Shown here: positions 1 to 64,000 of the stretch, one piece after another
How positions within the stretch are numbered: the stretch's first letter is position 1
How the letters are laid out: every line of letters begins with the position of its first letter
Source: Oceanicaulis alexandrii DSM 11625
GTDB lineage: Bacteria; Pseudomonadota; Alphaproteobacteria; Caulobacterales; Maricaulaceae
DNA length: 64,000 bases
Direction: 5' to 3'
NCBI RefSeq assembly: GCF_000420265.1
Contig: NZ_ATUP01000001.1
Location: forward strand, 62,001-126,000
Translations under genes and position numbers: made by a program
Notes under the pieces: generated by a model
Databases searched by the model: none
Seen by the model: only the letters and a program-made list of their open reading frames with translations
What the model was told of the DNA's origin: nothing

Positions 1-2
1 AA

Positions 3-1028
3 GCCGAACAGGGCGAGAATCCGTTTCTTGAAGGCGCCACACGTTCCGAAGTAACAAACCGCTACACGGTGGAGGTGCTCAACGCGCCCCCGGAAACCCG
101 GCGGGATATCGGCTCGCGCAGTGCTGAGGGGCCGACCAGCATCCTTCATGCTCCCGCGGATCAACCGGGCGGACCTCAAACCATTCTGTACCGGATATAC
201 CTGCCTGACGGCGGCGCCGCGCCTGATGGCGGCGCAGCCCTGCCCCAACCTGTCCTGACCCTGCCCTCCGGAGACATACTTCGCGGCGAGCAAGCCTGCG
301 AGGCGCTTCGGACCCTGCAACCGGCTGTCATGGCGGCAGGAGCCGCCAGCATCACGGCGGCTCAGTATCGCGCCCTGATCACGCAACCGAACCGCCCCGA
401 CACCTGGCCGGCGCAATCTCCTGCGGACTGGTACATCCAGCTCGATCGTGAAAGCCTGCTCGGGATCTATACCGGCCAGATTAACGAAGATGCGCGTCGA
501 TCTGAGGGCGGCTTCTATCCCAATCCGGACAATTTCTACATCAGGACGATCGTCAATCGAAAGCATGGCCCGGTCTTCATGGTCCGCGCCAAGGCGCCGA
601 CAACGCCCAATACCTATCAGGGCGACGAAACGATGGGTGAAGGCCAGCTCCGTTACTGGTCGATCTGCTCCAACCAGAGCTTCGTCAATACGCGCGTCAA
701 TGACTGCCTGTTCGACGAAGAAATTCCTCTAGATCCGCGCGGCTTCTTCACCGTCATCGTGAGCCGTGAAGAAGATCGCCCTCGCAATGCACGCCCGGAA
801 TGCGGCTTGAGCTGGCTGCCGATGGCCGATGATGGCGACGGCATGTTCGATGAGGACGTCACCGTGGTCCAGATCCGTCACATGCTGGGCGCAGACGACT
901 TCGCCAACTCCATCGAACGCGTAGACCGCCAGGACGACCTGGAGACGATCCTCGGCCCCTACATGCCGCGCACCCAGTATCTGCAGACCAATCAGGTCGA
1001 AGCGCTGTTCCCGTGCCCGACGCGTTGA
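3..1028 (+). CDS. Conserved protein of unknown function, 5' end outside the window
   Basis: The frame is open from base 3 with no stop, and the in-frame GTG at 69 lies inside a sequence that reads smoothly from upstream (NRYTVEVLNAPPE), so the true start is probably beyond the left edge. At least 341 residues are present. I recognise no named domain. Visible features are a YRIYLPDGG stretch, a GQLRYWSICSNQS segment, a Cys pair region near DCLFDEE, and a C-terminal part with IRHMLGADDF and LGPYMPRTQYL. I have the impression of a conserved but unnamed family seen near TonB receptors, which is memory and not a search. It ends 47 bp before the TonB receptor gene and probably shares its transcript. 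Its function is unknown; periplasmic or secreted location is only a guess, because the N-terminus is not visible. Confidence 0.75.
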   Translation, partial: AEQGENPFLEGATRSEVTNRYTVEVLNAPPETRRDIGSRSAEGPTSILHAPADQPGGPQTILYRIYLPDGGAAPDGGAALPQPVLTLPSGDILRGEQACEALRTLQPAVMAAGAASITAAQYRALITQPNRPDTWPAQSPADWYIQLDRESLLGIYTGQINEDARRSEGGFYPNPDNFYIRTIVNRKHGPVFMVRAKAPTTPNTYQGDETMGEGQLRYWSICSNQSFVNTRVNDCLFDEEIPLDPRGFFTVIVSREEDRPRNARPECGLSWLPMADDGDGMFDEDVTVVQIRHMLGADDFANSIERVDRQDDLETILGPYMPRTQYLQTNQVEALFPCPTR

Positions 1029-1075
1029 GCCGGAACCAATCAAAATAAAAACAAAAAATACCTGGAGGAAACATC

Positions 1076-3427
1076 ATGAAAGCCATCTGGCTTGGAGGCT
1101 CGGCGCTTGCCGCGCTCATAAGTGCGGGAGCGCCTGCGCTCGCACAAGAGACTGACCCGGCTGTCGTCCGGGATGTGATCACTGTCACGGCTCAAAAGCG
1201 TGAGGAGAACATTCAGGACGTGCCGCTTTCCATCGTCGCGGTGAGCGGCGAAGACCTGGAAGAGCGCAACATCACGAACGCCATGGACCTGGGACGCACC
1301 GTTCCAAACTTCTACGCTACCCGCGGGGCTGCCGCCGCCAACACCCGCATCGTTGTTCGCGGCATCGGGACGGCCGGCAACACGGCGGCGGACCAAAGCA
1401 CTGCGTTCTTCCTTGATGGCGTGTACATTCCTCGCCCCTCCATTCTCTACGCTTCATTTCTTGATATCGGCAGCGTCGAGGTCGTCCGCGGGCCGCAAGG
1501 CACGCTGTTTGGCAGGAACGCCACCTCTGGCGGCGTAATCCTCACCTCACGGGCGCCAGGTGAGGAGTTTCATGGGACCGCTTCCCTCGAATTCGGCGAC
1601 TATGGCCATCAACAGATAGAAGCGGCTGTGGACCTTCCTGTGAACGACGCGGTTCGCCTGCGTTTTGCGGCTCAGGCCTCAGAGTTTGACGGCTATGGCG
1701 AGTCCATTCCGGACGGCTCCAGTTTTGGCGGCGACGAAACCGTCGCGGCGCGCCTGAGCGCGGATATCGATCTTACGCCCCGTCTCAGCTGGTCGGTTCG
1801 ACTGGATCACACGCGTCTGTCTGGCGACGGCGCGAGTGCGGCGGAGGCCCTCGGAGATACGCTGACCCCGGTGGGACGCGCGATCCTGACCGGGTTTCTG
1901 GGCGCCGGAAACCTGCCCGAACTGGATGATCCGTATGATCACCGGGTAAGCCACATCGTTGGGGGTGACCTGTCTGATGTCCAATGGGGCCTGTCAAGCA
2001 CGTTCAACTATGATCTCGATAATGGTTACTCGCTCGGGCTCATCAGCGGATGGCGCGACTACGAGAACCAGCAATACGATGAAGACATCTTCTTTCTCAC
2101 CATGCCTCTGACCGGCCGCATCGCCGGATTGCACAGTGAAAGCTGGTCCCATGAACTGCGTCTGGTTTCTCCAGACGATCTGATGGATGGCCGGTTCAGC
2201 TTTGTGGCCGGGCTTTACGCCTCCCATGAAGACGCCGCGTTTAGCGAGGTTCTGTCCTTCACGCCCCGAACCTGCATGGTGCTCGCGCCCGCCCCGCTTC
2301 GCGCGCCCTGCCTGAACAGCCCTCAAGCGGAAGCGTCTGATCTGCGCATGACTCAGAGCTCGGACAGCCTGGCGGTCTACGCCCAGGGTGAATACCTGCT
2401 GACAGACGAGCTGACGCTTCAGCTCGGAGCGCGGTACACGTCAGACGAACGTGAGGGACGCTTCCTGCAGCTGGCGGCCAACCCGCTGTCTGCGCGCGCC
2501 TTCAGGGCCCCCGCAGACACCCAGCTCGACTTCTCGGACGAGACGCCGACCTTGCGCGTGGCGCTGAGTTATACTGTCAGCCCGGACCACACCGTGTTTG
2601 CGTCCTATAGCACCGGGTACAAATCTGGCGGGTTCAACTCAGGCGGCGGCGCAGAGCGCCTGACTGCTGAGGAGCGCACCTTTGACAGTGAAACTGCGGA
2701 CAATTTCGAGCTGGGTTTCAAGGGAAGCTTTCTCGACAACCGCATGGATCTGGCGCTGACCGCCTACCGGACCGAGCTTGAGGACTTCCAGTCCCGCAGC
2801 TTTGACGGTTCAAGCTTCATCACCCGGAACGCCGGCACTCTGGTTCACCAGGGGTTCGAACTTGATGGCGCGCTGCTGATCGCCAGCAATATCGAAGTGA
2901 CCGGCGGGGTTGCGTATCTGGACTCCGAGTTCACCTCCTTCACCGGCGCTCAGGCCCTGCCCGGCTGTTCAGCCGCCAGCCCTGACATTCCCGGTTGCGG
3001 TCCGGTTGGCGGCAATCGTCGCGTTCAGGACCTGACCGGAGGCAAGAACCATTTCGCTCCGGAATGGACTGGCAATCTGTTCGTGACCGTCGATGGCGAA
3101 GTCGCCCAATGGGGCTGGCGCGCGACGGCTGGCGCCAACTATGTGGGCGAACAGTTCGTCGGGGGCGTAATCGATAACAATCCACAGGTCCTGCAAGACG
3201 GTTATGCGCTGGTGTCAGCCCGCCTGACGCTCAGCGCTCCCAACGACCGTTTCAATGTCGCCGTCTATGGCGAAAACCTCACTGATGAAGGCTATTGCGG
3301 CGTCAGCTTCTACCAGCCGCTGAGCGGTCAGCTGGGTCTGAACAACGCCTCCACTGGCGGGACGTTCATCCGCTGCAACACAGGTGCGCCCCGTACGTTT
3401 GGCGTCCGCCTGTCCACCACATTCTAA
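1076..3427 (+). CDS. TonB-dependent outer-membrane receptor
   Basis: 783 residues with a clear signal peptide (cut near APALAQE, about residue 24). It is followed by a TonB-box-like DVITVTAQKREE, a plug domain (about 35-160, with RGIGTAGN and VEVVRGPQGTLFGRNA) and a 22-strand type barrel ending in Phe (RLSTTF), as expected for outer-membrane insertion. The family takes up siderophores, vitamins, sugars or other large substrates using TonB energy. The plug wording (ENIQDVPLSIVAVSGEDL) is that of the large receptor group common in Sphingomonadales and Caulobacterales, whose ligands are mostly unknown. A GGAGG sits just before the ATG. Neighbours are an unknown protein upstream and a DUF1254 protein 19 bp downstream, suggesting one uptake or processing operon. 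The substrate cannot be read from the sequence. Confidence 0.95.
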   Translation: MKAIWLGGSALAALISAGAPALAQETDPAVVRDVITVTAQKREENIQDVPLSIVAVSGEDLEERNITNAMDLGRTVPNFYATRGAAAANTRIVVRGIGTAGNTAADQSTAFFLDGVYIPRPSILYASFLDIGSVEVVRGPQGTLFGRNATSGGVILTSRAPGEEFHGTASLEFGDYGHQQIEAAVDLPVNDAVRLRFAAQASEFDGYGESIPDGSSFGGDETVAARLSADIDLTPRLSWSVRLDHTRLSGDGASAAEALGDTLTPVGRAILTGFLGAGNLPELDDPYDHRVSHIVGGDLSDVQWGLSSTFNYDLDNGYSLGLISGWRDYENQQYDEDIFFLTMPLTGRIAGLHSESWSHELRLVSPDDLMDGRFSFVAGLYASHEDAAFSEVLSFTPRTCMVLAPAPLRAPCLNSPQAEASDLRMTQSSDSLAVYAQGEYLLTDELTLQLGARYTSDEREGRFLQLAANPLSARAFRAPADTQLDFSDETPTLRVALSYTVSPDHTVFASYSTGYKSGGFNSGGGAERLTAEERTFDSETADNFELGFKGSFLDNRMDLALTAYRTELEDFQSRSFDGSSFITRNAGTLVHQGFELDGALLIASNIEVTGGVAYLDSEFTSFTGAQALPGCSAASPDIPGCGPVGGNRRVQDLTGGKNHFAPEWTGNLFVTVDGEVAQWGWRATAGANYVGEQFVGGVIDNNPQVLQDGYALVSARLTLSAPNDRFNVAVYGENLTDEGYCGVSFYQPLSGQLGLNNASTGGTFIRCNTGAPRTFGVRLSTTF

Positions 3428-3446
3428 GCCAGAGGCTCGAAAACTC

Positions 3447-4904
3447 ATGATGAAACACGCACTCCTAACGGCCGTCTCGATACTCGGCTGGGGACTCACG
3501 CCCGTCGCCGCTCAGGCCCAAACCGCGCCCCAAACCGTCGTGACAAGCGAAGTGGACGCAGAAGGCCGCGAAGCGCTCGCATACAGCCTCGCCATTCAGG
3601 CTTATCTGTACACCTATCCGCTTTTCATCTGGGAGCGCGAACGGTTGCGTCGGGAAAACCTGAGAGAAGCTCAGACCCGCGGTCCGATCGCCCCCATCAA
3701 CCGGCTCGGGCACATGAACTGGCTGGCGAACGCCAACAGCGACATGCCCTACAGCCCCAATAATGACACGGTCTACACGGGCGTATCTCTCGACCTTCGG
3801 GCCGAACCGATCATTCTCGACATGCCCGAGATCAAGGATCGCTACGCCGTCGTGCAGTCGGTCAACGCCTATATGGAAAACCAGACCTATCACTACTCCC
3901 CACGCGTGAATGGGGGGGAAGGGGCGCACCTGGCGTTTGTCGGACCTGATTGGGAAGGCGAGCTGCCTGATGGCGTCCAACGGGTTGATATCGACACTCC
4001 GTCAGGCGCCCTGGCTATTCGTCTGGCCGTTCAACGCAACGAAACCGATCTCGCCACTGTACGCGGATATCAGAACCAGATGTCCCTCACCCCGCTTTCA
4101 GCCTGGAACAATGGCCCGACAGAAGTGGAACCCGCCATCCCTGCCCCTGTCGAGCGAGAGACTTTTGAAGGCCCATTCGCACATTTTCATCAGATGGCCG
4201 TTCTACTGGCTGAAAACCCGCCCCCTCCGCAGCATGCGGCGATGAACGCCACGCTGTGGCGCCTGGGTCTGGAGCCCGGTCAGGGGTTTGATCCCGACGC
4301 CCTGGACCCGGACACCCGCGCCGGCATCCTGCGCGCGATCGAAGACGGCCCGGCGGTGATGGAATATCTGCGCCGCAATCGAGGCCAGCGTTTCCCGACG
4401 GGTTGGGATACGGCGCGCTATGCTGATGACATAGTTTTCGATTATGCGGCCCGCGCCGCGATTTCTCTGGTCGGGCTTTTGGGCAACGATCCTGAAGAGG
4501 CGATCTACTTCTACACCTTTTTTGACTCAGAGAACGCGCCGCTTGATGGCAGTGAGTCCTACAGGATGCATTTCGAACCCGAGGATCTGCCCGAGATCAC
4601 TTCACTCGGGTTCTGGTCGGTGACCATGTACGATGGCGAGACTTTCCTTCTGGTCGACAACCCCATCGACCGGTACTCCATCGGCAGTCGTCATAACCTC
4701 CAGTTTAACGACGACGGTTCGCTGGATCTCTATATCCAGCCTGAAGCGCCGGGCGGGGAACTGGACGCCAACTGGCTCCCCTCTCCCGAAGGTCGCCCGT
4801 TCCGGGTCACTTTCCGGATTTACTCACCCAAACCGGAAACCACCCAGTCCCTGTACGATGGGGAACTCGCCTTGCCGCCTCTGATACCCGCCTCAGATCA
4901 GTAA
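3447..4904 (+). CDS. Secreted DUF1254/DUF1214 domain protein
   Basis: I place the start at the ATG-ATG pair at 3447, giving 485 residues with a signal peptide (MMKHALLTAV to PVAAQAQ). The longer frame from 3384 would overlap the receptor gene and hide the signal. The N-terminal half matches DUF1254 (AYLYTYPLFIWERERL, NNDTVYTGVSLDL, YHYSPRVNGG) and the C-terminal 110 residues match DUF1214 (GFWSVTMYDGE, NLQFNDDGSLDLYIQ, FRVTFRIYSP). The two domains normally occur together in bacterial secreted proteins of unknown biochemistry. The gene lies 19 bp after the TonB receptor gene, so co-transcription is likely, perhaps for handling the same compound. A weak 6-bp hairpin spans the stop codon (4891-4912), just before the convergent regulator gene. 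Confidence 0.9.
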   Translation: MMKHALLTAVSILGWGLTPVAAQAQTAPQTVVTSEVDAEGREALAYSLAIQAYLYTYPLFIWERERLRRENLREAQTRGPIAPINRLGHMNWLANANSDMPYSPNNDTVYTGVSLDLRAEPIILDMPEIKDRYAVVQSVNAYMENQTYHYSPRVNGGEGAHLAFVGPDWEGELPDGVQRVDIDTPSGALAIRLAVQRNETDLATVRGYQNQMSLTPLSAWNNGPTEVEPAIPAPVERETFEGPFAHFHQMAVLLAENPPPPQHAAMNATLWRLGLEPGQGFDPDALDPDTRAGILRAIEDGPAVMEYLRRNRGQRFPTGWDTARYADDIVFDYAARAAISLVGLLGNDPEEAIYFYTFFDSENAPLDGSESYRMHFEPEDLPEITSLGFWSVTMYDGETFLLVDNPIDRYSIGSRHNLQFNDDGSLDLYIQPEAPGGELDANWLPSPEGRPFRVTFRIYSPKPETTQSLYDGELALPPLIPASDQ

Positions 4905-4914
4905 TCCTGAGGGG

Positions 4915-5604
4915 TCAGGACGAAAGATGCTCGGCTCTGGCTGCGTCAATCCAGTCAGCCAGAGCCGTAGCATCGGTCACTTCAATCGCCCTGTATTTCA
5001 GAGTGATCAGTCCATCCGCCTCAAGTTGCTTGAGAGCCTTTCCGATCGACACGCGTGAGGCGCCAATGGCTACCGCCAGATCTGACTGGCTCCAGGGAAT
5101 GACACCCGGAACTTCCGCCGACTCCAGCATGCCGTGCAGGAACACGGCCGTGTAGGCAGCCAGAGGCAATCTCCGCAGGTCGTCCACCATGTTGAGAGTC
5201 GCTTTCAGGCGGCTCAGGGTCGCGGGTAAAGCCGCTCGGGCGATTTCCGGGTAGACGTCCATCAGAGCATTGAACTCTGAATGCTGAATATAGCCGATGA
5301 CGGTTTTGCCTACGGCCACAGCGTTCTGCTCGCGTTTTCGGCCCACCATGACGCTCATGAGGCCGATGAAATGCCCCTCACCAAAAACAGCCAGTATCGT
5401 TTCCAGCCCTTCGGGACTGATCCGGCCCATCTTGACCGCCCCGGAGCGGACAATCATCAGGCGTTGGTCGTCATCTCCAGCTGAATAGATCATCTGACCA
5501 TCTTCAAAGGTCAGTCTGCGCTCAACGGATTCCAGAGCCGCTTTGACGTCATCACTCAACAGGTCGAGAAATTTCAGACTTCCGTGTTCCAGCAATCCGG
5601 CCAT
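4915..5604 (-). CDS. Crp/Fnr-family transcriptional regulator
   Basis: About 229 residues from the ATG at 5604, which has a GAGGA Shine-Dalgarno at good distance; the longer frame to a GTG at 5685 has none. The N-terminal half is a cyclic-nucleotide-binding type beta-roll (FEDGQMIYSAGDDDQRLMIVRSGAVKM is its core, here in part; then FGEGHFIGLMSV), joined by a long helix to a winged helix (QSDLAVAIGASRVSIGKALKQ). It lacks the N-terminal Cys cluster of Fnr, so it is not an oxygen-sensing Fe-S Fnr. The arginine and serine set that would show cAMP binding is not clear, so the ligand is open. It converges on the DUF1254 gene with a 10-bp gap and may control the adjoining uptake genes, but no shared operator was found. 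Confidence 0.88.
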   Translation of the reverse strand: MAGLLEHGSLKFLDLLSDDVKAALESVERRLTFEDGQMIYSAGDDDQRLMIVRSGAVKMGRISPEGLETILAVFGEGHFIGLMSVMVGRKREQNAVAVGKTVIGYIQHSEFNALMDVYPEIARAALPATLSRLKATLNMVDDLRRLPLAAYTAVFLHGMLESAEVPGVIPWSQSDLAVAIGASRVSIGKALKQLEADGLITLKYRAIEVTDATALADWIDAARAEHLSS

Positions 5605-6013
5605 CGTATCGTCCTCAACACTGTTCAAGATATTGATACTGGTCGCTTTATAGAGCCACGAGAAGCTGAATATTTGAAACCCCACACCCTAAGGTGGAAT
5701 ATACGCTAAATACTGGCCTTACGCGGTTGCGCACTCTTCAAAAGAGAGCTGACAACGCCTGAGCCAAAACAATTAGTCCACAGTAGACGCATCATTTTCG
5801 GTTAAAAACAACGCTTCCGTCTTTTGTGGAGTATTATGCGGATTGACCGGTATGGGCTTTCGCCTGGATCAGGCGCAAACCCATGTACGCCTCACAGTTG
5901 TCGGAAACACCCACATCCCGAGTGCCAAACCAGGCGTTAAGCAAAATCATTATCCTGATGTTTGCAGTTGACCCTCGACACTTTCGGTCAGGTTACCGGG
6001 TCTGGAGGCGCGC
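5605..6013. other. Non-coding divergent promoter region with one long hairpin
   Basis: This 409-bp stretch separates the Crp/Fnr gene (leftward) from the first Hpt-receiver gene (rightward). I find no convincing small gene in it. AT-rich segments near 5690-5830 could hold promoters, but I cannot fix -35/-10 boxes with confidence. A GGAGG-like site at about 6003-6008 serves the ATG at 6014. The notable element is the inverted repeat at 5852-5884, listed separately. Confidence 0.6.
5852..5884. repeat. Imperfect inverted repeat, 15-bp arms, GAT loop
   Basis: The left arm ATGGGCTTTCGCCTG (5852-5866) and the right arm CAGGCGCAAACCCAT (5870-5884) pair at 13 of 15 positions around a 3-base loop. 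No T-run follows on either strand, so it is a poor intrinsic terminator. It could be a REP-like element, an RNA structure in a long leader, or an operator. Confidence 0.6.
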
Positions 6014-6778
6014 ATGACATCAGCCACCCAAATCTCTGAACTGCGCCGAGCCTTTTTGAGCCGAGCGCATGAAGACATTCAGGCGCTTCATGAACGACTG
6101 GAAAGCGCTTGTGATAGCGAGACCTCACACGAACTCGTCACCGATATCGCCCAGCTCTCTCATCGCCTGATGGGCTCTTACGGTTCGTTCGGCTTTCCCG
6201 CTATGGCCCGCAACTTTGAACTGATCGAAGAAGTCGCACTCAGCCATATCTCTGCGCAAAGCGCGGCGCTCCCGGTCATGGACCAGACCCGTCTGCCCGG
6301 CCTGATCGCAGACATGATGCAGCAAGCCCGCCTGCTGGATACTTTGGGTTATGAGCCGCATCCGGTCGAAACCGAGCACACTCCGCTGGTGGACCGCGAT
6401 GATCACAAGCGTATTCTTTTTGTCGATGATGACGTTGCCCTGCACGGGCTGGCGCAACTGTATCTCAAGCAAGAAGGCTACGCTGATATCGCGTGTGAAA
6501 CGTGCGCGAAGGATGCGGCGGAGCATCTCGCAGAGCATCATGTAGACGCGATCATTTGCGACTGGCAGCTGGAAGGCGATACTGGCCTGGATCTGTTGAG
6601 AAAGCTCAGGTCTGGCGGGTTGCGCCCCCCGAAAGAGACGCCCTTCATCTTCATGACGGTCCCCTCCTCGAAACAAGCCATAGAACGCGCAGGCCTGTAC
6701 CGGCCTGACGGCTATCTGCTCAAACCCTTTGATGCGCAACGTCTGCATGGCGTGCTGTCACGCGCCTTGAAGACATAA
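6014..6778 (+). CDS. Hpt-receiver phosphorelay protein (first of two)
   Basis: 254 residues. The N-terminal helical domain (about 1-115) carries an Hpt motif LSHRLMGSYGSFGFPAMA with candidate phospho-His H50. The C-terminal domain (about 132-254) is a CheY-type receiver with acidic DDD (138-140), phospho-acceptor D183 (IICDWQ), a switch Thr in FMTVPSS and Lys in YLLKPFD. The Hpt residue following His-Arg-Leu is Met where Lys is usual. There is no DNA-binding or enzymatic output domain, so it should act as a relay or phosphate sink between a kinase and other receivers. It has the same architecture as the next gene 69 bp downstream. The kinase encoded at 8059-10350 is the obvious candidate partner. 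Confidence 0.88.
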   Translation: MTSATQISELRRAFLSRAHEDIQALHERLESACDSETSHELVTDIAQLSHRLMGSYGSFGFPAMARNFELIEEVALSHISAQSAALPVMDQTRLPGLIADMMQQARLLDTLGYEPHPVETEHTPLVDRDDHKRILFVDDDVALHGLAQLYLKQEGYADIACETCAKDAAEHLAEHHVDAIICDWQLEGDTGLDLLRKLRSGGLRPPKETPFIFMTVPSSKQAIERAGLYRPDGYLLKPFDAQRLHGVLSRALKT

Positions 6779-6847
6779 CTCGTCATTGTGTGTAACCTTT
6801 AAAATAGAACATTGGCTTACGTTTCTCTGAAAAAGGTGGAGACATGT

Positions 6848-7654
6848 ATGCCTGCCGCAAATCCAAGACGTGTCGTTGAACAGTTTTGCACAAAGTTTCC
6901 AGACCAGCTGGTGAGTCTGACTCGTATCATAGGCGATGAAAAAGCCTCCCAGTTCCAGCTGAAGCGCAACTTGAAAAAACTGCATGAGGAAAGCCACCGC
7001 CTCAAAGGCGCCGCCTATTGCATGGGATTCCCAAGCATTGGCGCAGCATTTTTCAAACTCGAGCAAAATACGCAACGACTGCTGGAATCCAAGAAAGACG
7101 TCACGCCCCAATTGATGGAGCGTATTTATCTGGATCTCTCAAAGGTCGCCAAACTGCGCCGAACTGTGGCCCCCGAGCAATCCAAACTCCTGCAGAGTTT
7201 TGAGAACCCGGCCCAGCAAACACTGGGTGACGCCGACGCAGCCGCCCTCAGGCAGTTGCTGAATTCGCAACGCGTTCTGTTTGTTGAAGATGATATTTCT
7301 GTGCGCAACCTGGTCCGTGAACTTCTATCCGACATTGGCGTAGGCGATATTTGTATGGCCAATTCCGGTCAGGAAGCGCTGGACGCGATGCGCAGCTTCA
7401 CTCCGACACTTCTCATTTCCGACTGGCATATGGAGCCCGTGGACGGCTTGTCTCTGCTCCGGCAAATCCGCTCAGGCGCCACGCCGGTCAACGCCCAGAC
7501 ACCGGTCATTTTTCTGACCGCTGAAAACAACGCTGAAAAGATTCACACGGTCATACGCAATGGCGCGAACCATGTCCTGGTCAAACCCTTTAATCGCGCT
7601 GTGGTGATGCGCGCGATTGCACGGATTGCGCAGCAACACCAAAGATCACATTAG
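6848..7654 (+). CDS. Hpt-receiver phosphorelay protein (second of two)
   Basis: 268 residues from the ATG at 6848, which follows a GGTGGAG site; a frame from a TTG at 6812 lacks such a signal. The Hpt motif is SHRLKGAAYCMGFPSIG with H50, and the receiver (about 141-268) has EDD (147-149), D192 (ISDWHM), a Thr in FLTAENN and Lys in VLVKPFN. It is a paralogue of the preceding protein: both put the phospho-His at residue 50 and share the DW dipeptide after or at the phospho-Asp. It lacks an output domain. The stop codon overlaps that of the convergent receiver gene by 4 bp, so no terminator separates them. Confidence 0.88.
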   Translation: MPAANPRRVVEQFCTKFPDQLVSLTRIIGDEKASQFQLKRNLKKLHEESHRLKGAAYCMGFPSIGAAFFKLEQNTQRLLESKKDVTPQLMERIYLDLSKVAKLRRTVAPEQSKLLQSFENPAQQTLGDADAAALRQLLNSQRVLFVEDDISVRNLVRELLSDIGVGDICMANSGQEALDAMRSFTPTLLISDWHMEPVDGLSLLRQIRSGATPVNAQTPVIFLTAENNAEKIHTVIRNGANHVLVKPFNRAVVMRAIARIAQQHQRSH

Positions 7655-8046
7655 AGGTTCGCGGCCTCGAGCTCCTTCCAGATATCTTCCACCTGATCGG
7701 GTAAAGTCATCGGGTCAAAAGGCTTGACGATCACCGATTGCGCACCGGCGCTGATATAAGAGTCCAGTTCATGGGATTGCGCCTTGGCCGTCATGAACAC
7801 CACAGGCGTTTGCGCAAACTGCTCGCTCTGGCGAAGCGCGCCAAGGACCTCTAGACCATTCATTCCAGGCATCATCATGTCGAGCATGATCAGTTGAGGC
7901 TGGATCGCGGGCAGACCTTTCAGCGCGCTCGGTCCGTCCTCGAACAGTTCAACCTGATACCCGCCAATATCGCTCAGAGAGAGATCAAGTATGGTCCGGA
8001 TGTCGAAATCGTCTTCGACACAACATATGCGTTCAAGCTCAACCAT
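7651..8046 (-). CDS. Single-domain CheY-like response regulator
   Basis: 131 residues consisting only of a receiver: CCVEDDFD at the N-terminus for the acidic pocket, IMLDMMMPGMNG with the phospho-acceptor Asp, FMTAKAQ for the switch Thr and SVIVKPFDP for the conserved Lys. The absence of an output domain suggests signalling by protein contact or onward phosphotransfer. It lies 12 bp downstream of the sensor kinase gene on the same strand, so the kinase is its likely phosphodonor. The two Hpt proteins encoded on the opposite strand could exchange phosphate with it. Confidence 0.92.
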   Translation of the reverse strand: MVELERICCVEDDFDIRTILDLSLSDIGGYQVELFEDGPSALKGLPAIQPQLIMLDMMMPGMNGLEVLGALRQSEQFAQTPVVFMTAKAQSHELDSYISAGAQSVIVKPFDPMTLPDQVEDIWKELEAANL

Positions 8047-8058
8047 TGCCTGTATGCC

Positions 8059-10350
8059 TTAAGCTATGCCCTGATAGAGCTTTACGAAATTCTCATCCAT
8101 CTCATCTGGGGATTGCGCGGCCTCCGGGGAGGCGATCGGCAATGTGATGTGAAAGACGGTCCCTACCCCAACAGTCGTGTCGAAACTGACCTCGCCATCA
8201 AAAGCCTCGATGAGAGTTTTGGTGATGTTCAGCCCCAACCCGTTTCCGCCGACCCGGCGGGTGGTGGAGCTATCCGCCTGGGAGAACCGGTCAAACAGGC
8301 GAGACTGAAAATCTTCAGGAATGCCGGGTCCATTATCAGACACAGAGATGCGAATGCTCTGACCGGCCATGTTTTGCGTCGAAACAGTGACCACCTCGCC
8401 GTTCGGCGAGTATTTGGCTGCGTTCGATAATAGATTCACAAGCGCCTGGTTGAAGCGCGAAACGTCAAGCCGCACCGGCGGATCATCCGCCTGCAGATCC
8501 AGCTTGAACGTCACGCCATGCTCTTCGCCAAGCATGCGATGGCTCTCAACCACATCCTGAACCAGATCATCGCACGGGATGATCTGCATGCGGTATTCAA
8601 GTTTTCCGGCGGCGATCTTCTCAAGATCCAGGATATCGTTGACCAGAAGAGTCAGGCGATCGCAGCTGCGCTGCGCCATGTTCAAAAGCATCGAGGCCTT
8701 GTCATCATCGTTAAGCTTTGTCTCGAGCCGCTTTTTCAGCAAACTGAGGGAACCGAGCATGGATGTCAGAGGCGTCCTCAGCTCATGGTTCACAGTTGAA
8801 ACAAACTCATCCTTCATCACCTCCATCTGCTTTCGCGCGCTGATATCGCGCATCAGCAGACTGAACAGCAATGTGTCAGGCTTCTGCACTTCGCTAAGCG
8901 TCAGCTCCACATGCAGAGGCGTGGAGTTTTTCTGTTTGGCGACAGCCTCAAATGTCTCTCCCACAAGATGATGATCTATGAAGCAGGGAATCTGTTTGAA
9001 AGCGCCGTCACGTTCCAGGCGCGCGCCGTCAGGAAGCAGTACTGAAACATCTTGCCCGACCAGCTCGTTTTCAGCGTAACCGAACATGAAGCTCGCGGCG
9101 GGGTTCATCGCCTGAATGGCGCCGTCCGGCGTGATCAGGATCAGTCCATCAATGATATTTTCAAATGTGTTGGCAGTCAGCTCATTCTCTTCCAACGCCC
9201 GGATCATGTCGCAGAAAGCCCGCCCGAGTTCTCCGATTTCATCATTATCGCTAACGTCCAGATCCATCGGGGTGCGGTTTTGACCATAACTGCGAACCGC
9301 ATCGGTCAACTGTCCCAGTGGACGTGTCAGACTGGTCACAAACAACAAGGACCCGATCGCCGTCAGCACAACCAGGCTGACAGCGAGTAAAATGGATTGT
9401 TGGCGAATGGCGTACGCCCCGACCATCAGTTCATGCGTGGGTTCGCCGATCAAGACGCGGAAATCGATTCCTTGACCATCTTGGCCCGTCTGAAATCTAT
9501 AAGAAGCGTATGTGACCCCCTCCGCATCAAAGAGGTCATCGCCATCCCGACTGAGAAGCTCAGGCGGATCGAACCCCTCTTCGAAAGAAAACTGCGAGTT
9601 CATGATCCCGTCGGATGGGCTGTAATGAATGTAATTGTTGTAGGAATCCGAGATGTATACGTCATAGGTGGGCGTTGCGGCCGCCAGCGCATTCTCAAGG
9701 ACGATGCGAATGTCGGCATTGATCACCAGCATTCCATAAAGTTGGCCATCAGACCTCGCGACGGGAAGAACCGTGCGGACTGTGGGCACCTGATCAGGAG
9801 CTGGCGCCCCCTGCTCTCTATTGACGGTTATTGGAGAGGTGTAGGTCGAGGATGGTCTCGTTGAGAGTGCGGCTTGAAAGTAGAATTCGTCACTTTTGCG
9901 CTGAAGCGCTGACCGGGGTACAACGCGGATCTCACCTTCCATCCGGTCCACGCGGACAATTTCACGTCCCTGATCCGCCAATCCTATGAATCGTAATTGG
10001 GTGTACTCGCTCTGAACCTGAAGGTGCGAAGTGAAAATCGCTTCGAGCCGTTCACGCCAGGTCTCATACAAACTGCCGTCGTATGGATCGACGCCGCCAT
10101 TCGCCTGCGCCCGGATCATGCCATCAATGGGAGGGGTGTTTCTGAGGATGAATGCATGATCATTCGCGATCTGAAACGCGCTTTCCAGATGTGCAGAAAT
10201 CGCTCTCGCTTCAGCGTATAATTCAGCCTCAGCCGCAGCACGGCTCATTGATCGTGCTTGAATGAAATTGGCGAAGCCGACAACCATAGCCACCGATACG
10301 GTGACTGTGACCACCAACACCAATATCCTGGTTCGCAATGAAACGGACAT
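8059..10350 (-). CDS. Membrane sensor histidine kinase (extracytoplasmic sensor-HAMP-PAS-HisKA-HATPase)
   Basis: 763 residues from the ATG at 10350; a GTG at 10392 would add 14 residues. It has an N-terminal membrane helix (ILVLVVTVTVSVAMVVGF) and a large periplasmic region of about 300 residues that looks like a double-Cache sensor (YRFQTGQDGQGIDFRVLIGE). A second helix (ILLAVSLVVLTAIGSLLFV) follows, then HAMP, a PAS domain (NIIDGLILITPDGAIQAMNP), an H-box (STVNHELRTPLTSMLGSL), an N-box (NLLSNAAKYSPNG) and G-boxes (DNGPGIPEDF, GNGLGLNITK). All catalytic motifs are intact. It probably forms an operon with the receiver gene just downstream. The ligand is unknown; Cache domains usually bind small organic molecules. 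Confidence 0.92.
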   Translation of the reverse strand: MSVSLRTRILVLVVTVTVSVAMVVGFANFIQARSMSRAAAEAELYAEARAISAHLESAFQIANDHAFILRNTPPIDGMIRAQANGGVDPYDGSLYETWRERLEAIFTSHLQVQSEYTQLRFIGLADQGREIVRVDRMEGEIRVVPRSALQRKSDEFYFQAALSTRPSSTYTSPITVNREQGAPAPDQVPTVRTVLPVARSDGQLYGMLVINADIRIVLENALAAATPTYDVYISDSYNNYIHYSPSDGIMNSQFSFEEGFDPPELLSRDGDDLFDAEGVTYASYRFQTGQDGQGIDFRVLIGEPTHELMVGAYAIRQQSILLAVSLVVLTAIGSLLFVTSLTRPLGQLTDAVRSYGQNRTPMDLDVSDNDEIGELGRAFCDMIRALEENELTANTFENIIDGLILITPDGAIQAMNPAASFMFGYAENELVGQDVSVLLPDGARLERDGAFKQIPCFIDHHLVGETFEAVAKQKNSTPLHVELTLSEVQKPDTLLFSLLMRDISARKQMEVMKDEFVSTVNHELRTPLTSMLGSLSLLKKRLETKLNDDDKASMLLNMAQRSCDRLTLLVNDILDLEKIAAGKLEYRMQIIPCDDLVQDVVESHRMLGEEHGVTFKLDLQADDPPVRLDVSRFNQALVNLLSNAAKYSPNGEVVTVSTQNMAGQSIRISVSDNGPGIPEDFQSRLFDRFSQADSSTTRRVGGNGLGLNITKTLIEAFDGEVSFDTTVGVGTVFHITLPIASPEAAQSPDEMDENFVKLYQGIA

Positions 10351-10512
10351 GAAATCAAACAGACCTGCAACGAACACAACCAGTGAACGCACTCAGAGTC
10401 GTTTACGCCATTGAATAAACATTAAACCATCAAAACATTCCGCTCTCGCGCACGAATTCCGCTCCCCACACTTCCCGGAACACCGGGCCAGAAACCTCCC
10501 TTGAAGGCGTCC

Positions 10513-11364
10513 ATGACCCACACACCGACCACGACGAACGGCTTTCCTCATCGAAACCGTGAAGCGATCAATTCAAACCAGACAAGCGCTCTAGACCGAC
10601 TGCTAGCCATCATGGATCGGCTTCGGGATCCCGATGGCGGATGCCCGTGGGATGTGGAGCAAAGCTTCGAAACCATCGCTCCCTATACGATTGAAGAAGC
10701 CTATGAAGTCGCCGACGCCATTGAGCGCCAGGACATGGCGGACCTGAGGGACGAGCTGGGCGACCTCCTGTTTCAGGTCGTCTTTCACAGCCAGATGGCG
10801 GAAGAAGCTGGCGAGTTCCGCTTTGAAGACGTGGCGGATTCAATCAGTGAGAAGATGCTGCGACGCCACCCGCATGTATTCGCCGGCGCGGACCCCAGAG
10901 ACGCTCAGGCCCAGATACAGGCGTGGGAGGCTGTCAAAGCGGAAGAACGCGCCAGAAGCGGCAAGACCGACACGTCTGTACTGGCCAACCTTCCAACCGC
11001 GCTGCCCGCCCTCCTCCGAGCCGAAAAGCTGTCAAAACGGGCGGCCCGTGTCGGGTTCGACTGGCCTGATCTGAGCTCGGTTTTCGACAAGATCGAAGAA
11101 GAAATCAATGAGGTCAAAGAGGCGATCGAAGAGCGTGACCCTGACCATATTCAAGAAGAGATCGGGGATGTGCTCTTTGCGGTCGCCAATCTTGCACGCA
11201 AGCTCAAGATCGATCCGGAAACCGCGCTGCGCGGGACCAACGCCAAATTTGACAGGCGTTTTCGCGCCATCGAAACCCGGCTGAGCACGCAAGGCTCATC
11301 TGTTCAGGAAGCGGATCTTGAGACGATGGAAAGCCTCTGGCTTGAAGTGAAAACCACCGAATAG
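10513..11364 (+). CDS. mazG: Nucleoside triphosphate pyrophosphohydrolase MazG
   Basis: 283 residues from the ATG at 10513, preceded by GAAGG; a TTG at 10501 adds four residues. MazG hydrolyses (d)NTPs to NMP and pyrophosphate and in some bacteria tempers stringent or stress responses. Two MazG repeats are visible. The first, about 25-130, contains GGCPWDVEQSFETIAPYTIE, EEAYEVADAI and DELGDLLFQVVFHS, the metal-binding EExxE and ExxD sets. The second, about 180-280, contains KIEEEINEVKEAIEE and EEIGDVLFAVANLAR. The length and two-domain layout are those of the E. coli-type enzyme. It converges on hflX with only 5 bp between the stop codons; in related genomes mazG usually sits beside hflX. Confidence 0.95.
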   Translation: MTHTPTTTNGFPHRNREAINSNQTSALDRLLAIMDRLRDPDGGCPWDVEQSFETIAPYTIEEAYEVADAIERQDMADLRDELGDLLFQVVFHSQMAEEAGEFRFEDVADSISEKMLRRHPHVFAGADPRDAQAQIQAWEAVKAEERARSGKTDTSVLANLPTALPALLRAEKLSKRAARVGFDWPDLSSVFDKIEEEINEVKEAIEERDPDHIQEEIGDVLFAVANLARKLKIDPETALRGTNAKFDRRFRAIETRLSTQGSSVQEADLETMESLWLEVKTTE

Positions 11365-11369
11365 GCGCT

Positions 11370-12701
11370 TCACTCGGCAGGCGTTTCCAGTCCGTCAAGC
11401 GCGCCATAGCGCTGACGCAAACGGCCCGCATCGGCGACGCTCAACCGGGCGTGAACGCTCACTCTGCCCGTTTGCGTATCCGTCTGTTCTGACAAGATCG
11501 CGCCGTGGCGGTGCACGAAAGCGAGCGCTTCTGCGTCCGAAGGGCCGAACTCCAACCTCAGCGCCACATCATTCACTGAAAGCGCCAGCTCGACCTGGTC
11601 GAGCAAGGCGTCAACGCCCAGCCCCGTCACCGCCGAGGTCACGATACATACAGGTGCGTCTTGCGACTTGGGAAGTTTGGCGCGCCAGACCAGCTCTTCC
11701 TGGTCCTCCAAGGGGAGTTGATCCGATTTATTCCAGGCCTCGATCACAGGCTGGTCCGCCTCGGCTCCGGCGCCAAGGGCGGCCAGTACTTCTTCCACAT
11801 CCGCCTTGCGCCCCTCATGGTCAGGATCCGCCATGTCGCGCACATGGATCAGCACATCCGCCTCGATGACCTCTTCCAGAGTCGCCCGGAAAGCAGCGAT
11901 CAACTCGGTCGGAAGATCTGTGATGAAGCCCACCGTGTCGCTCATAAGCACACGCCGGCCCGAAGGCAGCTTCACCCCGCGCACGGTCGGGTCGAGCGTT
12001 GCGAAAGGCATGTCCTTGGCCAGAACCTGCGCGTTGGACAGCAGGTTAAACAATGTGGATTTGCCCGCATTGGTGTAGCCAACCAGCGCGACCGTCGGCC
12101 AAGGGGCGGCCAGACGCTTCTTGCGATGCAGCTTGCGCGTGCGTTTGACCTCGTCGAGCTCCCGACGGAGCTTGGCCATCTTGTCCGCCAGCAGGCGACG
12201 GTCGGTCTCGATCTGGGTTTCACCCGGCCCGGCCAGAAAGCCGCGACCGCCGCGCTGACGCTCAAGGTGGGTCCAGGTGCGTACAAGGCGCGAGCGTTCA
12301 TACGCCAGACGCGCCAGCTCGACCTGCAAGCGCCCTTCGCGGGTCTGCGCGCGCAGACCAAAGATTTCCAGGATCAGACCGGTCCGGTCAATGACCTTGG
12401 CGTTGAGCTTCTTTTCGAGATTGCGTTGCTGAATAGGGCTGAGGGCGGCGTCAACAATAACGACCGTGACCTCAAGCTCCTCAACACGCTCGGCGATCTG
12501 TTCGATCTTACCCGAGCCGAAGAACCCGCCGGCTTCAACACGACGCAAGGGCTCGATACGCGCTTCAGCGGTGACCAGATCCAGAGCTTGCGCCAGCCCG
12601 ATGGCCTCTTCCAGACGCGCCTGAGCGCGGTTGGCGTCCGTCCCCGGATATTGCGGAGACAGGATGAGAGCGGTTTGCGGCGCGGGCTTTCGGTCGATCA
12701 A
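11370..12701 (-). CDS. hflX: GTPase HflX
   Basis: 443 residues. HflX is a ribosome-associated GTPase that splits or rescues stalled 70S ribosomes. The N-terminal HflX domain with a long coiled segment ([18 protein letters not shown]) and the signature [14 protein letters not shown] are present, followed by the G domain with G1 [13 protein letters not shown]3 DTVGF and G4 NKSD. The start is a TTG whose codon overlaps the hfq stop (TTGA, 4-bp overlap), indicating translational coupling to hfq. The C-terminal tail is short and rich in Arg and Leu. Confidence 0.96.
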
Positions 12702-12955
12702 TCCTCGGCGTCTCCTTCAGCCTCGTCCTTGTCGAAAAGCTGGACGGGCTGGCTTGGCATGATGGTGGAAATAGCGTGCTTGTAGACAAGCTGAATCTGA
12801 CCTTCGCGGCGCAACAGCACGCAAAAATTGTCAAACCAGGTCACAACACCCTGAAGCTTCACGCCATTGACGAGAAAGATGGTGAGCGGAGTCTTGCCCT
12901 TGCGAACGGTGTTGAGAAAAACGTCCTGCAGGTTTTGTTTCTTATCGTTAGACAT
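12698..12955 (-). CDS. hfq: RNA chaperone Hfq
   Basis: 85 residues. It forms hexameric rings that bind small RNAs and A-rich mRNA. Both Sm motifs are visible: Sm1 with [20 protein letters not shown] and Sm2 with [15 protein letters not shown], where YKHA is the Hfq-specific signature. A short acidic tail follows. It is coupled by a 4-bp overlap to hflX, and the 103-bp gap to trkH upstream gives room for its own promoter. The upstream leader includes a GGCGCA/TGCGCC hairpin (about 12980-12997) of unknown significance. Confidence 0.97.
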
Positions 12956-13058
12956 TGGCCTTATCGCACAAAAGTTCCCGGCGCAGTCCGTGCGCCCCCA
13001 AAAGCTAGGTAAACATACCTTGGCCCGGCTGCAACCGACTTGCCCGCAGGGGCCTCAG

Positions 13059-14453
13059 TCAGTCGCGGGCGAAAATCACGTAAATGGCGGCCGCTGCGGC
13101 CAGAACTTCAAGGCGCCCCAGCACCATGATGGCGGCGGAAACCGCAAGCGTGGCAGGGGAAAGCGCAGCAAAATCAACGCCTGCCAGGGGGCCCGCATTG
13201 ACCAGTGAAGCCGCCGACACCGCCCAGCTGTCATGAAAGCTTGCGCCGGTCATCCCAAGAGCGACCGCCCCAAGACCTAAAGCCGCCGGATAGGCCAGCG
13301 CATACACCCAGACACCCGTCAGAGCCGAATCGCTGACTGGCCTGCCGATAAAGCGGGTGCGCACGGCCGCAGACGGATGGCTGAGGCTGGATAGCTCACC
13401 GCCCGCGCGTCTCAGAAGCAGCAGAATGCGCGGCATTTTTATTCCGCCAGACGTCGAGATCGTCGAGCCGCCCGCCATGGCGAGAAGAACCAGCAAGGTC
13501 AGGGGCAAAACCGGTTGCGACGCCGTCTGGTATCCCGTGGTGGTGATGGCGAACAGCATATCGAGGCCGGACGCCCATGCGTGGGAGATATCGATTGTCA
13601 CAGCCGCATAAAGCGCCGCCCCCAGCCCCAGCACCAACATGGCGCGCAATTCGCCTGTCCCTCGGCTGATCCGGCGGCGCGACGCCAGATCATATTGCAC
13701 CGCCATGTTCCAGGCGCCCATCAGGCACAAGAGCGCAAGAACGCCCTGGGCGGCGGGCGACAACCAGACATCAAGCGCCCCAGATTGTGGAGCCAGACCG
13801 GCTGTGGCGATGCCTGACAGCGCCAGGCACAGGCTATCAAACGGATCCGTGCCGAGCAGCATCAGCAGCACAAAGCCCGCCAGGGTCACACCCACATAGA
13901 TCGCGCCGAATCGGCGAAGCGCGCGTCCGAAATTTGTGAACAGGTCAGAGTGCTCGACCGTCAGCAGGTAAGTCCGGCGCAAGCCGACCCCGCGGCGATC
14001 AAGCGCTGCAAACACAGTCGCAGCCAGAACCAGGCTTCCCAATCCGCCCAGCCAGGCCAAAACACACCGCCATAGCGTGATTGAAACGCCCGCCTCTTCC
14101 GGGCTTTTTATAATCGCGCCCGTGGTGGTCAAAGCCGAATAAGCCTCGAAAATTCCAGCAGGCATGGAGCCTGTCGCGGCGATCAGCGGCGGCGCCGCCA
14201 GCAGAGGCACCAGAACCCAACCAAAAAACGCCAGCCGCAAGGCGGCGCTGGCGCCGGCCGGGCGATTGACCTGCCCGGTCCCGGCGAGAACGATGCCGCC
14301 GATAAACGCGCCCGAAGCCACCGTCACGGTAAAGCCGCGCGCTATATCCCCTCGTCCTTCAAGCCCTGCGAACAAGATGAAGGGCAGAGCGGCCAGGCTG
14401 ATGAAAATCATGCACCAGGCCAGAGCGCGAAAGAAGCGTGGCGACCATTTCAT
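13059..14453 (-). CDS. trkH: Trk-type potassium uptake transmembrane subunit TrkH
   Basis: 464 residues, mostly membrane helices arranged as the repeated M1-P-M2 units of the Trk/Ktr/HKT superfamily. The pore-loop region near SGGIKMPRILLLLRRAGGEL matches the TrkH signature, and other filter-like loops are seen near SALTTTGAI, SGIATAGLAP and AITTTGYQTA. It forms the K+ channel whose gate is controlled by the TrkA ring. It lies 4 bp downstream of trkA, so both subunits are co-translated. Confidence 0.93.
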   Translation of the reverse strand: MKWSPRFFRALAWCMIFISLAALPFILFAGLEGRGDIARGFTVTVASGAFIGGIVLAGTGQVNRPAGASAALRLAFFGWVLVPLLAAPPLIAATGSMPAGIFEAYSALTTTGAIIKSPEEAGVSITLWRCVLAWLGGLGSLVLAATVFAALDRRGVGLRRTYLLTVEHSDLFTNFGRALRRFGAIYVGVTLAGFVLLMLLGTDPFDSLCLALSGIATAGLAPQSGALDVWLSPAAQGVLALLCLMGAWNMAVQYDLASRRRISRGTGELRAMLVLGLGAALYAAVTIDISHAWASGLDMLFAITTTGYQTASQPVLPLTLLVLLAMAGGSTISTSGGIKMPRILLLLRRAGGELSSLSHPSAAVRTRFIGRPVSDSALTGVWVYALAYPAALGLGAVALGMTGASFHDSWAVSAASLVNAGPLAGVDFAALSPATLAVSAAIMVLGRLEVLAAAAAIYVIFARD

Positions 14454-14457
14454 GGAC

Positions 14458-15831
14458 CTAGAAATATTCCAGGCTGACGCGGAACAATTGCTCCACCTTC
14501 GGCACTGAAGCCTTCAGCGCGAAAAAGATCACGCGGTCATTTTCCTGAATGACAACGGAGTCCCTACGGAAATAAACGCGGTCCCCGCGCACCATGGCGC
14601 AGATCGCCACACCTTCTGGCGGCTCAAGCGTGCTGAGATTTTGTCCCACCAGAGGCGATGTGGACAGGGTGACCCCTTCCAGAGCTTCAGCCATGCCGTC
14701 ACCCATGGTCTGAAGACCCGTGATCCGTCCACGCCGGATATGCTGCAGGATGGTGGAGACGGTGACCGCGCGGGGGTCGATCATCACGTCTACGTCCAGC
14801 GCTTCCTGGACGGGATGGAACGCCTGATTGTTCACCAGACACAGCGAGCGCGCCGCGCCTTCTTTCTTGGCCATGACCCCGCTGAGCAAGTTCACCTTGT
14901 CGTCATTGGTCAGACACAGCGCCAATTCAGCGTCTTCAACGCCAGCTTCTCGCAGCACGTCCCGGTCGAGACCATCACCATGCAGCACCACTGTTCGGCG
15001 CAGCGCGTCAGCGGCTTGTTCAGCCTGGGCCTTGTCATTCTCGATCAACCTCACCCGAACGCCGCCGACGCGTTCGAGCGCTTTGGCCACATAAAGCCCG
15101 ATATTACCCGCTCCGACGATCACCACCCGGCGAGCCCGAGGCGCAGCGCGGCCAAACACGTCCAGAGCCCGCTTCACATGCCCGGCGGCCAGGCTGACAT
15201 AAATGCTGTCGCCCGGCATCAACGGATCATCGTCCTGAGGAATGAACAGGGTCTGGTCACGCTGTACGCCCACAATGTCGAAGCCCAGATCAGGGAACAG
15301 CTCCGCCATCTGTGCGCGCGTGCTGGCGGCGACAGGCGATTGCTCGTCCACACGCAGGCCCAACACCTGAACGCGGCTATTGGCGAAAGGCGCGGTTGCG
15401 AAAGCGCCTGGCGTCTCGAGCCGCTGCAAGATCGAGCGGCTGACTTCAAGCTCAGGGGAAATCGTCACATCGATCGGCAAGGCGCCCATCGAAAAGAGAT
15501 CGCCCCAGCGTTTATCAAGATAGCTCTGCGCCCTCACCCGCGCGATACGCGTCGGGGTGTTGAACAGTGAGTGCGCCACCTGACAGGCGACCATGTTGGT
15601 CTCGTCAGAATACGTCACCGCCACCAGCAAATCCGCATCCCGGATGCCGGCGCGATCCAGGACATCGGGGTGTGAGCCATGGCCCACCACGCCGCGCACA
15701 TCGAGATCGGTCGTGACCTTGTCGATAAGTTCACGCGACCAATCCACGACGGTGACGGCATTGCCTTCGGAGGCGAGCTCTCTGGCGATGCCGTAACCCA
15801 CACGGCCGGCCCCACACACAACAGCTTTCAT
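14458..15831 (-). CDS. trkA: Trk system potassium uptake regulatory protein TrkA
   Basis: 457 residues with the duplicated RCK layout of TrkA. The first Rossmann NAD-binding domain begins at residue 1 (VVCGAGRVGYGIARELASEG), then comes a TrkA-C domain, a second Rossmann domain (RVVIVGAGNIGLYVAKALE) and a second TrkA-C domain. Cytosolic TrkA binds NAD(H)/ATP and gates TrkH. It sits between ntrX and trkH in the conserved alphaproteobacterial ntr-trk order, with 20 bp to ntrX. Confidence 0.95.
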   Translation of the reverse strand: MKAVVCGAGRVGYGIARELASEGNAVTVVDWSRELIDKVTTDLDVRGVVGHGSHPDVLDRAGIRDADLLVAVTYSDETNMVACQVAHSLFNTPTRIARVRAQSYLDKRWGDLFSMGALPIDVTISPELEVSRSILQRLETPGAFATAPFANSRVQVLGLRVDEQSPVAASTRAQMAELFPDLGFDIVGVQRDQTLFIPQDDDPLMPGDSIYVSLAAGHVKRALDVFGRAAPRARRVVIVGAGNIGLYVAKALERVGGVRVRLIENDKAQAEQAADALRRTVVLHGDGLDRDVLREAGVEDAELALCLTNDDKVNLLSGVMAKKEGAARSLCLVNNQAFHPVQEALDVDVMIDPRAVTVSTILQHIRRGRITGLQTMGDGMAEALEGVTLSTSPLVGQNLSTLEPPEGVAICAMVRGDRVYFRRDSVVIQENDRVIFFALKASVPKVEQLFRVSLEYF

Positions 15832-15851
15832 GAGATGATTTCAGCCGGCCT

Positions 15852-17261
15852 CTAGCCAGCGTCCTCTGTATCGACGTCATCACCTTTGCGGTTCAAACTC
15901 GCTACGCCCAGAGTCTTCAGCTTGCGATGGAGCGCTGAGCGTTCCATGCCGATGAAATTGGCCGTGCGCGAGATATTGCCGCCAAACCGGTTGATCTGCG
16001 CCTTGAGATATTCACGCTCGAAATTCTCACGCGCATCGCGCAAGGGCAAGGCGATCATGCGCTCGGCGTCGAGACCGGTCTCTGCGCTGGTCGCGCGTCC
16101 CGCCACTTCAGACGGCAGGGAATCCAGCGTCACAGGCTCATCGGGCGATCCGGTGGCGAGAATAAGCAGGCGTTCGACGTTATTGCGCAGTTGACGCACA
16201 TTGCCCGGCCAGTCATGCGCCTGCAGCGCCGCCATGGCGTCCTCGCCGATCTTGCGCATGGGCAGGCCTGACATCGCCGTCAGACGCTCGAGGAAGTGAT
16301 TGACCAGAAGCGGAATGTCTTCTCGCCGCTGGGACAGAGACGGCACGTCCAGCGGCACGACCGCCAAACGGTGAAACAAGTCTTCGCGGAACTGCCCCTG
16401 CTCGATCATGCCTTGCAGATCCCGCGCCGTGGAGGACAGAACGCGCACATTGACCTGGACATCCTGAGCGCCGCCAATCCGGCGAAAGCGCTGCTCGACC
16501 AGCATGCGCAGCAGTTTGGCCTGGGTCGCGATCGGCATGTCGCCGACCTCATCGAGGAAAAGCGTCCCACCATGGGCCTGTTCAAGAAAGCCGACGCGCT
16601 CAACACCGCTTTCAGATTCCGCGCCGAACAGCTCCGCTTCAACCCGTTCAGGCGCCATCATCGCCGCCGAGACCGGAATAAAGGGACCATCGGCCCGGGT
16701 GGACTGGGTGTGGATCAGACGAGCGATCAATTCCTTGCCCGAGCCGGAGGGACCGGAGATCAGCACACGCGAATTGGTCGGCGCGACACGGTCTACAGTT
16801 TGCCGCAGTTGAACCGCCGCCGCGGACTCCCCGATCAGATCATTATGAAGTTCGGACTTGGCGCGAAGTTCCGCATTTTCACGGCGCAGTCGACTTGCTT
16901 CAAGCGCCCTCTCAACAGTCAGCAGCAACTTATCAGATTTAAAGGGCTTTTCGATAAAGTCGTAAGCCCCTTTTCGAATAGCGGCGACCGCCGTTTCGAT
17001 TGTGCCATGCCCTGAGATCACAACGACGGGCAAGTCTGGCGCAACGCGTTTGATCTCCGCAAGCAGCTCGATCCCGTCCAATCGGCTGCCCTGAAGCCAG
17101 ACATCCAGAACCGCCAAAGCCGGCTTGCGCCGCCGCACAGCCTCAAGCGCGGTATCGGAATCCCCGGCGTAACGCGGTTCATAGCCTTCATCTTCCAAAA
17201 GCCCGCCAATGAGCTCTCGAATATCGGCTTCATCATCAACAATCAGAATGTCGAGCGACAT
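15852..17261 (-). CDS. ntrX: Response regulator NtrX (AAA+, Fis-type HTH)
   Basis: 469 residues from the ATG at 17261, served by GGAGG 10 bp upstream; an in-frame TTG at 17270 is less likely. The receiver has DDE and a phospho-Asp in LAVLDVWLQG. The AAA+ domain has an intact Walker A (SGPSGSGKELIARL) and Walker B (GGTLFLDEVGDMP). Where sigma-54 activators carry GAFTGA it reads ELFGAESESGVERVGFLEQA, so the sigma-54 contact loop is missing, as known for NtrX proteins. The C-terminal Fis helix-turn-helix (FGGNISRTANFIGMERSALH) is complete. Its kinase NtrY is encoded immediately upstream. NtrX proteins control nitrogen metabolism, respiration and envelope functions in alphaproteobacteria. Confidence 0.95.
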   Translation of the reverse strand: MSLDILIVDDEADIRELIGGLLEDEGYEPRYAGDSDTALEAVRRRKPALAVLDVWLQGSRLDGIELLAEIKRVAPDLPVVVISGHGTIETAVAAIRKGAYDFIEKPFKSDKLLLTVERALEASRLRRENAELRAKSELHNDLIGESAAAVQLRQTVDRVAPTNSRVLISGPSGSGKELIARLIHTQSTRADGPFIPVSAAMMAPERVEAELFGAESESGVERVGFLEQAHGGTLFLDEVGDMPIATQAKLLRMLVEQRFRRIGGAQDVQVNVRVLSSTARDLQGMIEQGQFREDLFHRLAVVPLDVPSLSQRREDIPLLVNHFLERLTAMSGLPMRKIGEDAMAALQAHDWPGNVRQLRNNVERLLILATGSPDEPVTLDSLPSEVAGRATSAETGLDAERMIALPLRDARENFEREYLKAQINRFGGNISRTANFIGMERSALHRKLKTLGVASLNRKGDDVDTEDAG

Positions 17262-17266
17262 TGCGT

Positions 17267-19549
17267 TCAAGCCTCCGCCTGCGCTGGTGTGTCCAACGCG
17301 TCCGTATCGGGTTCAAGCAAGGGAAGTACCAACCGGACCACCGCGCCCCGCATCAGGTCGGGACGGTCATCCAGTTCAAGCCGCCCGCCATGGTCTTCCA
17401 TGATGCGGCGGACAATTGCGAGACCAAGGCCTGTGCCTTTGGCGCGCGTGGTCATATAGGGCTCTGTCAGACGCGCCCGGTCATGTTCGGGCCAGCCCAG
17501 ACCGTTATCGGTTATTTCGATTATCGCCTGACCAGTTTCCGAACCGATTGAAACAGCAATCTGTCCGCCCGCCTTCGAGCCGTCTTGCTCCATGCGGGCC
17601 GAGACGCTTTCGGCGCCGTTCTTGAGCACATTGGCCAAAGCCTGCCCGATCAGCCGTGAATCGCATTCCACCGAAATCGGCCCGCCCTGCACCGTCAGCA
17701 GGACCTGAAGCTCAGGAGACGCGACGCGCTGGGCGAAGACGCAGGCATTGGCGACATCCACCAGATCCGCGACTTCCATCTTGGGCGCAGGCATACGGGC
17801 GAACGCGGAGAATTCATCCACCATGCGGCCAATATCGCTGACCTGACGCACAATGGTGTCAACGCATTTATCAAACGTCTCAAGGCCATCCTCATCAATC
17901 TGCTTGCGATACCGGCGCTTCAATCGCTCGGCGGACAGCTGGATCGGGGTCAGCGGATTTTTGATCTCATGCGCGATACGGCGCGCCACATCCCGCCAGG
18001 CGGCGCTCCGCTGCGCGGCGACAAGGCGCGACACATCGTCAAACGTAATCACTACGCCGCCATCATCGTCCTGCGCAGCCCGGACGCTGAGACTGACGGT
18101 GGCACCGCCCTCTTCCACCAGATCGATCTGGCGCTCGGCGATTTCATCGGGCCGACGGTGAACAGCCTGGAAAACTTCAGAAAATTCAGGCATGACCGTC
18201 TCGATCATATCCCCGACAAGTGCGCCAGGCTCACGCCCCAGAAGCTGCGCGGCGGATCGGTTGACCAGCGAGACGCGGCCATCAGGCTCCAGACCGATCA
18301 CACCGGCGCTGACGCCTGTCAGCACGGCTTCGATGAACGCGCGGCGGCGTTCTGATTCCGCATTGCTTTCCAAAAGCGCGCCGCGCTGACTCTCCAACTG
18401 CCGCGTCATCCGGTTGAAGGCCCGGCTCAGCGCTGCGATCTCGTCATTATCTCGCGCGACCTGAACGCGGGCGCTCAGCTCGCCGCGCCGCACCAGCTCG
18501 GCCGCCGCGACCAATCGACTGACGGGTGACACCACTTGCGCCGCTGCGCTCAAAGCAAGCCAGACCGCCCCCAGAAACACCAGCACCGCCGCCAGTGCGT
18601 AGACGAAGAAGAAGCTGATCCGCATTTGCTGTTCGCTGGCGATCGCTTCACGGAAAGACTGGGTGGCTTCCAGCGCTGCGCTCAACAGGCTGAAATCGAC
18701 AAAGACCAGCGAATACAGATAGGCGTCTTCATATTCAGGCATGCGCAGCAAGACGCGCACATAATCTGGCCCGTCTTCGCGGCGCACCGGAGCCGAGGCG
18801 CTGATATCGCCTTCATTGGCGATGTCGAACAAGGATTGAGATGGCGCGGCGAAGCCCGGCGTCTCCGGAGCCTCGTCGCTGCGCGCCAGGATCGTCGCCT
18901 GACTGTCAATGACATAGAGAGCCGGCAGATTGCGCAGCCGAGCCTGGTTCGTCAGATAGCCACTATACAGAATACGCTGATCTTGCAGGGAATTGACGGC
19001 CTCTGGCGCGGCAAGGTCTTGGACGATCCCGCGCATGTGATCGCCTGTCTGGCTCAACGCCACTTGCGGCCATTCATTGCCGAGCTCCGCCGTCGTCTCC
19101 ACCAGTGTGTTGACCCGCTCTGCAAACCAGAACTCCACGCCGCGATTGAGCACCAGCGCCTGAAACCCCGCCATCAGAACCGCCGGAACGACCGCCGCAA
19201 CGGCGAACAGGGTGATGAAGCGCATTTGCAGACGGGGCGCGGCGGATGCGCCCCCTTGCGTGCCTCTGAGCTGCTGCATCACGCGCAGATAAACCGCGAC
19301 GGCGAGCACGCCCAGCAATGCGGCCACCAACGCCATGAGCGTGATGAAGCCCCACCCGCCGGGACCGAACCGGCCCTCATGGAAAACTGATAGCAGGGCG
19401 AGCAGAACCACGCCCAGCGTCGCCACAACGAAGCCGAGTAAGAATAGCGTGGATTGTCGCCAAGCTGGATTGCCCGCAAACTTTGGCAAGTTGCGCGTCT
19501 CCTTGCGTCCCCTCAGAGACAGCTTGGCCCATATGTGACGGAAATTCAA
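17267..19549 (-). CDS. ntrY: Membrane sensor histidine kinase NtrY
   Basis: 760 residues. The N-terminal region has several membrane helices (LFLLGFVVATLGVVLLALL, GFITLMALVAALLGVLAVAV, FITLFAVAAVVPAVLMAGF) around a periplasmic segment, followed by a further helix at about 315-340. Then come HAMP (SRLVAAAELVRRGELSARV), PAS (FIEAVLTGVSAGVIGLEPDG), an H-box (VARRIAHEIKNPLTPIQLSA) and HATPase (NVLKNGAESV, GTGLGLAIVRRIMEDHGG). This is the standard NtrY arrangement. It lies 12 bp after ntrC and 5 bp before ntrX, within one long transcript. Confidence 0.95.
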   Translation of the reverse strand: MNFRHIWAKLSLRGRKETRNLPKFAGNPAWRQSTLFLLGFVVATLGVVLLALLSVFHEGRFGPGGWGFITLMALVAALLGVLAVAVYLRVMQQLRGTQGGASAAPRLQMRFITLFAVAAVVPAVLMAGFQALVLNRGVEFWFAERVNTLVETTAELGNEWPQVALSQTGDHMRGIVQDLAAPEAVNSLQDQRILYSGYLTNQARLRNLPALYVIDSQATILARSDEAPETPGFAAPSQSLFDIANEGDISASAPVRREDGPDYVRVLLRMPEYEDAYLYSLVFVDFSLLSAALEATQSFREAIASEQQMRISFFFVYALAAVLVFLGAVWLALSAAAQVVSPVSRLVAAAELVRRGELSARVQVARDNDEIAALSRAFNRMTRQLESQRGALLESNAESERRRAFIEAVLTGVSAGVIGLEPDGRVSLVNRSAAQLLGREPGALVGDMIETVMPEFSEVFQAVHRRPDEIAERQIDLVEEGGATVSLSVRAAQDDDGGVVITFDDVSRLVAAQRSAAWRDVARRIAHEIKNPLTPIQLSAERLKRRYRKQIDEDGLETFDKCVDTIVRQVSDIGRMVDEFSAFARMPAPKMEVADLVDVANACVFAQRVASPELQVLLTVQGGPISVECDSRLIGQALANVLKNGAESVSARMEQDGSKAGGQIAVSIGSETGQAIIEITDNGLGWPEHDRARLTEPYMTTRAKGTGLGLAIVRRIMEDHGGRLELDDRPDLMRGAVVRLVLPLLEPDTDALDTPAQAEA

Positions 19550-19561
19550 CGGGTGTGGCTT

Positions 19562-20833
19562 CTAGGTCTCATCGCCGTCTGACTGCAAAGCAGCCATACG
19601 CCTCGTCAGCGTGTTTCGGTTCAATCCCAGCAGCTTAGCAGCATCCTGCCGGACGCCGTTTGACGATTCCAGCGCCGCAGCGAACAAGCCACGGTCGACA
19701 GCGATCTGGGCTTTCTCACCTATGCCGCTCTCTCCAAGCGCCAAAGCTGTTCCGAAGAATCGCGCTGCGGCCTCACTCAAATCCACCCCCGGATCACGAC
19801 CGGAAAACTCATGGATGGCGGCTTCGATCTCCTCGACCGACAAGGGGCCACGCGCGCCCTGCATGCTAAGATGCAGGGCGACGCGCTTCAATCCCAGCAC
19901 TTCACCCGGCCAGACCTGACTGTTGATAAAGGCCCGCACCGTCTCATCCATTTCGCGAGGCGTGGATTGCTCTGACAGGAAGTGAGCGAACAGAAGCGCC
20001 CGGTCTCCCCCCCGATCACGCAGAGGCGGCAATTGGACACGCCCGATCGCCAAATGAGACAACAGGACCGGCCTTAAATGCTCACCAATGTCCGGGGTCG
20101 CGGTCGCCAGAATACGGGGACTATCCCCGCGCGGGGTTTCCAGCGCCTCAAGAACCCAATCCTGGCAGTCCTCGTCCCAGCGCTCAGCGCGACGGAGGAT
20201 CAAGGCGCCGCCGGCCGCTGTTTCAAGCAAGGCCGGCCCTTCGCGTCGCATCCGCGCCGGCCCCGCCTCTATGACAGGACCCGCAATACCGCTCTCAGCG
20301 ATGAGAACCCGGGCGCTGTGCGCCCGGCCACTCCCCTCAGGCCCGGTAAACAATACCGGCGAGGAGGTCCGCGCAAGTCGTCCCAGGGCGCGAAACGCTT
20401 CCTGCATCGCCGATGAGCGGCCGACCAAGCCACCAAACCCCTGCGACGAAGCGACAGGGAGCACCGGGCCCACATCTTCAAGCGATCTCTTGATAACCGA
20501 GACCATCTCATTGAGATCAAATGGCTTTGGCAAATACTCGAAGACACCAGCCTTGCCGGCTTCGATCGCAGTGCGCGCCGTGGTCTGAGCACTCATGATG
20601 ATGACGGGTATGTCGGGCCGCACACGGGTGACCTCGTCCAGGCGGTCCAGAAAGCTCTCCCGCCCCAACAAAACGTCCGCAAGCAGCACATCGACTTCAC
20701 GCCGCGCCAGTCGTTCAAGCGCCGCATCAGCGGATGCGGTGGCGCGCACTTCAAACCCGGCGCGCGACAGCGCCTTCGCGATCACAAGACGCAGGGATTC
20801 ATCATCTTCCAGTATCAGGACCCGGTGCGCCAT
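19562..20833 (-). CDS. ntrC: NtrC-type response regulator with a degenerate AAA+ domain
   Basis: 423 residues, shorter than typical NtrC (about 470-480). Its position between ntrB and ntrY identifies it. The receiver is normal (ILEDDES, D53 in LLADVLLG, K103 in YLPKPFD). The central domain is eroded: Walker A reads GPEGSGR (164-170, the catalytic Lys is Arg), Walker B reads GGALILRRAER (the Asp-Glu pair is Arg-Arg at 214-215). The GAFTGA loop segment is absent, and the FREDLFYRL-type arginine-finger region reads LRPVLLSHL. The C-terminal Fis HTH (QDAAKLLGLNRNTLTRRMAA) is intact. I infer a DNA-binding regulator that cannot hydrolyse ATP or remodel sigma-54 holoenzyme. No stop or frameshift interrupts it and both flanking overlaps are kept, so it is probably functional. 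Confidence 0.9.
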   Translation of the reverse strand: MAHRVLILEDDESLRLVIAKALSRAGFEVRATASADAALERLARREVDVLLADVLLGRESFLDRLDEVTRVRPDIPVIIMSAQTTARTAIEAGKAGVFEYLPKPFDLNEMVSVIKRSLEDVGPVLPVASSQGFGGLVGRSSAMQEAFRALGRLARTSSPVLFTGPEGSGRAHSARVLIAESGIAGPVIEAGPARMRREGPALLETAAGGALILRRAERWDEDCQDWVLEALETPRGDSPRILATATPDIGEHLRPVLLSHLAIGRVQLPPLRDRGGDRALLFAHFLSEQSTPREMDETVRAFINSQVWPGEVLGLKRVALHLSMQGARGPLSVEEIEAAIHEFSGRDPGVDLSEAAARFFGTALALGESGIGEKAQIAVDRGLFAAALESSNGVRQDAAKLLGLNRNTLTRRMAALQSDGDET

Positions 20834-21879
20834 CAGCCGTCCTTACGCTCTACAGGCAGGTAGAAATGAAACTCTGTCCGCCCCGGACGAGTCTCAAACT
20901 CGACGCCGCCATTGAGAAGGTCCGCGACACGGCTGACAAGCGCCAGGCCCAGTCCCTCGCCCGCCGGTTTGCCGGTGACAAAAGGATTGAAGATCGCGTC
21001 TCGAAGCGCATCATCAACGCCCGGACCATCATCTTCAATGGCGATTTCAAGACGGGCGTCCGGCGCCGGACCACCCGGTCTGGGTTGACGATAGCGCGTA
21101 TAGACTTTCACCCGACCGCCCCCCTGGCAGGCCGCTTCACCCGCATTGATCAGCAGATTGAGCACCGCCTGGGAAACAAGGTCGCGATCCGCCAGGGCAT
21201 CGGGCAAGGAGGGATCAAAATACTCTAGCCAGACGACTTCCGGAGACGCGGACGCCCGAGCTGAACGTACGGCTTCGCGCACAAGCGCATGAAGGTTGAC
21301 CCGCCCCAGTCGCGGCGGCCCGATATCACCCACCCGGCTCCAGCGCTCTGCGATACGGCGCGCGCGATCAAGTTCGGTGATGATCAGGGTCGCCAGTTCT
21401 CGGCTTTCCTCATCCTCGCTCTGGGCGATGAGTTGCGCAGCGCCCCGTGCGCCCGCCATGGGGTTTTTAAGCTCATGCGACAGCATCATTCCAAAGCCTG
21501 CCGCTGCGTTCGCCGCCACGTCACTGCGGGCGCCGCCGCCAGATTCCGGCCAGGGCCGCAGACAGACGCACACGCCTGTTTCATCAGGAGAGACATCCAC
21601 CGAAATGCGCAGAGCGCGATCCGCCACCCCCACGGGCAAATCATGAGCGTACAGGGACCGGTTCTCGAGGAGCGACCGCCGCGCAAGCTCAGAAGACGCC
21701 CTGCCGACTGGCCCCGCATCTTCAAGTGTTTTGCCAATCAGGCGTTTGCGCGATTGCCCGAACAGGATCTCAGCGCGTGCATTGGCGAAGACGATTTCGC
21801 CCGCTTCATCCAGCAACACCAACGCAATCGGCGCAGCCTCGGCGGCGCGTTCCGACAGGGAGGGCGCAGCGTCGCTCAA
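20833..21879 (-). CDS. ntrB: Nitrogen regulation histidine kinase NtrB
   Basis: 348 residues, cytosolic, with an N-terminal PAS domain ([20 protein letters not shown]), the H-box [21 protein letters not shown]-box [11 protein letters not shown] and G-boxes [13 protein letters not shown] and [17 protein letters not shown]. NtrB normally phosphorylates or dephosphorylates NtrC according to PII state. All kinase motifs are intact, in contrast with the damaged ATPase domain of its partner. The start is a TTG overlapping the dusB stop by 4 bp (TTGA), and its stop overlaps the ntrC ATG by 1 bp (TGATG), so dusB-ntrB-ntrC is tightly coupled. Confidence 0.94.
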
Positions 21880-22901
21880 GCTGCGCTCGCCTGACGGCTG
21901 TGAACGAACGCCATCAGTTCAGACCGCGCCTCCGCTTCGCTTTTCGCCCGGCACAACCGGCCTCGCCAGGCGCGTGCGTCATCGGGGTCAGACACCGCCC
22001 AATCCACAAAGCTCGCAAAATGCTTGCGCATGGTCCGCACGCCCAACGCTTCGCCATAAAGCGTCACACTGTCTTGCAAAGCGTCAGACAGGGATTGCGC
22101 CCCGGTTGCAAGGTCCGGCTCACCAAAGACGGCGCCGTCACACAACACGTCCGCAATCGCGCCAGGCAACCACGGACGCCCTTGAGAGGCGCGGCCGACC
22201 ATGACGCCGTCAGCCCCCGATTGCTTCAGCGCCGAGCGCGCTTCATCAGGCGTGCTGATATCGCCATTGACGATCAAGGGGATAGAGATCGCGTCTTTCA
22301 CAGACGCGACCGCGGCCCAATCGGCTTGATCCTTGTAAAACTGCTGACGCGTGCGGCCATGCACCGTCACCATTTTCACGCCGGCCTCTTGCGCACGCAA
22401 AGCCAGTTCGGGGGCGTTCAGGCTGTCATGATCCCAGCCCAGACGCATTTTCAGCGTCACGGGGACAGAGACCGCCTTCACCGTCGCCTCGATTAACGTC
22501 AGCGCATGGTCGAGATCACGCATCAGGGCTGAGCCGCTCAGCCCTCGCGTCACCTGACGCGCCGGACATCCCATATTGATGTCGATCACATCCGCGCCCG
22601 CCTCTTCCGCCAGGCGCGCGCCGACATCCATCCATTTCGCCTCGCGGCCTGCGAGCTGAATCACATGAGGACCGCAATCACCATCAGCACGCATGCGCCG
22701 GATCACGTCCTCACGACCTTGCGCGAGCGTTTCACACGCCACCATCTCGCTGACGACTAGGCCAGCGCCAAACTTGAAGGCCTGTTTGCGGATCGGCCAA
22801 TCGGTCACGCCCGACATCGGCGCCAACAACACAGGCCGCTCGACGCGGATCGGTCCGATGTCAAAACCAGTCAGCAGAGGGTGAGTGCAAGTCATGTCCA
22901 T
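21876..22901 (-). CDS. dusB: tRNA-dihydrouridine synthase DusB
   Basis: 341 residues. This FMN TIM-barrel enzyme reduces uridine to dihydrouridine in the tRNA D-loop. Visible are the FMN-site start [20 protein letters not shown], the catalytic Cys in [38 protein letters not shown] and the phosphate-binding [16 protein letters not shown]. It is first in the minus-strand run leading into ntrB, an arrangement also known as nifR3-ntrB. Two start codons (22901 and 22895) are equally plausible. Confidence 0.95.
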
Positions 22902-23069
22902 GAGATACCGCGTCTCTCACCGGTCTTCCAGTGACACTGTGACTCGTAACTCTTGTGCAGGAGAATTCGGGCGCCTCCCGCACGCTGCGTTCTCCCTGGA
23001 AGGTTTTGACTCCCATTAAGTTCCCCCTACAGTTGTTTTTCTAATTCTCTTATCTCTCTGGAGGACACT

Positions 23070-23273
23070 ATGAAATCTGTTCGCTTCATGCTGAGCGCCG
23101 CCGTGCTGGGCCTCGCCAGCCTGCTCGCCACTCCGGCCGCGCAGGCCTCTACTATTCCCGAAGACGCTGTGGTGCTGTCCTGCACCGAAGTCGCCGGCTT
23201 CTACAGCGTCAGGATTTTTCACAACGGCATTATCTATGACGTCTTCAGCGACACCTGCCCGCTAAATCCGTAA
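23070..23273 (+). CDS. Small secreted protein of unknown function
   Basis: 67 residues, preceded by an excellent GGAGG seven bases before the ATG. A signal peptide is evident (MKSVRFMLSAAVLGLASLLA to PAAQAS), leaving a mature peptide of about 41 residues with two Cys (SCTEV and DTCPLNP) that could form one disulfide in the periplasm. No family is recognised. Strong hairpins follow directly, so it is probably a monocistronic transcript. The good ribosome site, signal and terminator argue that it is a real gene despite its size. Confidence 0.75.
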   Translation: MKSVRFMLSAAVLGLASLLATPAAQASTIPEDAVVLSCTEVAGFYSVRIFHNGIIYDVFSDTCPLNP

Positions 23274-23275
23274 AA

Positions 23276-23328
23276 CTCAGATCCTCGATCTGAGCCAGAT
23301 ACGCCCCGGCATTGAGTCCGGGGCGTAT
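23276..23328 (+). terminator. Two successive hairpins after the small secreted gene
   Basis: The first hairpin is CTCAGAT / ATCTGAG with a 5-base loop (23276-23294). The second has an 11-bp perfect stem ATACGCCCCGG / CCGGGGCGTAT with an 8-base loop (23299-23328). Only a short T-rich end follows, so termination may be partial or factor-aided. Placement 2 bp after the stop codon supports the call. Confidence 0.65.
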
Positions 23329-23409
23329 TCATGTGCACGGTCGCTGGACCTCGTTGCCTGAATTGCCTATCGCTGACTTCAGTACAGTCAGAGGTCTAGC
23401 GAGCACCCC

Positions 23410-24549
23410 ATGGGCTATAGCGCATGCATCGTCGCTGCCGGGCGCGGAACGCGCGCTGGCGCTGGGACGCCAAAACAGTTTCGCAATTTGGCGGGGCGCC
23501 CCGTGCTGTCCTACAGCATCAATCGGTTCGCCCAGGATCCAGCCTGCACGCAAATCATCATCGCACATGCGCCGCGTCAGGCCGAAGCGGTGCGCGCCTG
23601 CCTGAATGGCGCCGAGGCCGTCCTTGTCGAAGGGGGCGAGACGCGCACCCAGTCCGTGCGCAACGCCCTCGCCCATGTGTCGCACGAACAGGTGCTGATC
23701 CATGACGCTGCGCGGCCGCTGGTGTCCGACGCCGTGATCGCCCGCTTGCGCGCCGCGCTGGACAGCGCACCTGGCGCCGCGCCCGCTCTGCCGGTGGCCG
23801 ACGCCCTGGCGCTATCTGATGACGCTGGCGTTACGCCGGTCAGTCGGGAGGGCCTGTATCGTCTTCAAACGCCGCAAGCATTTCAAACCCAGCTTTTGCG
23901 CGAGGCTTTCCAGGCCGCTTCAACCGATTATCCTGATGAGGTCTCGCTGGCACGCGCTAGCGGGCTTAATGTCATGCTGACCCAAGGTGAGGAACGCAAT
24001 TTCAAAGTGACTTACCCGGACGATTTTGAACGTGCTGAGCAAGCGTTGGCTGGCGGCGCATCACCTGCCGCCCTCACCGTGACCGGCATGGGCTATGATG
24101 TGCACCGCATGGCGGCGGGCGATGGCGTACATCTGTGCGGGGTATTCATTGAGTGCCCCTACCGGCTGATCGGGCATTCGGACGCCGACGCCGGCCTTCA
24201 CGCCATCACAGACGCTCTGCTGGGCGCGGCGGGGCTGGGCGATATCGGCGACCACTTCCCGCCCAGCGATGACCAATGGAAAGGCGCGGATTCTGCGATG
24301 TTTCTCGCGCACGCCGCCAAGATCGCCGCAGAAGCTGGAGCGCGCGCGGTCCATGTGGATGTCACGCTGATATGCGAACGCCCCAAGATCGGCCCGCACA
24401 AAGCCGCCATGAAATCCCGCGTCGCCGAGATTCTGGACCTTGATCCCAGGCGAGTGAACATCAAGGCGACCACCACAGAAAAGCTCGGCTTCACCGGTCG
24501 CGGCGAAGGGCTGGCGGCGGAAGCGATTGTAACGGCGGTGCTGTCATGA
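23410..24549 (+). CDS. ispDF: Bifunctional IspD/IspF isoprenoid enzyme
   Basis: 379 residues fusing two steps of the MEP pathway. The N-terminal IspD part (about 1-220) has ACIVAAGRGTRAGAG plus PKQF and makes CDP-methylerythritol from MEP. The C-terminal IspF part (about 222-379) has GMGYDVHRM, the metal-binding IGHSDADAGLHAITDAL and GDIGDHFPPSD, and makes the cyclodiphosphate. The fusion is common in alphaproteobacteria and omits IspE. It lies in an operon with pncC, with a 4-bp ATGA overlap. Confidence 0.97.
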   Translation: MGYSACIVAAGRGTRAGAGTPKQFRNLAGRPVLSYSINRFAQDPACTQIIIAHAPRQAEAVRACLNGAEAVLVEGGETRTQSVRNALAHVSHEQVLIHDAARPLVSDAVIARLRAALDSAPGAAPALPVADALALSDDAGVTPVSREGLYRLQTPQAFQTQLLREAFQAASTDYPDEVSLARASGLNVMLTQGEERNFKVTYPDDFERAEQALAGGASPAALTVTGMGYDVHRMAAGDGVHLCGVFIECPYRLIGHSDADAGLHAITDALLGAAGLGDIGDHFPPSDDQWKGADSAMFLAHAAKIAAEAGARAVHVDVTLICERPKIGPHKAAMKSRVAEILDLDPRRVNIKATTTEKLGFTGRGEGLAAEAIVTAVLS

Positions 24550-25031
24550 GCCCGGCGTACAGCTACGCAGAACAGGTCATTGAACGGGCGAAGGCGCGCG
24601 GCGTCATGATCGCGACAGCGGAATCGTGCACGGGCGGGCTGATCGCGGGCGAATTAACCGGCATTCCGGGCTCGTCGGCGGTCGTGGACCGTGGCTTTGT
24701 GACTTATTCCAACGACGCCAAGATGGACATGCTGGGCGTGTCGCCAGACACCATCGAGACCCATGGCGCCGTCTCGGTTGAAACGGCGAAAGCCATGGCT
24801 GAAGGCGCACTGGCGCACAGTCGGGCGGGTCTCACGGTGTCTGTGACGGGAATCGCCGGGCCGGGAGGCGGCAGCGCGGACAAACCTGTGGGACTGGTCT
24901 GGTTTGGCTGCGCACAAACAGGAAAACCCACGCTGACTCTAAGCCGCCGCTATGGCGATGTCGGACGCGACCGGGTGCGCGCGCTCACGGTTGAAGAGGC
25001 GCTGAAGCTCTTGTTGAACAGCCTAGGCTGA
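24546..25031 (+). CDS. pncC: Nicotinamide-nucleotide amidohydrolase (CinA C-terminal family)
   Basis: 161 residues, comprising only the amidohydrolase domain of CinA. The motifs MIATAESCTGGLIAGELTGI, VDRGFVTYSNDAK, GAVSVETAKAMAEGAL and VTGIAGPGGGSADKPVGLV are all diagnostic. It deamidates nicotinamide mononucleotide in the pyridine-nucleotide salvage cycle. It overlaps ispDF by 4 bp upstream and the convergent COQ10-like gene by 9 bp downstream. Confidence 0.95.
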   Translation: MSPAYSYAEQVIERAKARGVMIATAESCTGGLIAGELTGIPGSSAVVDRGFVTYSNDAKMDMLGVSPDTIETHGAVSVETAKAMAEGALAHSRAGLTVSVTGIAGPGGGSADKPVGLVWFGCAQTGKPTLTLSRRYGDVGRDRVRALTVEEALKLLLNSLG

Positions 25032-25541
25032 GGCTTCCGGCGTCGGAATACGCTTGAGCGCTTCAGTGTAATCGAGATCAGGGTCGCCGACCGGTTCAAA
25101 CCGTTTGGCCGCTTCAGCCTCAAAGGCGCCGATCAGATACCGGATCGCCCGCGTCCGACTGCCATCGAGCAGCATTTGCAGGACCGGGTTCTTGAACCCG
25201 TAGCGGATCCAGAAATCAACAAGCGTCGAGCCGTCCTCAAGACGGTGAAAGCGCCAACGATTGGCCAGCTCGTGGAACGGGCCTGACAGATAGGTCACGT
25301 CAATGGCGAGCGACGGCGCGTCGAGCGTCACCCGGGTGGTGAAGCCTTCACGGACAAACTTGTAGCGGACGCGCGCTTCCGCATCGAGTTCCCCCACTCC
25401 ATCAACCACCGCATCGCGAGTCACGCGCATGGCGGTGATCAGTTTGATGAAATCGGGATAGCGACGCACATCGCCGACCAGCTCAAAGAGATCTTCAGGC
25501 CGGTAGCGCAAGCGCATCCGTTCTACATGCTCGGCGCTCAT
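25023..25541 (-). CDS. COQ10/RatA-family START-like protein
   Basis: 172 residues of the polyketide-cyclase/START-like fold: YRPEDLFELVGDVRRYPDF at the N-terminus, a central VRYKFVREGFTTRVTLDAP and HELANRWRFHRLEDGSTLVD near the end. Relatives include mitochondrial COQ10, which binds coenzyme Q, and E. coli RatA, reported as a ribosome-binding toxin. In alphaproteobacteria the gene typically follows lipA, as here with an 8-bp gap, and a quinone-chaperone role is the more likely reading. The sequence alone does not decide between the two. Confidence 0.88.
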   Translation of the reverse strand: MSAEHVERMRLRYRPEDLFELVGDVRRYPDFIKLITAMRVTRDAVVDGVGELDAEARVRYKFVREGFTTRVTLDAPSLAIDVTYLSGPFHELANRWRFHRLEDGSTLVDFWIRYGFKNPVLQMLLDGSRTRAIRYLIGAFEAEAAKRFEPVGDPDLDYTEALKRIPTPEASA

Positions 25542-25549
25542 GGAACTCT

Positions 25550-26533
25550 CTAGAGGGTTTTGCCGGACGCCAGCGCAGCCTCGCGGGCGGCGCGCATGCG
25601 CTCGAAATCATCCCCGGCATGATAGCTCGACCGGGTGAGCGGGCTGGCGGACACCATCAAGAACCCTTTGGCGCGGGCGATGGTCTCATAGCTTTTGAAT
25701 TCTTCCGGGGTGACATAGCGGTCCACCGCGGCGTGCTTGCGGGTCGGCTGCAGATACTGGCCTATGGTCAGGAAATCGATGCCGGCGGAGCGCATATCGT
25801 CCATCACCTGCATCACTTCTTCCTTGGTCTCACCCAGGCCGACCATGATGCCGGACTTGGTGAACTGGCTGGGGTCGCGTTCTTTCACGCGCTCCAGCAA
25901 GCGCAGCGAATGGTAATAGCGCGCGCCCGGACGAATGCCGAGATAGAGCCGCGGCACGGTCTCCAGATTGTGGTTGAACACGTCCGGACGCGCATCGATG
26001 ACGACTTCCGCCGCCCCCGGCTTGCGCAGGAAGTCCGGCGTCAGAATTTCAATGGTCGTACCCGGCGCGGCTTCCCGGATCGCCCGGATGACCTGGGCGA
26101 AATGTTCAGCCCCGCCATCGGCGAGGTCATCACGGTCCACCGAGGTGATGACGACGTGCTTGAGCTCCATGGTCGCCGTGGCGTGGGCCACGCGACGCGG
26201 CTCATCGGTATCGAGCGCATCCGGCAGACCGGTCTTCACATTGCAGAAGCTGCAGGCACGGGTACAGGTCTCACCCATGATCATGAAGGTGGCGTGTTTT
26301 TGCGACCAGCACTCGCCGATATTGGGGCAGCCCGCCTCTTCACACACGGTGACGAGATTATTCTCCTTCACCACATTACGCGTCTCGGAGAACACGCCGC
26401 CCGTCGGGGCCTTCACGCGAATCCAGTCCGGCTTTCGCAGCACCGGCGTATCGGGGCGCTTTTGCTTTTCCGGGTGACGCGCGGCGCGAGCGTCGGGCGT
26501 GGCGGAGCGGGGGGATGAGATCAGGTTGACCAT
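25550..26533 (-). CDS. lipA: Lipoyl synthase LipA
   Basis: 327 residues from the ATG at 26533; a frame from 26596 has no ribosome site and would run into the ArsR promoter region. This radical-SAM enzyme inserts two sulfurs into octanoyl chains. The auxiliary cluster motif [12 protein letters not shown] and the SAM cluster motif CTRACSFC are intact, as are [19 protein letters not shown] and the C-terminal SSYHAGD. Its product would serve the lipoylated E1beta and E2 subunits encoded at 39-42 kb. Confidence 0.96.
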
Positions 26534-26636
26534 ACGCCCCAGATAAGCCCCCCGGCCCTTTCCATCAAGTTCACAAACAGCGCTCATATCGGTCATTTAG
26601 ACGAATGACGAATTATTAGCTTGCATTCATTTCGAC

Positions 26637-26648
26637 GATTAGCTAATC
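26637..26648. promoter_or_regulatory. Perfect 12-bp palindrome, likely ArsR-family operator
   Basis: GATTAGCTAATC is a perfect palindrome ending 8 bp before the ATG of the ArsR-type gene. A partial copy (ATTAGC) occurs at about 26614-26620. ArsR/SdpR repressors bind such short AT-rich palindromes and regulate themselves. No Shine-Dalgarno lies between it and the start, so the mRNA may be leaderless or very short. Confidence 0.55.
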
Positions 26649-26656
26649 ATCTATTC

Positions 26657-26962
26657 ATGAGCAACGTATTCAAAGCCCTCTCTGACCCTACACGACGCCG
26701 GGTTCTGGAACTGCTGCGCGAACGCCCGATGACGGCGGGAGAGCTGGCGGCAGAATTCGACGTCTCCAAACCCACCATGTCCGCGCACTTCTCAGTCCTG
26801 AAGGACGCGGATCTGGTGGACGCTACAAAAACAGGAAAAATCGTCACTTACCGCATCAAGCTCAGCGTTCTTGAAGACGCGCTCCTTGGGTTCGCCAAGA
26901 CTTTCGGCCTGGGCGACGGCTCCCCTACAGATACAAAGGACCAAAACAATGGCGCAGACTAA
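26657..26962 (+). CDS. ArsR/SdpR-type winged-helix repressor
   Basis: 101 residues from the ATG at 26657. The sequence opens FKALSDPTRRRVLELLRE, then GELAAEFDVSKPTMSAHFSV as the recognition helix and a beta-wing KTGKIVTYRI. There are no Cys and no metal-binding motif of arsenic or zinc sensors, so ligand sensing, if any, differs. It overlaps the following membrane-protein gene by 14 bp. The pair resembles sdpR-sdpI of Bacillus subtilis, in which the membrane protein sequesters the repressor; that mechanism is only inferred here. Confidence 0.9.
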   Translation: MSNVFKALSDPTRRRVLELLRERPMTAGELAAEFDVSKPTMSAHFSVLKDADLVDATKTGKIVTYRIKLSVLEDALLGFAKTFGLGDGSPTDTKDQNNGAD

Positions 26963-27548
26963 AGCTCCGTTTTTTTCCACAGCCGCCATTTTGGCCTTGG
27001 CCTTTCCGCTCGCTGGCGTCCTGGCCGTGCGCGAGCCCGATGAAGGCTGGATGTTCATTCTGGGCGCGATTTTCCTGCCGGTCGCCTGGCTGCTCGTGGA
27101 GACCCTCAAATTCAGCAATCAGGAAAACAAACCTTCCGAAGAAGACCGCGTCACGTTGCGGAAATCGATTCGCTCCGCCGGAATTCTGATCCTGATCCCC
27201 ATGGGTTTGACGGTGGTGTTCACCTCCGGATTCACCTGGATCACCGACGCTTGGGAAATCCGCATTATGGGCAGCGCCTTTGGCATCGCCATGATCGTCA
27301 TCGCCAACGCAATCCCGAAACGCCCGACCTCATTGAGCCCGGGCAGCGCCTCCCAGGCCCAGCGACAGGCCATCGCCCGATTTTCCGGTCTGGTTTTGAT
27401 GATCACCGGCGCGCTCTACATCCTCGCCGCCTTCATCACGCCACAGGATTATTCAGCGCTCGCACTCACCGCGATCGCCGTGTGCGGCTCCCTTCTCGTG
27501 GTGGCCCGATGCCTGATGGTCATGCTCGGCGCAAAAACCCAAGCCTGA
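26949..27548 (+). CDS. SdpI-like multi-spanning membrane protein
   Basis: 199 residues from the ATG at 26949, served by AAAGGA seven bases upstream inside the repressor gene. I count about six hydrophobic segments, for example FILGAIFLPVAWLLVETL, ILILIPMGLTVVFTSGF, FSGLVLMITGALYILAAF and LALTAIAVCGSLLVVA. The middle segment IANAIPKRPTSLSPGSASQ resembles the GN-x-PK-RPN region of SdpI proteins. SdpI confers immunity to the SDP toxin and transmits a signal to SdpR. No toxin gene is visible nearby. The family assignment is moderate; the link to the ArsR gene is strong. Confidence 0.72.
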   Translation: MAQTKAPFFSTAAILALAFPLAGVLAVREPDEGWMFILGAIFLPVAWLLVETLKFSNQENKPSEEDRVTLRKSIRSAGILILIPMGLTVVFTSGFTWITDAWEIRIMGSAFGIAMIVIANAIPKRPTSLSPGSASQAQRQAIARFSGLVLMITGALYILAAFITPQDYSALALTAIAVCGSLLVVARCLMVMLGAKTQA

Positions 27549-27559
27549 CATTCCTCTGA

Positions 27560-27588
27560 CAGCCGGAGCGCCTGAAGCGCTCCGGCTG
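27560..27588 (+). terminator. Hairpin terminator after the SdpI-like gene
   Basis: A perfect 12-bp stem, CAGCCGGAGCGC / GCGCTCCGGCTG, with a 5-base loop lies 11 bp after the stop codon. The following bases TCCTTCCCC are pyrimidine-rich rather than a pure T-run. Confidence 0.7.
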
Positions 27589-27684
27589 TCCTTCCCCTGA
27601 CCCTGTCACATCTCAACAGCGCACTCTGCCGCTGAACAGGAGAGCTGTGTCCGGGTCACAAGAGCCAACAGAAAGAAGCACTCC

Positions 27685-29415
27685 ATGGCCCAACGACACT
27701 CCTCCCTGTTCACGATACTGACCGGCGGATTTCTGATCTTGCTGGTCACCGGTCTCGCCTCGGCGCAATCGGTCGCGGATCGCTCGGGCGACTGGCTAGC
27801 GACTTTGGAAACACCGGGCGGTGACATGCGCCTGCAGGTTACGGTCACAATAGATGAAGACGGCGAGCAGACAGCGGTTCTGGAAAGCCTCGATCAGGCT
27901 CCGGGCCAACTCATTCCGATCAGCAGCGTGGCGATCTCCCTGGATCGCTTTGAGTTTTCCATCGCCGCGATCGGCGCCCGGTTCGAAGGCGAATGGAACG
28001 ACTCCGAAGCCAGTTATGACGGCGTCTTCAGCCAGGGCATGCAGATCCCCACAAGCTTTGCTCGCCCGACCGGAGACACCGCGATCTTCATCGACGGCAT
28101 GGATGGAGTTTGGGAAGGTCAGCTGATCCGAAACGACACCGAGCTGGAGTTCGCGCTGAACATTCAGACCGGCGAGGACGGCACCCGCGTCACGCTCGAT
28201 TCCATCTCCCAGGCCGCCTACGATATCCCGGTCCGCAACTTCAGCCGCTCCGGGGATGCAGTGTCCTTTCAAGTGCCCGCCGCCAATGTGACCTATCAAG
28301 GTCAGGTGAATGGCGACACGCTGAGCGGAGACTGGATGCGTCCCGGTTTTGATACTGTCACGGTGACATTCGAGCGCGTATCCGAGACGGTCGAGGCTCC
28401 CAATCGCCCACAAACGCCGCAAGCGCCCTTTCCGTACACCATCGAGGAGGTCCGCATCGACAATCCTGAGGCCGAGGGCGTGACGCTGGCGGGCAGCCTG
28501 ACCTTGCCCGAAGGCGAAGGCCCGTTTCCGGGCGTGGTGCTGATTTCGGGGTCTGGCCCGCAAGACCGTGACGAGACCGTATGGACTCACCAGCCCTTCG
28601 CGGTTCTGGCCGATCATCTGACCCGGCAGGGCATTGCAGTGTTGCGATATGACGACCGGGGGTTTGCAGACTCGACCGGCGATTTCGCCAGCGCGACCTC
28701 ATACGATTTCGCCTCTGACGCCGCCGCTGTTGCGGAGTGGATGCGCAATCATCCCATGATAAACGCCGTCGGCCTCGCCGGGCACAGCGAGGGCGGCCTG
28801 ATCGCACCGATCGTCGCGGCCGAGCACAGCGACACCGCCTTCATTATCTTGTTGGCGGGGCCCGGCACGCCGGGGCATCGCTTCATCATTGACCAGATCG
28901 TGGCGAACTCCGACGCATTGGATGTTGATCCCGCCGAAACCCGAGAGCGCGTCGCCGTCATGGAGACGCTGGTGGACGCGGTGCGTCATGCGCGCGACCG
29001 GGAAAGCGCCGAAGCGGCGCTGGACGGTCTCCTGACGGAAGAGACCCTCGCCATACTGCAAGTGCCGGCCGATCAGAAAACGATCCTCATCAATTCCATG
29101 CGACGGGACTGGTATCGCGCCCTGGTGAACTATGATCCTGCGGACTGGTTCGCGCAGATGGACCAGCCTGTTCTGGCGCTGCAAGGCACGCTGGACCTGC
29201 AGATCGTCGCCGAACCCAATGTGGCGGGACTGGACGCCTTGCTCGCTGACAAGCCCGATGCGCAAATCGTCGTGCTGGAGGGGCGCAACCATCTGTTCCA
29301 GAACGCCCAGACGGGCCTCATGACCGAATATGCGCAGATTGAGGAAACCTTTGATCCCGAAGTCATGGCGCTGATCGCCAACTGGATCAATGAACGCTTC
29401 GGCGCAGAACGCTAG
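27685..29415 (+). CDS. Secreted alpha/beta hydrolase with N-terminal beta domain
   Basis: 576 residues with a signal peptide (GFLILLVTGLASAQS). Residues about 28-250 form a duplicated beta-rich region: LATLETPGGDMRLQVTV and WEGQLIRNDTELEFALNI are similar openings of the two halves. The alpha/beta hydrolase domain follows, with oxyanion-region SGSGPQDRDET, nucleophile S368 in GLAGHSEGG, and a C-terminal His in EGRNHLFQNA. It resembles the secreted hydrolases sometimes annotated as Xaa-Pro-type or BAAT-like, but the substrate is unknown. Its stop overlaps the convergent DUF6702 gene by 4 bp. Confidence 0.88.
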   Translation: MAQRHSSLFTILTGGFLILLVTGLASAQSVADRSGDWLATLETPGGDMRLQVTVTIDEDGEQTAVLESLDQAPGQLIPISSVAISLDRFEFSIAAIGARFEGEWNDSEASYDGVFSQGMQIPTSFARPTGDTAIFIDGMDGVWEGQLIRNDTELEFALNIQTGEDGTRVTLDSISQAAYDIPVRNFSRSGDAVSFQVPAANVTYQGQVNGDTLSGDWMRPGFDTVTVTFERVSETVEAPNRPQTPQAPFPYTIEEVRIDNPEAEGVTLAGSLTLPEGEGPFPGVVLISGSGPQDRDETVWTHQPFAVLADHLTRQGIAVLRYDDRGFADSTGDFASATSYDFASDAAAVAEWMRNHPMINAVGLAGHSEGGLIAPIVAAEHSDTAFIILLAGPGTPGHRFIIDQIVANSDALDVDPAETRERVAVMETLVDAVRHARDRESAEAALDGLLTEETLAILQVPADQKTILINSMRRDWYRALVNYDPADWFAQMDQPVLALQGTLDLQIVAEPNVAGLDALLADKPDAQIVVLEGRNHLFQNAQTGLMTEYAQIEETFDPEVMALIANWINERFGAER

Positions 29416-29915
29416 AAACGCGCGCGCCCCGGCGCACGAGAGTCCGGTCCCTGGGTCAGGGACTGGACATCCTCGCCCAGCCGGACATTCGTCAGATTGG
29501 ACTGACTGGGTAGGAAATCCACCAGCAAGCGGTTGTCGATGATCACGGAGTCACCAGGCTCAGGCGCGTCTCCGACAAAATAGAAGAAGGTGAACTCGCC
29601 ATCAGGCTCGGCGCCCACATATCGTAGCGGCGCCGGCCCCTCGCCTTCCACACGCATTGAGAACCGAGCGGCCGCATACGCGCCCAAGCGCAACAAGCCC
29701 TCGCGGGTCTCGTACAACTCGGCGTCGTCAATGGCGTTGAACCCGATCGCGGGGTGCAGGTCGTGGGTGTAGAGCCGGTGTACGACCTCAAGCTCGCCCG
29801 TGGTCGCATTGACTGAAATATCCGTCAGCCCGGCATGAAGCCGATGGGCGTAAGCGGAGCCGGCCGCTGCGCAAAGCGCAACGGCCAGAACCAGCGTCCG
29901 GAGGACGGAACCCAT
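29412..29915 (-). CDS. DUF6702-like exported protein
   Basis: 167 residues with a signal peptide (VLAVALCAAAGSAYAH). The mature start HRLHAGLTDISVNATTGE followed by LEVVHRLYTHDLHPAIG matches the His-x-x-His and (H/D)DLE pattern I associate with DUF6702. The remainder is a beta-rich domain with FTFFYFVGDAPEPGDSV. Function is unknown. It follows the M1 peptidase gene by 2 bp, so the two are almost certainly co-translated, and it may help or modulate that peptidase. Confidence 0.75.
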   Translation of the reverse strand: MGSVLRTLVLAVALCAAAGSAYAHRLHAGLTDISVNATTGELEVVHRLYTHDLHPAIGFNAIDDAELYETREGLLRLGAYAAARFSMRVEGEGPAPLRYVGAEPDGEFTFFYFVGDAPEPGDSVIIDNRLLVDFLPSQSNLTNVRLGEDVQSLTQGPDSRAPGRARF

Positions 29916-29917
29916 GC

Positions 29918-32359
29918 TTACTGATCCCGGGTCTGGATGCTGTCGCGTTCAACGCGCAGATCCATATCGTCCATCAGCGAGGACGGGCTGGAGGTGTTGC
30001 GATACACCTCAAGACGGCTGGGCTGGATTTGCGGCGGATAATAATTATCCGTGCGATCCGCGTCCGCGGTTTCAAGATGCGGGTCCAGCTCCACGGACAC
30101 GACCTGTTTGTCAGTGATGTAGCGCCAGATCGCGGAGTCGGGATTGAAGCGCCAGATCTCGGCCGGAATACGCACTTCATCCGTGCTCCCGTCAGCAAAG
30201 CTGAACTCCAGAATGACCGGCATCACCACGCCGCCCTGGTTTTCCAGATTCACGAAGTAGACGTAGCCGTCATAATCAAGCGCCGCAGCTTCATGCTCGG
30301 GCAGATCGCCATCGCGCAGGCTTTCATACGCTTCACGCTGGCGATTGGTGACCACATGCGGATCGTTGGCCGAGTAGAAATCCTGAACTTCAGGGTTCTC
30401 GTTCTCGTAGAAGGCCAGACCCTCTTCGATATTGTTCTGCAACGTCGTGGAATTTGACGTGTCCGCGTCCCGCTGGCGATCAAGCGGGTTCTCGATCTCC
30501 GGGTCTTCGGTGTTCACCGTGCCTTCGGTCACGCTGGTGATCGCGATGTCCACATGGTCGGTGGAGTAGAACCAGCCACGCCAGAACCAGTCGAGATCCA
30601 CGCCCGAGCTTTCCTCCATGGTGCGGAAGAAGTCATACGGGGTCGGGCGCTTGAAACGCCAGCGCTCGGAGTATTCGCGGAAGGCGCGATCAAACAGTTC
30701 GCGGCCCAGCACCGTCTCGCGCAGCACCACCAGAGCGGTCGCCGGCTTGCCATAGGCGTTGTTGCCGAATTGCGGGATGGAATCGGATTGGGTCATGATC
30801 GGCACCTGATTGGTGGAGACCATGTAGTCGGCGATCAGATCCGGGTCGCCGCGGCGCACAGGATAATCTTCAGACCAGCGACGCTCGGCCTGGAACTGCA
30901 GGAAGGTGTTCAGTCCCTCGTCCATCCAGGTCCATTGGCGCTCATCGGAGTTCACCGTCATCGGGAAGTAGATGTGCCCGATCTCGTGGATGATCACGCC
31001 GATCAGGCCGTGCTTGGCGCGGCGTGAATAGGTCAGCTCGCCATCTTCGCCGATCACCGGGCGGCCATAGCTGGCGCCGTTGAAGGTGATCATCGGGTAT
31101 TCCATGCCGCCCTGCGGACCGGAAATCGACTGCGCGGTCGGGTACGGATAGGGGAAGGAGAACTCGTTATAGACGTCGATCGTGTGCTCGATGGCGCGGG
31201 TGGAGTATGTCGACCACAGCGGCTCGGCTTCATTGGGATAAAAGCTCATCGCCATGACGCGATCCGGCGCCTGACCGCCGCCGTCCTGCTCGACGCCCAC
31301 CGCATCCCAGATGAACTTGCGCGAGGTCGCCCAGGCGAAGTCACGGACATTCTCGGCCGAGAACTCCCAGGTCGTGGTGGAGCGGGTGCCGCGACGCTCA
31401 TTGGCGCGCGCTTCATACGGCGTAATGATGAACACCGGCTCGTCCGCGGTCGCGGCGTCTTCCAGTCGTTCGCGCTGGGCTTCGGTCAGAACGGCGTCAG
31501 CGTTTTGCAACTCGCCGGTCGCGGCGACCACGAAATCCTGCGGCACGGTGATGGCGACGTCATAATCGCCAAATTCCAGGGTGAACTCACCCCGACCCAG
31601 GAAGGCTTTATTGTGCCAGCCTTCGTAATCTGAGAATGCGGCGGCGCGCGGGAACCATTGCGCCATCTGATAGATGCAATCGCCGCCCTCGCCGTCCTCG
31701 TCAAAGCACTCCCAGCCAGACCGGCCGCCGATGACAGCGGTTTCGATCAGAACATGATCCCAATCAATGGTGAAGGTGACCGAATCGCCGGTTTCCAGGG
31801 TCTCAGGCAGATCAATCCGCATCAGCGTGTCGACGACAGTGTAATCAAGCGCCGAGCCGTCTTCCAGCGTCACACCATTGATGTTGAAGCCGAGACCGTC
31901 CTCATCCAGACGCTGCGCGCGGTTGAGCGTCCGGGCGGAAACGCCGTCGACGGACGCTGCTGCGCCCGTGCGCGAATTGGCGCGGCTGGCGCCGCCCACG
32001 GTTTCCGTCATCACCGCAATGGAATCCGGACGGAAGCGGTTCTGGTCCATCAGGAACCACAGATAATCGAGCGTATCGGGCGCATTGTTGGTGTAAGTGA
32101 CCGTCGCCGAACCCGTCAGAACTTTCGAGTTCTCGTCAAAGGCCACGTCGATGTCATAGTCCACCTGCTGCTGCCAGTAATCCGGCCCCGGCGCGCCCGT
32201 GGCGCGGCGTTCGCGATTAGGCGTGGGCCAATCCTCATCCTCAAGCTGGCGAAAGGCGTCCCGCCAGTTATTTGTGGTCTGACGAATGGGATCGGCGAAA
32301 CTGGGCGCACTGATCACCAGTGCTGCGCCAGCCGCCAGGGCGACTTTGAACAAGGACAT
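29918..32359 (-). CDS. Secreted M1-family zinc metallopeptidase
   Basis: 813 residues with a signal peptide (ALAAGAALVISAPSFAD). The gluzincin motif HEIGH starts at H458 and the third zinc ligand E481 follows after exactly 18 residues (WTWMDEGLNTF), the M1 spacing. The M1 substrate-site GAMEN counterpart is GGMEYPMITF. An N-terminal beta-sandwich domain (about 40-270) and a long C-terminal region are present. It should act as a periplasmic or cell-surface aminopeptidase. The downstream DUF6702 gene is coupled. Confidence 0.93.
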   Translation of the reverse strand: MSLFKVALAAGAALVISAPSFADPIRQTTNNWRDAFRQLEDEDWPTPNRERRATGAPGPDYWQQQVDYDIDVAFDENSKVLTGSATVTYTNNAPDTLDYLWFLMDQNRFRPDSIAVMTETVGGASRANSRTGAAASVDGVSARTLNRAQRLDEDGLGFNINGVTLEDGSALDYTVVDTLMRIDLPETLETGDSVTFTIDWDHVLIETAVIGGRSGWECFDEDGEGGDCIYQMAQWFPRAAAFSDYEGWHNKAFLGRGEFTLEFGDYDVAITVPQDFVVAATGELQNADAVLTEAQRERLEDAATADEPVFIITPYEARANERRGTRSTTTWEFSAENVRDFAWATSRKFIWDAVGVEQDGGGQAPDRVMAMSFYPNEAEPLWSTYSTRAIEHTIDVYNEFSFPYPYPTAQSISGPQGGMEYPMITFNGASYGRPVIGEDGELTYSRRAKHGLIGVIIHEIGHIYFPMTVNSDERQWTWMDEGLNTFLQFQAERRWSEDYPVRRGDPDLIADYMVSTNQVPIMTQSDSIPQFGNNAYGKPATALVVLRETVLGRELFDRAFREYSERWRFKRPTPYDFFRTMEESSGVDLDWFWRGWFYSTDHVDIAITSVTEGTVNTEDPEIENPLDRQRDADTSNSTTLQNNIEEGLAFYENENPEVQDFYSANDPHVVTNRQREAYESLRDGDLPEHEAAALDYDGYVYFVNLENQGGVVMPVILEFSFADGSTDEVRIPAEIWRFNPDSAIWRYITDKQVVSVELDPHLETADADRTDNYYPPQIQPSRLEVYRNTSSPSSLMDDMDLRVERDSIQTRDQ

Positions 32360-32410
32360 GAGCGCTCCCCTGATTGAAGCAAGCGTGCGGCTCTGTGACC
32401 GCTTACGAAC

Positions 32411-32447
32411 AAAAAAATCCCGGCCAACCTACAAGGTCAGCCGGGAT
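32411..32447 (-). terminator. Intrinsic terminator, minus strand
   Basis: An 8-bp stem ATCCCGGC / GCCGGGAT (32417-32447 on the plus strand) encloses an inner ACCT/AGGT pair and is followed on the minus strand by seven T. It closes the transcript of the 32477-33730 gene. Confidence 0.85.
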
Positions 32448-32476
32448 CGTAACAGGGTAACGCTGTACTTAATTCA

Positions 32477-33730
32477 TTACACAGCGTCCATGTTGGGCGT
32501 TGGTTTCGTCCTTGAGAACAAGGCGATGGTCCAGGCGCCCAAGCCGATGCAGAAGACGATCATGCTGATCAGCCAGCCAATGAACGGGATCACGGAGATC
32601 AGGCCGATCACCAGGAGAGCCACCAGCATGGATCCCGCCCGCAAGCCAAAGCCCGCAGGTTCGCCCGTCCGGTTCATCACCAGATCACCGATGACCACAC
32701 CGCCAAACACGTAGGACAGGAAGAGCACGATCGGCAGCGCAAAGATCAGCAGGAAAGCCAGCGGAATACCGATCACAGTGGCCAGCAGCAACACGAACAG
32801 CGTGATGGTCAGGATGGGCAGCACCGCAAGAACGACGAGGCCCAACAGTCCGGACACCCAGGGCTTGCGACGGAACGCACTCGCGACACCGGCCACGCCT
32901 TTCGGGCTCGCCAGAGACACAAGCAGACCCAGCAGGAAGGCGCTGGCGGTGAACACGCCGCCAATCGCCCACGGGCTGGGCGCGAACCCGAAATCCTCAA
33001 TGCTGAAATTTACATCCGGATGGTTGAAATCGGACTCCTCGTCAAAGTCATATTCCTGGTAGTCCAGCTCGCCGATTTGCGCACCCTCCGCCACTTGCGG
33101 CGGCTTGGGCGAGCGTACGGTGACAGGTCCGGTGATCACAGCGCCGCTCTCAAACACAACGTCGCGCGCGCGAATATCCAGCGGCCCCTCGATCGTGCCC
33201 GAAATCACAACATCGCGCGCATGAATTTCGACGGCCTGGACCAGACGACCTTCCATGTAGAGCTCGCGTGCGCCGATCTCGGTTTCACCGGAGACCACAG
33301 CATCCGGGGTCAGGATGATGGTTGAGCCAGCAAGGGACGCATTGCCCGCCACTGTGCCGTTCAGCGTCAAGTCAGCGCCAGCAGCTTCAAGATCATCAAA
33401 CAGGTCGGCGCCGACACGAATATCTGCGCCCGCCAGCCCGACTTCGCCCTGGATGGTTCCGTCCAGTTCGATATCTGCAGCCACGATCTGAACCTCGCCA
33501 TCCACGGTGACGTTCATCCGAACATCCGCCGCAAACACCGTCAGATCGCCGCCGATACGCCCTTCCCCGACCACATCGGCAGCCAGAACGAGCACATCGT
33601 CGTTTTCATCCAGCGAGAGATTGAGATCCCCGCCGATATATTGGCCCGCATGAGCCGCACCGCTCGCCGCGCCGCACAAAAAGCCGGCGACCAGCAGGGA
33701 ATGCAAATGTCTTTTCAGAGACTTGATCAT
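32477..33730 (-). CDS. Exported 17-residue-repeat (bactofilin-like) protein with C-terminal membrane domain
   Basis: 417 residues from the ATG at 33730, which has a near-perfect AAAGGAGAGG site; the upstream extension to 33832 would overlap the previous gene. After a signal peptide (SLLVAGFLCGAASGAAHAG) come at least five tandem 17-residue units ending in AAD/AGAD, such as RMNVTVDGEVQIVAADI and ELDGTIQGEVGLAGADI. This is the rung length of the bactofilin beta-helix. Residues about 250-410 hold four or more hydrophobic helices (FTASAFLLGLLVSLA, LLGLVVLAVLPILTITLF, AFLLIFALPIVLFLSYVF, MLVALLVIGLISVIPFI). I infer a periplasmic beta-helix anchored by a membrane domain. It lies 13 bp after a lipoprotein gene of the same repeat type. 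Confidence 0.85.
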   Translation of the reverse strand: MIKSLKRHLHSLLVAGFLCGAASGAAHAGQYIGGDLNLSLDENDDVLVLAADVVGEGRIGGDLTVFAADVRMNVTVDGEVQIVAADIELDGTIQGEVGLAGADIRVGADLFDDLEAAGADLTLNGTVAGNASLAGSTIILTPDAVVSGETEIGARELYMEGRLVQAVEIHARDVVISGTIEGPLDIRARDVVFESGAVITGPVTVRSPKPPQVAEGAQIGELDYQEYDFDEESDFNHPDVNFSIEDFGFAPSPWAIGGVFTASAFLLGLLVSLASPKGVAGVASAFRRKPWVSGLLGLVVLAVLPILTITLFVLLLATVIGIPLAFLLIFALPIVLFLSYVFGGVVIGDLVMNRTGEPAGFGLRAGSMLVALLVIGLISVIPFIGWLISMIVFCIGLGAWTIALFSRTKPTPNMDAV

Positions 33731-33743
33731 CAAACCTCTCCTT

Positions 33744-34595
33744 TTACGAGTTGCGTTCGCAACGCTGGCCATTGCGGGCCGTGAAACTGATGTCATTCGC
33801 CTGAGCGCCTTGAAGCACTTCAGGCGGCGCATCCGCCATGATGGTCAGCGGGCCATTCACCTGCCCCCGCACGACCACACGGCGCGCACAGATCGAACCG
33901 CCGACAGAGCGGCCGTTCAGCTCGACCAGACCGTCTTCTGGGTCCAGCCGCCCTCGCCCCGGGTCCACATTCAGAACCATGGGCGCGTTGAGATCGCCAT
34001 TGATCCAGACAGACCGGGCGCTCAGATCCAGACGCCCATCAATGACGCCGTCCTGTTCAAAGTCGGCGACATTGGCGCGCACATCACCCTGAACATGACT
34101 GTCGCGATCCAGTTCCAGATCCGCTGCTGAAACATCGATATCAGCAAAAGAGCCGGACAGATGCGCATCCGCGACCTGTGCAAACAGACGTCCGTCCAGG
34201 CGGCCGTCAAAGTCCAGATCCGCAGCCCGGATTTCCGCGCCTCCGCCTATGCTGCCGCGCCAGGCGACATCGGATGCGGTGAGCGTCACCGGTCCGTCCA
34301 CATCACCCGTGAAGGCGATGTCGGCCGCCGTGATCGCCACAGCGCCGGCGTGAAAATCGCGTGCGATGAAATCGGCTGCACTGACCCGCAGCCGGCCTGA
34401 GACTTCTCCGGACACGCGCACATCGGCGCCCGCCAGTCGAAAATCACCAGGCTCATCCAGAACCGCTGTAAAATCCCCGCCCCTGAGACTGCTGTCGCTG
34501 CTCGAGGCGTAAGCCGGCGTTCCGATCGTTACATCTATGCAGCCGGTCAACGCCAGGACGCTGGCGACGGCTGTGGTGAGAAGGAGACGTGTCAT
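33744..34595 (-). CDS. Lipoprotein of 17-residue (bactofilin-like) repeats
   Basis: 283 residues from the ATG at 34595; the frame extends to 34907 but would overlap the PD40 gene. The signal ends in a lipobox (LALTGC), so the mature N-terminal Cys is lipidated. Most of the protein is a run of 17-residue units: RVSGEVSGRLRVSAADF, AFTGDVDGPVTLTASDV, AWRGSIGGGAEIRAADL and others. The C-terminus has GGSICARRVVVRGQVNGPL and ends ARNGQRCERNS, with two Cys; the tail is shared with the 35860-36549 protein. It is the first gene of a two-gene operon with the membrane-anchored relative and has three operator-like repeats upstream. Confidence 0.85.
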   Translation of the reverse strand: MTRLLLTTAVASVLALTGCIDVTIGTPAYASSSDSSLRGGDFTAVLDEPGDFRLAGADVRVSGEVSGRLRVSAADFIARDFHAGAVAITAADIAFTGDVDGPVTLTASDVAWRGSIGGGAEIRAADLDFDGRLDGRLFAQVADAHLSGSFADIDVSAADLELDRDSHVQGDVRANVADFEQDGVIDGRLDLSARSVWINGDLNAPMVLNVDPGRGRLDPEDGLVELNGRSVGGSICARRVVVRGQVNGPLTIMADAPPEVLQGAQANDISFTARNGQRCERNS

Positions 34596-34630
34596 TTCGG
34601 GTTCCCCGATTTTTCTTATATGACCAACCT

Positions 34631-34691
34631 TATCGAAACTCGATATCATATCGAAACTCGATAAGGAAGCGAAATTTTTCGAAAAACGATA
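34631..34691. promoter_or_regulatory. Tandem TATCGA-N3-TCGATA operator-like sites
   Basis: Two identical 15-mers TATCGAAACTCGATA occupy 34631-34645 and 34649-34663, 18 bp apart. Each is a perfect TATCGA/TCGATA inverted repeat. A diverged third copy (TTTCGAAAAACGATA, 12 of 15) is at 34677-34691. They lie 36-96 bp upstream of the lipoprotein ATG. A dimeric repressor or activator of that operon is implied; no candidate regulator gene is adjacent. Confidence 0.7.
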
Positions 34692-34733
34692 AATATTTTC
34701 ATTTCTCGGGCCCAATTTGCTCAAGTCACAAAG

Positions 34734-34760
34734 AAGGCGGCCCGTGAAACGGACCGCCTT
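34734..34760 (-). terminator. Hairpin terminator after the PD40 gene
   Basis: A stem of 12 bp with one mismatch (AAGGCGGCCCGT / ACGGACCGCCTT) and a GAA loop. On the minus strand it is followed by CTTCTTTG. It separates the PD40 transcript from the repeat-lipoprotein promoter. Confidence 0.7.
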
Positions 34761-34821
34761 TATGGGTGCTCTCAGGCTGTGTTGAGGCGTGCGCCATACA
34801 AGCGCCGCATGGCCTCCCCGA

Positions 34822-35712
34822 TCAGTCGGGGCGAAGCGTGTCGAGAATTTGTGCGTCCACCCAATAGATATCGACATCAGGCAGGCCGTCCCCGTCAGCA
34901 GAACCAATCAACCTGTGAAAGAAGAGATACCGGCCATCCGGGGTGACGCTCGCAGAAGCCTCCCAAGCGGGCGTATTGATCGCTTCGCCCAGATTGATCG
35001 CCGGCCCCCAGTCCCCGTCCGCCTGCCGGAAACTGATATAGATGTCCGAGTCGCCAAATCCGCTCGGCCTGCGGCCATCCCATAAGATGTAGGACTCATC
35101 AGGCGCGATGAAGGGGTGAGCGTTGAAAGTTCCCGTATTGATCGCAGCGTTGAAAGGTCTGGGCGCTTCGCGAACGCCCTCAACCAGCCGTGAATACCTC
35201 AGCACGCCATCCCCGTCCGCGGAGCCGATTTCGTCAAACACATAGGTTCCGGCGGATGACGTCGTGAGACGCATGATCTGGAAGTCATCGAACGGCTGCC
35301 CCAGCGAGTATATCTCCGACCATCCAGCATCTGTGCGCTCCATATAGCGCCCGCCCAGATGCAGCGTGTCTCCATCAGGAGCGACGAAAGGCTGACCGAC
35401 CCGAGGCGACAGCACCGTCTCGCGCCAGTCGGCATCCTCATATTTGAAAACGACGAAGTCCTGGGCGCTGCTCTCATCTCTGCCGCGGATGAAGTAGAAG
35501 GCGTCCATATCCGGTGAGAAAACGCCGCCATATTCATAGCCAGGAGACGACACCAGGCCGGGGGCGAAGGGTTCCGGGGTCAGACCGGGCGGCGGCTGGT
35601 CCAGATAGGGAGCCAGGGAAGGAGGTTGTGCTATGGCGGATCCAGCCTGTCCGGCAGCGCCAAACCCCGCCACCAGCACAAGATACAAAACGCCCGTCCG
35701 TACGATCTTCAT
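34822..35712 (-). CDS. Secreted PD40/WD40-like beta-propeller protein
   Basis: 296 residues with a signal peptide (YLVLVAGFGAAGQAGSAIAQ). Several PD40-type blades are visible: YGGVFSPDMDAFYFIRG, GQPFVAPDGDTLHLGG, AHPFIAPDESYILWDG and SASVTPDGRYLFFHR, with DSDIYISFRQADGDWG between. TolB-like propellers of this kind usually bind proteins or sugars in the periplasm. No catalytic motif is seen. The repeated phrase GSADGDG occurs twice. The gene stands between the repeat-protein genes, with hairpin terminators on both sides, and is probably monocistronic. Confidence 0.82.
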   Translation of the reverse strand: MKIVRTGVLYLVLVAGFGAAGQAGSAIAQPPSLAPYLDQPPPGLTPEPFAPGLVSSPGYEYGGVFSPDMDAFYFIRGRDESSAQDFVVFKYEDADWRETVLSPRVGQPFVAPDGDTLHLGGRYMERTDAGWSEIYSLGQPFDDFQIMRLTTSSAGTYVFDEIGSADGDGVLRYSRLVEGVREAPRPFNAAINTGTFNAHPFIAPDESYILWDGRRPSGFGDSDIYISFRQADGDWGPAINLGEAINTPAWEASASVTPDGRYLFFHRLIGSADGDGLPDVDIYWVDAQILDTLRPD

Positions 35713-35805
35713 GCCCTGCTCCGCTGTTGTCTGACATGCATGAGTTTTAAGCGCCGCAGGTTTAGCGGATCGAGTGAACTCTATGTGAGATTACAGACGC
35801 CGAGC

Positions 35806-35838
35806 ACAAAAAGGGCGGTCAGGTGACTGACCGCCCTT
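35806..35838 (-). terminator. Strong intrinsic terminator, minus strand
   Basis: A perfect 12-bp stem AAGGGCGGTCAG / CTGACCGCCCTT with a GTGA loop is followed on the minus strand by TTTTT. It terminates the 35860-36549 lipoprotein transcript. Confidence 0.85.
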
Positions 35839-35859
35839 CACATGTCTCAGCTAAAGCTG

Positions 35860-36549
35860 TCAGAGCGAGTCGCAACGCTCGCCATTGCGCGGCTCGAACT
35901 CGACCATGTCAGGTGACAGGCCGGCCGGCAGATCGGGCGCCGCATCAGCGCGAACCCGCAGGACCCCGCCCAAGGTGGCGCCGCGTTCAAAGATGACCTC
36001 ATGCGCGCAGACATCACCGCCGACCGCCAGATGCCCCTCAATCACCAGGCGTGACTGGTCCTGACGTTCACGACCCAGGAAATTCCGATCACGGCCCTGA
36101 CCGGCGAAGCGAACTGGCGCAGCATGATCACCCTCAAGGGTCAAAGCGCCAGCATTGGCCGTCAGCTCAGAGGCGTACCGCCCTTGCAAGCGCGCATTGC
36201 CGGCGTTCACTTCAACAGGCCCCAGATAAACGCCATCCAGTTGCGCCGATCCGGCATTGATCTCACTGGCGCCGGCAACCTGACCGTCCACTTCGACGCT
36301 GGCGCCATTGGCTTCCAGATCGCCGCCAATATCAGCGCGCACATCCACGGAAGCGCCATTCATTTCGACCCAACCGCCGACGCGGCCTTCCAGCGTGACC
36401 GCGGCGCCGTTCATCGCCACATTGCCATTGGTGTCAACCGTGCGGCGGCCCGCCAGGCCGTCAAATGTGGTGGTGGGGCCGTCAGACGCCTGCACGCACC
36501 CTGCCAAAAGCACTGATCCCAAGAGGGCGCTCACACTCGTCCGTACCAT
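35860..36549 (-). CDS. Lipoprotein of 17-residue repeats, NGA-type
   Basis: 229 residues from the ATG at 36549 with a GGGAG site; the longer frame to 36615 is rejected. The signal ends in a lipobox (SVLLAGC). The body has five or six 17-residue units: TLEGRVGGWVEMNGASV, DVRADIGGDLEANGASV, EVDGQVAGASEINAGSA, QLDGVYLGPVEVNAGNA and RLQGRYASELTANAGAL. The C-terminus (GGDVCAHEVIFERGATLGG, ending RNGERCDSL) parallels that of the 33744-34595 lipoprotein, including both Cys. It is therefore a paralogue with changed rung corners (NGA/NAG instead of AAD). Location is the periplasm or outer membrane; function is unknown. Confidence 0.85.
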   Translation of the reverse strand: MVRTSVSALLGSVLLAGCVQASDGPTTTFDGLAGRRTVDTNGNVAMNGAAVTLEGRVGGWVEMNGASVDVRADIGGDLEANGASVEVDGQVAGASEINAGSAQLDGVYLGPVEVNAGNARLQGRYASELTANAGALTLEGDHAAPVRFAGQGRDRNFLGRERQDQSRLVIEGHLAVGGDVCAHEVIFERGATLGGVLRVRADAAPDLPAGLSPDMVEFEPRNGERCDSL

Positions 36550-36643
36550 GTCTGCTCTCCCAGAGTTGAAGTTCGCCCCGATTGGGGAGACTTGAAAGGA
36601 AGATGCAGGCTGCACGCAATCTGGATGCAGGGCGACTTAACTT

Positions 36644-38092
36644 TTAGCTATTGAGCGTGCGTCCATACGCGTCGAGCACGCTTTCCTTCATCATCTCGCT
36701 GAGCGTGGGATGCGGGAAGATGGTGTGCATCAACTCTTCTTCCGTGGTCTCAAGCCCCATGGCGACCACGAAGCCCTGGATCAGCTCGGTCACTTCCGCG
36801 CCCACCATATGCGCGCCCAAAAGCTCGCCGGTTGTCTTGTCAAAAATGGTTTTGACCAGGCCGTTGTCTTCGCCAAGCGCGATCGCCTTGCCATTGGCCG
36901 CGAAGTTGAAACGGCCGACCCGAATGTCGTAACCGGCCTCTTTCGCCTTGGCTTCTGTCAGCCCCACCGACGCCACTTGCGGGTTGCAATAGGTGCAGCC
37001 GGGCACCTTCAGCGTGTCCATCGGATGGACGTTCTCGAGACCGGCGATCTTCTCGACGCAGATGACGCCCTCGTGCTCGGCCTTGTGCGCCAGCATGGGC
37101 GGGCCGGCCACATCCCCGATGGCGTAAAGCCCGTCCACATTGGTGCGACCATAGCCGTCAATCACCACGCAGCCGCGCTCGGTCTTCACGCCCAGATCTT
37201 CCAGGCCGAGACTCTCGATATTGCCCTGAACACCCACCGCCGAGATCAGGCGATCCGCCTTGATCTCTTGGGTCTTGCCGTCAGACGTCTCCACATGAGC
37301 GGTCACAGCGTCTGAATGCTTGTCGACTTTCGTGACCTTCGCCTCAGTGATGATGTTGAGCCCACGCTTTTCCAGCGCCTTGCGCGCGATCTTGGAAATC
37401 TCCGCGTCTTCTACGGGCATGATCCGGTCCATCAGCTCGACGACCGTCACATCCACGCCCATGGACAGATAGAAGCTGGCGAACTCGATGCCGATCGCGC
37501 CTGAGCCCATCACCACCAGGGATTTCGGCAGTTTTTTCGGCTTCATCGCCTCAAAATACGTCCAGATCAGCTCGCCATCCGGCTCGATTCCCGGCAGAGC
37601 CCGCGGGCGGGCGCCCGTGGCGATCAGGATGTGCTTGGCGGTATAGCTCCCCTCGCCCAGCGTGTTCTTGGGCTGGGGGTGCTGGGGCTCGACGGCGGGC
37701 TTTGAGGGTTTGGAGACCTTGATCTCGCCTGGCTTGGTCAGCGTCGCCTCGCCCCAGATGACGCTGATCTTGTTCTTCTTCATCAGCATGCCGACGCCGC
37801 CATTGAGACGCGCCGAGACCTTGCGGGAACGATCGACCACGGCATCCACATCGGGCTTCATCTCGCCATCCAGCACCAGGCCATAGGATTTGGCGTGATT
37901 GGCGTGATCCAGGATTTCCGCCGAGCGCAGCAAGGCTTTCGTCGGGATGCAGCCCCAGTTCAGACAGATGCCGCCCAGATGCTCGCGCTCGACAATCGCG
38001 GTCTTCAGCCCCAGCTGCGCGGCCCGGATCGCGGCCACATACCCGCCCGGCCCGGAGCCGACGACGATGACATCAAAGCTGTTTTCCGACAT
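36644..38092 (-). CDS. lpdA: Dihydrolipoyl dehydrogenase (E3)
   Basis: 482 residues. The FAD-binding VVGSGPGGYVAAIRAAQLG, the redox disulfide C43/C48 in GGICLNWGCIPTK, the NAD-binding VVMGSGAIGIEFASFYLSMG and the C-terminal HTIFPHPTLSE with the catalytic His are intact. It reoxidises dihydrolipoamide of the pyruvate dehydrogenase and sister complexes. A GGAG site precedes the ATG. It is separated from pdhC by an opposite-strand dehalogenase gene, so it must have its own promoter in the 128-bp divergent gap. Confidence 0.96.
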   Translation of the reverse strand: MSENSFDVIVVGSGPGGYVAAIRAAQLGLKTAIVEREHLGGICLNWGCIPTKALLRSAEILDHANHAKSYGLVLDGEMKPDVDAVVDRSRKVSARLNGGVGMLMKKNKISVIWGEATLTKPGEIKVSKPSKPAVEPQHPQPKNTLGEGSYTAKHILIATGARPRALPGIEPDGELIWTYFEAMKPKKLPKSLVVMGSGAIGIEFASFYLSMGVDVTVVELMDRIMPVEDAEISKIARKALEKRGLNIITEAKVTKVDKHSDAVTAHVETSDGKTQEIKADRLISAVGVQGNIESLGLEDLGVKTERGCVVIDGYGRTNVDGLYAIGDVAGPPMLAHKAEHEGVICVEKIAGLENVHPMDTLKVPGCTYCNPQVASVGLTEAKAKEAGYDIRVGRFNFAANGKAIALGEDNGLVKTIFDKTTGELLGAHMVGAEVTELIQGFVVAMGLETTEEELMHTIFPHPTLSEMMKESVLDAYGRTLNS

Positions 38093-38220
38093 GGGGTTCT
38101 CCGCGAATGATGGATACCCCCTCTTACTCCGCCGCGCAGCCCGACGCCACCGCCAGAGGGCGCCCTTCCCATGAAAAGGCCGTCAGTCCATGCTGATCAG
38201 AAAAACGGGAGGAACCATCC

Positions 38221-39126
38221 ATGACCATCAGAGCCATCCGCACGCCCGATACCTGGTTTGAAACCCTGCCAGGCTACGACTACACGCCGCACTATGTTGA
38301 CGATCTGCCCGGTTATGTGGGCTTGCGCATGGCCTATGTAGATGAGGGCCCCAAATCCGGCGCGCCCGTGTTTCTCTGCCTGCATGGGGAACCCAGCTGG
38401 GGCTATCTGTATCGAAAGATGGCTCCGGTCTTCCTAGCTGCTGGCGCGCGCGTAATCATTCCAGACCTGTTTGGCTTTGGACGGTCCGACAAGCCGGTGG
38501 ACGATGAGGTCTACACCTTCCACTGGCATCGCAACGCCCTGAAAGCGTTTCTGGATCGGATGGATCTCACTGATATCTGTCTGGTCTGTCAGGATTGGGG
38601 CGGACTATTGGGGCTGACCCTGCCGATGGATTATCCTGACCGTTTCAGCCGGCTTCTGGTGATGAATACCGCGCTCGGCGTCGGCAAAGGCGCCAGTGAG
38701 GGTTTTATCGCTTGGCGTGATTTCATGGCGAACACTCCTGATCTGGATTTGGCGGGACTTATGCAGCGCGCTACGCCGATCCTGACTGATGCGGAAGCCA
38801 AGGCCTATGCCGCCCCCTTCCCCGATGCGACCTACAAGGCCGGCGTTCGTCGTTTTCCCGCCCTTGTGCCGATCAGCCCGGACATGGAGGGCGTTCAGAC
38901 CAGCCAGCAAGCATTGCGGTTCTGGTCAGAGGACTGGACCGGCGACAGCTTCATGGCGGTGGGCATGCAGGATCCAGTGCTCGGACCGGACACCATGGCT
39001 TGGCTCAGAAGCGTCATCAAAAACTGCCCCAAACCGCTGGAAATCGCTGAAGGCGGCCATTTTGTCCAGGAATGGGGCGAGCCCATCGCCCAAGCGGCTC
39101 TCAAACACTTTGGCCTGACGGATTAA
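38221..39126 (+). CDS. Haloalkane dehalogenase (HLD-I type)
   Basis: 301 residues preceded by GGGAGGAA. It cleaves carbon-halogen bonds by an alkyl-enzyme ester. The oxyanion region LCLHGEPSWGYLYRKM, nucleophile D125 with halide-binding W126 in LVCQDWGG, a cap Trp in GFIAWRDF (where DhlA has its second halide Trp), a candidate acid in GMQDPVLG and H280 in EGGHFVQEWG are all present. The pattern fits subfamily I (DhlA/DhmA-like). The real substrate is unknown, and natural HLDs often have no known ligand. The gene sits on the opposite strand between lpdA and pdhC, splitting the usual pdh cluster. Confidence 0.9.
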   Translation: MTIRAIRTPDTWFETLPGYDYTPHYVDDLPGYVGLRMAYVDEGPKSGAPVFLCLHGEPSWGYLYRKMAPVFLAAGARVIIPDLFGFGRSDKPVDDEVYTFHWHRNALKAFLDRMDLTDICLVCQDWGGLLGLTLPMDYPDRFSRLLVMNTALGVGKGASEGFIAWRDFMANTPDLDLAGLMQRATPILTDAEAKAYAAPFPDATYKAGVRRFPALVPISPDMEGVQTSQQALRFWSEDWTGDSFMAVGMQDPVLGPDTMAWLRSVIKNCPKPLEIAEGGHFVQEWGEPIAQAALKHFGLTD

Positions 39127-39147
39127 GCGCTCTCAAACAATGAAGAA

Positions 39148-39171
39148 AGGGGCGGGTCAAGGCCCGCCCCT
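39148..39171. terminator. Bidirectional hairpin between dehalogenase and pdhC
   Basis: AGGGGCGGG / CCCGCCCCT with a 6-base loop lies between the two convergent stop codons. The minus-strand exit is TTTCTTC and the plus-strand exit is AAATC, so it works best for pdhC. Confidence 0.75.
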
Positions 39172-39175
39172 AAAT

Positions 39176-40525
39176 CTACATCAGCATGGTGATCGGGTCT
39201 TCAATAAAGCCCTTGAAGGCGGACAGCCAGCGCGCGCCGTTCGCGCCGTCCACCACGCGGTGATCACAGGTCAGGGTGACCGTCATCACGGTCGCTTTCG
39301 CCAGCGCGCCATCGGTGATCACCGGACGCTCCTCGCCCGCGCCGACGCTCAGGATCATGCCCTGGGGGGGATTGATGATCGAGGAGAAGGAGGCGATGCC
39401 GAACATGCCCAGATTGGACAGCGAGAAGGTGCCGCCCTGATATTCTTCAGGCTTGAGCTTGCGATCCCGCGCGCGGGTGGCGAGGTCTTTCATTTCAGCG
39501 GAGATCTGGGCGAGACCCTTCTGATCCGCATCCTTGATGATCGGGGTGATCAGACCGCCCTCGATCGCCACGGCGACGGAGACGTCGGCGTGCTTGTGCA
39601 GAGCGATGCGGCCATCCTCGATCCAGCTGGCGTTGGCTTGCGGGACTTTCTTGAGCGCCAGACCGGACGCCTTGATCAGGATGTCATTGACCGAGACCTT
39701 CACGCCTTCAGGCGTCTTGGCGTTGATGTCCTTGCGGAATTTCAGCAGCGCATCCAGACGGCAATCCACATTGAGCGGGAAGTGCGGAATATCGCGGAAG
39801 CTCTCGGACAGGCGCTTGGCCGAGATTTTGGTGATGTTGTCGGCCTTCTTGATCTCATAGCGGTCCGCGCTGATGCCGTATTGGGCCAACGGTTCATGCT
39901 CATCGATCGGCTTGGAGGGCTCAGATTTCGGCGCGTCAGATTTCGCGGCGGCTTTGTCGTCCGCCTTGCCGACGCCGCTCTCCTTGGCCTCTTCAATATC
40001 GCGTTTGACGATCCGGCCTTTCGGGCCGGAACCCTCGAGCGCCTTGAGGTCCAGCCCGGCATCCTTCGCCATGCGGCGCGCCAGTGGCGACGCCTTGATG
40101 CGGTCGCCGTCCTTGTCAGATTGGGCGGCGGGCGTTTCAGATTTGGCTGATGCGTCAGATTTGGCCTCTGACGCTTTATCGTCGCTCTGGGCTTTGTCGT
40201 CAGACGCCTTGGAATCCGCATCTCCGGACGACGCGCCCTCGGCGCCCTGGGGCGTGTAGCCGTCCAGCGCGCTCTTGTCCTCGCCCTCTTCAAGCAGGAG
40301 GCCGATGGGTGCGTTGACCTTGACGCCTTCAGAGCCCTCTTCGACGAGGATCTTTCCCATCACGCCTTCGTCGACGGCTTCGACTTCCATCGTCGCCTTG
40401 TCGGTTTCGATCTCGGCGATCACATCACCGGAGCTGACGGTATCGCCTTCTTTCACCGTCCATTTGGACAGCGTGCCCTCTTCCATGGTGGGCGACAGGG
40501 CGGGCATCAGGATTTCGATGGGCAT
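39176..40525 (-). CDS. pdhC: Pyruvate dehydrogenase E2 (dihydrolipoyl acetyltransferase)
   Basis: 449 residues from the ATG at 40525. One lipoyl domain (about 1-80, lipoylated K43 in [11 protein letters not shown]) is followed by a long Ala/Ser/Lys/Asp-rich linker of repeated AKSD/SDDK units. Then come a peripheral-subunit-binding domain ([20 protein letters not shown]) and the catalytic core ending with the active-site [14 protein letters not shown]. It transfers acetyl groups to CoA. It is the last gene of the pdhA-pdhB-(small membrane protein)-pdhC run. Confidence 0.96.
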
Positions 40526-40537
40526 CAAAGGGCTCCG

Positions 40538-40969
40538 TCAAGCAGAACCGCCCGGCCGCGCGTTAGAGCGCAACGTGGAGCGGGCGAAAAAAGTCAGGAA
40601 GAACAGCGCGATATAGACAACCACAAGCGCGCCGTTCATCGAATTCTGGATCAGCGTGTCGATCCCGGTGAGCGCATTGTTGAGCGCTGCATCCCCGGTG
40701 GGCGACAGGCCGACGGACTGGTCCAGCTCGATCAGCGTCTGGACAAATCCGTCATGGATACGTTGCGAGCCGTAGGCGACCCGCCCCAGAAAGGCGAGCA
40801 CCAGGGTGAGGAAGAAAAACGAGAAGAGCCGCAAACCGAAACCGGCATGGCGCAGGAACACCCACACCGCCACCACATACGCCGACACCACCGTGAAGAA
40901 GACCTGGACTCCGTTTAACAGGATGTCCTGGTACTCCACCATTTGTTCGATGACATCGGCCTCGGTCAT
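40538..40969 (-). CDS. Small three-helix membrane protein inside the pdh operon
   Basis: 143 residues from the ATG at 40969, whose GGAG site overlaps the pdhB stop region; the frame further upstream (to 41119) is antisense-free pdhB sequence in another frame and is not used. Three hydrophobic segments are clear: LLNGVQVFFTVVSAYVVAVW, LRLFSFFFLTLVLAFLGRVA and GALVVVYIALFFLTFFARS. A soluble loop of about 50 residues (HDGFVQTLIELDQSVG) lies between the second and third. No family is recognised. The gaps of 10 bp to pdhB and 12 bp to pdhC mean it is co-expressed with the complex. Confidence 0.8.
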   Translation of the reverse strand: MTEADVIEQMVEYQDILLNGVQVFFTVVSAYVVAVWVFLRHAGFGLRLFSFFFLTLVLAFLGRVAYGSQRIHDGFVQTLIELDQSVGLSPTGDAALNNALTGIDTLIQNSMNGALVVVYIALFFLTFFARSTLRSNARPGGSA

Positions 40970-40979
40970 GCGGCGTCTC

Positions 40980-42395
40980 CTAGTCCGCGTAGCATACCTG
41001 CTTGGCGGCCTTGATGATGTCCTCGACGCCCGGCAGCGACAAGGCTTCAAGGTTCGCCGCATACGGCAGCGGCACGTCTTTCTGGAACACCCGGGTCGGC
41101 GGGGCGTCGAGATAATCAAACGCGTCCAGCGTCACCCGCGCAGCGATTTCCGCGCCGACGCCATGCTGGCCCCAGCCCTCTTCCGCGCAAACGATGCGGT
41201 TGGTCTTTTTCACGGACTCGATAATCGTATCGGTGTCGAGCGGACGCAGGGTGCGCAGATCGATCACCTCGGCCTCGATCCCCTCTTCAGACAGTTTTTC
41301 AGCCGCTTTCAGGGCGAAGCCCACCATGCGCGAATGCGCGGTGATGGTGACGTCAGAACCTTCGCGGCGCACTTTCGCCTTGCCGATGGGCAGGACGAAA
41401 TCATCCATGTCGGGGATTTCGAACGTCTCGCCATACATCAGCTCGTGTTCGAGGAAGACGACCGGGTTCGGGTCACGAATGGCGGCTTTCAGAAGCCCCT
41501 TGGCGTCCGCCGCATCATAGGGCGCGATCACTTTCAGGCCGGGCACAGACGCATACCAGGCTGAATAGTCCTGGCTGTGCTGGGCGCCCACGCGAGACGC
41601 CGCGCCGTTCGGGCCGCGGAACACCATCGGGCAGCCCATCTGGCCGCCGGACATGTAAAGGGTCTTCGCGGCCGAGTTGATGATGTGGTCGATCGCCTGC
41701 ATGGCGAAGTTGAAGGTCATGAACTCGACGATGGGCTTGAGGCCGCCGAACGCCGCGCCGACGCCGAGACCGGCGAAGCCGTGCTCGGTGATCGGGGTGT
41801 CCACAACGCGCTGGTCACCGAATTCCTCCAGCAGCTCGCGGGTCACCTTGTAGGCGCCTTGATACTGGGCGACTTCCTCGCCCATCACGAACACCCTGTC
41901 GTCTGCGCGCATTTCTTCCGCCATCGCGTCGCGCAGGGCGTCGCGGATGGTGATTTCCTTCATCTTCGTCCCTTCAGGAATGTCGGGATCGGAGAGGGTC
42001 TTGCCCTTGGGCTTTTGCGGCGCTTCCGCTTTGTCTTCTGATTTGGACTCCGCCGCCTTTTCAGATGCGTCGTCCTTGGCGTCGGATTTCGCGTCAGCAG
42101 CGCCCGCGTCATCGGCTTCCGGGTCATAGCCCTCAAGCGCGCTGTCGTCCTCGCCCTCTTCCAAAAGGATCGCGATGGGCGCGTTCACCTGAACGCCTTC
42201 GGTCCCCTCATCGACGAGGAGCTTGCCGACCTTGCCCTCTTCAACGGCTTCGACTTCCATCGTCGCCTTGTCGGTCTCGATCTCGGCGATCACATCGCCG
42301 GAATTGACCTGATCGCCGGGTTTGACGGTCCATTTCGCCAGCGTGCCTTCCTCCATGGTGGGAGACAGGGCGGGCATGAGCACTTTGATTGGCAT
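40980..42395 (-). CDS. pdhB: Pyruvate dehydrogenase E1 beta subunit with lipoyl domain
   Basis: 471 residues. An N-terminal lipoyl domain (about 1-78, K43 in [14 protein letters not shown]) nearly identical to that of pdhC is joined by an Asp/Ala/Lys-rich linker to the transketolase-like beta subunit (from about 140: [20 protein letters not shown]). Landmarks are [34 protein letters not shown] and [11 protein letters not shown]. Lipoylated E1beta is characteristic of many alphaproteobacteria. It lies 5 bp after pdhA. Confidence 0.96.
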
Positions 42396-42400
42396 GTGTC

Positions 42401-43429
42401 TTAACCCTCGATCAGAACGTCGGTGTAGAGCTCGGACGGATCGGGCTCGGGGCTGTCCTTGGCGAAGTCGGCGGATTTGTTGACGATCGCCTTCACCTCT
42501 TTGTCCATCTCCTTGAGCGCGTCCTCGTCAGACCAGCCCTTATCCAGGATGATCTTGCGCGCCAGGTCGATGGGATCCTTGTGATCGCGAATATCATTGA
42601 CCTCATCGCGGGTGCGGTATTTCGCGGGATCGGACATGGAGTGACCACGATAGCGATAGGTCTTCATCTCGAGGATGAACGGCCCTTTGCCGGAGCGCGC
42701 GTGCTCGACAGCGCGGCTGGCGGCGTCATAGACAGCCGTCACGTCCATGCCATCCACTTCCTCGCCGGGAATGCCGAAAGACGCGCCACGCTTGTGCAGA
42801 TGCGTCTCCGAGCTGGCGCGCGCGACGGACGTGCCCATGGCGTACTGGTTGTTCTCGATGATGTAGACCACCGGCAGATCCCAGAGCTTGGCCATGTTGA
42901 AGCTCTCATAGACCTGGCCCTGATTGGCCGCGCCGTCGCCGAAATACGTCGCGCAGACCTTGCCGTTCTTCTTGTACTTGTCAGAGAAGGCGAGCCCGGT
43001 GCCAATGGAGACCTGGGCGCCGACAATGCCATGACCGCCGAAGAACTGCTTGTCACGCGAGAACATGTGCATGCTCCCGCCCTTGCCTTTGGAATAGCCG
43101 CCTTCACGACCGGTCAGTTCGGCCATCACCCCGTTCGGATCCATACCCGTGGCGAGCATGTGGGCGTGGTCGCGATAGCCGGTGATCACCTGATCACCCT
43201 CTTCCAGCGCGCCCTGCACGCCGACCACGACCGCTTCCTGGCCGATATAGAGGTGACAGAATCCCGCGATCAGCCCCATGCCGTAGAGCTGGCCGGCTTT
43301 TTCCTCAAAGCGGCGCATCAGCAGCATGTCTTTGTACCAGCTCATCAACTGGTCTTGAGAGACTTCGGATTTCTTGGAGCGCGCGGAGGAGGACTTGTTC
43401 GCGGCGCTGGTCGAGCGTTTCGTCGCCAT
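42401..43429 (-). CDS. pdhA: Pyruvate dehydrogenase E1 alpha subunit
   Basis: 342 residues from the ATG at 43429; the frame to 43519 lacks family similarity. The TPP-binding motif begins [15 protein letters not shown] and ends [12 protein letters not shown]. The phosphorylation-loop counterpart is [15 protein letters not shown]. With E1beta it decarboxylates pyruvate. A 35-residue Ser/Lys-rich N-terminal tail precedes the fold. There is no good Shine-Dalgarno before the ATG. Two inverted repeats lie in the 131-bp leader. Confidence 0.95.
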
Positions 43430-43439
43430 ATATTTCACA

Positions 43440-43539
43440 TGCGAACCAATGGGTTCGCACTCCCTGTTGACGTCACTCCAGCCTTTAACAGGGATGATGA
43501 GATCACGTAAAGCACGCAAATTATGTTGCGCGTGCGAAC
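43440..43539. promoter_or_regulatory. Inverted repeats upstream of pdhA
   Basis: A perfect TGCGAACC / GGTTCGCA repeat with a 4-base loop lies at 43440-43459, 10 bp before the pdhA ATG. A CGCAA / TTGCG repeat with a 6-base spacer lies at 43515-43530, followed by GTGCGAAC at 43532-43539. The octamer GTGCGAAC thus occurs twice in opposite orientation (43453-43460 as its complement). This suggests a protein-binding region controlling the pdh operon, but the factor is unknown. Confidence 0.45.
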
Positions 43540-43560
43540 AATTAACCGTGATCGGAGGAA

Positions 43561-43893
43561 TTAGCCGCCATATTCAGGCTGCGCGCCGCGATCAATCTGA
43601 ACAACAATTTCGTCAGGATGGGCGAAACGCAGCACCGCACGGGCGCGTTCTTCGAGATAATCGACATCCACAGACCCGTCCGGGCCGTCCGCCTTCAGGC
43701 GCGCGACGCGATCTTCCATGTGCTGACGGGTCGAACGCACCTCAGCAAGCTCGGCTTCAGCTGCCGAGATTTGCGCCTGAATGCGCAAATGATTGAGATA
43801 GCCCTGCTCGCCATGGAGCGCGTGATAGCTGAGATAGCCAATCACCAAAGCCAACCCAATCAAGGGGATGAAGCGCTTCAGCACCTTCATCAT
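43561..43893 (-). CDS. ftsB: Cell-division protein FtsB (DivIC/septum-initiator family)
   Basis: 110 residues from the ATG pair at 43893/43890; a GTG at 43908 is an alternative. One N-terminal membrane helix (FIPLIGLALVIGYLSYHAL) is followed by a coiled coil (AQISAAEAELAEVRSTRQHM) and the short conserved end VDYLEERARAVLRFAHPDEIV typical of FtsB. It bridges FtsL and FtsQ in the divisome. Its place between eno and pdhA is the usual one in alphaproteobacteria. Confidence 0.9.
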   Translation of the reverse strand: MMKVLKRFIPLIGLALVIGYLSYHALHGEQGYLNHLRIQAQISAAEAELAEVRSTRQHMEDRVARLKADGPDGSVDVDYLEERARAVLRFAHPDEIVVQIDRGAQPEYGG

Positions 43894-44017
43894 AACCCAT
43901 CCATCCACCGCCCGCCTTTTGCGGATCGTTCTGAAGGGACGATAGGCAATCTCAGTAAAGGAAGAGTTATGGCGAATCAGAAATCAGGTGATTCGTCAGA
44001 TTGTAAAGATATTCAAG

Positions 44018-44048
44018 AAAAAACGGCTCGGGCGGACCCGAGCCGTTT
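44018..44048 (-). terminator. Strong intrinsic terminator of eno
   Basis: A perfect 12-bp stem AAACGGCTCGGG / CCCGAGCCGTTT with a CGGA loop is followed on the minus strand by a run of six T, 27 bp after the eno stop. Confidence 0.9.
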
Positions 44049-44074
44049 CACGTCATTCACTCGCACGCTGCGGC

Positions 44075-45424
<1,350 letters not shown>

Positions 45425-45448
45425 TCATAGCCGAGGCGCGTAAACGCG

Positions 45449-45482
45449 AAAAGCCCTGCACCGGGTATGGTGCAGGGCTTTT
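45449..45482. terminator. Bidirectional terminator downstream of rpmF
   Basis: A 14-bp perfect stem AAAAGCCCTGCACC / GGTGCAGGGCTTTT with a 6-base loop. A- and T-runs flank it on both strands. Its position 42 bp after the rpmF stop (minus strand) fits rpmF termination. Confidence 0.9.
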
Positions 45483-45523
45483 TCTGTCAGACTGCGCGCC
45501 GCAAATGCAGCGCGGTGTCCGGC

Positions 45524-45706
45524 TTAGTCGTCCTGGCCATCCAGAACCTGACGACCACGGTACATGCCGGTCTTCAGGTCGATATGGTGCGGACGGCGCA
45601 GTTCGCCGGAATCCTTGTCCTCGATGTACGCCGTCGTGCCGATGGCGTCGTGCGCGCGACGCATGCCGCGCTTGGACTTGGTGACTTTATGCTTAGGGAC
45701 CGCCAT
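45524..45706 (-). CDS. rpmF: 50S ribosomal protein L32
   Basis: 60 residues. The conserved opening [20 protein letters not shown] is typical of alphaproteobacterial L32; the zinc-binding Cys pairs of some L32 proteins are absent, which is normal for this group. A TAAGGAGAG site precedes the ATG. It sits alone between pyrG and eno with its own terminator. Confidence 0.97.
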
Positions 45707-45818
45707 CGGTCTCTCCTTAAGTTCTCAAACGCGAATAACTCGGGATCGCATCAAAGCGGACTTTGTGCGAGTGAGCCGCGGGCTATACCGGTTTGCAGGC
45801 TGAAGTGCAACAGGGCTG

Positions 45819-47609
<1,791 letters not shown>

Positions 47610-47653
47610 TCAAACGTTCATTCAGCGCGTTCGCAACGCGCCGAACACCTCGC

Positions 47654-48067
47654 CTACCGGTTCGGCAGCTCAGCAGAGGGCTCGTCTTCAGTCGGTGCGT
47701 CGTCAGCTGGCGCAGGCTCGGCCGGGATCGTCGCCTCGGGCGCATCAATCGCATCTGCGTCCAGCCCCTGAAGATCGCCGAACGGCAGGTCGGAGCTGGT
47801 TTCGCTCTGGCCCACGCGGTCAATCACCGAGCCCGTGCTGGTGGTGACGCCGGACAGGATCGCCAGAAGAATAGAATTGCCGATGAACAGCGCGCCCAGG
47901 ATCATGGTGATCCGGGTCAAGAGGTTGGCCGCGCCGCGGCCGCTCATCATGCCGCCAGGGCCGCCGCCGCCAATGCCAAGCGCACCGCCCTCGGAGCGTT
48001 GCATCAAGATCACCCCGGTCAGTGCAGCGGCGATAAGAACGTGAATGATCAGAAGGACAGCAGTCAT
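47654..48067 (-). CDS. secG: Protein-export membrane protein SecG
   Basis: 137 residues. Two membrane helices (VLLIIHVLIAAALTGVILM and ITMILGALFIGNSILLAIL) flank the conserved cytosolic loop QRSEGGALGIGGGGPGGMMS. A long Ala/Pro/Asp/Glu-rich tail of about 60 residues follows, longer than in E. coli but usual in alphaproteobacteria. SecG assists SecYE during protein export. Its place between tpiA and pyrG is conserved, here with a receiver gene added in between. Confidence 0.95.
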   Translation of the reverse strand: MTAVLLIIHVLIAAALTGVILMQRSEGGALGIGGGGPGGMMSGRGAANLLTRITMILGALFIGNSILLAILSGVTTSTGSVIDRVGQSETSSDLPFGDLQGLDADAIDAPEATIPAEPAPADDAPTEDEPSAELPNR

Positions 48068-48120
48068 TGCGCGGCGTTTCCGAATAAACAGAGTTTCGTC
48101 CGCGCGAGGACCGCGACGGA

Positions 48121-49125
48121 CTAGTTGGCCGCGCGTTTTAGCTCAGCTGGAGGCGGAGCGCCACCTTCCACCTGTATCTTCCGCGCGGAAGCCATCGCCA
48201 TGCGCTTCTGAAGCGCTTCAGCCGCCTTCGCCATCTCGTCTTGTGAGCGTTCCATGCCGTCATCGCCGGCATACGCCACATAAGCCGCCATGGAGAGCTC
48301 CTTGGCGAGAGACAGATTGGCCAGGGTCAGGCCCGATTGCTCTTGCAGCTCCAGGGCGATGTCGACCAGGGCTTTTGCAACACGAGACGCTTCGCTGGAA
48401 CGAAACTTCGCCATGCGGGCCCGCAATTCACGCGCGCTGTTCTCAAATTCCTTGAGATCAATGGCGGGCTGACGGCCCGCTTTCATTTCACGCATGCCCG
48501 CTTCGGCGCCCACAATAATGCGCATGCAGAGGCGACGCAGACGTTCGCCTTCGACGGTGCGCTGAGCCTCGTCAATCCAGGCGTGCGCGCGTTGAAGGGC
48601 GTCAATATCGTTGGTGACGACCGCCTTGAGCACGTTGGGCGCTTCGATGGGCTTGGCCGAGCCTTCACCGCGGTCCTGGTCCTTGCGTCGGTCCGGTCCG
48701 ATGTAATCGCTCGTGACGATAAACGGCTTGCGAGCGCGGATAAGCGTCCGGATTCGGTCTTCCACAAAGCTGTTGGACAAGGGCCGGATCAACAGATCGT
48801 CCGCGCCGCAGCCGATGGCGTTGCGCACAAGATCCGCATCACGCCGCCAGGATGTCAGCAGCAGGGCGACAAAGGGGTTATTGGACAATTCGCCCGAGCG
48901 GATAGCGCGCACCAGACGAAAAACTTCCGTCTCGTGATCCGCCGTCTCCGCGATGATCAGATGCGGGGCGTCGTCCTGAACGATGCGTCGCAGTTCCGCC
49001 AGCGTATTGAGCTGAAAGATGTCACGAAAACCAATCTCATGAAGGGAATAGCGCGTGGTGCGCTGGTTCACGGACACCGGATCATAGAGCGCGACGCTCG
49101 CCCGGCTGTAATCGATATCGCTCAT
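48121..49125 (-). CDS. Receiver-like protein with Glu at the phospho-acceptor site
   Basis: 334 residues. The N-terminal 130 residues have the CheY layout, but the phospho-acceptor position is E60 (PHLIIAETAD), the conserved Lys is R114 (LLIRPLS), and only one acidic residue (D15) stands in place of the usual pair; T91 is retained. A linker with YIGPDRRKDQDRG leads to a helical C-terminal domain (about 155-320) of unknown type. The Glu may mimic a constantly phosphorylated state. It lies between secG and tpiA with gaps of 53 and 73 bp. No partner kinase is adjacent. Confidence 0.8.
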   Translation of the reverse strand: MSDIDYSRASVALYDPVSVNQRTTRYSLHEIGFRDIFQLNTLAELRRIVQDDAPHLIIAETADHETEVFRLVRAIRSGELSNNPFVALLLTSWRRDADLVRNAIGCGADDLLIRPLSNSFVEDRIRTLIRARKPFIVTSDYIGPDRRKDQDRGEGSAKPIEAPNVLKAVVTNDIDALQRAHAWIDEAQRTVEGERLRRLCMRIIVGAEAGMREMKAGRQPAIDLKEFENSARELRARMAKFRSSEASRVAKALVDIALELQEQSGLTLANLSLAKELSMAAYVAYAGDDGMERSQDEMAKAAEALQKRMAMASARKIQVEGGAPPPAELKRAAN

Positions 49126-49198
49126 TCACCACCCCGCCTGTTTCTCAGGCCATGTCTTTATTCAGGGGTGACGCTAGCGAAAAACTCTGAAGATCGCC

Positions 49199-49930
49199 TT
49201 ACCGGACCGATTGAATGATTCGCGCGAAGTCTTGTGGCTTTAAACTCGCACCTCCGACCAAGCCGCCATCAATATCAGATTGCTGCAATAAAGACTCAGC
49301 ATTTCCCGGGTTCATTGATCCGCCATAAACAATACGCAAGGCGGCTGCGTCATCTCCTGGCCAGGCCGCCCGGATGGCGTCATGCATGGCTTGCGCATCT
49401 TCAGGTGTTGCCGTGCGGCCTGTACCAATCGCCCAGACCGGTTCGTAGGCGATGACGATCTTGTCCGCCGCACACTCTGGCAAACTGGCTAGAAACTGGC
49501 TGACCACCACGGCTTCCGCCTCGCCCGATTCACGCTCGTCCAGCGTCTCGCCGACGCAGACGATCGGCCTAAGACCCGCGTCCAGCGCGGCAATGGCTTT
49601 CGCCTTCACCAACTGATTGGTCTCACCATGGTCCGCCCGGCGTTCGCTATGGCCGACGATCACATGCATGCACCCCACATCCGCCAGCATGGCGGCGCTG
49701 ACATCCCCGGTGTGCGCGCCCGACGCCTGCGGCGCGCAATCCTGACCGCCAAGCAAGAGCCAATCAGGCTTGTCCGCCGCGATCAGGGGCAAGAGCGTCA
49801 CCGGCGGGCACAGCAGGACATCGCAGCGCGGCTCCTCGCCCAGGGCGTCAGACAGAGCCTTTGGAAAGTCGCGGTCCTTGACCAGACCGTTCATCTTCCA
49901 ATTGCCAGCCACTAGCTTGCGCCGCGTCAT
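49199..49930 (-). CDS. tpiA: Triosephosphate isomerase
   Basis: 243 residues from the ATG at 49930, preceded by GGGGATGG; another ATG at 49936 is too close to the ribosome site. The catalytic set is intact: Lys in VAGNWKMNG, His in VIVGHSERR, Glu in IAYEPVWAIGTG, and the phosphate loop IVYGGSMNPGN. It is divergent from the PpiD-like gene across a gap of about 180 bp that holds both promoters. Confidence 0.97.
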   Translation of the reverse strand: MTRRKLVAGNWKMNGLVKDRDFPKALSDALGEEPRCDVLLCPPVTLLPLIAADKPDWLLLGGQDCAPQASGAHTGDVSAAMLADVGCMHVIVGHSERRADHGETNQLVKAKAIAALDAGLRPIVCVGETLDERESGEAEAVVVSQFLASLPECAADKIVIAYEPVWAIGTGRTATPEDAQAMHDAIRAAWPGDDAAALRIVYGGSMNPGNAESLLQQSDIDGGLVGGASLKPQDFARIIQSVR

Positions 49931-50110
49931 CGCCATCCCCGTTTTTTTATAGTGTTTATGTCGTGCGCTCGCGTCCAACAGGCGCGGCGCGCTGAAATAG
50001 CAGTGTAAGAGTGTGGCCGCAACGCACTGGCCTGCTTGCCGCACAAGCCCCACCCGGCTACGGTCCCGCCGCTATGCTCACCAGCCCTTTGGCCTGATCT
50101 GGAACGCTCA

Positions 50111-52018
50111 ATGCTGTCGCTTATCCGCTCGCTCGCCCGTTCGCCCATCATTGGCGGTATGATTATCGCGCTGCTCATCGCCGCCTTTGCGTTGTGGGGC
50201 GTGAACGATATCTTCCGCAACAACAGCAATGCTGCGATCGTGGTGGGGCCTGAAACGGTCAGCGCATCAGAATTGGCGCGCACCTATGAACGCCAACTGT
50301 TCCAGATCCAGCGCGACAACCCCGAAATCACCCGCGAGCAGGCCGACGAGATGGGCTTGGGTGATTCTGTTGTCCAACGCCTGATCGCGGAAACCGCCGT
50401 CGACGCCAAGGCCGATCAGATGGGGCTGTCGATCTCTGACAACACCCTGTTTGAGACCCTGCGCTCCATCGCCGCCTTCCAGAATCCGTTCACCAGCCAG
50501 TTTGATCCCGGCACCTACGCCTCGGTCCTGCGCGAAAATGGCTATGGCGGTCCTCTGGCCGAGCGCCAGTTTGAATCCGACATCACCAGCGAGCTGCGCC
50601 GTGGCCAGTTCGTTTCCGCGGCCCTGGGCGGCGTCTATGCACCCGAGATCTTTGGCGAGATCCGCGCCGCTTACAATGGCGAGCGCCGCAGCCTGCGCGC
50701 CCTTTTCCTGCAGCCGAGCCTGGTGGACACGCCTGAAGCGCCCGATGACGACACGTTGACCGCTTTCATCAGCGAAAACGCGCGCATCTTTGAACGCCCC
50801 GAACAGCGCCGCCTGACCCTGATGCGTGTCAGCCCGACCGATTTCCTGCGCGATGTCGAAGTGTCTGATGAGGACCTTCAGGCGCTCTATGATTTCCGGC
50901 TTGAAAACGGAGACCTGGCGGAACCCGCAACCCGTTCGCTGACCCAATGGCCTGCGCCCGACCAGCAGACCGCCGAGGCCGCCGCCGCTCGTCTGAGCGC
51001 GGGCGAAACCGTCTCGACCATCGTCACCGAGTTGAGCCTGGGCGAGGAAGTCGCTCTGGCCGACGTGCAATCCTATCAGGTCCCTGACAGTCAGATCGCT
51101 GACCGGGCCTTCACAATGGCGGCGGGCGACATCGCCGCCGTTCAGAGCCAGCTGGGCTGGCGCGTGGTGCGCATCGACGCGGCGACCGACCCGGATACGC
51201 CAGAGCTGTCGGAGCTTGAGGCTGAATTGCGCGATGAACTGGCGCGTGACAACGCCGAGGGCATGATGCTGGATGCGCTGGGCGTCTTTGAGGAAGCGCG
51301 CGGCAATGGCGCGACGCTGGAAGAAGCCGCCATGCAGGCGGGCCTGATCGCGGAACGGATCGATTTCGTCGCCGCCAACGGCTACTCCGCGGATCGCGAA
51401 CCGGCGCTCACCCTGTTGCAAAACCCCGATCTGCTGACGGCTGCGTTCAGCGCCCAGCAGGGCTTCGCCACTGACCTTGAAAGCTATGGCGAAGACGGCG
51501 GCTATTTCGTGGTGCGCGTGGATGAGATCGAGCCGGCGCGTCTGTCCGAACTTTCTGAAGTGCGCGAAGACGCCGCGCAATTCTGGATGGTGCGTGAAAC
51601 GGATGACCGTCTGCAAACGCTCGTCGACGATGCGCAAGCGCGCCTTGAGGCTGGTGAAACCCTGGACGCCATCGCCGAGTCCCTGGGCACGGGCGCACGC
51701 GTGGAAACCGCTGTTCTGGGCCGCGGCGAAACCGCAGGGCCGTTCAGCGCGCAGCTGGTGGGCCAGGCCTTCCGTCTGCCCGAAGGCCAGCGCTTCGCCG
51801 CGCGCGCCGGCAACCAGACCACCCGCGCTATCGTCCTCGTCGATGATGTGATCTCGGTTGATCCGGCGCAGGCGGAACGCCCCTCACAGCAAGAGCTGAC
51901 GAACGAGCTTCGCAACGACGCCACACAGATCGTCACCAGCGCGCTGATCAATGCGTACGAGGTGCGTACGGACCAGACCCTGATTGATCAGGCTCTGGGC
52001 CGGACACAGCTGCAGTAA
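50111..52018 (+). CDS. PpiD/SurA-like membrane-anchored peptidyl-prolyl isomerase
   Basis: 635 residues from the ATG at 50111. One N-terminal membrane helix (IIGGMIIALLIAAFALWGVN) is followed by a SurA-N-type chaperone region (about 35-190, SELARTYERQLFQIQRDN and GLGDSVVQRLIAETA). A divergent parvulin-like segment (about 270-390) and a long helical C-terminal part complete it. It should help fold exported proteins at the Sec exit, anchored in the inner membrane. It precedes trpE by 16 bp, so trpE is probably read from the same promoter, an order kept in alphaproteobacteria. Confidence 0.88.
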   Translation: MLSLIRSLARSPIIGGMIIALLIAAFALWGVNDIFRNNSNAAIVVGPETVSASELARTYERQLFQIQRDNPEITREQADEMGLGDSVVQRLIAETAVDAKADQMGLSISDNTLFETLRSIAAFQNPFTSQFDPGTYASVLRENGYGGPLAERQFESDITSELRRGQFVSAALGGVYAPEIFGEIRAAYNGERRSLRALFLQPSLVDTPEAPDDDTLTAFISENARIFERPEQRRLTLMRVSPTDFLRDVEVSDEDLQALYDFRLENGDLAEPATRSLTQWPAPDQQTAEAAAARLSAGETVSTIVTELSLGEEVALADVQSYQVPDSQIADRAFTMAAGDIAAVQSQLGWRVVRIDAATDPDTPELSELEAELRDELARDNAEGMMLDALGVFEEARGNGATLEEAAMQAGLIAERIDFVAANGYSADREPALTLLQNPDLLTAAFSAQQGFATDLESYGEDGGYFVVRVDEIEPARLSELSEVREDAAQFWMVRETDDRLQTLVDDAQARLEAGETLDAIAESLGTGARVETAVLGRGETAGPFSAQLVGQAFRLPEGQRFAARAGNQTTRAIVLVDDVISVDPAQAERPSQQELTNELRNDATQIVTSALINAYEVRTDQTLIDQALGRTQLQ

Positions 52019-52034
52019 CAGGCTCAGGCGTTAT

Positions 52035-53537
52035 ATGACCGTCTTCGCTCCGGATCTCGACACGGCGACCGAGCTGTGCGCGCGCGGTCAGACCGTGCTG
52101 TTGACCGCCACGCGCGTTGACGACCTTGAGACGCCCGTTTCTGCCTATCTGAAACTCGCCTCCCATAACGCCAACACCTTCTTGCTGGAAAGTGTGGAGG
52201 GCGGCGCGTTTCGAGGCCGGTATTCCGCCATTGGCCTTGACCCGGACCTGATCTGGCGCTGCCGCGGCGATCAGGCCGAGATCGCCCACGCACCCGCCCC
52301 CGGCGTTGCGCCAGGCGCGTTTGAACCCTGTGCAGAGAAGCCGCTGCACGCGTTGCGCAAACTGATCGCAGAGAGCCGACTCACACTGCCGTCGGGCCTG
52401 CCGCCCATCTCGGCGGGCCTGTTCGGCTATCTGGGCTATGACATGATCCGTCAGGTCGAGCGTCTGCCCGATCAGGCCGCACCCGAACCGCTGGGCCTGC
52501 CCGAGGGTCAATTGCTGCGTCCACGCGTGATGGTGGTGTTTGACGCCTTGCGCCAGGAAATCCTGGCCGCCGCTCCCATTCGTCCAGCGCCAGGCGCCGA
52601 CCCGGAATTGCTGGTGGACGCCGCGCGGCGCCGGATCGAGGCGGTGTTCGCCCGGCTCGACGCCCCGGCCCCGATCGCGAGCGCGTCCGAACCTTGGTCG
52701 ATGCCTGAACCGGTCAGCAATATGGAACCGGCGCAATATCGCCAGAATGTCGAGACCGCGAAAAACTATATTCGCGCCGGCGATATTTTTCAGGTGGTCC
52801 CGAGCCAACGGTTTTCCGCGCCCTACTCAGCGACGCCGCTCTCGCTGTACCGGTCCTTGCGTCGGACCAACCCGTCGCCCTTCCTGTATTTCTTCAACCT
52901 GCCCGGCTTCGCCATTGTGGGCTCGAGCCCGGAAATTCTGGTGCGTTTGCGCGGCGACACCGTCACCGTGCGACCGATTGCCGGAACCCGGCCGCGCGGC
53001 AATTCCGAAGAAGCCGATCAGGCCCATGAGGCGGATCTGCGCGCAGACCCCAAGGAACGCGCCGAACATCTGATGCTGCTGGATCTGGGCCGTAATGATG
53101 TGGGCCGGGTCGCCAAGGCGGGCACCGTTCGCGTCACCGAGCGCGAGATCATCGAACGCTATAGCCACGTCATGCACATCGTCTCCAATGTGGAAGGCCA
53201 GCTATCGGACGGCGAAGACGCGATTTCTGCACTGATGGCGGGCTTCCCCGCCGGCACGGTGTCCGGCGCGCCCAAGGTTCGGGCGATGGAGATCATTGAC
53301 GAACTCGAGCCCTATCGCCGCGGCATCTATGCCGGCGCTGTGGGGTATTTCGGCGCCAATGGCGATATGGACATGGCGATCGCGCTGCGCACCGCCATCG
53401 TCAAGGATGGCCAGATGCATGTGCAGGCCGGCGCAGGCGTCGTGCTCGATTCCGATCCGGAATCCGAACACCAGGAGACAGTGAACAAGGCGCGCGCCCT
53501 GTTCCGCGCCGCCGCCGAAGCCTGGCGTTTCGTCTAG
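52035..53537 (+). CDS. trpE: Anthranilate synthase component I
   Basis: 500 residues from the ATG at 52035. It converts chorismate to anthranilate with ammonia from TrpG. The tryptophan feedback-site motif LLES (NTFLLESVEGG) near the N-terminus, SSPEILVRLRGDTV, RPIAGTRPRGNSEEAD, LLDLGRNDVGRVAKAG and FPAGTVSGAPKVRAME are present, so the enzyme looks complete and inhibitable. No leader peptide or attenuator is evident upstream. Its stop overlaps the convergent YibQ-like gene by 4 bp, and trpG lies beyond that gene. Confidence 0.97.
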   Translation: MTVFAPDLDTATELCARGQTVLLTATRVDDLETPVSAYLKLASHNANTFLLESVEGGAFRGRYSAIGLDPDLIWRCRGDQAEIAHAPAPGVAPGAFEPCAEKPLHALRKLIAESRLTLPSGLPPISAGLFGYLGYDMIRQVERLPDQAAPEPLGLPEGQLLRPRVMVVFDALRQEILAAAPIRPAPGADPELLVDAARRRIEAVFARLDAPAPIASASEPWSMPEPVSNMEPAQYRQNVETAKNYIRAGDIFQVVPSQRFSAPYSATPLSLYRSLRRTNPSPFLYFFNLPGFAIVGSSPEILVRLRGDTVTVRPIAGTRPRGNSEEADQAHEADLRADPKERAEHLMLLDLGRNDVGRVAKAGTVRVTEREIIERYSHVMHIVSNVEGQLSDGEDAISALMAGFPAGTVSGAPKVRAMEIIDELEPYRRGIYAGAVGYFGANGDMDMAIALRTAIVKDGQMHVQAGAGVVLDSDPESEHQETVNKARALFRAAAEAWRFV

Positions 53538-54520
53538 CTGTCTTGGACTTGGGCTTGAGCCTGAGCCGCGCCCAGAGCGCTGATCGTGACCAGCTCCACG
53601 CCTACGGCCTCCGCCCGGCGCGACAGATCCGCCAGCACCGCCAGGGTTTCAGGGCGCGGATGGCCGATGGCGATCGCCTGCCCGTTCTGCAGCGCCAGAG
53701 CCAGGGCCTGGTTGAGCTGAACGCTCACTGACGCCTCATCCGGCACATGGTCCAGAAACACATCGCGGGTCATCGCAGTCAGACCGGCCGCTTGCGCTGC
53801 GGAAGCCGCTTGAGAGCGCGGATGGGTCAGCGAATCCACGAAAAGCATGGAGCGCGGCAGATCGCTGGCAGAAAACATGGCGTCCATGGCGCGTCTGTCA
53901 GACGTCAGACGGCTGCCCATATGATTGTTGAATCCCACAGCGCCCGGAACACGCGAAAACGCCCAGCCGATGCGCGAGGCCATCTCGGACGGGCTCTGAA
54001 ATTCGGTCAGGGCGTGCGGGCCAGGATCTTCCACGCCCACCGGCTCCATCGGCAGGTGCACGAAAACCTCTCGCCCCGCCGCGCCCGCTTCACGGGCGAG
54101 CGCTGACGCCGCATCGGCATAGGGCAGAATAGACAAGGTGACAGGCGCATCCAGCGCGATCAGTCGCCGGGCCGCCGCGACATCCAGCCCCACATCGTCA
54201 ATGATGACCGCCAGTTGCGGCCGCCCTGACGTCAGAGGCGGCGTCAAAAGCGTCGGCTCAACGGGCTCGGAGGTAAGGACTGAAGTCTCAACCACTGAAG
54301 GCTCGGGCGCGGCGCCGATCCTGTTCGCCGCCTCCACGCGGATCACGCCGGGCCAGGACGAGGCGAGCTGGCGGGAGTCGAGGTCAGCAGGCGCCGCGAC
54401 GGCGCGCGCTTCGGCCTCGCTGCTATTGGCGCCCAGATTATAAGCGAGCGCCGCCACCAGCATGAAACCGGCGGCCAGGGCAGAGCCCAGATGCGGCGCA
54501 TATGAAGCAGTACGGATCAT
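53534..54520 (-). CDS. Divergent polysaccharide deacetylase (YibQ-like)
   Basis: 328 residues. An N-terminal signal-anchor (SALAAGFMLVAALAYNLGA) is followed by a Pro/Ser/Thr-rich linker and the deacetylase-like barrel from about residue 100: LAVIIDDVGLDVAAARRL, VFVHLPMEPVG, GFNNHMGSRLTSD and LFVDSLTHPRS. The DD and the NNHMGS motifs mark the YibQ/DUF610 branch, whose substrate is not established; a cell-envelope polysaccharide is likely. It is inserted on the opposite strand between trpE and trpG. Confidence 0.9.
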   Translation of the reverse strand: MIRTASYAPHLGSALAAGFMLVAALAYNLGANSSEAEARAVAAPADLDSRQLASSWPGVIRVEAANRIGAAPEPSVVETSVLTSEPVEPTLLTPPLTSGRPQLAVIIDDVGLDVAAARRLIALDAPVTLSILPYADAASALAREAGAAGREVFVHLPMEPVGVEDPGPHALTEFQSPSEMASRIGWAFSRVPGAVGFNNHMGSRLTSDRRAMDAMFSASDLPRSMLFVDSLTHPRSQAASAAQAAGLTAMTRDVFLDHVPDEASVSVQLNQALALALQNGQAIAIGHPRPETLAVLADLSRRAEAVGVELVTISALGAAQAQAQVQDS

Positions 54521-54609
54521 CCGTGCCTATTTACAGCGAGTCGCGGTTGGCGGCGCGTGTCGCCTTGCTTAAGTTCCACATCAGTTTTCACGGATGCGGC
54601 GAGCCCTCC

Positions 54610-55197
54610 ATGCTGTTGATCATCGACAATTATGACAGCTTCACCTTCAACCTGGTTCATTATGTCCAGGAGCTGGGCGCGCCGACCCGCGTCATCCGCA
54701 ATGATGCGATGAGCGCAGAGGACGCCCTGGCCCTGAACCCTCAAGGCGTTCTGATCAGCCCCGGCCCCTGTGATCCGGATCGAGCGGGCATCTGCCTGGA
54801 CCTGATCCGGAACGCCCCGGAGGACTTGCCGATCTTTGGCGTCTGCCTCGGCTTTCAGTCGATCGGTCAGGTGTTTGGCGGCAAGGTCATTCAGGCCAAG
54901 GCGATCATGCATGGCAAGACCAGCCCGATCCGCCATGACGGCACAGGCGTGTTCGAGACCCTGCCCTCGCCCTATCAGGCCACGCGCTATCACTCACTGG
55001 CCGTGGACCTGCCCGAAGGCACGGAGCTGGTCGCCAATGCGCACACCGAAGACGGCGAGATCATGGGCTTGATGCACAAGACCCGCCCCATTCACGGCGT
55101 TCAGTTTCACCCTGAATCCATCGCGTCCGAGCATGGTCACGCGCTGATCGGCAATTTCCTGCGTCTGGCGGGTCTGACCACAGAGCAAGCGGCATGA
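54610..55197 (+). CDS. trpG: Anthranilate synthase component II (glutamine amidotransferase)
   Basis: 195 residues from the ATG at 54610 (MLLIIDNYDSFTFNLVHYVQ is the family start). The catalytic Cys is in FGVCLGFQSIGQVFGG; Phe replaces the common His after LG, a mild variation. The catalytic His-Glu pair is in GVQFHPESIASEHG. It supplies ammonia to TrpE. The 89-bp gap to the divergent YibQ-like gene must hold its promoter. trpD overlaps its end by 4 bp. Confidence 0.96.
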   Translation: MLLIIDNYDSFTFNLVHYVQELGAPTRVIRNDAMSAEDALALNPQGVLISPGPCDPDRAGICLDLIRNAPEDLPIFGVCLGFQSIGQVFGGKVIQAKAIMHGKTSPIRHDGTGVFETLPSPYQATRYHSLAVDLPEGTELVANAHTEDGEIMGLMHKTRPIHGVQFHPESIASEHGHALIGNFLRLAGLTTEQAA

Positions 55198-56210
55198 GCC
55201 GCATGCGTCCCGCCATTCAGGCCCTCGCCCTGGGCCAGGAACCCGATGAGACTGCGCTTGCGGACGCGTTTGACGCGCTGATGGAGGGTCAGGCCGACCC
55301 TGTGGAGGTTGGCGGGTTTCTGTTGGCGTTGACCGCCTTGGGGGAAAGCCCGCAAGCGCTGATGGTCGGCGCCAAGGCCATGCGCGCCCGCATGACGCCG
55401 GTCAATGCGCCCGCCGCCGCCATCGACACCTGCGGCACCGGCGGCGACGCGCGCGGCACCTGGAACATCTCGACCGCCGCCGCCCTCGTGGCCGCTGGCG
55501 CAGGCGCCGTCGTCGCCAAACATGGCAACAAGGCCGCCTCCTCCAAATCGGGCTCTGCGGAAGTGCTGGAAAGCCTGGGCGTAAATCTGTTCGCCCGCCC
55601 TGATCAGGTGGAAGCCGCACTGGGTCAGGCGCGCGTGGGCTTTTTGTTCGCCCAGGCTCACCACGGCGCCGTGCGTCATGTGGGGCCGGCGCGCAAGACG
55701 CTGGGCGTGCGGACGATTTTCAACCTGCTGGGCCCGCTATCAAACCCCGCCGGAGCGAAGCGTCAGCTCCTGGGCGTGTTTGACCGCAAATGGCTGGTTC
55801 CCATGGCCGAAGCCCTGCGCGGGTTGGGCGCGGACGCCGCCATGATCGTGCATGGCGAAGACGGGCTCGATGAAATCACCACCACCGGCGTCAGCTATGT
55901 CGCCGAACTGACGCCGGACGGCGAGATCCGTGAATACGAGATCACGCCTGAGGATGCAGGGCTGCGCCGCGCCGCACTGGATGATCTGAAAGGCGGCGAA
56001 CCTGAAGAGAACGCTCAGGCGATCCGAGACCTCCTGAAGGGCGCGCAAGGCCCCTATCGCGATATCGTCCTGATCAACGCCGCCGCCGCGCTGAAGCTCG
56101 CAGGCTTGGCTGAAGACCTGAAGACCGGCGCGGAACTGGCTGGCGCAGCGATTGATGACGGCCGCGCGCAAGCTGCGCTCGACGCCCTTGTCACAGCCAG
56201 CAACGCCTAA
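55194..56210 (+). CDS. trpD: Anthranilate phosphoribosyltransferase
   Basis: 338 residues. The PRPP-binding motif IDTCGTGGDARGTWNISTAA, then VAKHGNKAASSKSGSAEVLE, the anthranilate-site HHGAVRHVGPARKTLGVRTIFN and GPLSNPAGAKRQLLGVF are all standard. It attaches anthranilate to phosphoribosyl pyrophosphate. It is translationally coupled to trpG (ATGA) and 29 bp before trpC. Confidence 0.97.
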   Translation: MSRMRPAIQALALGQEPDETALADAFDALMEGQADPVEVGGFLLALTALGESPQALMVGAKAMRARMTPVNAPAAAIDTCGTGGDARGTWNISTAAALVAAGAGAVVAKHGNKAASSKSGSAEVLESLGVNLFARPDQVEAALGQARVGFLFAQAHHGAVRHVGPARKTLGVRTIFNLLGPLSNPAGAKRQLLGVFDRKWLVPMAEALRGLGADAAMIVHGEDGLDEITTTGVSYVAELTPDGEIREYEITPEDAGLRRAALDDLKGGEPEENAQAIRDLLKGAQGPYRDIVLINAAAALKLAGLAEDLKTGAELAGAAIDDGRAQAALDALVTASNA

Positions 56211-56239
56211 GCGCTTAAACCTTGAAGAGAACACGCCCG

Positions 56240-57031
56240 ATGAGCGACGTCCTGAACCGAATTGAAGCCTACAAGCGCGCCGATATCGCCGAGCGCAAGG
56301 CCGCGCTCTCCTATGAAGCGGTCTGCGAGCGCGCCCAGCAGGCGAGCCCGGTCCGCGGCTTCAAGGCGGCGTTGGAGCGCGATGCGACCGAGCATGGGCT
56401 AAGCCTGATCGCGGAAGTGAAGAAAGCCAGCCCGTCCAAGGGCCTGATCCGCGAAGACTTCAACCCGCCCATACTCGCCAAAGCCTATGAAGACGGGGGC
56501 GCAAGCTGCCTGTCTGTTCTGACCGACGCGCCCAGCTTTCAGGGCCATGATGACTATCTGGTCGCGGCGCGCGCGGCGGTGTCTTTGCCGGTCCTGCGCA
56601 AGGATTTTCTCTACGACCCCTGGCAAGTCGCCGAATCACGCGCGCTGGGCGCGGATTGCATCCTGGTGATTCTCGCCAGCGTTGATGATTCCCTCGCCGC
56701 CGCGCTGATCGAGGAAGCGTTCAAATGGAATATGGATGCGTTGGTCGAAGTGCATGACGCCGCCGAAATGAAACGCGCTCTGGCCCTCCCCAGCCCGCTT
56801 GTGGGGGTAAACAACCGCAATCTGCGCACCTTCGAAACCTCACTGGAAACCTTTGAAACTCTTGCCCCTATGGTGGGTGATGACAGGCTTCTGGTGGCGG
56901 AAAGCGGCATCTTCACCCGTGACGACGCTGTCAGATTGCAGCACGCTGGCGCGAAGTCTCTGCTGGTCGGTGAAAGCCTGATGCGGCAGGACGATGTCAC
57001 CGCGGCGACGCGCACCCTTATGGGGCTCTAA
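56240..57031 (+). CDS. trpC: Indole-3-glycerol-phosphate synthase
   Basis: 263 residues from the ATG at 56240. The TIM-barrel motifs [66 protein letters not shown] and [13 protein letters not shown] hold the catalytic Lys and Glu residues. It closes the indole ring. It is monofunctional, with no TrpF fusion. In many alphaproteobacteria moaC and moeA follow; here lexA follows directly after 84 bp. Confidence 0.97.
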
Positions 57032-57062
57032 ACGCGTCGCAGCTTCACTTGACGTTAAGACG

Positions 57063-57103
57063 GAACATGCATAGAACACTTTTAGTAAGTTTCTATTTTG
57101 TTC
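57063..57103. promoter_or_regulatory. LexA (SOS) boxes before lexA
   Basis: GAAC-N7-GAAC at 57063-57077 is an exact match to the alphaproteobacterial direct-repeat LexA box (GTTC-N7-GTTC on the other strand). A second, one-mismatch copy (GTTT-N7-GTTC) lies at 57089-57103. They stand 12-53 bp before the lexA ATG and imply autoregulation. Confidence 0.85.
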
Positions 57104-57115
57104 CAAGAGGCGACC

Positions 57116-57793
57116 ATGCTGACCAAAAAGCAGCACGAGCTTTTGCTCTACATCAACAAGCGTCTGTCTGAAGACGGCGTGTCGCCTTCCTTTGACGAAA
57201 TGAAAGAAGCGCTCAACCTCGCCTCCAAGTCCGGCGTGCATCGACTGGTCAGCGCTCTGGAAGAACGCGGATTCATCCGTCGGCTGGCCCACCGGGCGCG
57301 CGCTCTGGAAGTGCTGAAGCTGCCGCAAACCGGCGCTCCCGCGTCAGCGCCTGCCTCCAATGTGGTGAAAGCGCCCTTCGGCGCCCCCGCTCACGAAGAG
57401 AGCATTCAGGGCGTGGACGTGCCGGTTCTGGGCCGAATCGCAGCCGGCGTGCCGATTGAGGCGATCCAGCATGAAACCGACCGCTTGCCCGTCCCGGCGA
57501 ACATGATTTCCGGCGGCGAGCATTTCGCGCTGGAAGTGCATGGCGATTCCATGATCGACGCCGGCATTCTCGACGGCGATCTGGTGGTGATCAAACGCGG
57601 CGACACCGCCAATAGCGGCGATATCGTTGTCGCCCTCGTCCATGACGAAGAAGCCACGCTGAAAAAGCTGCGCAAGAAGGGCGGTTCCATCGCTCTGGAA
57701 GCGGCGAACCCGGCCTATGAAACCCGCATTTTCGGCCCGAACGAGGTCAAGGTGCAGGGGCGTCTGGTCGGCTTGATCCGGCGCTATCACTAG
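57116..57793 (+). CDS. lexA: SOS repressor LexA
   Basis: 225 residues from the ATG at 57116 with an AAGAGG site. The N-terminal winged helix (about 1-66, [20 protein letters not shown]) binds the SOS box. A linker of about 30 residues leads to the S24 peptidase domain, with the cleavage bond A110-G111 ([10 protein letters not shown]), catalytic S145 ([10 protein letters not shown]) and K183 (EATLKKLRK). RecA filaments trigger self-cleavage. It lies after the trp genes as in other alphaproteobacteria and has its own promoter with LexA boxes. Confidence 0.98.
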
Positions 57794-57858
57794 GCGCGCT
57801 GATTTGCGCGGTTTAGTATTGTCGCTCGGGGCTTCGCCCGATCAGGACAGCACAGACC

Positions 57859-58533
57859 ATGACAGATCAGACCGCGCTCAGCTTTGACCTTTATTGGTCG
57901 TTTCGAAGCCCCTACAGCTATATCGCAGCACAGCGCCTGCTGGCCCTGCGCGATCAATACGGCTTCACGCTCAATGTCCGTATTGTGCGCCCATTGGCGG
58001 TGCGCAGCCCTGAGTTCTTCGAAGAACGCGATTCGCGCTGGATCCATTATGTGCTCATTGATGTGGCGCGCGAGGCGGAACGCCTGGGTCTGCCCATCAG
58101 CGCGCCTTCGCCCGATCCGATCGCTCAGGATCTAGGCACACTGAAGATCGCCCCTGAACAGCCGCGCATCACCTATCTCAACCGACTGGGCGTTCTGGCC
58201 ACGCAAACCGGCGACGGGCTGGCGTATATCGCCGCCGCCAGCCGGCGCATCTGGGGCGGCGCAAGCGCGGGCTATGAAACACCCTGGACCGATGACGGCG
58301 CGCTGGATGAAGCCGCTCACAAGGCTGGACTGGACCCGGACTGGCTGAATGCCGAAGCGGACGCCCAATCCGACCAGATTGACGCCCAGATCCTCGAAAA
58401 CGAAGCCAATCAGGATGCGGCGGGTCATTGGGGCGTGCCGCTGATGGTGTTTAACGGCGAACCTTTCTTTGGTCAGGACCGCATCGACGCCCTGCTCTGG
58501 CGCATGTCTCAATCCGGGCTCAAGCTTCAATAA
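57859..58533 (+). CDS. DsbA-fold isomerase, 2-hydroxychromene-2-carboxylate isomerase family
   Basis: 224 residues, with a thioredoxin-type start FDLYWSFRSPYSYIAAQRLL carrying the Ser that replaces the redox Cys in kappa-GST/HCCA isomerases. An alpha-helical insertion follows, and WGVPLMVFNGEPFFGQDRID, with the cis-Pro loop, forms the end. The founding member isomerises an intermediate of naphthalene breakdown using glutathione, but most chromosomal copies have unknown substrates. It lies 65 bp after lexA and is convergent with comEC (1 bp between stops). Confidence 0.88.
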   Translation: MTDQTALSFDLYWSFRSPYSYIAAQRLLALRDQYGFTLNVRIVRPLAVRSPEFFEERDSRWIHYVLIDVAREAERLGLPISAPSPDPIAQDLGTLKIAPEQPRITYLNRLGVLATQTGDGLAYIAAASRRIWGGASAGYETPWTDDGALDEAAHKAGLDPDWLNAEADAQSDQIDAQILENEANQDAAGHWGVPLMVFNGEPFFGQDRIDALLWRMSQSGLKLQ

Positions 58534-58534
58534 G

Positions 58535-60655
58535 CTAGCTGCCCTGCGCGCCGCCCCATAAACGGCCCTGCCGGGCCTGCTCGGCGCCGCGCATGCGGAC
58601 CACCCGGCCCTCATGCACCCAGAACTCCAGCCCGCCGAGTTCGGCGCGCGCCGGGTCATCTAACAGCAAGGCTGCACAGCGGCGCTTACGCCAGGCGGAG
58701 ACGACCCCGTCAAAGACGATCAGATCCGCCTGGTCGCAATCATCCTCTAGCGCCTCGGGATTATCCGTGACGGCGAGCAGCAAGCCTTCCGCGGTGCGCC
58801 CCGTGCATCCCAGAGAGTCGCAGGCCAGCGCCGCACGTTCCGGGCGATAGCTCGCTCCGGTGCGTTGCAGGAAGACGCGCGCATCAAACCGGCCCCGCCT
58901 GCGGTCACTGACGGTGAAGGCGTCTCCCGCCCCCTCAAACCGCGCCAGCACCACGCCGCCATCCGTAATCATCATCTGCGGCGGCGCCTGCACCATGAAA
59001 AGCGCCAAGGCGGCGCAAACCAGCACACCGCCGCCCAGCCGCATCCACCCCAGCCCGATCACCAGACAGGCGAAACCCAGACCGTACAGCGCCAGCAACG
59101 CGGGATCTGCGGCGTTGGCGCCCACCACCGCCCCTTCAAGCGTTGACGCCCAATACGCCACGTCCAGAACCCGGCGCAGCCCTTGGTCCATGATCCATAG
59201 AAACGGGCCTTCCAGCCCAATCACCGAAAACAGGAGCGCCGCGCCGCCCGCCGGCATCACCCAGAACGTAAAAAGCGGCATGGCCGCCAGATTGGCCAAA
59301 AGCCCATAAGCGGCCATGCGCTGGAAATGAAACACCGCAAACGCGCCGGTCGCCGACCCCGCGATCAGGGATGTGGCGCTCAAGCCGGCTATCGCGTCCT
59401 TGAGCTTGGCGAGGATCGAGGTTGAGCCGCCGCCCTCGGGACGCCAGCGACGATAAACGTCAAAGCTGGCGATCAACGCCGCAACAGCGGCGAAGCTCAT
59501 CTGAAACCCCGGTTCGATGACGCTTTCAGGCGTGATGAGGATGATGAAAATGGCGGCCAGCGCCAAAGACCGCATGGAAAAGGCCTGCCGGTCGCACAAG
59601 ACGCCGACCAGCACCACGAACGCCATGATATAGGCGCGCTGGGTGGACACCGCAGCGCCTGACACCACCAGATAGAGGCTCGCCGCGACCAACGCGCCCA
59701 GGGCTGCGGGCTTTCGCGGATCATTCCCGCGCGCCCAAGGCTCCCATGCGGCGAAGATCAGGCGGATCAGCCAATAAGCGCCGCCGGCGAACAAGGCCAT
59801 GTGGAGCCCGGAAATCGCCAGAATATGGCCCAGACCCGACAGGCGCAGGGCCTCTGCATCCTCAAAGGACACGCGCGCCCGCTCCCCGGTCAGCAAGGCC
59901 GCCGCCACGGCGCCGGTGCGCGACCCGGCCCCCGCCTGCAATCGCTCAGACAAGCGCCAGCGAAACCGCGCCAGATCCAGAATTCGCGGTCTGGGCGCGG
60001 CGATCTCGGCGGGCTCCAGATCGGAGATCGCGTATCCCGTCAAACCGATCTGATCAAACCAGGCCGCTCGGCCCGGGTCATACCCGCCTGCGGCCACGGG
60101 CGCTGACGGCCGCGACAGGCGGGCGCGCACTTGGATGGCGTCGCCGGGTTCAAAAGCGCCCAGCCCCGCCCGGACCCGCACGCGTACAGGCGGGGTCTCG
60201 GCGTGTTCCAGCTCATGGACCCGGATCAACAGGCGCGCACGCCCATCCAGTCGCTCCACGCGTTCGATCCAGCCCGTCACTTGCGCGCTGCGTTCGCTGA
60301 CATAGCGCTCCAGCGGCGGCGGCGCCAACGCATGGCTGCGATGCCCCGCGAGAACAAAGCCCAGACAGATGCAGCCAAGAAGAACCCAGACATACAGCGT
60401 GCTGACATCACGGCGCACGCTCCAGCCCAGCCCACAAAGCGCGGTGATAATTACGCCTGTCAGGACCGGAATTCCTCCCGGTTCAACCGGCCAGGAGAAG
60501 TAAGCCGCGGATCCCACCGCAAGCGCGACCGGCGCCCATAAGATCAGCCGGTATGGATCAGGTGCATTCACAGTCAACGGGGCGCCCAGCCCGGCGAGCA
60601 TCGCCTGGCGCAGGGCGGGACTTTCCCCTGTGGGTGGAAACTTGAAAGACTTCAC
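58535..60655 (-). CDS. comEC: ComEC/Rec2-family DNA-uptake channel protein
   Basis: 706 residues, starting at a GTG; an ATG at 60601 is possible. The N-terminal DUF4131 region, with an OB-like soluble part (SAQVTGWIERVERLDGRARL), is followed by the multi-spanning Competence domain with the signature GLGHILAISGLHMALFAGG. The C-terminus has a short soluble domain (RRGRFDARVFLQRTGASY, ALACDSLGCTGRTA) in place of a full metallo-beta-lactamase domain. No zinc motif HxHxDH is visible, so any nuclease role is doubtful. It probably moves single-stranded DNA across the inner membrane. It is divergent from gltX. Confidence 0.93.
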   Translation of the reverse strand: MKSFKFPPTGESPALRQAMLAGLGAPLTVNAPDPYRLILWAPVALAVGSAAYFSWPVEPGGIPVLTGVIITALCGLGWSVRRDVSTLYVWVLLGCICLGFVLAGHRSHALAPPPLERYVSERSAQVTGWIERVERLDGRARLLIRVHELEHAETPPVRVRVRAGLGAFEPGDAIQVRARLSRPSAPVAAGGYDPGRAAWFDQIGLTGYAISDLEPAEIAAPRPRILDLARFRWRLSERLQAGAGSRTGAVAAALLTGERARVSFEDAEALRLSGLGHILAISGLHMALFAGGAYWLIRLIFAAWEPWARGNDPRKPAALGALVAASLYLVVSGAAVSTQRAYIMAFVVLVGVLCDRQAFSMRSLALAAIFIILITPESVIEPGFQMSFAAVAALIASFDVYRRWRPEGGGSTSILAKLKDAIAGLSATSLIAGSATGAFAVFHFQRMAAYGLLANLAAMPLFTFWVMPAGGAALLFSVIGLEGPFLWIMDQGLRRVLDVAYWASTLEGAVVGANAADPALLALYGLGFACLVIGLGWMRLGGGVLVCAALALFMVQAPPQMMITDGGVVLARFEGAGDAFTVSDRRRGRFDARVFLQRTGASYRPERAALACDSLGCTGRTAEGLLLAVTDNPEALEDDCDQADLIVFDGVVSAWRKRRCAALLLDDPARAELGGLEFWVHEGRVVRMRGAEQARQGRLWGGAQGS

Positions 60656-60764
60656 ACCTTCATTTTGGCGTGAACATCAGGCTGAGGCTATGACGGATGC
60701 GGTTTGGCGTGCTAAAGAGCACGACCCTTCGCACTGCAGCATGAATTCGCAATTGCAAGATCAT

Positions 60765-62156
60765 ATGAAAATCATCACCCGGTTCGCGCCGTCCCCGACT
60801 GGCTACCTGCATATTGGCGGCGCTCGCACCGCGTTGTTCAACGCGCTGTTTGCGCGGGCGAATGGCGGCGAATTCAAGCTGCGCATTGAAGACACCGATC
60901 GCGCCCGCTCAACTGACGAGACGGTTCAGGCGATCGTGGACGGCCTGAGCTGGCTGGGCCTGGAGTGGGATGGCGAGACCGTCTCCCAATTCGCCCGCGC
61001 GGACCGCCACCGTGAAATTGTGGACGCGCTGATCGAAAAAGGCGCGGCGTTCCGGTGCTATTGCACGGCGGAAGAAACAGAGGCCCTGCGCGAACAGGCC
61101 TTCGCTGAAGGCCGGGCGCTGCGTTCGCCCTGGCGCGACCGCGCCTTGTCCGAAGCGCCTGCAGACGCGCCTTTCGTCGTGCGCTTTCGCGCCTCGGACA
61201 CCGACACGGTGATCGAGGATGCGGTTCAGGGACAAGTGCGCTGGGGCGCCAAGGAATTTGACGATCTCGTGCTTCTGCGCGGTGACGGCAATCCCACCTA
61301 TAATCTCGCCGTCGTGGTCGATGATCATGATATGGGCGTCACCCACATCATTCGCGGCGATGACCACCTGGTGAACGCTGGCCGACAGGCCCAGATCTAT
61401 AATGCGCTGGGCTGGGACATTCCGGTCTTCGCCCATATCCCGCTGATTCACGGGCCGGACGGCAAGAAACTGTCCAAGCGCCATGGCGCGCTGGGCGTGG
61501 AAGCGTATCGCGACATGGGCTATTTGCCCGAGGGCCTGCGCAATTATCTGCTGCGGCTCGGCTGGTCCAAAGGGGACCAGGAATACTTCACCGACGCTGA
61601 AATGGTTGAAGCCTTTGACCTCAAAGGCCTCGGCAAAGCCCCGGCGCGGCTGGATTTCGACAAGATGTCCAGCGTCAACGCCTGGCATATGAAGCGCGCC
61701 GAAGATGCGCGTTTGACCGATCTGTTGTGGGATCGCCTTGAAGGCCGCAAAGATGTGCGGCTGGATGATCAGGCGAAAGTCTGGGTGTCTTCAGCGATGA
61801 AAGTGCTGAAAGAACGGGCGGCCACCCTCGCAGAACTGGAAGATCAGACCTATTTCCTCATCCGTCCGCGCCCGATCGAGTTGACGGGCAAAGCCGCAAA
61901 GGCGCTCAAGGATGACGCCAAGGCGCTTTTATCGCGCCTTGCAGAGGTTTTACGGGTTACGCCAGATTGGACCGAGGCGGCTTTGGGCGAGGTGCTTAAC
62001 GCTTTCGCAGAGGCTGAAGACGTTGGATTTGGCAAGGTGGGCCAGCCGCTCCGAGCGGCTCTCACCGGTGGCGCGCCAGCGCCGGATATGAGTTTCGTAC
62101 TGGCGGTTCTGGGACGCGATGAAGTTCTGGATCGGCTCAATGACGTGATGGACTAG
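60765..62156 (+). CDS. gltX: Glutamyl-tRNA synthetase
   Basis: 463 residues from the ATG at 60765, where the family begins ([19 protein letters not shown]); upstream ATGs at 60741 and 60690 are possible but would add a non-conserved extension. The class I motifs HIGG and [19 protein letters not shown] (KMSKS type) are intact. [20 protein letters not shown] follows the usual editing of the catalytic domain, and the C-terminal anticodon domain is present. It precedes gltA by 56 bp. Confidence 0.96.
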
Positions 62157-62212
62157 GTCGCGCCCCTTCACAGGCCGCGTTCATCATGACCCATAGAAAA
62201 GGGGTTGGAGAT

Positions 62213-63517
62213 ATGGAAAACAAGATTCAACCGAAAGGTTCCGCACAGCTGTCGATTAATGGCGAGACTTATGACCTGCCTGTGTATGGCGGCTCCATCG
62301 GTCCGGACGTCATCGACATTCGTGCGCTTTATAAAAATGCGGGTGTTTTCACCTTTGACCCCGGTTTCACGTCCACCGCGTCATGCGAAAGCCAGATCAC
62401 CTATATCGACGGCGATGAAGGCACGCTTTTGTATCGCGGCTATCCGATCGATCAGCTGGCCGACAACGCCAGCTTCATCGAAGTCGCCTACCTGCTGCAA
62501 AACGGTGAACTGCCGAACGCCAAGGAACTCGAAGAGTTCGATTGGACGATCCGTCGCCACACCATGCTGCACGACCAGTTTGACCAGTTCTTCCGCGGCT
62601 TCCGTCGTGACGCGCACCCGATGGCGATCATGGTCGGCACTGTGGGCGCGCTGTCCGCGTTCTATCACGACTCTACGGACGTCAATGATCCGAAGGCCCG
62701 CCTGATCGCGAGCCATCGCATGATCGCGAAAATGCCGACCATCGCGGCGCGGGCGTACAAGTATCACATCGGCCAGCCCTTTGTGACTCCGCAGAACGAT
62801 CTCGATTACGCGTCCAACTTCCTGCAGATGTGCTTTGCGGTTCCGGCGGAGAAATACGAAGTCTCCCCGACCCTGGCGCGCGCCATGGACAAGATCTTCA
62901 CCCTGCACGCCGATCACGAGCAGAACGCGTCGACTTCGACCGTGCGTCTCGCCGGCTCTTCGGGCGCCAACCCGTTCGCCTGCATCGCGGCCGGCATCGC
63001 CTCGCTGTGGGGCCCGGCGCATGGCGGCGCCAATGAAGCGGCGCTCAACATGCTGGCGGAAATCGGTTCGGTGGAGAACATCCCCGAATACGTCGCCAAG
63101 GCAAAAGACAAGAACGATCCGTTCCGCCTGATGGGCTTTGGCCACCGCGTGTACAAGAACTACGATCCGCGCGCCAAAGTGATGCGCGAAACCTGCCACG
63201 CCGTGCTCGACGAGCTGGGCGTGCGCAATGATCCGCTTCTGGCCGTCGCCATGGAGCTGGAGAAGATCGCGCTGGAAGATCCGTACTTCGTCGAGAAGAA
63301 GCTCTATCCGAACATCGACTTCTATTCGGGCATCACCCTGAAAGCCATGGGCTTCCCGACCGAGATGTTCACCGTGCTGTTCGCCCTGGCCCGCACTGTC
63401 GGCTGGATCGCGCAATGGTCGGAAATGATCGAGGATCCGAGCCAGAAAATCGGCCGTCCGCGCCAGGCCTTCACCGGCGCGACCGCCCGCGACTTCGTCG
63501 GCATCGACAAACGCTAA
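62213..63517 (+). CDS. gltA: Citrate synthase (type II, hexameric class)
   Basis: 434 residues from the ATG at 62213 with GGTTGGAG upstream; the frame to 62186 is longer by nine residues. It condenses oxaloacetate and acetyl-CoA. The N-terminal domain [13 protein letters not shown] counterpart ([20 protein letters not shown] is present in part) is typical of Gram-negative NADH-sensitive enzymes. Catalytic His residues are in [12 protein letters not shown] and [15 protein letters not shown], and the Asp region is [17 protein letters not shown] strong terminator follows. Confidence 0.97.
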
Positions 63518-63544
63518 TCGGCTTATAAGTAGATTACAAAAAAG

Positions 63545-63578
63545 ACCGGCGAAGCAGTAGCTTCGCCGGTTTTCTTTT
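63545..63578 (+). terminator. Strong intrinsic terminator of gltA
   Basis: An 11-bp stem ACCGGCGAAGC / GCTTCGCCGGT with a 4-base loop is followed by TTTCTTTT, 27 bp after the gltA stop. Confidence 0.92.
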
Positions 63579-63587
63579 GTCAGCACA

Positions 63588-63818
63588 CTAGCCTTTCAGC
63601 GAGCCGAATCCATCTCGTGAAAACAAGTCATCGAGCCCAACTCCCAGCGTCTCAGACAGCCTTAGCGCAACTTCGATGGTGGGATTGAACTGGCCCCGCT
63701 CGATGGCCCCGATCGTCTGGGGGTGGACCTGAACCCGGTTCGCCAGCTCCTGCCGGGACAAGCCGCGATCCACGCGATAGGTCTTCACCCGGTTCTGGAA
63801 GGCGACGGGATCAGCCAT
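63588..63818 (-). CDS. Small XRE/Cro-type HTH regulator
   Basis: 76 residues from the ATG at 63818, which has a GGGGA site; ATG codons at 63830 and 63836 are less favoured. The protein is one helix-turn-helix domain: VKTYRVDRGLSRQELANRVQ, then VHPQTIGAIERGQFNPTIEV and LRLSETLGVGLDDLF. This is the compact class often paired with a membrane protein. Its start lies inside the end of the upstream gene (8-bp overlap), so the two are co-translated. Confidence 0.92.
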   Translation of the reverse strand: MADPVAFQNRVKTYRVDRGLSRQELANRVQVHPQTIGAIERGQFNPTIEVALRLSETLGVGLDDLFSRDGFGSLKG

Positions 63819-63999
63819 CTGCGTCCCCATCCTCATCGCCTGAAAAGTTGAAATCAGAGGCTTTCAACGTCCAGGCCAGCACCAGTTGAGGTCCGGACAG
63901 GGCTAGTGCGATCGCCGCCAAGCCTACACCGATTGAATATCCTGCTGGCAAGGGCGACGCGCCAACCGCCGCGACGATGACCAGAAGCGCGAGCGCCAG
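63811..63999 (-). CDS. Partial membrane protein cut by the right edge
   Basis: 63 codons are visible, open to the window end. They read LALALLVIVAAVGASPLPAG, then a second hydrophobic stretch IGVGLAAIALALSGPQLVLA, and end with an acidic tail DFNFSGDEDGDADG. Two membrane helices are likely. The stop TGA overlaps the ATG of the HTH gene. Small HTH genes of this class are commonly paired with small integral membrane proteins of unknown role. The N-terminus is outside the window. Confidence 0.7.
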   Translation of the reverse strand: MALALLVIVAAVGASPLPAGYSIGVGLAAIALALSGPQLVLAWTLKASDFNFSGDEDGDADG

Positions 64000-64000
64000 T

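Follow-up and report, generated by a model that had tools for sequence, protein, structure and literature searches.

A conserved NtrC-like regulator with a catalytically degenerate AAA+ domain in Oceanicaulis alexandrii and related bacteria

What remains of an NtrC when the residues that drive its ATPase motor have been replaced, while the reading frame, the partner kinase and the DNA-binding domain are kept? This question is raised by the ntrC-like gene of Oceanicaulis alexandrii DSM 11625, which lies within a 64-kb stretch of contig NZ_ATUP01000001.1 (the whole stretch analysed, hereafter the window). An earlier note on this DNA described an NtrC with a 'dismantled' AAA+ domain and proposed a sigma-54-independent, ATP-independent regulator paired with an intact NtrB. 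The note gave no strand; the ORF list and translation place the gene on the minus strand, encoding a protein of 423 aa (Table 1). On that strand the order is dusB, ntrB, the ntrC-like gene, ntrY, ntrX and a trkA-like gene, the ntr labels being taken from Pfam and NCBIfam and the dusB and trkA labels assigned by eye. The ATG of ntrC and the stop codon of ntrB overlap by one base (TGATG). Elsewhere in the window, a single 379-aa ORF on the plus strand (23410-24549) resembles an IspD-IspF fusion and is followed at 24546 by a CinA-like ORF, both named by eye.

The top NCBIfam model for the protein was the ntrC equivalog TIGR01818, with a score (232.7 bits) that falls short of the cut-off of 558.6. 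The gene is nevertheless an ntrC by orthology: it sits beside ntrB and ntrY-ntrX and groups with the NtrC proteins of related families, a grouping supported by a 116-row tree. NtrB orthologues adjoin ntrC in relatives, and the pairing with NtrB was rightly proposed. The kinase itself had NF008293 as its top NCBIfam model (158.5 bits, cut-off 240). The NtrX protein passes its own model, NF051870 (778.2 bits, cut-off 600); it too is without GAFTGA, and retains GPSGSGKE and LFLDE. A PF00158 search of the genome returned six matches, namely two canonical bacterial enhancer-binding proteins (bEBPs), ntrX, the ntrC-like gene and two Clp-type-like ATPases, the bEBPs (which resemble TacA and FlbD) and the Clp-type proteins being labelled by eye rather than by library scoring. 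The second canonical ntrC that the earlier note had named as a possible refutation did not appear among these six matches. The genome carries rpoN, and a sigma-54 gene was present in all 27 genomes tested.

The Pfam matches to the receiver (REC) and Fis-type HTH (HTH_8) domains were clear, and those to the central domain weaker (Sigma54_activ_2, and Sigma54_activat at 6.7e-5 over residues 136-181 only). Pfam and a residue check confirmed that the receiver and HTH are complete, and the residues of both are invariant in the 23 proteins of the clade described below: D10, D11, D53 and K103 occur in 23/23, and residue 81 is Ser in 22 and Thr in one, the residue set of a two-component response regulator. 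The motor residues were also read correctly in the first description. The Walker A Lys is Arg (R170), the Walker B Asp-Glu is Arg-Arg (residues 214-215) and GAFTGA is missing, so that, of the GAFTGA loop, the two Walker features and the AAA+ fold that mark a sigma-54 bEBP, the fold alone is present, by prediction. In the alignment, the L1 segment has 25 residues here and 45 in all six GAFTGA-bearing outgroups. The L2 segment, which we take to be the second sigma-54 contact loop, has 15 residues here, 13-15 across the 23 clade proteins and 25 in the same six outgroups. The arginine-finger region had been called not recognisable, which proved wrong, as the alignment places it: finger position 1 is Arg here (R254) but in only 3/23 clade proteins, and finger position 2, an Arg in 15/23, is occupied by His (H260) in this protein. 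At the sensor II position the protein has Leu (L313), and two of the 23 have Arg. The finger and sensor labels follow PspF, in part after PMC4132715.

Table 1. Coordinates of the ntrC-like gene, its neighbours and its encoded features (positions in the window)
Feature	Position	Strand	Basis
ntrC-like gene, catalytically degenerate AAA+	19562..20833	minus	ORF, translation, Pfam, NCBIfam, orthologues
ntrB, kinase paired with ntrC, with HELKNP box and ATPase domain	20833..21879	minus	Pfam, sequence, relatives
ntrY-like kinase (NtrY_N domain), 3' of ntrC	17267..19549	minus	Pfam PF19312 6.7e-16
ntrX, Walker A and B intact, without GAFTGA	15852..17270	minus	NCBIfam NF051870, sequence
Receiver domain, residues 5-114; D10, D11, D53, S81, K103 intact	20492..20821	minus	Pfam PF00072 1.7e-20, residues
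D53 codon, predicted phosphorylation site	20675..20677	minus	D in 23/23 clade proteins
AAA+ core, residues 136-270	20024..20428	minus	Pfam PF14532 2.1e-8 (137-271), AlphaFold, Foldseek
P-loop TGPEGSGRA, residues 163-171, R170 replacing Walker A Lys	20321..20347	minus	Sequence, relatives
Residues 186-210, site of L1/GAFTGA deletion	20204..20278	minus	Alignment
Former Walker B LILRRAERW, residues 211-219 (R214-R215, W219)	20177..20203	minus	Sequence, relatives
Shortened L2 (pre-sensor I) segment, residues 225-239	20117..20161	minus	Alignment
Arginine-finger region, residues 249-262 (R254, H260)	20048..20089	minus	Alignment
Sensor II region, residues 306-318, L313 replacing Arg	19880..19918	minus	Alignment
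Fis-type HTH, residues 380-416, recognition-helix RNT intact	19586..19696	minus	Pfam PF02954 7.4e-11, residues

Orthologues were sought in 398 genomes of the order, and 110 of them (30 + 20 + 60 loci) were read, picked from the matches listed in a way that favours query-like proteins. R170 was found in 23 sequences of five genera (numbered here with a g, and families with an f), and in every member of the clade that they form: 13 in g1, this gene included, six in g6, two in g16 and one each in g5 and g13. None of the remaining 87 orthologues carries it, and among the 110 the loss of the Walker A Lys is confined to this clade. The Walker B pair is lost in all 23 as well (RR in 22, RD in one), with R214 and W219 in 23/23 and R215 in 22/23. 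Relatives thus share the substitutions, which the earlier note had named as a sign of function, and 'dismantled' is apt only in part, since a new conserved R214/R215/W219 motif occupies the place of Walker B. A sequence error at the motifs did not appear, since relatives carry the same residues. A sequencing error or a pseudogene can be ruled out on the presence of R170 in 23/23 proteins of five genera, low dN/dS and a confident AAA+ prediction.

Across the order, GAFTGA was absent from all 110 orthologues read. The Walker B DE pair is intact in f2 (10/10), f3 (3/3) and seven genera of f1 (26/26), and altered in 71 of the 110: f4 (24/24), g8 (7/7), g7 (17/17) and the R170 clade (23/23). The replacement is DR in g8 and LR in g7, and many different pairs are found in f4. 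Nine f4 proteins have ED and three DD, and because these are two acidic residues, ATPase activity may persist in them. Members of f4 (e.g. L132, L133, L195-L215) keep the P-loop Lys, the finger 1 Arg and the sensor II Arg in 24/24, and their Walker B change is a further alteration of the ATP site, of separate origin. In g8 (L120-L122, L184-L187), the P-loop Lys is kept with DR in 7/7, and sister genera retain DE. When the motif columns were left out of the tree, at least one change was needed for Walker A and at least four for the Walker B pair; it should be noted that the tree was a quick build whose deep branches are long and whose support is uneven. It joins the R170 clade to g7 (40 rows, SH-aLRT 100), and W219 is common to all 40. 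Taken at face value, this distribution indicates that motor losses in the order are stepwise and parallel. In a first tree, three gammaproteobacterial outgroups (L060, L063, L098) fell inside the order beside the fast clade, a join flagged by the program as possibly false; these and L105, the contig of which has the length of that of L224, were removed for a second tree, and L037 is absent from both trees, as it shares a contig with L016.

Other lineages of the order show losses of a different kind. In four g2 loci of the same family (L257-L260), ntrC directly follows dusB with no ntrB between, and an ntrB search of the four genomes returned weak general kinase matches only. The receiver acidic pair is replaced in these proteins (HN in three, another pair in L260), and the P-loop Lys is kept in 4/4 and the Walker B DE in 3/4. 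It is the input side rather than the motor that these sequences have lost. L260 carries RR, which apparently arose independently of the R170 clade. Weak general kinase matches were likewise all that the ntrB search gave in the genomes tested of g3, g9 and g17 (f1), g20 (f3), and g22, g26 and g32 (f5), and the best orthologue matches in five genomes (of g3, g9, g17, g20 and g22) extend over the N-terminal half of the protein or over a portion of it; ntrBC seems to have been lost repeatedly in the order. One g1 genome (G363; 1.7 Mb in 240 contigs) gave just a 32% match over residues 2-184. A wider contig scan returned 80 loci, comprising the close relative L037 and 79 loci at 29-33% identity with titles mostly from other Pseudomonadota.

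For 13 closely related pairs of clade members, whole-gene dN/dS was 0.05-0.15, and no domain exceeded 0.16 where a value could be computed, with some synonymous distances near saturation and three domain values not computable. At an effective sequence number of 15 in both clades, the entropy of the AAA+ core outside the motifs was 1.60 bits in the R170 clade against 0.71 for the receiver, and the corresponding values in the DE-intact clade were 0.60 and 0.62 bits. By this measure the AAA+ core outside the motifs is relaxed in the R170 clade. Amid this relaxation, of the 199 nonamers that span the AAA+/lid region in the clade, the one with the lowest entropy is the P-loop with its Arg (0.33 bits), and neither R214 nor W219 varies. 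The catalytic residues have gone, yet the pattern of conservation points firmly to selection having kept the Arg-bearing P-loop and the motif that replaces Walker B.

AlphaFold2, run with 34 sequences, gave a model with a mean pLDDT of 86.1 and a pTM of 0.66, and block means of 83-95 over residues 141-270. The alignment was mostly of canonical NtrC, which may bias the model towards the canonical fold. The top Foldseek matches were Brucella NtrX with ATP or ADP, NtrC4, NtrC1 and LuxO, and the listing also included VpsR (7v2b) and FleQ. The AAA+ part superposed on active-state NtrC1 (1ny6_A) with an rmsd of 2.2 over 244 columns. The AAA+ domain is thus predicted to keep its fold.

The conservation of the P-loop bears directly on the term 'ATP-independent'. 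Loss of hydrolysis is well supported by the sequence, as the catalytic residues are gone and the relatives read are uniform in this respect. To claim that ligand binding is lost as well would overreach for a P-loop that ranks first among the nonamers. It is possible, though we rate it below an even chance, that ATP or ADP still occupies the AAA+ domain as an allosteric ligand that is not hydrolysed, with Arg taking the place of Lys at the phosphates. This would be a special case of the reading that we favour below, and it contradicts ATP independence. The residue at position 170 is Arg in 23/23 rather than a random assortment, and there are precedents: PMC10274813 cites Rhodobacter capsulatus NtrC as a protein that must bind ATP but need not hydrolyse it, and PspF E108Q binds ATP more tightly with an ATPase activity under 1% (PMC4132715). 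Set against these points, replacement of both the Walker B Asp and Glu by Arg would be unfavourable for Mg-ATP, and few clade members keep the sensor II Arg.

Whether the protein still has a target was addressed at glnB, which is followed by glnA in this genome. From 34 genomes of the family (16 + 18 loci) we compared the 240 bp that precede glnB, a set in which the glnA position was checked for this genome and two others. In 25 of the 34, this genome included, two YGC-N11-GCR sites occur at a spacing of exactly 21 bp, and the pair begins 125-128 bp ahead of glnB; the loci are related and do not represent 34 independent events. The pair occurs in g1 (12/13, including this genome), g7 (9/9), g16 (2/2), g5 (1/1) and g6 (1/6, the five other g6 loci having the downstream site only), and was absent from the single glnB loci of g13, g4 and g12. 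Shuffled sequences gave a mean of 0.036 loci with the pair (maximum one), and other spacings from 17 to 32 bp gave zero, one or two loci. The signal emerged only once position and spacing were compared: in 16 of the glnB loci, the palindrome TGCACC-N5-GGTGCA taken alone was slightly nearer to consensus than in shuffles (3.56 mean mismatches versus 4.14), a sigma-54 -24/-12 element did not rise above shuffles (4.19 versus 4.01) and no sigma-70 promoter stood out (5.25 versus 5.24).

In this genome the pair lies at G000:C1:214362-214399, outside the window. It sits between glnB (L238) and a divergent gene named nnrD-like by look, and may serve both. Among 32 upstream regions mostly from other genera, with a glnA motif downstream in 26, single sites were common and the 21-bp pair occurred in three (L358, L369, L364), for which reason the paired element probably predates the R170 clade. 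The tandem pattern was not enriched across this genome (10 matches versus 16 for a reversed control), and summed over eight genomes it gave 96 matches versus 77. The window held no such pair, against 1.02 expected, and hence no candidate for autoregulation through a site of this kind. Taken together, the upstream comparisons lead us to presume that the glnB target of NtrC survives in the clade.

A tandem pair of sites well upstream of a start codon is an activator-like arrangement. This counts against the idea that the protein is mainly a repressor or DNA-structuring protein rather than an activator of glnBA, an idea that we consider improbable; a dead ATPase is easily compatible with repression, and Caulobacter NtrC represses as well as activates, but it activates glnBA directly (both from the accessible part of PMC10274813). 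It is very improbable that the protein modulates sigma-54 promoters by joining the rings of the two canonical bEBPs. The genome does supply these bEBPs and rpoN, and in Caulobacter the levels of sigma-54-dependent flagellar transcripts rose with NtrC mutants that do not bind DNA (PMC12421884), but those mutants keep an intact AAA+ domain, and the AAA+ surface is strongly diverged here. Decay of the gene towards loss, which the entropy contrast with the DE-intact clade and the lack of NtrB matches of comparable strength in other lineages of the order might suggest, is hardly credible given uninterrupted frames in all 23 clade genes, the low dN/dS of every computable domain and the invariant P-loop, R214 and W219.

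The reading that we favour, and consider likely, is that the protein is a phosphorylation-controlled regulator of glnBA that neither hydrolyses ATP nor uses sigma-54. The sole NtrC found in the genome would be a two-component regulator unable to hydrolyse ATP or to remodel sigma-54 RNA polymerase. NtrB would phosphorylate D53, as the complete receiver and the overlap of the two genes suggest, and phosphorylation would set the association of dimers. Two dimers would occupy the TGC-N11-GCA-like sites upstream of glnB-glnA, two helical turns apart and presumably on one face of the DNA, and transcription by a sigma-70-type polymerase would be regulated, and by analogy with Caulobacter probably activated. 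The AAA+ domain would serve as an assembly platform with its predicted fold retained, and the Arg-bearing P-loop would be kept for structure or for holding a nucleotide or other anion without hydrolysis.

This reading is supported by the replacement of the Walker A Lys by R170 and the loss of Walker B in 23/23, the loss of GAFTGA and L2 alongside an invariant receiver and HTH, the low dN/dS, the resemblance of the AAA+ model to NtrC1, the 21-bp site pair, the glnB-glnA order, the lack of a -24/-12 element above shuffles and the precedent of Caulobacter NtrC. Sigma-54 independence, proposed from the outset, is well supported, with both contact loops gone and this state fixed in the relatives read. 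Several points count against the favoured reading. Caulobacter NtrC mutants K178A and D235A fail to grow on ammonium (PMC10274813, in the part available), and a relative without these residues would have to work differently. If the domain had neither a ligand nor a structural demand at the P-loop, conservation as strong as this would not be expected. Nine of the 34 glnB loci lack the site pair, including five of the six in g6, which shares the R170 state; the pattern is not enriched across this genome, nor did a sigma-70 promoter stand out. Finally, the mostly canonical AlphaFold alignment may have imposed the fold.

We further speculate, with considerable doubt, that the P-loop and the RR-x-x-x-W motif form a repurposed, non-hydrolytic ligand pocket. 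In that case the regulator would respond both to phosphorylation by NtrB and to a small anionic ligand (ATP/ADP, ppGpp or a cyclic dinucleotide), and at sigma-70 promoters it would work as a tetramer bound to two sites and not as a hexameric motor. According to PMC10714721, an Arg that closely follows Walker A helps FleQ and VfmH to bind a ligand of the c-di-GMP type. The corresponding residue 175 is Arg in 22/23 clade proteins; it does not discriminate, because all six canonical outgroups carry Arg too, and a c-di-GMP-type ligand is only a lead.

The order offers a natural series that begins with DE-intact proteins, passes through forms with a changed Walker B and ends with proteins in which both Walker residues are lost. 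NtrC-like sites are kept upstream of glnB in this series, making the role of ATP testable by orthologue swaps. It clearly illustrates how a motor protein can turn, stepwise and in parallel lineages, into a regulator that simply binds DNA. With signal input and DNA reading intact but the motor residues replaced, NtrC of the clade would control the glutamine-making genes more simply than textbook NtrC does. GAFTGA-less NtrC and ATP-independent bEBPs are already known; an NtrC clade without either Walker feature that is coupled to NtrB and has kept its glnB sites was not found in the literature searched, which included few subscription papers.

The closest described system is Caulobacter crescentus NtrC which, according to PMC10274813, is without GAFTGA (a trait that the earlier note gave for Caulobacter relatives), binds at the promoter of glnBA and works with sigma-70 promoters, by a mechanism called unclear there for which ATP-site residues are needed. 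The two proteins share the REC-AAA+-Fis HTH architecture, the ntrB-ntrC-ntrY-ntrX cluster, the missing GAFTGA and a glnBA target (presumed here). They differ in that Lys178 and Asp235 of the Caulobacter protein, needed on ammonium, are both Arg here, and the L1 deletion is larger, leaving 25 residues versus 36 in three f3 sequences; the protein therefore departs from the Caulobacter-type GAFTGA-less NtrC. As cited in the same paper, Rhodobacter capsulatus NtrC has L1/GAFTGA deleted, depends on phosphorylation and works with sigma-70, the latter two being features that we would also expect here; its need for ATP binding cannot be assumed for our protein, and the likeness is one of description rather than of sequence alignment. 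Vibrio cholerae VpsR also has a bEBP fold without GAFTGA, and is reported to work without ATP at sigma-70 promoters (PMC10274813, in which it appears as VspR). In contrast to the phosphorylation-controlled regulator that we propose, VpsR is reported not to depend on phosphorylation and to bind c-di-GMP (the latter in PMC12564702); it is likened here by fold match and description. Brucella abortus NtrX (5m7n) is the best sequence and fold match and has the same REC-AAA+ architecture, but it retains the P-loop Lys and was solved with ATP and with ADP.
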